Source: Sulfurovum sp. FS08-3
Lineage (GTDB): Bacteria; Campylobacterota; Campylobacteria; Campylobacterales; Sulfurovaceae
Assembly (NCBI GenBank): GCA_000830175.1
Contig: JQIS01000033.1
Location: 1 to 32,106 of the forward strand
DNA: 32,106 bases
Reading direction: 5' to 3'
A model generated the notes under the pieces. That model was given only the letters and a program-made list of their open reading frames with translations, made no database searches and was not told where the DNA came from. A program made the position numbers and the translations under genes. Below, piece after piece: positions 1-32,106 of this stretch (positions are counted from its first letter, which is position 1; every line of letters starts with the position of its first letter).

Positions 1-909
1 CATTATAGAGAAAAACATCACTTATGGATACGATTGGTAACAGGAGGAGCTAACAGATTAGCCTGTAAAGTTTATTTTACAGGTTCATCTGCCTTGCATC
101 TCAAAAGTCCAGATTTTGCAAGAAGATACTCTATGTATCATCTCTATCCGCTTAGTTTCAAAGAATATTTGGAGTTAGAACATAATCTTTTATTACAAAC
201 TTACTCCTTGGAAAATATTTTAAATAACCATGAAAATATCTCAAATGAGATACTCAGTACCCTAAAAAACAAAAAGATACTCAAATATTTTGATGAATTT
301 CTAAAAGTGGGAGCTTATCCATTTTATTTTGAAGATCAAACAAAATATGTTGATAGAATCATAGAAACCATCAATACGATTTTACATACAGACTTAAGCA
401 AACTTTTTTCAATCCAACCTGATAAAATAGATACATTAAAAAAATTGCTTTTAACTATTTGTGTTTCTAAACCTTTGGAGTTTAGTATAGAGTCTTTGGC
501 AAAAACTATTGGTATTACCAAAAGTACACTTTATAAATACATCGAGTATCTTGATGATGCAGAACTTATCAAACAAATCACCCATGAGGGGAAAAGATTT
601 GCAAGTATTCGAAAATCTGATAAGCTTTATCTTGCTAATACAAATCTTTTTGAAGCATTATGTCTCAATCAAGACAAAGGAACTCTAAGAGAAACATTTT
701 TTGTAAGTCAAGTTGGCGGATTTCATAAACTTCACTATCTTGATAAGGGTGATTTTTTAGTTGATGAGAAATACACTGTAGAAGTTGGTGGTAAAAGTAA
801 AAGCTTCGAGCAAATAAAAGATATACCCAATAGTTTTGTTGTAGCTGATGATATTGAGATAGGATTTGGTAAAAAAATCCCACTTTGGTTGTTTGGGTTT
901 TTGTATTAG
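1..909 (+). CDS. AAA-family ATPase with DUF4143 C-terminal domain, 5'-truncated by window edge
   Basis: The frame is open from base 1, so the N-terminal part with the Walker A and B motifs lies outside the window. About 302 residues are visible. The stretch FTGSSALHL near the start matches the sensor-1 strand typical of this ATPase family. It is followed by the usual YPLSFKEYL motif and a winged-helix-like middle (SIESLAKTIGITKSTLYKYIEYL). The DUF4143 end carries EVGGKSKSFEQIKD and finishes with PLWLFGFLY, a common C-terminus of the family. These proteins are widespread, often horizontally exchanged ATPases with poorly defined cellular roles. The gene is visibly more AT-rich than the following metabolic genes, which fits acquisition by transfer. 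The first 15 or so codons read less like the family than the rest. Confidence 0.8.
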   Translation, partial: HYREKHHLWIRLVTGGANRLACKVYFTGSSALHLKSPDFARRYSMYHLYPLSFKEYLELEHNLLLQTYSLENILNNHENISNEILSTLKNKKILKYFDEFLKVGAYPFYFEDQTKYVDRIIETINTILHTDLSKLFSIQPDKIDTLKKLLLTICVSKPLEFSIESLAKTIGITKSTLYKYIEYLDDAELIKQITHEGKRFASIRKSDKLYLANTNLFEALCLNQDKGTLRETFFVSQVGGFHKLHYLDKGDFLVDEKYTVEVGGKSKSFEQIKDIPNSFVVADDIEIGFGKKIPLWLFGFLY

Positions 910-1102
910 ACTTCTCCCGAAACTTTATAGGATAACTCCTACGAATTATCGCCCTAAGTTTGCTTATTTTATGAGAAAATAAAGAAATTCATAGTAATAT
1001 TACTACAAAGACTAAAATAAATTGCTTATGAGAATAGGTTTTATTTGAGACTATTGTGTAATCAAAAAATGTTAAGATAAAAAAAAGAACAGGAGAGACA
1101 TT

Positions 1103-2359
1103 ATGATAACCTTTCATAGACCAACCCATTTTTACGAAACGCTAGATACCAATCACGTCATGGAGGATGCTTTTGCAAAGGTGCAACACGAGTGCCAAAG
1201 CGACGAAATTGGCTACTACAAACTTCCCGTTACTTCAAGGGAGGTTATTCGTGAACTTCAAGCCTATACGCAAGATAACAGCGTGTTATTGGAAGCACAA
1301 ACAGTGGTGGCTGTGGGTATTGGAGGTTCCTCTTTGGGGGCTAAAGCGATTGATTCGTTGCTTCGCCACAAACGTACCAACGCCAAAGAACTTATATTTT
1401 TTGAAAACTCCGACCCCGTTGATATTGTATCCAAACTCAAAAAGCTCCAAAAAGAGAATCTTGCCCTTATCCTAATCTCCAAATCGGGCGGGACGATTGA
1501 GACTATCTCGACTTTCAAGGCTATTGTGGCGTATTTGGATTTTGATTTTGCTTCGGATGATGCCAAAAGGCTTATTGTTATTACCGACCCTGATTCAATT
1601 TTGTCTCAATTTGCCCAAGAGTACGGTATCAAAGAGTTTACAATGCCCAGCAACGTAGGGGGACGTTTTTCAGTTTTGAGTGCCGTTGGAATCGTGCCAC
1701 TTTTTCTTATGGGATACGATGTAGAGGCGTTGCTTGAGGGTGCGGGTAGCTTGATTGATAGATTTTTTGAGCGTCAAGAAGAGCATCTGCTTCAAAAAGC
1801 TTACTATCTCTATACCAACAACCAAACAATCTCTATCAATGTCCTTTTTGCTTACTCCAATTTGCTTGAAGATTTTTCCAAATGGTATGTGCAACTTTGG
1901 GGCGAATCACTGGGCAAAATCGATACCCAAGGCAACCGTGTAGGGCTTACGCCTATTGGGCTAACGGGTTCGGTGGATCAACACTCTTTCTTGCAACTCA
2001 TCATCGAAGGACCTCGCAATAAGAGTGTGACGTTTATGAATATTGATGATTTCGAGGAGGATATTACCATCCCCAATATTTCACTCAAACGCATCGAAAA
2101 AACGGACTACATCAACGGCAACAGCTTTGGGAAGCTTATCAACGCCCAATGCGACGCTACGATGCAAAGTGTCATGGATAGCGGTGTGGTTGCCGATAAA
2201 ATCTCACTAAGTATTGCCAATGAAGAGAATATCGGTGCTTTAATTGCCTATTTTGAACTTCTCACCTCTATTACGGGAGCGATGATGGGGGTCAATACCT
2301 ACAATCAACCTGGTGTTGAACTGGGCAAAGATATTTTAGTTAAAAAATTTCAAGCCTAA
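1103..2359 (+). CDS. pgi: Glucose-6-phosphate isomerase
   Basis: The enzyme interconverts glucose-6-phosphate and fructose-6-phosphate in the cytoplasm. The 418-aa length is that of the shorter bacterial PGI type. Visible motifs are the sugar-phosphate-binding VGIGGSSLGAKAI (about residues 71-83), SKSGGTIETIS (about 126-136), the PGI signature NVGGRFSVLSAVG (about 184-196) and QHSFLQLIIEGP. The C-terminus has GVELGKDILVKK, containing the expected catalytic lysine region. An AGGAGAG ribosome site lies about 7 bases upstream of ATG 1103. It is the first gene of a long plus-strand run, with pfkA following after 12 bp, so it probably sits just behind the operon promoter. Confidence 0.97.
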   Translation: MITFHRPTHFYETLDTNHVMEDAFAKVQHECQSDEIGYYKLPVTSREVIRELQAYTQDNSVLLEAQTVVAVGIGGSSLGAKAIDSLLRHKRTNAKELIFFENSDPVDIVSKLKKLQKENLALILISKSGGTIETISTFKAIVAYLDFDFASDDAKRLIVITDPDSILSQFAQEYGIKEFTMPSNVGGRFSVLSAVGIVPLFLMGYDVEALLEGAGSLIDRFFERQEEHLLQKAYYLYTNNQTISINVLFAYSNLLEDFSKWYVQLWGESLGKIDTQGNRVGLTPIGLTGSVDQHSFLQLIIEGPRNKSVTFMNIDDFEEDITIPNISLKRIEKTDYINGNSFGKLINAQCDATMQSVMDSGVVADKISLSIANEENIGALIAYFELLTSITGAMMGVNTYNQPGVELGKDILVKKFQA

Positions 2360-2371
2360 AAGAGAGCAACC

Positions 2372-3337
2372 ATGGCAATAGCAATTATGACCTCAGGTGG
2401 GGATTGTGCTGGGATGAACCCCGCTATCAAACAATTCGTTGATTATGCTTTGTACCATAATTTAAAACCCTATTTTATCTATGATGGATTGGAGGGGCTT
2501 ATTGATGGCAATATTCAAGCGGCAACCTATCGAGATGTAGCGGGAATGATGCACGAGGGAGGCACGATGATACGCTCCTCTCGCTCCAAACGCTTTTTTG
2601 AGTATGAGTACCGCAAACAAGCCTATGAAAACCTCCAAAAACACGGCATTACCCGTATTGTTATTTTGGGTGGAGATGGCTCATTTAGAGCACTCAATCA
2701 ATTTCATCACGATTTTGGGATTAGCTTCGTGGGTATTCCCGCTACGATTGATAACGATATTTTTGGTACGGATTACTGTTTGGGTGTCGATACCGCACTC
2801 AATATTATTCGTGGAGCGATTGATTCGATACGAGATACCTCCGCCTCTTTTAGAAGAGCGTGTGTGGTCGAGACGATGGGGCGAGATTGCGGTTATTTGG
2901 CGGTAGTTTCGGCTATTACGAGTGGGGCTGAGGTGTGTATCGTCCCAGAATTAACATACGATTTGGATAAAATTGGCAAACAGCTCAAAGCCGAGATTGC
3001 CAATGGAAGAATCTATGTTGTAGCCATTGTAGCCGAGGGTACGGGTGCAACCCAAAAGATAGTCGATTGGCTCTCCAATGAAGTAGGCATTGAGACACGT
3101 GCTACGATTTTGGGTCATGTCCAAAGAGGTGGCAATCCAACCGTCCATGACCGCTTAATGGCTTCTCAATTTGTCACCTATGCCATTGATTATCTTCTAG
3201 CAAACAATCAATGTGCCAATGTCATTGTCTATAAAAACGCTCAATTTGATTTCGTCACCATCGAACACGTCAATTCCCAAAAATATGCAATTGGTTCCGA
3301 TTTGATTGATTTGGTCAAAAGGCTTGTACACGCATGA
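2372..3337 (+). CDS. pfkA: ATP-type 6-phosphofructokinase
   Basis: The protein should phosphorylate fructose-6-phosphate to fructose-1,6-bisphosphate, the committed step of Embden-Meyerhof glycolysis. At 321 aa it has the length of E. coli PfkA. Residues seen are TSGGDCAGMN (8-17), GGDGS (100-104), PATIDND (123-129, with the catalytic Asp at 127 as in E. coli), METMGRDCGY-like VETMGRDCGY, and the PFK signature ending in GHVQRGGNPTVHDR. Gly103 after Asp102 is the feature of ATP-dependent enzymes; PPi-dependent ones carry Asp there. Residue 124 is Ala, where ATP enzymes usually have Gly and PPi enzymes Lys, so ATP use is still favoured. The stop overlaps the next start by 4 bp (ATGA), which suggests translational coupling. 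Confidence 0.96.
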   Translation: MAIAIMTSGGDCAGMNPAIKQFVDYALYHNLKPYFIYDGLEGLIDGNIQAATYRDVAGMMHEGGTMIRSSRSKRFFEYEYRKQAYENLQKHGITRIVILGGDGSFRALNQFHHDFGISFVGIPATIDNDIFGTDYCLGVDTALNIIRGAIDSIRDTSASFRRACVVETMGRDCGYLAVVSAITSGAEVCIVPELTYDLDKIGKQLKAEIANGRIYVVAIVAEGTGATQKIVDWLSNEVGIETRATILGHVQRGGNPTVHDRLMASQFVTYAIDYLLANNQCANVIVYKNAQFDFVTIEHVNSQKYAIGSDLIDLVKRLVHA

Positions 3338-5160
3338 ATCCTAGCAAGTTAGAGAGACTCCTCGAAGAGCTTTTGAAGCTAAAAAACGAGATACTCTTGC
3401 AAAGAGACGAAGAGCAAACGCATCTTTGGCAAAACAATCTTAGCGACTATGTGAATTTGCGTAACTTCAACCTAACCGCCATCCAAGAAGAGCTTACCTC
3501 AATAGGTCTCTCCTCTTTGGGGCGTTCGCAAACGTGCGTAATGAGTTCGATTCATCAAAATATCAAAATTCTCGAACAACTTTTGGGCAAACCCAGTAGC
3601 CTAGATGAGCATGACTATTTGGATTTCAAAAGTGCCAAAAAGATACTCAAACACAACGCCAAAATTTTTGGGACAAGTGATGGTGAACACTACAAAACCA
3701 AAGTCATGGTCACCTTGCCCTCAGAGGCTGCCCAATCCAATGAGCTTATCAAAGATCTCATCGCCCAAGATGTCTCCGTTTTGCGTATCAATACCGCACA
3801 CGATGATTTGGGTGCGTGGATAAAAATGGCTCTTTTTATCAAAGAACAAAACCAAAAACAAAACAAAGATACCAAAATTTATGTCGATTTAGCAGGTCCC
3901 AAAAACCGAACGGGTGAGTTTGAAAAAAACTTCACTCCCTTTAAAATAGGCTCAAAAAAAGTTGAAGTTGAAGTTGAAATTCTACCCCAAAGCCATCAAG
4001 GTGCTTTGACCCAAGAGAACTCAAACACCAAAAACAACGACGCAAGTGCCACGCTTGTCGTAGAAGATGATTTCTATTTGCGTTGTCGTGACAAGTGGCA
4101 CACTATCAAAATCATGGACAATCAAAAACAAAAACTCCACGTCTTTGTGCTTCATAAAGATAAAAAACGCCTCACCATTCGCCCCAACAAAAAGATTTCG
4201 ATTGATGCTTACACTACGCTCTATTCCCCCAAAGAGAAACGTTTAAGCCAACTTCACAATTTACGCTACGAAGAGAGTGCGGTGTGTCTTTTTCAAAACG
4301 ATGAGATTATTTTGACTCCTCACAAACAAATAGCTCAAAAAGATTTTGTCTATGAATCCAAAACCTATGCTGCCATTGTGGAGTGTTCCAACAAAGAGAT
4401 ATTTGAGTACATCAAGCTTGAAGATAGCATCTTTATTGATGATGGCAAGATTGGAGCTATTGTAACCCAAAAGCTTCCTATTGGAGTCGTACTGAAGATT
4501 ACTTTGGCAAAAGCTACGGGTACTTTGCTCAAAGCCCAAAAAGGGATTAATTTCCCCAATACCCATTTGGATATTTGTGCTATTACCCATGAAGATAAAA
4601 AAAATCTCTTTGGTGTCATTGATTTTGCCGATCTCATTGGTATCTCCTTTGCCCAAAGTGCCAAAGATATAGAGATAGTGCAACAAATACTCGACCACAA
4701 AGGCAAAGAACACATCGCCATAGTCCCCAAGATTGAGACCAAAAGAGGCGTGAAAAACCTCCCCTCTATCTTAACACAACTTCTCAAACGTCCCAACTAT
4801 GGCGTGATGATAGCAAGGGGGGATTTGGCGATTGAGGTAGGATTTGACAACCTGCCTTATATCCAAGAGGAGATTTTTGATATTTGCGAATCGGCTTTGG
4901 TGCCTGTGATTTACGCTACGCAAATCCTTGAGGGCAAAATGAAAAACAATCTCCCTACACGAGCGGAGGTTATTGACGCTGCTTTTGCCCAAAGAGCCGA
5001 TTGTATTATGCTCAACAAAGGTCCTTTTGTGGTCGATACCGTCATAATACTCAAAAAGATTCTGCACTCCATGCACCTCATCTACGAGAAGAATCGACAA
5101 CTCTTAAATATCTCTACCACATGGAGTAGTGATAATCAAAATGAAAGGATAGAAATATGA
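3334..5160 (+). CDS. Pyruvate kinase-like protein with N-terminal extension and no C-terminal domain
   Basis: The core matches pyruvate kinase, which makes pyruvate and ATP from phosphoenolpyruvate and ADP. Visible are the substrate/K+ segment RINTAH (151-156), VDLAGPKNRTG (from 184), the active-site VPKIETKRG with Lys466 and Glu468, MIARGDLAIEV, ATQIL and PTRAEVIDAAFA. At 608 aa it differs from the usual ~470-aa enzyme. About 115 extra residues precede the barrel, the B domain region (about 190-400) is enlarged, and the protein ends soon after MLNKGPF, where SGETA is usual. The C-terminal effector domain is therefore missing. Two K+-site positions differ from the classic enzyme: Ser to Ala155 and Thr to Leu186. 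It overlaps pfkA and the next gene by 4 bp each. Pyruvate kinase is the best call, with unusual regulation and cation use inferred. Confidence 0.85.
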   Translation: MNPSKLERLLEELLKLKNEILLQRDEEQTHLWQNNLSDYVNLRNFNLTAIQEELTSIGLSSLGRSQTCVMSSIHQNIKILEQLLGKPSSLDEHDYLDFKSAKKILKHNAKIFGTSDGEHYKTKVMVTLPSEAAQSNELIKDLIAQDVSVLRINTAHDDLGAWIKMALFIKEQNQKQNKDTKIYVDLAGPKNRTGEFEKNFTPFKIGSKKVEVEVEILPQSHQGALTQENSNTKNNDASATLVVEDDFYLRCRDKWHTIKIMDNQKQKLHVFVLHKDKKRLTIRPNKKISIDAYTTLYSPKEKRLSQLHNLRYEESAVCLFQNDEIILTPHKQIAQKDFVYESKTYAAIVECSNKEIFEYIKLEDSIFIDDGKIGAIVTQKLPIGVVLKITLAKATGTLLKAQKGINFPNTHLDICAITHEDKKNLFGVIDFADLIGISFAQSAKDIEIVQQILDHKGKEHIAIVPKIETKRGVKNLPSILTQLLKRPNYGVMIARGDLAIEVGFDNLPYIQEEIFDICESALVPVIYATQILEGKMKNNLPTRAEVIDAAFAQRADCIMLNKGPFVVDTVIILKKILHSMHLIYEKNRQLLNISTTWSSDNQNERIEI

Positions 5161-7640
5161 AAGCAATTGTTTTAGCTGGTGGTTTTGGAACACGTATCCA
5201 ACCCCTTACCAACTCAATACCCAAACCGATGTTACCCATTTTAAATCGACCCATGATGGAGCATACTATTATTAAGCTCCGAGATGAGTTGGGCATTACC
5301 CAAATAGCTGTTTTACTCTACTTTAAGCCCGATATTATCAAAAATCACTTTGGCGATGGCAAAGATTTGGGAGTAGAGATTACCTACTATCTGCCTGATG
5401 ATGATTACGGTACAGCGGGGGCGGTTGCGTTTGCACGAGAGTTTTTGGATGAGACGTTTATTATTGTAAGCGGCGATTTGGTGACCAATTTTGATTTTAA
5501 AAAGATAGCCGATTTTCACCAACAAAAAAACTCACAACTTACTATCACACTCACATCGGTAGAAGATCCACTCCAATTTGGTGTGGTGATTGCCAATGAA
5601 GAGCATAGAATTGAAAAATTTTTAGAAAAGCCAAGCTGGGGCGAGGTCTTTAGCGACACGATTAATACGGGTATCTACATGATTGAACCTGAAATTTTAA
5701 ACTATATTCCTTACCGTGAAAATTTTGACTTTGCCAAAGACCTCTTTCCCAAATTGATGCGTGAAGATATACCCTTGTGGGGATTCTCGCTCCAAGGCTA
5801 CTGGAGAGACGTAGGCAATCCCGAGAGCTACCGAGATGTCTATAAAGATATTTTTGCCAAAGCAATCGATCTTCCTATCAAAGGCGAGATGAAGGTGTTT
5901 GACAAGGGAGTAGTCTATATGGAAGAGGGGGTAATCCTCCATGAAAAAATCCGTATCAAAGGCACGGTAATATTGGGCAAAAATGTAGAGATTGGTGAGG
6001 GTGTAACGCTTGAAAACTGCTCTATTGGTGATAATACAGTCGTCAAAAAACACTCCGAAATTCTCGATAGCGTTTTGTGGCACGATGTGCAAATAGGCTC
6101 CAAAGTCAAACTTCACAACGCCGTATTGTGCAACGACAACATCGTCAAAGATGAGGTCAAAGTGGCTTTTGGGGTGATTGTAGCGGAAAATTGTGAAATC
6201 AACAAAAAAGTCACCTTTGAGCGAGATGTCATTATGTGGCCCGATAAGATTATTGAACCCTCAGCCGTCGTAAGTACCAATGTCATTTGGGGTAACAAAT
6301 ACAAATCCTCCATCTTTGAAAACGGCGTGGTAATGGGTAGAACCAATATCGAACTTTCAGCTCAAATGTCCACCAAACTTGCCGAATCCTTTGGTTCTAT
6401 CTTGCCTGTAGGCTCATCGGTCTATATCTCACGAGATTATCACAACAGCTCACGAATGCTCAAACGTGCCTTTGTAAGCGGTATGCTCTCAACGGGTATC
6501 AATGTCATCAATCTCTTTAATATCCCCTCCAACGTTATGCGTCACGCCTTGCATCAAAACGAGAAAATTGCTGCGGGTATTCACTTTCGACAATCGGTCT
6601 ATGAACCTGAAATAACTGAAATTGTTTTTTCAACGCATGAGGGGCTTAGTATCGATACCAAATTGGCTCAATCGATTGAACGTATCTTCTTTAGAGAGAA
6701 CTTTAGACGGGTAAACTATCAAGATATTGGAGAGGTTTATGAAGATATGTTTGTCAAAGACCGCTACATTCAACGCCTCCAAAGCAATTTTCAAAAAAAT
6801 CAATTTGCCTCTAGTGAGCTTAGAATTGCCGTTGATATTATGCACGGTTCTACGGCTGATACCTATCCGCAAATTTTGCATGAATTAGGCATTGATAATA
6901 TTACTTTAAACGCCTACAAAAATGAAAAAGGGGGTGCGACCAATTTGGAACAATCGCAAGAGAATCTCCAAAAAATCGTCCAATCGCTCAATTTGGATTG
7001 CGGGATTATTATCTACCCCAACGGTCAAAAACTCCAACTTGTCGATGATAAAGGCAATTTGGTTTATGACTATATCTTGCTTTTGACAATACTTGAATTG
7101 CTCAATATCACAACCGATAAGCCTCTTAGAGCCTTACTCCCTGCATGGGCGCCTGATTTTATCAAGTATCCAAACATCGAAGTGGTGCGTGAAAAGTTTG
7201 GTAACTTCAAAGCCGATAATCTTCAAGAGTATGACCTTATCGCCGATACCGATGGGCATTTTGCCTTTAGTGAATTTGGACTCAACAAAGATGCTGTCTA
7301 TGCGAGTATCAAAGTCCTTGAACTGATTCAAAAATCGCAACAAAAAATCTCCAAAGTGATTAAAAGTTTGCCTGAATTTATCTTCCAAGGGGGCAATATT
7401 CCTTGTCCTAGCACCAAAAAGGGTAAAATCATGCGTAAATTCCTTGAAGATGGCAAAGATAAACGCACCTCTTCTGTCGATGGAGTCAAAATTTGGGTGA
7501 GCGATGAGGAGTGGATATTGATGGTACCCGACCAACACCAAGAGTATCTCAATCTCTACGTCCAAGCCGAAGATGCCAAAAGTGCGGGTAAAATATTCTA
7601 TCAATATCAAGACAAAATTGAGCAGTGGATTAGTGAATGA
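5157..7640 (+). CDS. Sugar-1-phosphate nucleotidyltransferase fused to degenerate phosphomannomutase domain
   Basis: The N-terminal domain (about 1-230) is a nucleotidyltransferase with LAGGFGTRIQPLTNSIPKPM, the nucleotide loop, SGDLVTNFDF (metal-binding Asp) and EKPSWGEVFSDTINTG. A hexapeptide-like beta-helix stretch (about 250-375) follows, rich in I-G-x-x-V/T repeats. The C-terminal part (about 380-827) resembles phosphomannomutase/phosphoglucomutase. The phosphoserine loop is replaced by GIHFRQS (474-480), and the metal loop DxDxDR is replaced by YPNGQKL (about 618-624), so mutase activity is unlikely. Such fusions are usually annotated as mannose-1-phosphate guanylyltransferase. In this glycogen cluster, which lacks glgC, it may instead supply ADP- or UDP-glucose to GlgA; that is inference. 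Its start overlaps the pyruvate kinase stop by 4 bp. Confidence 0.88.
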   Translation: MKAIVLAGGFGTRIQPLTNSIPKPMLPILNRPMMEHTIIKLRDELGITQIAVLLYFKPDIIKNHFGDGKDLGVEITYYLPDDDYGTAGAVAFAREFLDETFIIVSGDLVTNFDFKKIADFHQQKNSQLTITLTSVEDPLQFGVVIANEEHRIEKFLEKPSWGEVFSDTINTGIYMIEPEILNYIPYRENFDFAKDLFPKLMREDIPLWGFSLQGYWRDVGNPESYRDVYKDIFAKAIDLPIKGEMKVFDKGVVYMEEGVILHEKIRIKGTVILGKNVEIGEGVTLENCSIGDNTVVKKHSEILDSVLWHDVQIGSKVKLHNAVLCNDNIVKDEVKVAFGVIVAENCEINKKVTFERDVIMWPDKIIEPSAVVSTNVIWGNKYKSSIFENGVVMGRTNIELSAQMSTKLAESFGSILPVGSSVYISRDYHNSSRMLKRAFVSGMLSTGINVINLFNIPSNVMRHALHQNEKIAAGIHFRQSVYEPEITEIVFSTHEGLSIDTKLAQSIERIFFRENFRRVNYQDIGEVYEDMFVKDRYIQRLQSNFQKNQFASSELRIAVDIMHGSTADTYPQILHELGIDNITLNAYKNEKGGATNLEQSQENLQKIVQSLNLDCGIIIYPNGQKLQLVDDKGNLVYDYILLLTILELLNITTDKPLRALLPAWAPDFIKYPNIEVVREKFGNFKADNLQEYDLIADTDGHFAFSEFGLNKDAVYASIKVLELIQKSQQKISKVIKSLPEFIFQGGNIPCPSTKKGKIMRKFLEDGKDKRTSSVDGVKIWVSDEEWILMVPDQHQEYLNLYVQAEDAKSAGKIFYQYQDKIEQWISE

Positions 7641-7668
7641 AACCTTTTATCACAAAAGGCAAAGCTTT

Positions 7669-7832
7669 CTCGTTCCGCCTCTTCCGAGGTGGAATGCAGA
7701 CAAGATTCTCTCTTTCGTGAAGGAACTTTATAAAGTCTATGATAATTGGCACACTTTCTTTTCTTGTAAATATTGGTAACCAATGAAGATTGGCTTATGG
7801 TATGCGTTCCATCTCAGGAGAGGTAGAACGAG
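7669..7832. repeat. REP-doublet-like element 1: two inverted hairpins with CTCG...CGAG ends
   Basis: This element fills most of the 201-bp gap between the nucleotidyltransferase and the GH57 gene. The first hairpin pairs 7673-7681 with 7686-7694 (nine pairs, one G-U, loop TTCC). The second pairs 7805-7815 with 7820-7830 (eleven positions, one mismatch, one G-U, loop AGGA). Read on the minus strand, the second hairpin and its flank match the first in 24 of 30 aligned bases, all six differences being transitions, so they are inverted copies. The outer ends are CTCG (7669) and CGAG (to 7832). No T-run follows either stem, so a simple terminator is less likely. Confidence 0.6.
7772..7784. other. 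Short perfect palindrome ATTGGT-A-ACCAAT
   Basis: Six perfect pairs around a single central base lie between the two hairpins of the repeat element at 7.7 kb. A loop of one base is too tight for a stable RNA hairpin, so it would act as a DNA site if it does anything. No function can be read from it. Confidence 0.25.
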
Positions 7833-7841
7833 TAGTAAAAA

Positions 7842-9932
7842 ATGGATATACAGATGAAAAAACTCTATCTTGCCTTTTTGTGGCATATGCACCAGCCTTA
7901 TTATAAGGATTCACAAGCCAATGCTACGCTTATGCCGTGGGTGTTTTTGCACACCATCAAAGACTACTACGATATGCCGTGGTATCTTAGCAAACACCCT
8001 ACCATTAAGGCTACCTTTAATCTTGTCCCTTCGCTTCTTGAGCAGATTCAAAGCTATTGCCAAGACAAATCAAAAGATAGGCTTATTACTACCCTAAAAT
8101 ACGATACAACCTCACTCAACCAAAACGATTTGACCCTTTTGGAGAACTATATCTTTGCTGCTAATGTCGATCAAATGATCAAACCCTTAAGTCGCTACCA
8201 TGAACTCTACCTTAAATATGTTGGCAACGAGCGAACACTCAAAAGTTTTTCACACGCCGAAATACTCGATACGCAAGTCCTTTTTTTGCTCAGTTGGTGC
8301 GGCAACTACCTGCGTCAAAATTCTCGTATTGTTCAAGAGTTTTTGGCACAAGGGAGAGGATTTAGTCATATCCAAAAAACCCAACTTATTGATGCGCTTT
8401 TGAACTTCATGGAAAAAGTGATTCCCTACTACAAAAATCTAAGCACCAAAAAACAAATCGCCATCTCAACCACCCCTTACTATCACCCTATCTTACCGCT
8501 TTTGATAGATCGCAAAAGTGCCAAAGAGGCAAAAGCGAGTGTTGTATTGCCCAGAAGCGAAGCCTCCTACCAAGAGTATGCTACGTTGAATATGAGCCAT
8601 GCTATCAAGCTCTACGAGGAGCTGTTTGCTCAAAAACCCAAAGGCATTTGGCCCTCCGAAGGGAGTGTAAGCAAAGCTACTCTTGATCTTTTGATTGATA
8701 AGGGAATTGAGTGGGTGTGCAGCGATGAGGCGATTTTGTTTAAAAGCCTCAAAAACATTCATCGAAACGAACTCTTCAAGCCCTATCGCTACACCTCCAA
8801 AGAGGGCAAAAGTATCCATCTCTTCTTTAGAGACCACTATTTAAGCGATTTGATAGGCTTTGAGTACTCACGCAAAGACCCCAAAGAGGCAGCAAGGCAC
8901 TTTGTCGAGCATCTACGCAACATCTACCTAAGCGGACACGATTCGATGTTGGTTTCGATTATTTTAGATGGCGAAAACGCATGGGAGTTCTATCCCAACA
9001 ACGCCATGGATTTTTTTGATGCTTTGTATGCGATGTTGGCACAAGAGGAGTGGTGTCAAACGCTCTTGTACGATGAGATTGATGAGTATCCCCAACTTGG
9101 CGTTGGCTCTCTTGATACGATTGCGAGTGGGAGTTGGATTAATGGTAATTTTGATATATGGATAGGTAGTCGTGACAAAAATTTGGCGTGGGAGTTGCTT
9201 GATGGTACTAAAAATCTCTACGATAGGCTCAAAAATAGCTTTGATGCAACCACACAAGCCAAAATAGATGAAGAGTTTATGATTGCTTTGGGAAGCGATT
9301 GGTTTTGGTGGTATGGCGATGATCACTTCACCGCTTACGCTTCGCAGTTTGATGAGCAATTTCGAGGGCATCTTAAAAACATCTATCTTTTAATGGGCGA
9401 AAGTGTCCCCTCGCAAATCTTTGCCCCCATTGTAACCCAAAACAAAACGCAGTGTTTTCATATCGCCCCCCAAGACTACATCGCACCTCAAATCAATGGC
9501 AATACCAACAACTTCTACGAGTGGCTCAATAGTGGCTACATAGACCTCAGGCGGGAGCTTAGCACCATGAGTACGACGCTTTTTATTGAGGAGGTTTTGT
9601 ATGGCAAAGATAGAGACCACTCTCTCTATTTTGCCTTTAGGGGCAAAAAGCTAAAAAATATTAGTGAGGATACGCTATTGATACTCTATTGCGACGACAA
9701 AGTCTTTCGAGTGCCTATTAGCAAGGGTATTAGCGAGATGATAAGCAACACCAAAAAGATTGTGGTTGGCTATGAAAATATTATAGAAATCTCAATCCAT
9801 GAGTGTTTCTTGCACAAATCAAAATTTTCATGCGAACTTATCGTAGATGGAAAAGTTGAGCAAAAATCCCCACTCTATGAGGACGTAGTCCTAAGCTTTG
9901 AGAATTTTAATTTACAAAAATGGTACATATAA
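7842..9932 (+). CDS. Glycoside hydrolase family 57 protein (alpha-amylase/glucanotransferase type)
   Basis: GH57 enzymes act on alpha-1,4-glucans as amylases, 4-alpha-glucanotransferases or branching enzymes. The 696-aa protein starts with the region-1 motif FLWHMHQPYY. GIWPSEGSV holds the likely nucleophile Glu273, and ILDGENAWEFYP holds the likely acid/base Asp376. FWWYGDDHFTAYASQFDEQF, near residue 490, is a conserved segment of this subgroup, and the last ~190 residues form a beta-rich extension. There is no signal peptide, so it acts on internal glycogen or maltodextrin. The start is not certain: ATG 7842 has no clear ribosome site, and ATG 7854 (MKKLYLAF) is equally possible. It follows the hairpin repeat element and is probably still within the metabolic operon. 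Amylase versus transferase activity cannot be settled here. Confidence 0.88.
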   Translation: MDIQMKKLYLAFLWHMHQPYYKDSQANATLMPWVFLHTIKDYYDMPWYLSKHPTIKATFNLVPSLLEQIQSYCQDKSKDRLITTLKYDTTSLNQNDLTLLENYIFAANVDQMIKPLSRYHELYLKYVGNERTLKSFSHAEILDTQVLFLLSWCGNYLRQNSRIVQEFLAQGRGFSHIQKTQLIDALLNFMEKVIPYYKNLSTKKQIAISTTPYYHPILPLLIDRKSAKEAKASVVLPRSEASYQEYATLNMSHAIKLYEELFAQKPKGIWPSEGSVSKATLDLLIDKGIEWVCSDEAILFKSLKNIHRNELFKPYRYTSKEGKSIHLFFRDHYLSDLIGFEYSRKDPKEAARHFVEHLRNIYLSGHDSMLVSIILDGENAWEFYPNNAMDFFDALYAMLAQEEWCQTLLYDEIDEYPQLGVGSLDTIASGSWINGNFDIWIGSRDKNLAWELLDGTKNLYDRLKNSFDATTQAKIDEEFMIALGSDWFWWYGDDHFTAYASQFDEQFRGHLKNIYLLMGESVPSQIFAPIVTQNKTQCFHIAPQDYIAPQINGNTNNFYEWLNSGYIDLRRELSTMSTTLFIEEVLYGKDRDHSLYFAFRGKKLKNISEDTLLILYCDDKVFRVPISKGISEMISNTKKIVVGYENIIEISIHECFLHKSKFSCELIVDGKVEQKSPLYEDVVLSFENFNLQKWYI

Positions 9933-9945
9933 GGCAGGAGAGAGC

Positions 9946-10938
9946 GTGTCAGAATTTAGATATTGCAAATTTACCCAAGAGTGGACACTTTTTGCCCCCG
10001 AACGGCTTAAGCGTCCTATCTATTTCACCCCGCAACACACTTTGCGAAAAGAGGAGGAGGAGTGTCCTTTTGATAGAGGCAAAGAGGAATATACCCCCCA
10101 TGAAATTGACCGAATTGATCAAAAAGGTGAGTGGCAATGCCGAGTTGTCCCCAATCTCTACAACGCACTCTCTATTGATTATGCCCCCTCATCGAGCAAA
10201 GATTACTACTTTGAAAAAATGAGCGGTTTTGGAGCGCATGAGATTATTATCGAAACACCTCATCATCATAAACAAATATGGGATTACGACTACAATGAGT
10301 TTGTCAATTACCTTACGATTATCCAAAAACGCCTCACAAGTCTCAAAAACGATAAACGCCTTGCCCATTTGAGCATCTTCAAAAACCAAGGCGAAAATGC
10401 AGGGGCTTCACTCTATCACTCCCATACGCAGATTATGGCACTGCCCTATATCTCTTCGCAACTGGCTCACTTGATTGAGTACAAAAAAGCCTACTACAAA
10501 AAACACAAAAGAGCCTTTTTGGATGATTTGCTCTACGAAGAGCAGCAATACGGCAAAAATATTATTATCGAAAACAGCGATTTTTTGGTCTTTTGTCCCT
10601 ACGCTTCGCAACACGCTTTTCAAGTGAAAATTGTAGCCAAAAAGAGGCTCTCGTCGCTTATTGAATTTGAGCCCAATCATATTGCGTCGCTCAGTGATAT
10701 ACTCCATGAGTTTTTTAAAAAATTTCACAAAGCATTGGGCGAGGTTTCATTTAATATGATTATCAAAAACGCCCCCTATCGTGACTACTCATCCACCACA
10801 AAAGAGTACTATCGCTTTTATATTGATATAATTCCTCGGATTTACAAGATAGCAGGATTTGAGCTTGATAGCAATATCCATATCAACGTCGTTATGCCCG
10901 ATAAGGCAGCAAAAACCTACAAGGAGGGTTACGAATGA
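9946..10938 (+). CDS. GalT-family hexose-1-phosphate nucleotidylyltransferase
   Basis: This 330-aa protein belongs to the HIT-superfamily GalT group, which transfers a nucleotide between sugar-1-phosphates through a histidine intermediate. The active-site motif is HSHTQ at 158-162, with His160 as nucleophile, preceded by NQGENAGAS. TPHHHKQ supplies the expected zinc histidine. The N-terminal zinc motif CPxC is reduced to Cys40-Pro-Phe-Asp43, so one ligand is lost. GTG 9946 is chosen as the start because AGGAGAG lies just upstream; a TTG further upstream would overlap the GH57 gene. It overlaps glgA by 4 bp. The glycogen setting makes ADP-glucose phosphorylase or UDP-glucose/hexose-1-P transfer both plausible, and galT itself is not proven. 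Confidence 0.85.
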   Translation: MSEFRYCKFTQEWTLFAPERLKRPIYFTPQHTLRKEEEECPFDRGKEEYTPHEIDRIDQKGEWQCRVVPNLYNALSIDYAPSSSKDYYFEKMSGFGAHEIIIETPHHHKQIWDYDYNEFVNYLTIIQKRLTSLKNDKRLAHLSIFKNQGENAGASLYHSHTQIMALPYISSQLAHLIEYKKAYYKKHKRAFLDDLLYEEQQYGKNIIIENSDFLVFCPYASQHAFQVKIVAKKRLSSLIEFEPNHIASLSDILHEFFKKFHKALGEVSFNMIIKNAPYRDYSSTTKEYYRFYIDIIPRIYKIAGFELDSNIHINVVMPDKAAKTYKEGYE

Positions 10939-12362
10939 ACATACTATTTGCAGCAAGTGAGATATTTCCTTACGCCAAAAGCGGCGGTTTAGCCGATGTC
11001 GCACACGCTTTGCCCGATGCTTTACGCAAGATAAAACACACCGTCTATACCATCATGCCACTCTACAATGTCGTCGATAGAGCCAAATACAAGATTGTTT
11101 TTAGCGGCCTTAGTTTTGACTACTGGCTTAGGGGAGTCCGTCACCAATTTGACCTCTTTCACAGCGAAGATGCTCCCCATGATCTCTTTGTTTACAATCC
11201 TATCATTTGCGATAGAATGGGGCTTTATCACGATGCCAATGGAGAGTTTGGAGATAATGGTTTGCGTTTTGGACTCTTTAGCTACGCCGTGCTTGAGGTG
11301 ATGATTCGCCAAAAACTCAACATTGAGGTTATACATATTAACGATTGGCAAAGTGCTTTGGTGGCATTGCTTATCAAGACACGCTACAAGCTTGATACAA
11401 GAACCATTCTTACCATTCACAATCTTGCCTATCAAGGGATATTCTCCAAAGAACTCATGTACGATTTGGAGATTGATTGGGAGAAGTGTTTTAAGCCTGA
11501 GGGGTTGGAGTATTACGATAGTGTAAACTTTCTCAAAGCAGGAATTTTTTACAGTGATGTTGTGACGACAGTAAGCAAAACCTACGCCCACGAGATACAA
11601 ACCCCGCTTTTTGGGTATGGACTAGACAGTGTTTTAAGGCTCAATAGCCATAAGCTAGTAGGTATCGTAAACGGTATAAGTACCGAAATTTACGATCCCC
11701 AAAAAGATAAAGATTTAGCCAAAAACTTCTCAATCAAACGCTACAAAGGCAAAAGTGATAATAAAATTGCTCTGTGTGAGGAGCTTGGATTGCCCCACCC
11801 TTTGCGACCGCTCTTTATTTTTATTGGACGCTTCACCTCGCAAAAGGGAGTCGATTTGCTCCTTGATGGTCTCAATCTCTTCAAAGATTTTGAAGCCAAT
11901 TTTATCATTTTGGGAAGCGGTGAGGAGTACTACAATCACCGTTTTGCTGTTTTGGCACACAACTTTAGCAATATTCACATTGAGGTACGCTACGATGAGG
12001 CATTGAGCCATAGACTCTATGCTAGTGCCGATTTTTTGTTGATGCCCTCCACCTTTGAGCCGTGCGGACTCAATCAAATGATAGCTATGCGTTACGGAAC
12101 ATTGCCCATTGTCTCCAAAACAGGCGGGTTGCACGATACCGTCACCGATTTTACCGATGCTCTTGATATCCAAAACACTCAAGGCATTGGCATTACCTTT
12201 AGCCAACACAATCTCTATTGGTTGCTTCACGCCATAGCCAAGGCTCTTTCGCTCTATGCCAACAGTGAGAAGTTTAAAGCCCTCTCCAAACACAATATGG
12301 AAGTTGATAACTCATGGAAACTCTCAGCTCATGAGTATGTCAAACTCTATCAAGGGGCGTAG
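10935..12362 (+). CDS. glgA: Glycogen synthase (GT5)
   Basis: GlgA adds glucose from ADP-glucose (or UDP-glucose) to the non-reducing end of alpha-1,4-glucan. The 475-aa length is standard. The start MNILFAASEIFPYAKSGGLADV contains the nucleotide-sugar motif KSGGL (15-19). IGRFTSQKGVDLL marks the second Rossmann domain, and STFEPCGLNQMIAMRYG with KTGGLHDTV carries the catalytic Glu and phosphate-binding region. The start overlaps the GalT-like gene by 4 bp, and the stop is directly followed by the glucokinase start. No glgC is present in the window, so the donor must come from the fused nucleotidyltransferase or from elsewhere in the genome. Confidence 0.97.
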   Translation: MNILFAASEIFPYAKSGGLADVAHALPDALRKIKHTVYTIMPLYNVVDRAKYKIVFSGLSFDYWLRGVRHQFDLFHSEDAPHDLFVYNPIICDRMGLYHDANGEFGDNGLRFGLFSYAVLEVMIRQKLNIEVIHINDWQSALVALLIKTRYKLDTRTILTIHNLAYQGIFSKELMYDLEIDWEKCFKPEGLEYYDSVNFLKAGIFYSDVVTTVSKTYAHEIQTPLFGYGLDSVLRLNSHKLVGIVNGISTEIYDPQKDKDLAKNFSIKRYKGKSDNKIALCEELGLPHPLRPLFIFIGRFTSQKGVDLLLDGLNLFKDFEANFIILGSGEEYYNHRFAVLAHNFSNIHIEVRYDEALSHRLYASADFLLMPSTFEPCGLNQMIAMRYGTLPIVSKTGGLHDTVTDFTDALDIQNTQGIGITFSQHNLYWLLHAIAKALSLYANSEKFKALSKHNMEVDNSWKLSAHEYVKLYQGA

Positions 12363-13193
12363 GTGATTTTGGCTATTGATTACGGAGGGAGTAACTTTCG
12401 CTTTCAATTAGACAGACATCCCATTGTAGCTCTTGAGACGCAAAGTGTCGATTTGATGCTCTTTTTGGAGGAGATGATAGCACAATACCCTATCGAGAGT
12501 ATCGCTATCTCCTTTGCAGGGCAAGTACGCAATGGGGTGATTCTATCAGCTCCCAATATCGCTTTGCACAATCTTCCCATTCAAAAAATTATCGAGGAGC
12601 GTTACGCTACTCCTTTGGTTATTGACAACGATCTAAAGTGTGCCGCCCTCTACGAAGCCTCTTTTGATCCTCATGCCAATACACTAGCTGTACTCTATAT
12701 CGGGACAGGTTTTGGAGGGGCTTTGGTGCATCAAGGCAAGATTATTGGAGGAGCCAACAACTTCGCAGGGGAGATTGGTCATACGCCTTTTCGTGCGACT
12801 CCTTTTGTGTGCGGATGCGGTCGAAACGACTGTTTGGAGCTTAGTTTAAGCGGCAAAGCGTTGGAGCTATGGTCGGAGCATTACGGATTGGAATTGGAGG
12901 AATTTAGGCTAGAGGATATTAAATCGAAACCAAAAGGTGATACAATACACCGAAACTTTTTGGATGCTTTAGAGCATTCGTTTTTGACACTATTGAGTCT
13001 CTTTGATCCCGATAGATTTATCTATGGGGGGAGCGTGATGCAAAACAATCCACATTTGATAGGCTTTTTAAAAGAGTGCTATGAACAAAGTCCTTTTAGG
13101 AGAGTACGAAAAGCTCCAAAGATTGAGCTAAGTATCTCCAAAGAGGGTTGCCTTGAGGGCGCTAAATTATTACTAAAACAGGAGAAAAAATGA
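12363..13193 (+). CDS. glk: ROK-family glucokinase
   Basis: The 276-aa protein should phosphorylate glucose to glucose-6-phosphate using ATP. The N-terminus LAIDYGGSNFRFQLD is the phosphate-1 motif. IDNDLKCAAL contains the catalytic Asp, and YIGTGFGGALV is the phosphate-2 loop. GEIGHTPF with CGCGRNDCLE forms the ROK zinc site. The GTG start at 12363 immediately follows the glgA stop, and the TGA overlaps the ATG of the next gene, so translation is probably coupled. ROK proteins can also be repressors, but there is no DNA-binding domain here. Free glucose released by the GH57 or phosphorylase-linked pathway would be recaptured by this enzyme. Sugar specificity is inferred from context. Confidence 0.92.
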   Translation: MILAIDYGGSNFRFQLDRHPIVALETQSVDLMLFLEEMIAQYPIESIAISFAGQVRNGVILSAPNIALHNLPIQKIIEERYATPLVIDNDLKCAALYEASFDPHANTLAVLYIGTGFGGALVHQGKIIGGANNFAGEIGHTPFRATPFVCGCGRNDCLELSLSGKALELWSEHYGLELEEFRLEDIKSKPKGDTIHRNFLDALEHSFLTLLSLFDPDRFIYGGSVMQNNPHLIGFLKECYEQSPFRRVRKAPKIELSISKEGCLEGAKLLLKQEKK

Positions 13194-14869
13194 AAAAACA
13201 TCTACACAGTTACACGATAGATAAAAAATATTCCAAAAGCGTTGCCTACTTTTCGATGGAGTTTGCTATCCATCAAGCGCTTAAGATTTACTCAGGCGGA
13301 TTAGGATTTTTGGCAGGTTCGCATATGCGCAGTGCTTACGATTTGCAACAAAATATTTTGGGTGTTGGAATTTTATGGAGCTACGGCTATTACGACCAAG
13401 AGCGAGACGAAGACCGCAATTTGGTAGCCAAATTTCGACGTAAACGCTACTATTTTTTAGAAGATACAGGCATTAGCGTCACGGTCAATATCAACGGCAA
13501 AAATGTAGTGGTTAAAGCTTTGTTGTTGCCTAGTGAGACCTTTAGTACTGCTCCTATGTTGCTTCTTACAACCGATGTGGAGGAGAATGATTATCTCTCT
13601 CGTACCATTACCCACAAGCTCTACGACCACAATACCGAAACCCGTATCGCTCAAGAGATTGTTTTGGGTATTGGCGGTGTCAAAGTCCTTGAAGCACTCG
13701 AACAAACTATCGAAATCTATCACATGAATGAGGGACACTCCTTGCCTATGGTTTTTGAACTTATGCACAAATACAAAGATATTGAGCAAGTTCGTCAAAA
13801 AGTAGTCTTCACCACCCATACACCCGAAAAAGCAGGAAACGAAGAACACGATATTCATTTGTTGTGCAAAATGGGCTTTTTTAATTCACTCCCACTCGAA
13901 ACCGTACGAGAGATTACGGGGATTTATGGAGATATGTTTAGCTTGACGGTAGGGGCTTTGAAACTAGCCAAAATTGCCAATGCAGTATCCAAAATCCATT
14001 GCGATGTCTCCAATAAAATGTGGTCACACATTGAGGGGCGTTGTCCTATCACCTACATTACCAACGCACAAAATCGACGCTATTGGGCGGATAAAGGACT
14101 TCTTAAAGCACTTGATGAGCATGAGGATTATGAACTAGAGGCTCGCAAAAAGCACCTTAAGCGTATGCTCTTTGTTGAAGTAGCCAACCAAACGGGCAAG
14201 ATGTTTGATCCCAATGTTCTTACTATCGTATGGGCAAGACGTTTTGCGGAGTATAAGCGTCCAGGATTGCTCAAATACGACTTAGAGCGTTTTGAGCGTT
14301 TTGTAAACAATGCTAAGTATCCCGTACAGCTTATTTGGGCAGGTAAGCCCTATCCTTTTGATACCCAAGCGATTAATCTCTTCAATGAACTCAACTACAT
14401 CTCTCGAAGCTACAAAAATGTAGCGGTATTGGTAGGGTATGAGTTGGGACTTTCGATGCTGCTCAAAAAAGGGGCTGATGTGTGGCTCAATACCCCTAGA
14501 ATTACAAGGGAAGCGAGTGGGACAAGCGGTATGAGTGCAGCAATGAATGGTGCTATCAATCTCTCCGTTGCCGATGGGTGGCATCCTGAATACAGCATCG
14601 AAGAGGTAAACTCTTTCACCATTGCACCCGTTTCAAGCGAACTCTCTATCGATGAACAAGATCGTATGGACAACGAAAACTTGATGAATATTTTGGAAAA
14701 TCAAGTCGCTCCTATCTACTACGACAATCAAGAGCGTTGGATAGAGATGATGAAACGCTCTTTGACCGATGTAATACCCGCTTTTGATTCGGGACGTATG
14801 GCACACCAATACTACAACAAAATGTACATTATTGAGCGAGATATTGGGGAAGCGCCTCGTGTTTTATAA
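13190..14869 (+). CDS. GT35 alpha-glucan phosphorylase-like protein lacking the PLP lysine
   Basis: Phosphorylases of this family release glucose-1-phosphate from alpha-glucans using pyridoxal phosphate. The 559-aa protein is a short family version. Visible are SVAYFSMEFA, YSGGLGFLAGSH, GVGILWSYGYYDQ, HMNEGHSLP, TTHTPEKAGN and WARRFAEYKRPGLL, where the Arg and Lys match the phosphate-site pair. The cofactor segment reads EASGTSGMSAAMNG (441-454). Ser449 (codon AGT at 14534) sits where active phosphorylases have the lysine forming the PLP Schiff base. It may therefore be inactive as a phosphorylase, or use another mechanism as a glycosyltransferase or glucan-binding regulator. It overlaps glk by 4 bp, and mgtE follows after 22 bp. 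The fold assignment is firm and the activity is open. Confidence 0.9.
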   Translation: MKKHLHSYTIDKKYSKSVAYFSMEFAIHQALKIYSGGLGFLAGSHMRSAYDLQQNILGVGILWSYGYYDQERDEDRNLVAKFRRKRYYFLEDTGISVTVNINGKNVVVKALLLPSETFSTAPMLLLTTDVEENDYLSRTITHKLYDHNTETRIAQEIVLGIGGVKVLEALEQTIEIYHMNEGHSLPMVFELMHKYKDIEQVRQKVVFTTHTPEKAGNEEHDIHLLCKMGFFNSLPLETVREITGIYGDMFSLTVGALKLAKIANAVSKIHCDVSNKMWSHIEGRCPITYITNAQNRRYWADKGLLKALDEHEDYELEARKKHLKRMLFVEVANQTGKMFDPNVLTIVWARRFAEYKRPGLLKYDLERFERFVNNAKYPVQLIWAGKPYPFDTQAINLFNELNYISRSYKNVAVLVGYELGLSMLLKKGADVWLNTPRITREASGTSGMSAAMNGAINLSVADGWHPEYSIEEVNSFTIAPVSSELSIDEQDRMDNENLMNILENQVAPIYYDNQERWIEMMKRSLTDVIPAFDSGRMAHQYYNKMYIIERDIGEAPRVL

Positions 14870-14891
14870 AAACCTAAAGGTATAGCAACGC

Positions 14892-16238
14892 ATGAATCTC
14901 AAAGCCGTCGATCTCTACATCAAAAAAATCAACAACGGGCATACTCCCTCCGTGAAAGTTGAGGATGCCGATGTAGCCGATTATCTTGAAAGTGTCAAAC
15001 GAGAGGATGAGAAACGCTTTGTGGAGTATCTCAACTCTTTGCCCACTCAACTCAAAGCCAAAACTTTTTTGGAGTTACCCTATGTCTATCAAGTTGAGAT
15101 TATCGAGCAAGACTCTCCAGAAGAACTTGCCAAACTCATTGAGGTTTTGGAGAGCGATGATGCTACCGACCTTATCCAAGCTATCGCAACGGTTAGTAAA
15201 ACCAAAGAGGAAGAGGTCTTTGGACTCCTAAGCGACAAAAAACAACAAACCATAGAACAGCTTATTCACTATCCCGAAAATCAAGCGGGATCGCTCATGC
15301 AAACGGAGCTTTTGAAAGTAGAGGTGAGCCAAACCATTGAGAGTTGTTTGGAGCAACTAAGAGCCTTAAAAGAGCGAGGGGTGAGCCACATCTACTATCT
15401 CTTTGTCGTCGATAGCCACAATAAATTGCTCACAACTATTGGCATGGATGATTTGATTTTGGAGAAGATGGAGGCTACTTTTGCACAAATTATCGACAAA
15501 TATCCTACCCCTCACGCCATTACCTCACACGATAGCATCGATAGCGTCTTAAACAAAATTGAAAAATACGACATATCCTCTTTGCCTGTAGTTGATAGAA
15601 TGGGGCATCTTATTGGACGTATTACCCACGATGATATTGTTGATACCATGCAAGAGAGTGCTACCAAACAAATCTATGCCTTAAGCAAAATCCATCAAAG
15701 TGAAGAGTTAGAGGATACCTATGTAAATGTCACCAAGAGCCGTGCAATATGGCTGTTTATAAATCTCATCAATGTCACTATCGCTTCTGTAGTCATTGGT
15801 ATGTTTGAAGAGAGCATTCATCAAATTGTTGCGTTGGCGATACTCATGCCAATCGTTGCCAATATGGCAGGAAGTGCGTCGGTACAAACCATGACGGTTA
15901 CGGTTCGTCAAATGGCAATAGGTAAACTTGATCTCAATAATCTCAAACCTGTCTTCATCAAAGAGATGAAAGTAGCTTTAGGTAATGGATTGATTTTTGG
16001 TTCTATCGCTTCGATGGTTACACAGATACGCTTTGATGATGTTTTTATTTCCATTTCAATGGGATTGGCGATGTTATTGAGCATTACAATGGCTGGTATG
16101 TTGGGAACTTTGACCCCTGTTTTAATCAAAAAAGCCAATTACGACCCCGCTATTGCCAGTTCAGTTATTGTCTTAACGCTTATAGATATTATAGGTTTTT
16201 TTAGTTTTCTTTGGTTTGCAACCATAATTGTATTATAA
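14892..16238 (+). CDS. mgtE: Magnesium transporter MgtE
   Basis: MgtE is a homodimeric inner-membrane Mg2+ channel gated by its own cytoplasmic Mg2+ sensors. The 448-aa length matches the family. An MgtE N domain (about 30-130) is followed by two CBS domains (about 135-250, the second ending GRITHDDIVDTM). Five membrane helices lie between about 280 and 448. The pore-region motif MPIVANMAGSASVQTMTV and the late-helix Asp in LIDIIGFFSFLWFAT are conserved. It lies 22 bp after the phosphorylase-like gene with a weak AAAGG ribosome site. A Mg2+ channel inside a sugar operon is unusual. Kinases and mutases here need Mg2+, so a supply role is possible but speculative. Confidence 0.95.
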   Translation: MNLKAVDLYIKKINNGHTPSVKVEDADVADYLESVKREDEKRFVEYLNSLPTQLKAKTFLELPYVYQVEIIEQDSPEELAKLIEVLESDDATDLIQAIATVSKTKEEEVFGLLSDKKQQTIEQLIHYPENQAGSLMQTELLKVEVSQTIESCLEQLRALKERGVSHIYYLFVVDSHNKLLTTIGMDDLILEKMEATFAQIIDKYPTPHAITSHDSIDSVLNKIEKYDISSLPVVDRMGHLIGRITHDDIVDTMQESATKQIYALSKIHQSEELEDTYVNVTKSRAIWLFINLINVTIASVVIGMFEESIHQIVALAILMPIVANMAGSASVQTMTVTVRQMAIGKLDLNNLKPVFIKEMKVALGNGLIFGSIASMVTQIRFDDVFISISMGLAMLLSITMAGMLGTLTPVLIKKANYDPAIASSVIVLTLIDIIGFFSFLWFATIIVL

Positions 16239-16258
16239 TAGTAAAAAAGGAGGAAAAA

Positions 16259-17872
16259 ATGTCACATCACGCCAACGCAGGAAAAATAGCCCCCAAGGAG
16301 ATATTGGAAAATATTGCCAATCTCATTAGCGATTACTATATCCAAAAGCCCGATAGAGACAATCAAGCCCACGCAGTTGCCTTTGGTACATCGGGACATC
16401 GAGGCAGTTCAAGCCAAAAAAGCTTTAATGAAGCCCATATTTTAGCCATGACACAAGCCGTAGCAGAGTACCACAAAGCCCAAGGACACGACAAGCTTTT
16501 TATCGGGATGGATACCCACGCACTCTCCACACCCGCTCATAGAAGTGCTATAGAGGTACTCGTTGCCAATGGCATTACTACCTATTACGCCGCAGATTTT
16601 GACTACACTCCCACGCCCGTTATCTCCCATGCTATCTTGACACATCCCAATAGCGACGGGATTGTCATTACCCCTTCTCACAACCCTCCAAGCGATGGAG
16701 GCTTTAAATACAACGCCACCGACGGGGGTCCTGCGGATGTAGCCATTACCGACCTTATTCAAGCAAGAGCCAATGCTATTTTGGAAAATGACCTTGTAGA
16801 GGTGAAACGTATCGCTTACGAAGAGGCTTTGCGTAGTGAGTATTTGGTAGCTTACGATTTTATTACTCCCTATGTAGAGGATTTGCAACACATCATTGAT
16901 ATGGAGGCTATTGCACAATCTGGTATCAAAATCGGTGCCGATGCCATGGGAGGTTCGGGACTCAACTACTACCGTGCTATCAAAGAGCGTTACGGTCTTA
17001 ATATGGAGATTTTTCACGACAGTGTCGATTTTACCTTCTCTTTTATGCACTGCGACAAAGATGGCAAAATCCGAATGGATTGCTCTAGTCCCTACGCTAT
17101 GGCGGGACTCATTGAGATGAAAAACCACTACGATATTGCTTTTGGTAACGATACCGATTTTGATAGACACGGGATTGTAACGCCCAGTCATGGGCTTATG
17201 AATCCCAATCACTATCTTGCCGTAGCCATTGATTATCTCCTCAAAACAAGGGATTTTAAAAGCATGGGCGTAGGCAAGACGCTCGTAAGCAGTTCTATGA
17301 TTGATAGGGTCGTTGCTAGTCATGGAGCTAAACTCTTTGAAACCCCTGTAGGATTTAAATGGTTTGTCAAGCCCCTAATGGAGGGTGAGATATTCTTTGG
17401 AGGTGAAGAGAGTGCGGGTGCGAGTTTCTTGCGTAAAAACGCTCAAGTGTGGAGTACCGACAAAGATGGTATCATTCTCAATCTTTTAGCAGCAGAAATT
17501 TTAGCTACCACAGGCAAAGACCCCGCCCTTCACTATCAAGAATTGACGCAAAAATTTGGCACACCGCTCTATGCTCGAATGGATGCCCCCGCCAATAGTG
17601 AACAAAAAAAGCTACTCAAAAACCTTCAAGCTAGTGATATAACGCAAACCACTCTAGCCCAAGAGCCTATCACCTCCATCCTCACCAAAGCCGATAACGG
17701 TTACGCCATTGGAGGATTAAAGGTCAATAGCGCCAACGGTTGGTTTGCCATTCGACCCTCGGGAACAGAAGATGTTTATAAAATTTATGCTGAGAGTTTT
17801 ATCTCCCCAGAGCATCTAGCCGCAATTCAAGCCGATGCTCAAACGATAGCCACAAAAATTTTTGAAAAATAG
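16259..17872 (+). CDS. pgm: Phosphoglucomutase (alpha-D-glucose phosphate-specific)
   Basis: The enzyme interconverts glucose-1-phosphate and glucose-6-phosphate, joining the glycogen and glycolytic halves of this cluster. The 537-aa protein is E. coli Pgm-like in length and motifs. It has AFGTSGHRGSS near the N-terminus, VITPSHNPPSDGGFKYN with the phosphorylated serine, and GNDTDFDRHGIVTPS with the Mg2+-binding DxDxDR pattern. It also has FFGGEESAGASF for sugar binding and RPSGTEDVYKIYAE for the phosphate site. All catalytic motifs are intact, unlike the mutase domain of the upstream fusion. ATG 16259 is chosen because a strong AAGGAGG lies 6 bases upstream; an earlier in-frame start would overlap mgtE. 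Confidence 0.97.
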   Translation: MSHHANAGKIAPKEILENIANLISDYYIQKPDRDNQAHAVAFGTSGHRGSSSQKSFNEAHILAMTQAVAEYHKAQGHDKLFIGMDTHALSTPAHRSAIEVLVANGITTYYAADFDYTPTPVISHAILTHPNSDGIVITPSHNPPSDGGFKYNATDGGPADVAITDLIQARANAILENDLVEVKRIAYEEALRSEYLVAYDFITPYVEDLQHIIDMEAIAQSGIKIGADAMGGSGLNYYRAIKERYGLNMEIFHDSVDFTFSFMHCDKDGKIRMDCSSPYAMAGLIEMKNHYDIAFGNDTDFDRHGIVTPSHGLMNPNHYLAVAIDYLLKTRDFKSMGVGKTLVSSSMIDRVVASHGAKLFETPVGFKWFVKPLMEGEIFFGGEESAGASFLRKNAQVWSTDKDGIILNLLAAEILATTGKDPALHYQELTQKFGTPLYARMDAPANSEQKKLLKNLQASDITQTTLAQEPITSILTKADNGYAIGGLKVNSANGWFAIRPSGTEDVYKIYAESFISPEHLAAIQADAQTIATKIFEK

Positions 17873-17880
17873 GAGAGAGT

Positions 17881-18537
17881 ATGAATGAAAACAATAAATA
17901 TTTAATTAAAGAGAGTATTCAAAAAGATAGTTTTTCCAGTGCCACCCACACCATGGATACGATGGCACAAGAGATTCCCAAGGAGGGCATTAGAGAGTAC
18001 CCTATTCCTAGTCGCTACTACAAAGATAGAGTGACGTTGTTGCCCGTCAATCAATCCAAATACTACCTCTATTGGGAGATTACCGATGAGACGCTTCACA
18101 AACACGGTATTGATTTAAACTCCCAGCAACTCCATTTTGAAATCTACGATGCCAAAGGTATGGTTTTTAGCCTTAGCTCCTCTTTTTCGGTGAGTGAATA
18201 CTTCATCAAAGGAGTCTTTGAAGAACGCATCATCTATGCCAAAGCGGGATTTATGGAAGATGGGATATTTAAGGAGCTTTTGGCTTCGCAACCCATCCAC
18301 ACCTTCACCTCGCAAATCAATCTACCCGCCGATAATGATGAGATATGGATGCGTAGAGGTAGCGTATGGAGTGAGTTGGTACACGCCTCCACAACGCATC
18401 TTGAATTTAGCGGCTCATCGGCAAAATACATCAAAGAGCTGGAGCGTTTACGCTTTTTGACTCGAATGGCTCAAGAGAGCTTTGGTGTAGGCTCAAGTGC
18501 TATGAGTCCATTGCACAAAGGGGGCAATCATGATTAA
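17881..18537 (+). CDS. DUF4912 domain protein
   Basis: A 218-aa soluble protein with no signal peptide. The stretch KDRVTLLPVNQSKYYLYWEITDE (starting near residue 43) is the start of a DUF4912 domain, predicted to be a beta-sandwich. The last 60 residues look less ordered. The gene starts 8 bp after pgm with AGGAGAG in front and overlaps the next gene by 8 bp. DUF4912 genes are recurrently found next to GH57 branching enzymes, as here. A role as carbohydrate-binding or adaptor partner of the branching enzyme is inference from this linkage and the beta-sandwich appearance. No catalytic residues are recognised. Confidence 0.82.
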   Translation: MNENNKYLIKESIQKDSFSSATHTMDTMAQEIPKEGIREYPIPSRYYKDRVTLLPVNQSKYYLYWEITDETLHKHGIDLNSQQLHFEIYDAKGMVFSLSSSFSVSEYFIKGVFEERIIYAKAGFMEDGIFKELLASQPIHTFTSQINLPADNDEIWMRRGSVWSELVHASTTHLEFSGSSAKYIKELERLRFLTRMAQESFGVGSSAMSPLHKGGNHD

Positions 18538-20116
18538 AGGCTATTGGATTCCGATTTTACATTCACATCTTCCGTTTGTCAAGCACCCCGAGTATGACAA
18601 TTTTTTGGAGGAGCATTGGCTCTTTGAGGCAATTACAGAGTGCTATATCCCCCTGCTAAGTCGCCTCAAAAAGCTCGAAAATGAGGGCGTTGAGTTTAGA
18701 TTGACCACCTCCATTACACCGCCTCTTGCTGAGATGCTTGATGATGCGCATTTGATGGGGAAATACACAAAATTTTTGGAGCGACAAATCGAACTAGGAG
18801 AAAAAGAGATTGCCCGTACCGCCCAAGAGGATCCTCATTTTCACAACAATGCGCTCTTTTACTACCACTTTTTCAAAGAGACCAAAGCCTTTTTTGATAC
18901 CGTTTTGCATGGAAATGTCCTCAACGGCTATCGCTATTTTTACAACAAAGGCTCATTGGAGGTGATTACCTGCGGTGCAACGCATGGATTTTTGCCCCTC
19001 TTGTGCGTCAATGAAAAAGCCGTAGAGGTGCAAATCGAAGTAGCTATCAAAGCACATCAAAAACACTTTCATCGAAACCCCAAAGGGATTTGGCTACCTG
19101 AATGTGCCTACTACGATGGATTGGATAGAATCTTAAAAAACAACGGTTTGGAGTTTTTCATCGTCGATTCTCACGCACTTGTCTATGCCACTCCAACAGC
19201 ACTGAACGGTGTCTATACGCCTGTCTATACCCCACACGGCGTAGCTGCCTTTGGACGTGATGGAGAGTCCTCAAAACAAGTATGGAGTTCCAAAGAGGGC
19301 TATCCTGGGGATGTTGATTACCGTGATTTCTACCGTGATATTGGATACGACCTTGATTATGATTACATCAAAGATTACATTAATCCCGATGGTCCACGAG
19401 TCTTTACGGGCTACAAATACCATAGAATTACAGGCAATAGCGACTACAAAGAGGCGTACGATCCCTTCATTGCATCGTGTCGCACCCAAGACCATGCCCG
19501 TGATTTTCACTTCAATAGAGAAAAACAAATCGAACATCTCTCACGCTATATGGATAGAACCCCTATGGTGGTTTCGCCCTACGATGCGGAACTCTTTGGA
19601 CATTGGTGGTTTGAAGGACCTGAATTTCTCTACAATCTCTTCAAAGAGATAGATAAACACAAAGTTATCAAGGCGATTACTCCGCTTGAATACCTCACGA
19701 TGTATCCTACCAATCAAGTCGTAAACCCCAACCCCTCCTCGTGGGGCGATCAAGGCTACTACGACGTATGGCTCAATGAGGGCAACTCGTGGATTTATCG
19801 TCACCTCCACGAGATGGCGGATAGAATGGGAGAGTATGCCTATACCTACCGTGATACTCACGATGGTAACAAGGTACGTCTGCTCAATCAAATGCTTCGA
19901 GAGTTGCTTTTGGCACAAAGCAGCGATTGGGCCTTTTTGGTCACTACGGCAACAGCGGCTCCCTACAGTATCAATCGAACCAAAGAGCATATTTTCAACT
20001 TCAATCAACTCACCAATATGCTCAACACCAACACGATAGATGGTGAACGATTGGCTTACCTAGAAGAGAAAAACTCTATTTTTAACTTTATTGATTATAA
20101 AATCTTTTTGCATTAA
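18530..20116 (+). CDS. GH57 1,4-alpha-glucan branching enzyme
   Basis: The 528-aa protein matches the GH57 branching-enzyme subgroup, which cuts alpha-1,4-chains and rejoins them through alpha-1,6 links. It begins IPILHSHLPFVKHPE, followed by LEEHWLFEAITECYIPLL, characteristic of this subgroup. GIWLPECAYYDGL contains the nucleophile Glu191, and VSPYDAELFGHWWFEGPEF contains the acid/base Asp352. A conserved SSWGDQGYYDVWLN lies after it. The C-terminal helical part follows, ending at residue 528. The start overlaps the DUF4912 gene by 8 bp. In a cluster without a GH13 GlgB it is the natural branching activity for glycogen. It is the last gene of the 19-kb plus-strand run. Confidence 0.93.
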   Translation: MIKGYWIPILHSHLPFVKHPEYDNFLEEHWLFEAITECYIPLLSRLKKLENEGVEFRLTTSITPPLAEMLDDAHLMGKYTKFLERQIELGEKEIARTAQEDPHFHNNALFYYHFFKETKAFFDTVLHGNVLNGYRYFYNKGSLEVITCGATHGFLPLLCVNEKAVEVQIEVAIKAHQKHFHRNPKGIWLPECAYYDGLDRILKNNGLEFFIVDSHALVYATPTALNGVYTPVYTPHGVAAFGRDGESSKQVWSSKEGYPGDVDYRDFYRDIGYDLDYDYIKDYINPDGPRVFTGYKYHRITGNSDYKEAYDPFIASCRTQDHARDFHFNREKQIEHLSRYMDRTPMVVSPYDAELFGHWWFEGPEFLYNLFKEIDKHKVIKAITPLEYLTMYPTNQVVNPNPSSWGDQGYYDVWLNEGNSWIYRHLHEMADRMGEYAYTYRDTHDGNKVRLLNQMLRELLLAQSSDWAFLVTTATAAPYSINRTKEHIFNFNQLTNMLNTNTIDGERLAYLEEKNSIFNFIDYKIFLH

Positions 20117-20117
20117 T

Positions 20118-20137
20118 CCCCAACGCCTCTTTTGGGG
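20118..20137. terminator. Hairpin between converging GH57 and hisG genes
   Basis: CCCCAA and TTGGGG form a six-pair stem with an 8-base loop in the 46-bp gap between the converging genes. Its position is right for a shared terminator, but no T-run follows on either strand. Function as a rho-independent terminator is therefore doubtful. Confidence 0.35.
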
Positions 20138-20162
20138 TGGGCGGGTCTATTAAGGGGTAGCA

Positions 20163-20789
20163 TTAAGATTTTGCACGCAACTCGACTACTCTTTTGATTT
20201 CGTTGTAAATCGATAAAATCTCATCTTTTTTGCCGTAGTAGCTGTTTTTGTTGGCGATTAGATGAGCCGAAGAGTCCATAATCTCTTGCGCTACTTTGAG
20301 TCCATTTTCTCGCATCGTATTGCCCGTTTCGACAATATCGACAATGGCATCGCACATCCCAATAAGTGGAGCTAATTCAATAGAGCCGTAGAGCTTAATC
20401 ACCTCAACCCCCACCGCTTTGGAAGCAAAGTAGTTTTTGGCAATATTTTCCATTTTGGTAGCGACTTTGATATTGGGTTTGCTCCAATCAAGCTCATCTT
20501 CGTTTTTGATACCGATACAAACTTTGCAAAGTCCCAACTGCATATCAAGCAACTGGATAATATCCAACTCTTTTTCTACAATCACATCAAGTCCCACTAC
20601 CCCAATATCGGCGGCTCCGTACTCTACGTAGGTGGGTACGTCTTGGTTGCGAACATTGAGAAACTTAAATCCTCCCACCTCCAAAATCAATTTTCGATTT
20701 TCAAATTCAAACTTTTTGTTAAAAATTTCTGAAAAGATGTCGAGTGTCTCATCGGCAATTCTGCCCTTGGGCAGTGCTACGGTTATCAT
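20163..20789 (-). CDS. hisG: ATP phosphoribosyltransferase, short form
   Basis: HisG condenses ATP with PRPP in the first step of histidine synthesis. The 208-aa protein lacks the C-terminal allosteric domain, so it belongs to the short form that works with a HisZ regulatory subunit (not in the window). Motifs are the N-terminal VALPKGRIADETLDIF, EYGAADIGVVGLDVIVEKE and the PRPP-binding region PLIGMCDAIVDIVETGNTMRENGL. The start overlaps the stop of coaX by 4 bp on the same strand, so the two are probably translated together. Histidine genes are otherwise absent nearby except for a PHP-family histidinol phosphatase at 28.4-29.2 kb. Confidence 0.95.
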   Translation of the reverse strand: MITVALPKGRIADETLDIFSEIFNKKFEFENRKLILEVGGFKFLNVRNQDVPTYVEYGAADIGVVGLDVIVEKELDIIQLLDMQLGLCKVCIGIKNEDELDWSKPNIKVATKMENIAKNYFASKAVGVEVIKLYGSIELAPLIGMCDAIVDIVETGNTMRENGLKVAQEIMDSSAHLIANKNSYYGKKDEILSIYNEIKRVVELRAKS

Positions 20790-21418
20790 CTAGTTTTTCC
20801 TTTTTTGTGTTGCTTAAGCCCTTTGAGTATCCCTTTGAAAATCAGCGTTTCATCGTAAAGAGAGTCTTTAAAAAACGATGCCAAAAACGCACCGTCTCCC
20901 CCCGTGAAATAGAGTGGCTCATGATACTTAAGATTGGATATGAGTGCTTTTATGGATGCAATTATACCATAGCTAATCGCATCTTTGGTTGTGGTGGGCA
21001 ATCGTTTAAGCGTTACGTTGGGGTTGAGCTGGGTTTTGAGGGCGGGTGAGATGCGTTCAAAGCTTTGCAAGTAGGCTTGAAGTCCAGGCAATATACATCC
21101 TCCTTGATAGATGCTATGGCGTACCACATCGATTGTAATAGCACTCCCCGCATCCACAAAAACACCATTTTTTTTGGACAAACACAACGCTTTGCGATCA
21201 ATGCCCATCGTAGAGTACTCCCCTTGAATGCTCAACTTCCCGCCAATATTGCTCCATTTTGTATTTTTTGCAATCTTTTGAGCCGTGTCGTGATGGACAC
21301 AAATGTAGAGCAGTTTTTTATCTTTGTAGCGTTGAATCGCCTCATCGTGAGGGAGATGGTTGATAGTGTGACCATCATAAATGTGAAAATGGGTATTACC
21401 AATGTCGGCTAGTAGCAT
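20786..21418 (-). CDS. coaX: Type III pantothenate kinase
   Basis: CoaX phosphorylates pantothenate in the first step of coenzyme A synthesis. The 210-aa length is short, as in the H. pylori/Campylobacter group. Conserved elements are the N-terminal LLADIGNTHFHIY (phosphate loop with Asp), STMGIDRKAL, VDAGSAITIDVV (the usual DAGTAxTID) and GGCILPGLQAYLQ. The C-terminal YFTGGDGAFLA is also typical. It shares a 4-bp overlap with hisG downstream and is divergent from queD across 65 bp, which must hold both promoters. Confidence 0.94.
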   Translation of the reverse strand: MLLADIGNTHFHIYDGHTINHLPHDEAIQRYKDKKLLYICVHHDTAQKIAKNTKWSNIGGKLSIQGEYSTMGIDRKALCLSKKNGVFVDAGSAITIDVVRHSIYQGGCILPGLQAYLQSFERISPALKTQLNPNVTLKRLPTTTKDAISYGIIASIKALISNLKYHEPLYFTGGDGAFLASFFKDSLYDETLIFKGILKGLKQHKKGKTR

Positions 21419-21483
21419 TTTTAACCTTTTTTAAAACCTAAGTTAGCTATTTTATCACATAAATAAAGATGAAAGATTAACCC

Positions 21484-22065
21484 ATGATAATACGCAAACT
21501 TTTTAAATTTGAAAATGCTCATATCGTTCGCCATTGTACGACGCAACGATGTTCTCAAAATCTCCACGGACACTCTTATAAGGTAGAGGTTTTGTTGGAG
21601 TCTAGCTACCTTGATGAAGCCCAAATGGTCTATGATTTTGGATTGATGAAACTTCGTATCAAAGAGCTAATAGATGCTTTTGATCACTCCATTACGCTTT
21701 GGAACAAAGACGACAAAGCCTATCTTGAAGCGATGCAAAAGCACTCCAAACGCTGGGTCGTGTTGCCCGTAAGCCCATCGGCAGAGCAGTTTTCACGGGT
21801 GATATTTTTGATGGTAGAGAAAATCATTGATACGACACTGATGGTCAATGGCGAAAGAGGCGTGGAGGTTCATAGCATCATTGTCCACGAAACCGATACG
21901 GGTTATGCCCAAAGCTTTGCCCAAGATGCCCACAGTGAGCGTATGGGTACTATTGATGTGACAAAGATTGAGTTTTCAGCACAAATCCAAAGCGAATGGA
22001 GTACTCCCACGCTATGGCACGACATACTAGAGGGTAAACCCATCCAAAACCCAAAAAAAATTTAG
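21484..22065 (+). CDS. queD: 6-pyruvoyl-tetrahydropterin synthase/QueD-like protein
   Basis: Likely 6-carboxy-5,6,7,8-tetrahydropterin synthase, the second step of queuosine precursor synthesis from GTP. Zinc histidines are in KFENAHIV and NLHGHSYKV, and the catalytic-type cysteine lies just before NLHGH (RCSQNLHGH). VYDFGLMK, AFDHSITLW, SPSAEQFSR and VHSIIVHETDTGYA complete the family pattern. At 193 aa it is longer than the 120-aa E. coli QueD, mainly through an insertion in the middle, as is common in Campylobacterota homologues. The ribosome site is weak. The stop overlaps the -10 box of the next gene. Confidence 0.9.
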   Translation: MIIRKLFKFENAHIVRHCTTQRCSQNLHGHSYKVEVLLESSYLDEAQMVYDFGLMKLRIKELIDAFDHSITLWNKDDKAYLEAMQKHSKRWVVLPVSPSAEQFSRVIFLMVEKIIDTTLMVNGERGVEVHSIIVHETDTGYAQSFAQDAHSERMGTIDVTKIEFSAQIQSEWSTPTLWHDILEGKPIQNPKKI

Positions 22066-22071
22066 TATAAT
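22066..22071 (+). promoter_or_regulatory. -10 box (TATAAT) for the small cytochrome c gene
   Basis: A perfect TATAAT begins one base after the queD stop codon, 25 bases upstream of ATG 22096. AAGGAG precedes that ATG. This gives the cytochrome gene its own promoter directly behind queD. No clear -35 is seen, which is common in Campylobacterota promoters. Confidence 0.6.
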
Positions 22072-22095
22072 AGTGCAACGCAAAAAGGAGTCAAA

Positions 22096-22416
22096 ATGAG
22101 ACAAAGTAGATTAGCAACTGTTATCTTTTTTTCACTCCTCCATGGTGGCAATGAGGACAACAACACCGTTGATGCCCAAAAACTCTACCAAAAGTGCGCT
22201 GGATGCCACGGAAGCGATGGCAAAACGATAGCACTCAATGTAAGTCCCATGATTGCAGGACATGACAAAAACACTACGCTTACCAAACTCCAAAGCTACC
22301 AACAAGGCAGACTCGATAGCGTTGGCTTGGGGCGGCTTATGAGTACACAAGTCGAGAGATTAAGTCCCAATGAACTAGAGGCGTTGGCAGAGTATATTTC
22401 CAAGATGGAGAAATAG
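22096..22416 (+). CDS. Small periplasmic monohaem cytochrome c
   Basis: A 106-aa protein with a short basic and hydrophobic N-terminus (MRQSRLATVIFFSLL) acting as a signal peptide. It has one haem c site, KCAGCHGSDGK, around residues 33-43. The downstream SPMIAGHDK or MSTQVERLSP supplies the possible methionine ligand, and the final ELEALAEYISKMEK helix is typical of class I c cytochromes. It probably carries electrons in the periplasm, for instance between the bc1 complex encoded nearby and an oxidase, but no partner can be identified. It has its own -10 box and the ribosome site AAGGAG. Confidence 0.88.
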   Translation: MRQSRLATVIFFSLLHGGNEDNNTVDAQKLYQKCAGCHGSDGKTIALNVSPMIAGHDKNTTLTKLQSYQQGRLDSVGLGRLMSTQVERLSPNELEALAEYISKMEK

Positions 22417-22428
22417 AAGAAGTTTTTA

Positions 22429-22521
22429 CTCGTTACGAAACTCCAGCTTCGTAATGCTGTATTGATATTTTGAAGTTTTGAACTCCAATAGGGGATATCA
22501 CAGCTAGGGTTGTGATGCGAG
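22429..22521. repeat. REP-doublet-like element 2: two hairpins with CTCG...CGAG ends
   Basis: Hairpin one pairs 22431-22439 with 22448-22456 (nine pairs, one G-U, 8-base loop). Hairpin two pairs 22497-22504 with 22509-22516 (eight pairs, one G-U, loop TAGG). The ends carry a perfect 9-bp inverted repeat, TTTTACTCG at 22424-22432 and CGAGTAAAA at 22518-22526. The first hairpin starts CTCGTT and ends AATGC, exactly as in the element at 7.7 kb, although the stem bases differ. It fills most of the 172-bp gap upstream of the toxin-antitoxin pair. Confidence 0.55.
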
Positions 22522-22563
22522 TAAAATCAAAAATAAATAGAGCAATTTAGCTTTAAAATATGT

Positions 22564-22569
22564 TACAAT
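22564..22569 (+). promoter_or_regulatory. -10 box (TACAAT) for the toxin-antitoxin pair
   Basis: TATGTTACAAT resembles an extended -10 promoter and lies 20 bases upstream of the antitoxin start, with AAAAGGAGG in between. It sits about 40 bp downstream of the hairpin repeat element, so the pair does not depend on read-through. Confidence 0.5.
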
Positions 22570-22588
22570 AAACCAAAAGGAGGCAAAA

Positions 22589-22801
22589 ATGGTAAGAGAA
22601 ATTATCAAACCCAAAAGCGAGGAGTATATACTCCGTATCCCCAAAGAGTATCTCAATCAAGAGATAGAGATATTGGTTTTACCTTTTTCCTACAATAAAA
22701 CTAAACCCAAAAAGGATTTAAGTAAACTTCTTGATGTAAGTGTTTGGGATACAAAAGAAGAGGATATAAAGGTGCAAAATTGGAACATTCAAGAGTTTTG
22801 A
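22589..22801 (+). CDS. Putative VapB-type antitoxin
   Basis: A 70-aa protein starting MVREIIKPKSEEYILRIPKEYL, with a charged, probably disordered C-terminal third (TKEEDIKVQNWNIQEF). The N-terminal beta-rich part resembles the DNA-binding segment of small antitoxins, but no family signature is firm. The call rests mainly on its size, a strong ribosome site (AAAAGGAGG) and its overlap with a PIN-domain toxin gene directly downstream. It would neutralise the toxin and repress its own promoter, by analogy with VapB proteins. Confidence 0.7.
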   Translation: MVREIIKPKSEEYILRIPKEYLNQEIEILVLPFSYNKTKPKKDLSKLLDVSVWDTKEEDIKVQNWNIQEF

Positions 22802-23166
22802 TAGATACCTCTGTCATTATCGCTTACTTACGAAAACAAAAGAAGGAAAAAAGTGAGTTTTGGAGTCTTATACAAAAATATGAGTGTGCAATATCTACCA
22901 TTACACTTTTTGAACTCCACAGTGGTGCTAAAAACACTCATCAAAGAGAAGATGTTGAGACTCTAAAAGCATATTTAGAGATAGTTCCTTTTGATACTCT
23001 ACAAGCCAAACAAGCCTCTATAATATTTCAAATTCTCAAAAAAAGCAATAAACTCATTGAGTTTCGAGATATTTTTATTGCTTCTTGTGCAATTTCGCAA
23101 AATATTCCCTTAGCGACGCTCAATAGAGACCATTTTGAACGAATTGACAACATTAAGTTGCTTTAG
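22780..23166 (+). CDS. vapC: PIN-domain toxin, VapC-like
   Basis: PIN-domain toxins are Mg2+-dependent RNases that stop translation. The acidic site is complete: Asp in VLIDTSVIIAYL, Glu in ITLFELHSGA, Asp in EFRDIFIASCA and Asp in LATLNRDHF. About 128 aa is the normal size. No ATG fits; TTG 22780 (LEHSRVLIDTS) lies after a weak AAAGG and overlaps the antitoxin end by 22 bp, while TTG 22798 is an alternative. The gene is AT-rich. It ends just before the nnr gene, whose ribosome site overlaps its last codon. Confidence 0.85.
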   Translation: MEHSRVLIDTSVIIAYLRKQKKEKSEFWSLIQKYECAISTITLFELHSGAKNTHQREDVETLKAYLEIVPFDTLQAKQASIIFQILKKSNKLIEFRDIFIASCAISQNIPLATLNRDHFERIDNIKLL

Positions 23167-23176
23167 AGGTGTGTCA

Positions 23177-24571
23177 ATGCAAAAAGTATATCATGAAGTA
23201 AACCAACTCGATAGACACTGCTATGAGGCTTTTGGTCTTAGCGAAGATATTTTGATGGAGAATGCAGCAAGGGCAATAAGTGACGCTATTGTTCAAAATT
23301 TTTCCCCAAACAAAAAGGTATTGATTGTGAGCGGTGTAGGCAATAATGGGGCTGATGGGATAGTGGTAGCTAGACACCTACACGGCGATTATAACGTTTC
23401 GCTCTATTTGCCTTTTGGGGCGAAATCTCCTATGTGTGTGTTGCAACTTCAACGGGCTAAACAATTGGGTATCTCTATCGTTGAGAAGATAGAGGATGGC
23501 TACGATATTGTCATTGATGCACTCTTTGGCACAGGACTCAATAAACCTCTCAATAGCCGTGCCGTTGAAGTGATAGAGCAAATGAACGCACTAAGTGGCT
23601 TCAAGATAGCGTGTGATATAGCTTCGGGGATTGATAGCGAGGGGGAGGTTGAAGGAGTAGCCTTTGAGGCTCACACAACCATTACCATGGGGGCGTTGAA
23701 AAAATCTCTCTTTAGCGACAAAGCCAAAGAGTATGTCGGGGAGATTGAAGTAGCCCATTTAGGAGTCACTCGAAGGCTCTATGAAGCCTATGATACCTCT
23801 ATCTTCTTGCTTGAAAAAAGCGATATGCGTTTGCCCCATCGCCACAAAGCCAACACACACAAAGGCAACTACGGTCACGTTCATGTGATAGTAGGGGAGC
23901 AAGAGGGAGCGGGAATAATGGCGGCTATGAGTGCTTTTAGATTTGGTAGCGGATTGGTTACCGCCGTGAGTCCTAGCAAACCTGCCAATCTTCCTCTCTA
24001 TCTGATGCATTCACGCTCTATTGGCTCTCATTGCAGTGCGTTGGCGTTGGGAATGGGATTGGGTGATTTTGATCTAAGCAAGATTTTAGAACTTGATATT
24101 CCCATGGTTGTGGATGCGGATATGTTTTACAAAGATGAAATAAAACAACTGCTCAACAAAGAGCAAATCGTATTGACTCCCCATCCCAAAGAGTTTGTTT
24201 CACTTCTCAAGCTTTGCAATATTGCAGATATATCAGTGGGTGAGCTTCAAAGTAGTCGTTTTAAATATTTAGAGCTTTTTTCTACCCAATATCCCAATAT
24301 TGTACTTTTACTCAAAGGGGCGAATGTACTTATCGCTCATCAAGAAAAAATCTACATCAATACGCTAGGGAGTGCTACATTAGCAAAAGGAGGCAGTGGA
24401 GATGTCTTGGCAGGATTGATTGCTTCGTTGTTAGCTCAAAACTACTCTCCATTAGATGCTACTATCAGTGCCTCTTTGGCTCACACCATGGCTTCGAGAC
24501 AATACACCAAAAACTCTTACGCCATGACTCCATTGGAGTTGATTGAGACTATTGCATTATTGAAAGTATAG
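23177..24571 (+). CDS. nnrD: Bifunctional NAD(P)HX epimerase / ADP-dependent NAD(P)HX dehydratase
   Basis: This metabolite-repair enzyme restores NAD(P)H from its hydrated form. The N-terminal YjeF/NnrE domain (about 1-205) has SGVGNNGADGIVVARHL, DALFGTGLNKPL and CDIASGIDSEGEVEG. The C-terminal NnrD kinase-like domain (about 215-464) has HKGNYGHVHVIVG, VLTPHPKEF, LLLKGANVLI and LAKGGSGDVLAGLIAS with the catalytic Asp. Both domains look complete in 464 aa. ATG 23177 with AGAGG in front is preferred; an upstream in-frame TTG would overlap the toxin gene. It is convergent with petC across 49 bp. Confidence 0.94.
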   Translation: MQKVYHEVNQLDRHCYEAFGLSEDILMENAARAISDAIVQNFSPNKKVLIVSGVGNNGADGIVVARHLHGDYNVSLYLPFGAKSPMCVLQLQRAKQLGISIVEKIEDGYDIVIDALFGTGLNKPLNSRAVEVIEQMNALSGFKIACDIASGIDSEGEVEGVAFEAHTTITMGALKKSLFSDKAKEYVGEIEVAHLGVTRRLYEAYDTSIFLLEKSDMRLPHRHKANTHKGNYGHVHVIVGEQEGAGIMAAMSAFRFGSGLVTAVSPSKPANLPLYLMHSRSIGSHCSALALGMGLGDFDLSKILELDIPMVVDADMFYKDEIKQLLNKEQIVLTPHPKEFVSLLKLCNIADISVGELQSSRFKYLELFSTQYPNIVLLLKGANVLIAHQEKIYINTLGSATLAKGGSGDVLAGLIASLLAQNYSPLDATISASLAHTMASRQYTKNSYAMTPLELIETIALLKV

Positions 24572-24578
24572 AAGTACT

Positions 24579-24600
24579 CTCCCCATCAAGAGAGGGGGAG
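24579..24600. terminator. Hairpin between converging nnrD and petC
   Basis: CTCCCC and GGGGAG pair over a 10-base loop in the 49-bp gap. The surrounding C-rich and G-rich run (continuing AAAGGGGG) resembles dispersed repeat sequences seen in many genomes. There is no T-run on either side, so its role as a terminator is uncertain. Confidence 0.35.
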
Positions 24601-24620
24601 AAAGGGGGTGTGGTTAAATC

Positions 24621-25556
24621 TTAGTGATCTTTCCACATGGATTTTTTCCAAAGATAGGCAAGAACAGTAAATACTAATGTGAAGAGTAGAACCCATGGTC
24701 CAATCGCCTCACGAGCTGTTTTGCTAGGATCTCCTGTTTGTGTCAGATAAGCTTTGACTTTCTCAAATCCTTCGGCACTAAGACCTACACGGGGCATTGA
24801 AGTACCTTCGAGTTGCGATTGAGGATTCTCGACAAATGTCTCCAAGAAGTGTTCGCTTCTAGCTCTTATAATGATAGAGAGATCAGGAGGCAATTTACCC
24901 ATATAGGCTTTGAGTTTATCTTGATACTCCAAAACCGCTACTTTGTGTTTCAAAGTATCCGTTTCACTTTTAAAGGTTGGCGTTTCACCCAATTGATCCA
25001 ATTTGCCGTATCGGTTAGCGTGACATCGTCCGCATGCATCCAAGTAGGCATTTTTTGGGGAAATCTCTTTGGGAGCAATGGATTTAAGGAACGCTACCAT
25101 ATCGGCAATCTCTTGTGCTTTGTCGCCACCTGCACCATAAAATGCGGGCATAGGGTGCATTTTGCCTTTGGCTGCATCAAACTTATGCTCTACTTTGAGG
25201 GCATGAGCAGGATTTTCGATAAGATTGGCTAAAAACTTCTCACTGTAGAGTCCACCCGCTGTAGAGAGATCAGGAGGATTAACACCGTAAGCACTTACCG
25301 CAGTTGCAGCGTCCATTGGAGCTTTGTGAGCCACCGCTTGAATACCGTGACAACCCGTACAAGCACCCGCACCCATTACAAGCGTTTTGCCGTTTTCAAC
25401 ATTGCCTTTTTTGGTACTCTCATTGAGATCCGAATAGGCAAAATGCTCTCCATCGACATGTTTGTGCATTTGAGTGTGAGCAAAAGGCTCAACACCCCAA
25501 TAGAGAATAGCCGTAAAGATAACAACAACACCTAAAATTTTTAATTCGTTTTTCAT
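24621..25556 (-). CDS. petC: Cytochrome bc1 complex, di-haem cytochrome c1 subunit
   Basis: The 311-aa protein receives electrons from the Rieske centre and passes them to soluble cytochrome c. A membrane helix (about 5-22) anchors the N-terminus and a second one (about 288-304) the C-terminus, the latter followed by WKKSMWKDH. Two haem c sites are present, Cys66-x-x-Cys69-His70 and Cys175-x-x-Cys178-His179, and KMHPMPAFYG supplies a likely methionine ligand. Two haems in a c4-like arrangement is the form found in Campylobacterota, unlike mono-haem mitochondrial c1. It is the last gene of petABC, 11 bp after petB. Confidence 0.94.
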   Translation of the reverse strand: MKNELKILGVVVIFTAILYWGVEPFAHTQMHKHVDGEHFAYSDLNESTKKGNVENGKTLVMGAGACTGCHGIQAVAHKAPMDAATAVSAYGVNPPDLSTAGGLYSEKFLANLIENPAHALKVEHKFDAAKGKMHPMPAFYGAGGDKAQEIADMVAFLKSIAPKEISPKNAYLDACGRCHANRYGKLDQLGETPTFKSETDTLKHKVAVLEYQDKLKAYMGKLPPDLSIIIRARSEHFLETFVENPQSQLEGTSMPRVGLSAEGFEKVKAYLTQTGDPSKTAREAIGPWVLLFTLVFTVLAYLWKKSMWKDH

Positions 25557-25567
25557 TATCGTCCTCC

Positions 25568-26803
25568 CTATGCTCTATTTTCGTTTTTTGTAACCCATGG
25601 CAAGGAAACAAAGAGTGCAATAAAGACTACTGCAGCTACCAAACCAATATGATTCCAAATGCCTTGTGGTGGTAGTTTACCCATTACCGTAAGCACAATC
25701 ATATCCACAATCATAATCCAAAACCAATACTTAAAGAGACCTCTTCGATTAGCAGGAGCTACCGTGTCGCTCTTATCAAGGAATGGCAATAAGAAGAAAG
25801 CCACTTGAGCAAATCCAAAAGCAATCAAACCAGGATCTTTAGGGAAAGGTCGTAAAATCTCATAAGACCACAAGAAGTACCACTCAGGATAGATATGCGC
25901 TGGGGTTTTGAGTCCATCAGCAGGGTCAAAGTTTACAGGATCCATCGCAAAATTGAAGTGATAGAATACCAAATAGAAGAAGAAGATGAGATAGACACCC
26001 AATACAAAGACATCTTTGCTCAAAAATACAGGTTGGAAAGGGATAACTTTTGACTCTTTTGTTTTGCCCTCTTTGTAGAGTTTGGCAGCTTCATGATAAT
26101 CAAACTCTTCACCGTCTTGGTTATTTACGTGAGGTATTCTAAGTGCTGCAAAGTGCAATCCAATAAGACCAATAATAACAAGTGGCAAAAGTAAAACGTG
26201 AAGCATAAAAAATCGTGACAAGAAAGCTTGACCAGGTACATAATCGCCTCGAATCCACTCCACAAGCCCAGGTGCATTCATAATACCACCTGCAATATCA
26301 GGAGAGAAACCTTCAAAAAGATTGGTAATTACCATCCCTGCCCAGTAGCTCATTTGTCCCCATGGAAGCATATATCCAGAGAAAGCTTCGGCGGAGAATA
26401 CGACAAACAAAAGCATACCGCTTAGCCAAATCATCTCACGACCTTTTTTGTATGACCCGTAGTAGATACCCGTAAACATATGGATATAGATAATCAAAAA
26501 GACTACCGATGCTGCTACTCCGTGGATATGTCTCCAAAGCCAACCAAATCCAACTTCACTCATAATGGTGTAGTTTACGCTATCAAAGGCAGTATCAACG
26601 TTGGGTTGATAATACATCAATAGGAAAATTCCCGAGATAGTCAATAGGGCAAATGTAAATGCCAATACCATTCCCATTGCCCACAGGAAGTTGATATTTT
26701 TGGGAATCCAATACTCTAATGCCATTACCTTTTTGACGGTAGTGATAGCGAGTCTTTGATCCAACCACTCAGTGATTGAACTTGCTTTTTCAAAATGTGC
26801 CAT
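25568..26803 (-). CDS. petB: Cytochrome bc1 complex, cytochrome b subunit
   Basis: This 411-aa integral membrane protein with about eight helices carries the two b haems and the quinol sites. Haem histidines are His94 and His108 (14 apart) in one helix and a second pair in FFMLHVLLLP...GLHFAAL that is 15 apart. The 15-residue spacing in the second pair is the pattern known from cytochrome b6 rather than mitochondrial b. The quinol-site motif PEWYFLWSYEILR is intact, and SGYMLPWGQMSYW is conserved. It is full-length, so subunit IV is not split off. It lies between petA (13 bp) and petC (11 bp). Confidence 0.96.
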   Translation of the reverse strand: MAHFEKASSITEWLDQRLAITTVKKVMALEYWIPKNINFLWAMGMVLAFTFALLTISGIFLLMYYQPNVDTAFDSVNYTIMSEVGFGWLWRHIHGVAASVVFLIIYIHMFTGIYYGSYKKGREMIWLSGMLLFVVFSAEAFSGYMLPWGQMSYWAGMVITNLFEGFSPDIAGGIMNAPGLVEWIRGDYVPGQAFLSRFFMLHVLLLPLVIIGLIGLHFAALRIPHVNNQDGEEFDYHEAAKLYKEGKTKESKVIPFQPVFLSKDVFVLGVYLIFFFYLVFYHFNFAMDPVNFDPADGLKTPAHIYPEWYFLWSYEILRPFPKDPGLIAFGFAQVAFFLLPFLDKSDTVAPANRRGLFKYWFWIMIVDMIVLTVMGKLPPQGIWNHIGLVAAVVFIALFVSLPWVTKNENRA

Positions 26804-26816
26804 TTTTACTCCTCTC

Positions 26817-27317
26817 TTATGCTATACCAGATTTTTGCATTTCCAGATACTCTGGTCCTGCTTCGCCTAAGACAATCTTGTTGCCATCTACTTTAAATGG
26901 GGGGATTACCAAAGGTTTAGGGGGAGGTCCGAAGGTATTTTTGCCACTAGCATCAAACTCACCACCGTGACAAGCACACTTAAACTTCTTTTCGCCTGGG
27001 AAATAGGCAGGAATGCACCCCAAATGGGTACACAAACCGATAGATACATGGTATCTCGCTCCTCCTGCAACAACATCTCTAGGATCTTGGGGCATATCGG
27101 CACTCTTTTTAAGAATGAAAATAGGCTTACCTCTCCATTTTTCAGTTATTAGCTCATTTTCAGGGATTGTGCTTAAATCCACCTCTGTAAAACCAGCGGC
27201 TTTGACGCTTGGAAGTGGATCCCACGATCTTTTCATCGCATACAGTGCAGGAAGACCACCCGCTAGAGCCGTAAAGCCACCTAGAGCAATACCCATAAAG
27301 TCTCTTCTGTTACTCAT
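26817..27317 (-). CDS. petA: Cytochrome bc1 complex, Rieske iron-sulfur subunit
   Basis: The 166-aa subunit takes the first electron from quinol via a 2Fe-2S centre. Cluster ligands are Cys96 and His98 in CTHLGC, and Cys114 and His117 in CACHGGEF; Cys101 and Cys116 would form the stabilising disulfide. The N-terminus MSNRRDFMGIALGGFTALAGG has the twin-arginine pattern followed by a hydrophobic stretch that also anchors the protein. Ribosome site AAGGAAAGG lies right upstream. It is the first gene of petABC, with a TATAAT box in front. Confidence 0.96.
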   Translation of the reverse strand: MSNRRDFMGIALGGFTALAGGLPALYAMKRSWDPLPSVKAAGFTEVDLSTIPENELITEKWRGKPIFILKKSADMPQDPRDVVAGGARYHVSIGLCTHLGCIPAYFPGEKKFKCACHGGEFDASGKNTFGPPPKPLVIPPFKVDGNKIVLGEAGPEYLEMQKSGIA

Positions 27318-27352
27318 ACCTTTCCTTTTAAATAGTAAAATTTCAATTTACA

Positions 27353-27358
27353 ATTATA
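27353..27358 (-). promoter_or_regulatory. -10 box (TATAAT) for petABC
   Basis: On the minus strand GCTATATAATTG contains TATAAT 36 bp upstream of the petA start. It lies in a 241-bp AT-rich gap between divergent genes that must serve both. No strong -35 is visible. Confidence 0.55.
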
Positions 27359-27513
27359 TAGCAACTCTAATTAAAATCCTATAAATTTGTCTTATAACAT
27401 CCCAAAAGAAAAGTTAATGCTCTTTTTTGCTTCAAAAAGAGCCAATTGTGTTGCATTTTTTCTCATTATTGGAGGGTGATTGGCTTTAATAGCTATTTTT
27501 GATAGATTTTGGT

Positions 27514-27519
27514 TATAAT
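27514..27519 (+). promoter_or_regulatory. -10 box (TATAAT) for the 288-aa membrane protein gene
   Basis: TTGGTTATAATG lies 40 bp upstream of ATG 27559. A second TATAAT at 27531-27536 is too close to serve together with it, so either may be used. T-rich tracts upstream fit Campylobacterota promoters. Confidence 0.5.
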
Positions 27520-27558
27520 GCATTTTAAAATATAATATATCATTATTGTAGGAACATC

Positions 27559-28425
27559 ATGAAAGAGGTTATAAATATCTATAAAAAACATCGTCTCACG
27601 GTTGATAATTTTATCTCTACACTTATCACATCGTTGCCACGCAAATTTAGTGACAATGCACGCATCATACTCAAAAATCACGACTACATTGAGCTACTCT
27701 ACTCGGTGGACAAAGATTTTCACCAATCCACTCCCGTAATATGTCGCAAACGAGAAGATACAACCCATCTTCATAGCGATAAAAGCAACTATTTTATCAA
27801 GCTACAACTTGATGAAAAGGGAATCTACATCTCCAATCCCTATATTCATTACCGTACAGGAAGAGCAAGTATCTCGGTGGTCTATTTCAAAGATGAGGAG
27901 TATCATGTTTTTGATATTAATCTCATCGAAATTCTCGAAGAGCTTAAACTCATCGAATACAACTCGCTTCATGATAAATTCAAAAAAGCGGTCTATACTC
28001 TGGGTTCGTTTCTTTTGGCGGCGGTTTCGATTATGTTGATTGTTTACGGTGGATATGTCTTTACAATGCTTATTATCGGCGATGCCAATCAAGATATTTT
28101 GCACGGGGTTTTTAAATCCATTATCGCTATTACTTTGGGATTGGCTATTTATGACCTTGCCAAACAGATTTTTGAACATGAGGTTATCTTCAAATCTTTT
28201 CATCACGATGATGACCAACAATACAAAGTACTAGGCAAATTTCTCATCTCAATTGTCATTGCCCTTGCGATTGAAACTCTTATGGTAGTCTTTAAAATCG
28301 CACTCGATGACCACACAAAGATGCTTTCGGCATTTTATCTGCTCATTGGTACGACGCTTATGTTTATAGGGCTAGGCTATTTTTACAAAACCATCGCTTC
28401 GACAAGCAAACCCGAAGAGCATTAG
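27559..28425 (+). CDS. Membrane protein of unknown function, four predicted helices
   Basis: The 288-aa protein has about 145 soluble N-terminal residues. The middle (YIELLYSVDKDFHQSTPVI, then GIYISNPYIHYRTGRASISVVYF) has a PAS/Cache-like look. Four hydrophobic segments follow (about 152-175, 186-200, 228-246 and 258-280), with a charged loop between the second and third. Similar Campylobacterota proteins are sometimes labelled general glycosylation pathway protein, but nothing in the sequence supports that chemistry. A ligand- or redox-sensing membrane protein is possible. It has its own promoter and overlaps hisJ tail-to-tail by 4 bp. Confidence 0.75.
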   Translation: MKEVINIYKKHRLTVDNFISTLITSLPRKFSDNARIILKNHDYIELLYSVDKDFHQSTPVICRKREDTTHLHSDKSNYFIKLQLDEKGIYISNPYIHYRTGRASISVVYFKDEEYHVFDINLIEILEELKLIEYNSLHDKFKKAVYTLGSFLLAAVSIMLIVYGGYVFTMLIIGDANQDILHGVFKSIIAITLGLAIYDLAKQIFEHEVIFKSFHHDDDQQYKVLGKFLISIVIALAIETLMVVFKIALDDHTKMLSAFYLLIGTTLMFIGLGYFYKTIASTSKPEEH

Positions 28426-29201
28426 AGAGGATAATGCTCTTTTTGCCTCTGCTTAAACGCTACTACCTCTTTGAAGCCTATGGTTTTGGCAAGAGTAGTG
28501 ACTTCGTGGTATCCAAATCCAACATCTTCAACCTTATGCGCATCGCTCCCAAAGGTAATCTCAATCCCCATCTCATAGACTCTCTCTAGCAAATGGCGTG
28601 AGGGGTATTGCTCTCCTATGGGTTTGCGTAGCCCTGCGGGATTAATCTCTACTACCATTTGAGCCTCTTTGATGGCTTCAAGGGCTTGTTGGGCGAACGT
28701 TTCGATAGGCAATGAGGGCATATATTTAAAGACCTTAATGAGATCCAAATGTCCTACTATATCAAAACGCCTCGTTTGTGCCATGTTTTTAATCGCATCA
28801 AAATACTCTTGCCATATCGCATGAATATCACGGCTTTGGTACTCTTTGATAAACTCTGGATTATCAAATCCCCAATTGTCCAAAAAATGCACCGAACCTA
28901 TGAGATAATCGACCTTTGCATCGAAGATACGCTCATCCAAATGGTTTGGCAAATAATCAACCTCATAACCCAAACGTATATCCATGATGCCTTGATACTT
29001 CTCTTTGCACCTTAAAATATCGGCTTCATACTCACGCATCTGCTCAAATCCCAAACGATAATGAGGATCTATCACCAAAGGAGCGTGTTCGCTAAAGCCG
29101 TATATCTCCACCCCTAACTCAATGGCTCTTTGGATATACTCCTCAACACTCCCCGTGGCGTGATTACACCTTGTGGTATGGTTGTGCAAATCGACTCTCA
29201 T
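28422..29201 (-). CDS. hisJ: Histidinol-phosphatase, PHP family
   Basis: The 259-aa protein of the PHP metal-dependent phosphoesterase family would release histidinol from histidinol phosphate. Metal-binding motifs are VDLHNHTTRCNHATG at the N-terminus, GFSEHAPL, GSVHFLDNWGF, IVGHLDLIK and FGSDAHKVEDVG near the end. A strong AAGGAG and a TATAAT box lie directly upstream, so it has its own promoter. Its start overlaps the stop of the MazE-like gene by 4 bp. Other PHP phosphatases have different substrates, but the HisJ-type motifs and length favour this one. Confidence 0.85.
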   Translation of the reverse strand: MRVDLHNHTTRCNHATGSVEEYIQRAIELGVEIYGFSEHAPLVIDPHYRLGFEQMREYEADILRCKEKYQGIMDIRLGYEVDYLPNHLDERIFDAKVDYLIGSVHFLDNWGFDNPEFIKEYQSRDIHAIWQEYFDAIKNMAQTRRFDIVGHLDLIKVFKYMPSLPIETFAQQALEAIKEAQMVVEINPAGLRKPIGEQYPSRHLLERVYEMGIEITFGSDAHKVEDVGFGYHEVTTLAKTIGFKEVVAFKQRQKEHYPL

Positions 29202-29407
29202 GAAAACCTATCTCCTTTTTTGATTGAGAAATTATAGCATACACAACACCAATATTTAAGTAGGTGTGTTGTAGTGGGTTTGATGGTCAAGGTTTTTTCT
29301 TTCACAATTAGCTCCACCAATGAGTTATCTTCAATCAAAAGTGTTGTTGCAATATCCTTTGGGATTCGCAAGGCAAGGGAGTTGCCCCATTGTTTAACGG
29401 CTACCAT
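29198..29407 (-). CDS. Orphan MazE/AbrB-type antitoxin with altered C-terminus
   Basis: The first 45 residues (MVAVKQWGNSLALRIPKDIA...) are a typical AbrB/MazE DNA-binding swapped-hairpin domain. After TLTIKP the sequence becomes TTTHLLKYWCCVCYNFSIKKGDRFS, unlike the usual acidic toxin-binding tail. That tail coincides with the promoter and ribosome site of hisJ, so the original end was probably lost and the frame reads through. No MazF follows. The start may be ATG 29407 or GTG 29410, with AGGAGG upstream. It may still bind DNA as an autorepressor. Confidence 0.7.
   Translation of the reverse strand: MVAVKQWGNSLALRIPKDIATTLLIEDNSLVELIVKEKTLTIKPTTTHLLKYWCCVCYNFSIKKGDRFS
29231..29236 (-). promoter_or_regulatory. 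-10 box (TATAAT) for hisJ, inside the MazE-like frame
   Basis: On the minus strand TATGCTATAATTTC contains an extended -10 box about 30 bp upstream of the hisJ start, with AAGGAG at 29212-29217 between them. It lies within the aberrant 3' end of the MazE-like gene. Confidence 0.6.
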
Positions 29408-29426
29408 CACACTAATCCTCCTTTAG

Positions 29427-29438
29427 GTGTATATACAC
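29427..29438. promoter_or_regulatory. 12-bp perfect palindrome upstream of the MazE-like gene, possible operator
   Basis: GTGTATATACAC lies about 20 bp upstream of the antitoxin start, close to where its promoter should be. MazE-family proteins bind palindromes in their own promoters, so autoregulation is a reasonable inference. The site itself has not been matched to a known operator. Confidence 0.4.
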
Positions 29439-29509
29439 AACCATACATCAATCGCTCTCTCTTGTCAATAGCGTTGGTATTGCTACGCATGCCACCAAAA
29501 GAGAAATCT

Positions 29510-30097
29510 CTATAGCTCATCTTCGAGTTCTAGCCCCAATATCTCTTTGATAAATACTTCCAAATCCTCTTTGCCGTGTCCTGCGAAACCGTTTTGTAGA
29601 AATTTGTTGATGCCTTTGCCCTCTTGGTTGAGAATAGGGACGATTTTGATGCCTGTAATTTCGGACAAAAAGTGTGAGCTATCCATCTCTTCATGGGCGT
29701 GGAGCAAGATAGAGCGGGAGAAGTTGTTGAGAATATGGTAGTAGATATACAAAAACTCCATTTCGATAAGTTCAAGTGCAAAGAGATGACTGGTGATTTT
29801 CCACTCTCTTGATACCACAGGGATAAGTTTTTGAGGTTTGATATTGAGTCCTATCTCCTCTTTGATTTCACGCACAAGTGCCTCTTGAAGCGTCTCACCC
29901 TCTTCGAGTGTACCTCCTGGAAAACCTGTGCGTCCATCCCATCTATCTATCATAATCACCGCTGGGCATTTGATATGTGCTTGATCTTTGAAGTATCTCC
30001 AAGGCGACATTTGACGTACAAAAATAACCAAAAACGTTGCACTTTTTTTGTCGGGATTGATTTTCCCAAATTCAATGCGATCTCTATTCAATCCCAA
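29510..30097 (-). CDS. NUDIX hydrolase
   Basis: The 195-aa protein has a complete Nudix box, GTLEEGETLQEALVREIKEEIG (near residues 63-84 in two parts), preceded by GRTGFPG. Nudix enzymes cleave nucleoside diphosphates linked to another group, using Mg2+ held by the box glutamates. The first 40 residues and the C-terminal 80 residues, rich in Leu and charged residues, are not distinctive, so no substrate can be named. The start is unsure: TTG 30097 is used, but no ATG or clear ribosome site is present. A TATACT box at 30120-30125 on the minus strand could be its -10. Confidence 0.85.
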   Translation of the reverse strand: MGLNRDRIEFGKINPDKKSATFLVIFVRQMSPWRYFKDQAHIKCPAVIMIDRWDGRTGFPGGTLEEGETLQEALVREIKEEIGLNIKPQKLIPVVSREWKITSHLFALELIEMEFLYIYYHILNNFSRSILLHAHEEMDSSHFLSEITGIKIVPILNQEGKGINKFLQNGFAGHGKEDLEVFIKEILGLELEDEL

Positions 30098-30119
30098 CCC
30101 CGCGTGTAAAATTGTGGAA

Positions 30120-30125
30120 AGTATA
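30120..30125 (-). promoter_or_regulatory. Possible -10 box (TATACT) for the NUDIX gene
   Basis: ATGCTATACTTTCC on the minus strand fits an extended -10 box 23 bp upstream of the TTG start. It would give a leader of about 16 bases or less, which may explain the weak ribosome site. Confidence 0.35.
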
Positions 30126-30158
30126 GCATATAAAGAGTCAATTTTAGTGAAAATAGTA

Positions 30159-30164
30159 TATAAT
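30159..30164 (+). promoter_or_regulatory. -10 box (TATAAT) for the PH-like membrane protein gene
   Basis: AGTATATAATATAAAT lies 75 bp upstream of ATG 30239, giving a leader of about 65 bases. The leader is rich in T and C and ends with a good AAAGGAG ribosome site. Confidence 0.5.
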
Positions 30165-30238
30165 ATAAATTACACACTGCTATCTTCTTCCTTTTTCTAT
30201 TTTTTATCACACTTTAACCCTACAAAGGAGCAACCCTT

Positions 30239-30733
30239 ATGAAAAGAGACACAATACAAGAAGATTCCGTTAAGATTATTTGGAGCGGACACCAAAACTA
30301 CTCAACCATTATGAAATACACCATTGTATCGCTCATAATGATAGCCATTACGCTCTATTTGGCTTTGCGTGTAAACTATCTTTTTTTGCTTTTGCTTATT
30401 TTTCCTTTGGCGCTTTTGGCTATTAAGTTTATTCAAACGCAAAAAAGTATTTTTGAGATAAGCGACAAGCGTATCATTATGAAACGATTTGAAGAAAACA
30501 AATATCTCACCTACGAAGTAGAACTCTACGATGTCAAACATATTGTCCAAGAGGAGAGAGCTAACGGGAAAGGGTATATTATCTTCAAGACCAACTCATC
30601 GCTTTTTCCTCACATTACAACACCCCTCATGGAACATCCAGCCCATATCCATGATAGGGTGCGTGACGCAATCCAAGAGGCAAAAAAGCAACACAATGCA
30701 TCCTCCATCCACAACACCAAACCGCTAGAGTAA
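30239..30733 (+). CDS. Membrane protein with bacterial PH-like domain
   Basis: The 164-aa protein starts with a cytoplasmic stretch (KIIWSGHQNY) and two closely spaced hydrophobic helices (about 24-62). A beta-rich part then follows (SIFEISDKRIIMKRFEENKYLTYEVELYDVKHI) that resembles bPH_2/YdbS-type PH domains, with the characteristic I-T/S-x-x-R-I start. The last 40 residues are polar. Function is unknown. ATG 30239 has AAAGGAG 9 bases upstream. No operon partner is evident; the next gene has its own promoter. Confidence 0.75.
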   Translation: MKRDTIQEDSVKIIWSGHQNYSTIMKYTIVSLIMIAITLYLALRVNYLFLLLLIFPLALLAIKFIQTQKSIFEISDKRIIMKRFEENKYLTYEVELYDVKHIVQEERANGKGYIIFKTNSSLFPHITTPLMEHPAHIHDRVRDAIQEAKKQHNASSIHNTKPLE

Positions 30734-30747
30734 CACACCCTAAAATG

Positions 30748-30768
30748 ACAAAAATGTAACATTTTTGT
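30748..30768. promoter_or_regulatory. 21-bp perfect inverted repeat just upstream of a -10 box
   Basis: ACAAAAATG, spacer TAA, CATTTTTGT form nine perfect pairs. The repeat ends 2 bp before TATAAT at 30771, occupying the -35 to spacer region of the next gene. It could be an operator for a repressor or, for the upstream gene, an AT-rich terminator followed by ATTTTT. The two readings are not exclusive. Confidence 0.5.
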
Positions 30769-30770
30769 GC

Positions 30771-30776
30771 TATAAT
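30771..30776 (+). promoter_or_regulatory. -10 box (TATAAT) for the 69-aa protein gene
   Basis: TGTGCTATAATTTT is an extended -10 sequence 27 bp upstream of ATG 30803. AAAAAGGAAAA lies between, as the ribosome site. Confidence 0.6.
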
Positions 30777-30802
30777 TTTTCATCTAAGAAAAAGGAAAAC
30801 AA

Positions 30803-31012
30803 ATGGGACAATCTGTGGCTTATGCCTATCTCAAAACAATCGATGGCGAAGAGGTAATGGAGTTTAAACATGAGGAGTTTGAGAAAGCATTGAAAACACT
30901 GCACTTTAGAGAGGTCAAAAAGAGCGACAGAGTACTCTACTTTGTCAGCGACAATGCACACTTCAATCGAATCAACTTCTTCAAAGGCGACTACTTCGAG
31001 CTATTGCACTAA
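30803..31012 (+). CDS. Small hypothetical protein, 69 aa
   Basis: The protein MGQSVAYAYLKTIDGEEVMEF... is soluble and alternates beta-like and helical stretches (EEFEKALKTLHF, DRVLYFVSDNAHFN, FKGDYFELL). No family is recognised. The gene looks real because it has a perfect extended -10, a ribosome site, and coding-like composition throughout. The 21-bp palindrome in its promoter suggests regulated expression. Confidence 0.65.
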   Translation: MGQSVAYAYLKTIDGEEVMEFKHEEFEKALKTLHFREVKKSDRVLYFVSDNAHFNRINFFKGDYFELLH

Positions 31013-31023
31013 AATCATACAAA

Positions 31024-31044
31024 GGCGATGAGTTTACTCTCGCC
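31024..31044. terminator. Weak hairpin between converging genes at 31.0 kb
   Basis: GGCGA with TCGCC and GAG with CTC form an eight-pair stem with one bulged base and loop TTTA in the 63-bp gap between the converging 69-aa gene and DUF1566-like gene. Only short T-rich stretches follow, so it is at best a weak terminator. Confidence 0.3.
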
Positions 31045-31075
31045 ACTTTCACAAAAACAGTTTCACACCTTTACC

Positions 31076-31543
31076 TCAACGTTTGACACAACGCACACAC
31101 AATCTATAGCGTTTATTGTAATTGTCAATACCACCGTAGCTAAAATCAATATACCACGCATAGTTTCTATAGTCTGTATGCGTAGTAGCACTCCAATATT
31201 TGCAAGAAGAGTCAAATCCTTGAGCTTTATAGCACGATTGATAGGCACTATGGGTTGCATTTGCAATAATAGCGTTGGTTCTCCCACCGCATCTGCTTAC
31301 TGCCTCTTTGAGTTCCTCTATCGATAGAAGCCAAGCGTCGTTGGCACTGCAAATAGCTTTCGCATTTTCCCATGGGGCTACACACGAACCATCATCCACT
31401 CTTCCACCCTGCATTGTGCAACTATCGCTTGATGGGGTAAACCATTTAGGGGTTGCAAAATCTCTATCCATTCTCTCCTCTTGACCCCAAAGCACAAGAC
31501 TTTGAAACAAAAAGATAGATATCCACACAACTACTCTTTTCAT
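31076..31543 (-). CDS. Secreted cysteine-rich DUF1566-like protein
   Basis: The 155-aa protein starts with a signal peptide (MKRVVVWISIFLFQSLVLWGQ). The rest resembles the DUF1566/Lcl C-terminal fold, with APWENAKAIC, AWLLSIEELKEAV (the usual WRLPT-EEL), KYWSATTHTDYRNYAWYIDF and LCVRCVKR at the end. About nine cysteines suggest disulfides in the periplasm or outside the cell. ATG 31543 is used because AAGGA lies just upstream and it begins the signal peptide; an earlier start lacks both. Function is unknown. It is divergent from the small cytochrome gene. Confidence 0.78.
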   Translation of the reverse strand: MKRVVVWISIFLFQSLVLWGQEERMDRDFATPKWFTPSSDSCTMQGGRVDDGSCVAPWENAKAICSANDAWLLSIEELKEAVSRCGGRTNAIIANATHSAYQSCYKAQGFDSSCKYWSATTHTDYRNYAWYIDFSYGGIDNYNKRYRLCVRCVKR

Positions 31544-31617
31544 TTTTTTCCTTTTGGCATTCTCCAAAGCTTTTAATGCTCACTATGGTATTATTGCATA
31601 AAAATGAGGCGATTTGT

Positions 31618-32058
31618 ATGCAAAAACTTATACTTTTTTCTCTCTTATTCTTAATTTTGGATGCCAAAAATGAATTTATATCGGAGTATGAGTATGGTCA
31701 GATGCTCTACTCCAATCCACGGGGAATTAGTTGTACCAATTGTCACGGAGAGTTTGGCGAGGGAAAGGTAATTGCCACCTACAAACAAGATAATCAAGAG
31801 ATTACGCTCAAAGGAGCCGATATTCGTGATTTAAATCTTACCCAGTTCCACAAAGCCCTCAATGCCAATCACACCATTATGCCACGCTATTATCTTGTCA
31901 ATCAAGAGGTTATTGCCATCTACAAATTTATCAAAGAGAAAAACCGTCGCCTCACCCAACCCAAAATCGAAAACGATGAAGAGGATCTATTTATCTACAG
32001 CGAAGAGAACAATGAGAGCGATTTAGAGCCATCATTAAACACACCTACTACTTTCTAA
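31618..32058 (+). CDS. Small periplasmic c-type cytochrome
   Basis: The 146-aa protein begins with a signal peptide (MQKLILFSLLFLILDAKN) and has a single haem c site, ISCTNCHGEFGEG, near residues 37-49. RYYLVNQEVIAIYKFIKE follows a possible methionine ligand (TIMPRYY). The C-terminus is highly acidic (ENDEEDLFIYSEENNESDLE), an unusual tail that could mediate docking. ATG 31618 begins the signal peptide, with GAGGCG upstream. Electron-transfer partner is unknown. Confidence 0.82.
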   Translation: MQKLILFSLLFLILDAKNEFISEYEYGQMLYSNPRGISCTNCHGEFGEGKVIATYKQDNQEITLKGADIRDLNLTQFHKALNANHTIMPRYYLVNQEVIAIYKFIKEKNRRLTQPKIENDEEDLFIYSEENNESDLEPSLNTPTTF

Positions 32059-32106
32059 AAAAACATTCAAATAACATCACACCCCTTTGGATTATTAACC
32101 ATTTTG

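Follow-up and report, generated by a model that had tools for sequence, protein, structure and literature searches.

A GT35 gene within a run of glycogen genes

The window analysed here is a stretch of 32,106 nucleotides from Sulfurovum sp. FS08-3, in which inspection and profile matches place the glycogen genes on one strand around a gene of family GT35. Upstream of this gene lie, in order, a nucleotidyltransferase-mutase fusion, a GH57 gene, a GalT-like gene, glgA and a ROK kinase gene. An MgtE-like gene follows it, past which the run continues with Pgm, DUF4912 and a GH57 branching enzyme. The genes, and the sites of interest in the GT35 gene, are listed below.

5157 to 7640, + strand: sugar-1-phosphate nucleotidyltransferase with a fused phosphohexomutase-like part (profile searches)
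7842 to 9932, + strand: GH57 enzyme
9898 to 10938, + strand: GalT-like protein whose closest match is Arabidopsis At5g18200 (PDB 1z84, E 3e-45)
10935 to 12362, + strand: GlgA, full-length GT5 glycogen synthase of 475 aa (TIGR02095, 505.9 bits, cut-off 328.45)
12363 to 13193, + strand: ROK-family sugar kinase, whose stop shares 4 bases with the GT35 start
13190 to 14869, + strand: short GT35 (TIGR02094) protein of 559 aa without the PLP lysine (open reading frame list, profile match)
14237 to 14260, + strand: RRFAEYKR, residues 350-357, with the phosphate-site Arg350, Arg351 and Lys356; invariant or nearly so in proteins with and without the lysine
14465 to 14467, + strand: Lys426 codon AAA, a clade-specific invariant lysine 4 residues past Ser422 on the same helix face
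14510 to 14533, + strand: EASGTSGM, residues 441-448, with Glu441 and the phosphate-binding Gly444-Thr445-Ser446-Gly447 turn; invariant in the clade
14534 to 14536, + strand: Ser449 codon AGT, at the position of the PLP-binding lysine (Lys680 of rabbit muscle phosphorylase; ungapped alignment)
14892 to 16238, + strand: MgtE-like protein, next downstream of GT35 (named by inspection)
16256 to 17872, + strand: phosphoglucomutase Pgm (TIGR01132, 790 bits)
18530 to 20116, + strand: GH57 glycogen branching enzyme (profile match)

The fusion at 5157-7640 occupies the place of glgC, carries hexapeptide repeats in its nucleotidyltransferase part and is possibly a bifunctional or regulatory AGPase. The GalT-like gene probably starts at the GTG at 9946, and its Arabidopsis relative is known as an ADP-glucose phosphorylase. 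An MgtE-like gene directly after GT35, inside the glycogen run, was seen in 3 of 62 loci.

The GT35 reading frame runs from the ATG at 13190 to the TAA at 14867-14869, and its product scores 460.4 bits against TIGR02094 (curated cut-off 191.7) and 53.8 bits against PF00343 (cut-off 27). GT35 phosphorylases are described as bearing PLP on a specific lysine (PMC12267944). The segment EASGTSGMSAAMNG of the product, which contains Ser449, pairs without gaps with EASGTSGEKAEMNG of the Segatella copri phosphorylase (PDB 9l6i) and likewise with EASGTSNMKFALNG of classical phosphorylases, and the PLP-carrying lysine is therefore replaced by serine.

A clade that lost the lysine once and rebuilt the pocket

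Relatives were drawn from 60 near genomes, from 84,980 species genomes that were scanned and from plasmids, and at the lysine site the distinct proteins collected have threonine in 88, serine in 41, alanine in 3 and lysine in 45. The Schiff-base lysine characteristic of GT35 is thus absent from all 132 distinct orthologues, found in Campylobacterota and Bacteroidota, and present in all 75 other family members collected (45 of TIGR02094 type and 30 nearer relatives), a division that chance would by no means produce. Identity to the Sulfurovum protein is at least 51% for the proteins without lysine and at most 39% for those with it, the latter including equally short proteins of Cyanobacteria, Proteobacteria and Chlamydiota. 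The preliminary description had placed Ser449 at the PLP-lysine position, where the 45 TIGR02094-type proteins all have lysine, and had supposed that similar substitutions might occur in other short bacterial GT35-like proteins; the first observation stands, and the second extends to a whole clade.

DNA-motif scans of 397 Campylobacterota and 395 Bacteroidota genomes were tallied by hand. In Campylobacterota 57 genomes had only genes with serine, threonine or alanine, 10 had both serine/threonine and lysine genes and 6 had lysine genes only. In Bacteroidota the counts were 42 with serine or threonine, at least 85 with lysine and none with both, the lysine count being a lower bound because some lysine-type genes lack the last Asn of the motif. 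Compared with a 97% identical relative, the GT35 gene has a dN/dS of 0.05 (dN 0.014, dS 0.28), and the neighbouring glgA one of 0.078; the GT35 gene is under strong purifying selection. A sequencing error, a pseudogene or a one-off mutation is ruled out by this ratio and by the same residue class in all orthologues.

Some relatives differ in setting or build. Short glgP genes on five plasmids (L186, L187, L188, L189 and L185) are mostly of lysine type, that of L185 being of threonine type, and their neighbours include the stress and metal genes CusA, merA, MerR, DUF1622, DUF2933 and type II GAPDH, which suggests a mobile stress-tolerance module. The Stanieria glgP at 4824-6689 of L186 encodes a lysine-type GT35 with a YHS domain fused to its N-terminus. 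In L227-L251, from the class of the Bacteroidota genome G667, the lysine of lysine-type GT35 proteins of about 680-830 aa (one reading frame is longer) is followed by HGG instead of MNG (EASGTSGQKVAVHGG).

A single branch (SH-aLRT 100) divides the proteins without lysine from all others in a tree of 116 proteins; among those without it, serine and threonine have been exchanged at least 9 times. A second tree, with six classical phosphorylases as the root, puts the clade (100/100) inside TIGR02094, nested among lysine-bearing proteins. A short lysine-bearing protein is its sister (98/96), and the clade members from Campylobacterota and those from Bacteroidota fall into two distinct groups. From this nesting it follows that the lysine is ancestral and was lost once, and it rules out the clade as a relic of an ancestor from before PLP was adopted.

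Along with K449, about 15 further sites in and around the cofactor site were switched and then became near-invariant: D44S, L54Q, G293A, V294Q, H295N, G347V, F348W, F383W, A387P, H388Y, D/N416G, D/G/N418E, A/G422S and V/T426K. The 15 diagnostic sites change all-or-none between proteins without and with the lysine. At almost every one of these sites the sister group and 25 further relatives have the old state, and no intermediates were found among these proteins. Left unchanged in the clade are Glu181, His183, His210, Asn292, Trp299, Arg350, Arg351, Tyr355, Lys356, Tyr417, Glu441, Gly444 and Thr445. The GT35 phosphate- and glucose-site residues (Arg351, Lys356, His210, Asn292, Glu441 and Thr445) are all invariant or nearly so, in keeping with the earlier remark that the RRFAEYKR motif is kept. 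As judged from the alignments, the remaining catalytic residues are invariant despite the lost lysine.

An AlphaFold2 model built from 49 clade sequences reached a mean pLDDT of 88.2 and a pTM of 0.88. Its nearest solved structures are those of the S. copri phosphorylase (9l6i and 20yr, TM 0.88-0.90, the higher value for 20yr), followed by other phosphorylases, and with the best PDB matches all phosphorylases the model predicts a GT-B phosphorylase fold.

A residue gained by the clade is Lys426, which all 120 readable members have and which occurs in neither the 44 lysine-type proteins nor the 30 nearer relatives. Ungapped alignment equates residues 418, 422 and 426 with rabbit phosphorylase 649, 653 and 657, of which we take 649 and 653 to be neighbours of PLP and 653 (Ser422 here) to contact it, and the model has all three on one face of a helix at 419-428. 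Lys426 would then stand one helical turn from a PLP contact, on what is presumably the very helix that touches PLP in the rabbit enzyme. The protein could accordingly still be a PLP phosphorylase, with the Schiff-base lysine moved along the pocket to Lys426 or with PLP held non-covalently. Retention of PLP would fit the conservation of Trp299, Tyr417 and the phosphate-binding residues, and phosphorylase requires the phosphate of PLP rather than its aldehyde chemistry. A mere lysine shift, however, would not need a change of the whole pocket (D44S, G293A/V294Q/H295N, G347V, F348W and F383W, and also A387P, H388Y and the changes to E418 and S422), and position 449 is even alanine in 3 proteins. 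We regard this explanation as unlikely. Of the original suggestion that the protein does not use PLP, the part concerning a Schiff base at 449 is well supported; its extension to the absence of PLP altogether is weakened by invariant Lys426 as a candidate.

Carriers of the gene and the function of its product

Of the 51 carrier genomes searched, 46 have no GT35 other than the clade gene, and Sulfurovum sp. FS08-3 itself has one GT35 by PF00343 and protein searches, so that the absence of another phosphorylase, first remarked for the cluster, holds genome-wide. With no second GT35 in those 46 genomes, the protein is in most carriers a paralogue of nothing, and the proposal of a regulatory paralogue is not supported. 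A lysine-type gene is also present in 5 of the 28 Campylobacterota carriers in the 51-genome set, and in 10 of 67 in the motif scan; in these few genomes the roles of the two types may differ.

A non-catalytic glucan binder that regulates or scaffolds glycogen metabolism would account for a residue regarded as essential having been lost, a binding role can also underlie strong conservation, and the ten Campylobacterota with both types would have a phosphorylase alongside it. A pure binder would, on the other hand, not require the other catalytic residues to be invariant across two phyla, and most carriers (46/51) have no other GT35. We consider such a role improbable.

A GT5 domain was found in 51 of 51 carrier genomes. 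About ten Bacteroidota carriers are without a clear full-length GlgA and mostly have a 270-residue N-terminal piece; nine of them are also without a GlgC over the cut-off, and G554 has one. Reading frames of about 270 aa with the N-terminal GT5 domain (PF08323) only, and hence without the nucleotide-binding half, occur in G424-G427, G429, G622 and other Bacteroidota carriers, often in genomes without full GlgA. Three Pontibacter genomes have GlgB and GH13 proteins of 1119 residues (or similar) and of 625-634 residues, which we read as TreS-maltokinase and GlgE, in agreement with a published Pontibacter GlgE locus (PMC11206854). By gene content, all carriers examined appear to make alpha-glucan, by GlgC/GlgA or, where no GlgC exceeds the cut-off, by GlgE-type genes. 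Since they differ in their glucan-making routes yet share the GT35 enzyme, a role in breakdown fits better than one in synthesis.

A synthetic or reversed role is implied if the protein is an NDP-glucose-dependent glucosyltransferase, whose PLP site is instead taken by the nucleotide of ADP- or UDP-glucose, as in other GT-B enzymes, and which elongates the glucan or runs in reverse. This has conceptual support in the proposal that PLP in GT35 is a surrogate for a nucleoside monophosphate (PMC11046441). The GT5 catalytic domain (PF08323) is matched, mostly weakly, by 26 of 49 clade members and by none of 6 short lysine-type proteins, and residues 415-418 resemble by inspection the GT5 GY adenine-stacking motif. 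The Sulfurovum protein itself has no match to PF08323 even at E<=1, which leaves it outside GT5, and in hhalign comparisons to GlgA the clade reached 29% against 96% for the lysine type at full length and 60% against 77% for the C-domain. Nearness to GT5, suggested by the weak Pfam matches, was rejected on this profile-profile comparison, in which the clade is no closer than the lysine type. Sulfurovum sp. FS08-3 has a complete GlgA as it is, the occurrence of the neighbouring ADP-glucose-phosphorylase-like gene does not follow that of the clade, and carriers such as Pontibacter have no GlgC over the cut-off, although UDP-glucose is still possible there. On balance a nucleotide-sugar enzyme seems rather improbable, if less so than a mere binder.

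All 35 Campylobacterota searched that have a GT35, of whichever type, also have the GalT-like gene, and in Bacteroidota carriers GalT is either distant or missing. The gene is thus no partner of the clade. A two-step phosphorolysis with its product (glucan and ADP to ADP-glucose, then to glucose-1-phosphate) was rejected on that ground.

Our preferred reading, to which we assign a probability of about 0.48, is that the clade protein is the working glucan phosphorylase of its cell and acts without covalent PLP. A GT35 branch would have given up covalently bound PLP and would still cleave glycogen at the non-reducing end by phosphate, releasing glucose-1-phosphate. The phosphate would be held by Arg350, Arg351, Lys356 and the Thr445-Gly447 turn, and in the remodelled pocket the job of the PLP 5'-phosphate may fall to side chains of the protein itself or to a second bound anion. 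Consistent with a phosphorylase of this kind are the single lysine loss with only small replacements, the roughly 15 co-fixed sites, the unchanged glucose, phosphate and acid-base residues, the purifying selection and the usual position as the only GT35 in genomes that appear to make alpha-glucan. The earlier guess of a glucan-active protein likewise gains from synteny and the retained catalytic residues. In Campylobacterota the clade gene often lies beside glycogen genes; no conserved neighbour was found in Bacteroidota loci, where the gene stands alone, and this would count against a phosphorylase. Cofactor-free phosphorolysis has a precedent in a Methanococcus maripaludis phosphorylase, reported as PLP-independent (PMC12267944), and is opposed by the role of the PLP phosphate in classical phosphorylases, where it is indispensable as a proton donor (PMC12267944). 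More broadly, we hold it about an even bet that this is a derived, cofactor-free GT35 branch of two phyla with a pocket rebuilt in one step, performing phosphorolysis by side chains or a second anion or having regained a nucleotide or nucleotide sugar.

Relation to known phosphorylases and synthases

A partial literature search, covering few subscription papers and preprints, found no published description of lysine loss in bacterial GT35. The new points are a loss that is derived and happened once, conservation in two phyla, a pocket that switched in concert, the exchange of a lysine at 449 for one at 426 and the sole-GT35 status. Because a large conserved branch is without the PLP lysine, its genes, annotated glgP via TIGR02094, misfit the textbook mechanism. 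Glycogen phosphorylase has long been thought to require its vitamin-B6 cofactor, and the bacteria of this branch may be able to degrade their stored sugar without it. With the clade, a sister group that retains the lysine and a set of switched residues to compare, the role of PLP in phosphorylase becomes testable; all three are also relevant to the idea that a nucleotide gave way to PLP as GT35 evolved (PMC11046441). If the branch is truly cofactor-free, it is a natural experiment in which PLP was removed from an enzyme that is alone among PLP enzymes in using just the phosphate.

The closest known systems are the TIGR02094 phosphorylases of S. copri (9l6i, 20yr), which share family, fold (TM 0.88-0.90) and catalytic residues with the clade. 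Unlike the clade they carry the PLP lysine (GTSGEKAEMNG), are without Lys426 and the other clade-specific residues, and have about 30% identity to the clade protein. Classical GlgP, MalP and rabbit muscle GP share the fold, the phosphate-site Arg/Lys and the EASGT segment, but have the lysine (EASGTGNMK), a length of about 800 aa and long branches that set them apart. GlgA of GT5 resembles the clade in its GT-B fold and in the overall Arg/Lys/Glu plan of the active site; it depends on ADP-glucose, and its profile similarity to the clade is no higher than to lysine-type GT35. MmGP of M. maripaludis (MMP1220; bioRxiv 2024.09.29.615707, cited in PMC12267944) is said to be a glycogen phosphorylase that acts without PLP. 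It is archaeal, and is likened to the clade by this reported PLP independence and not by sequence comparison.
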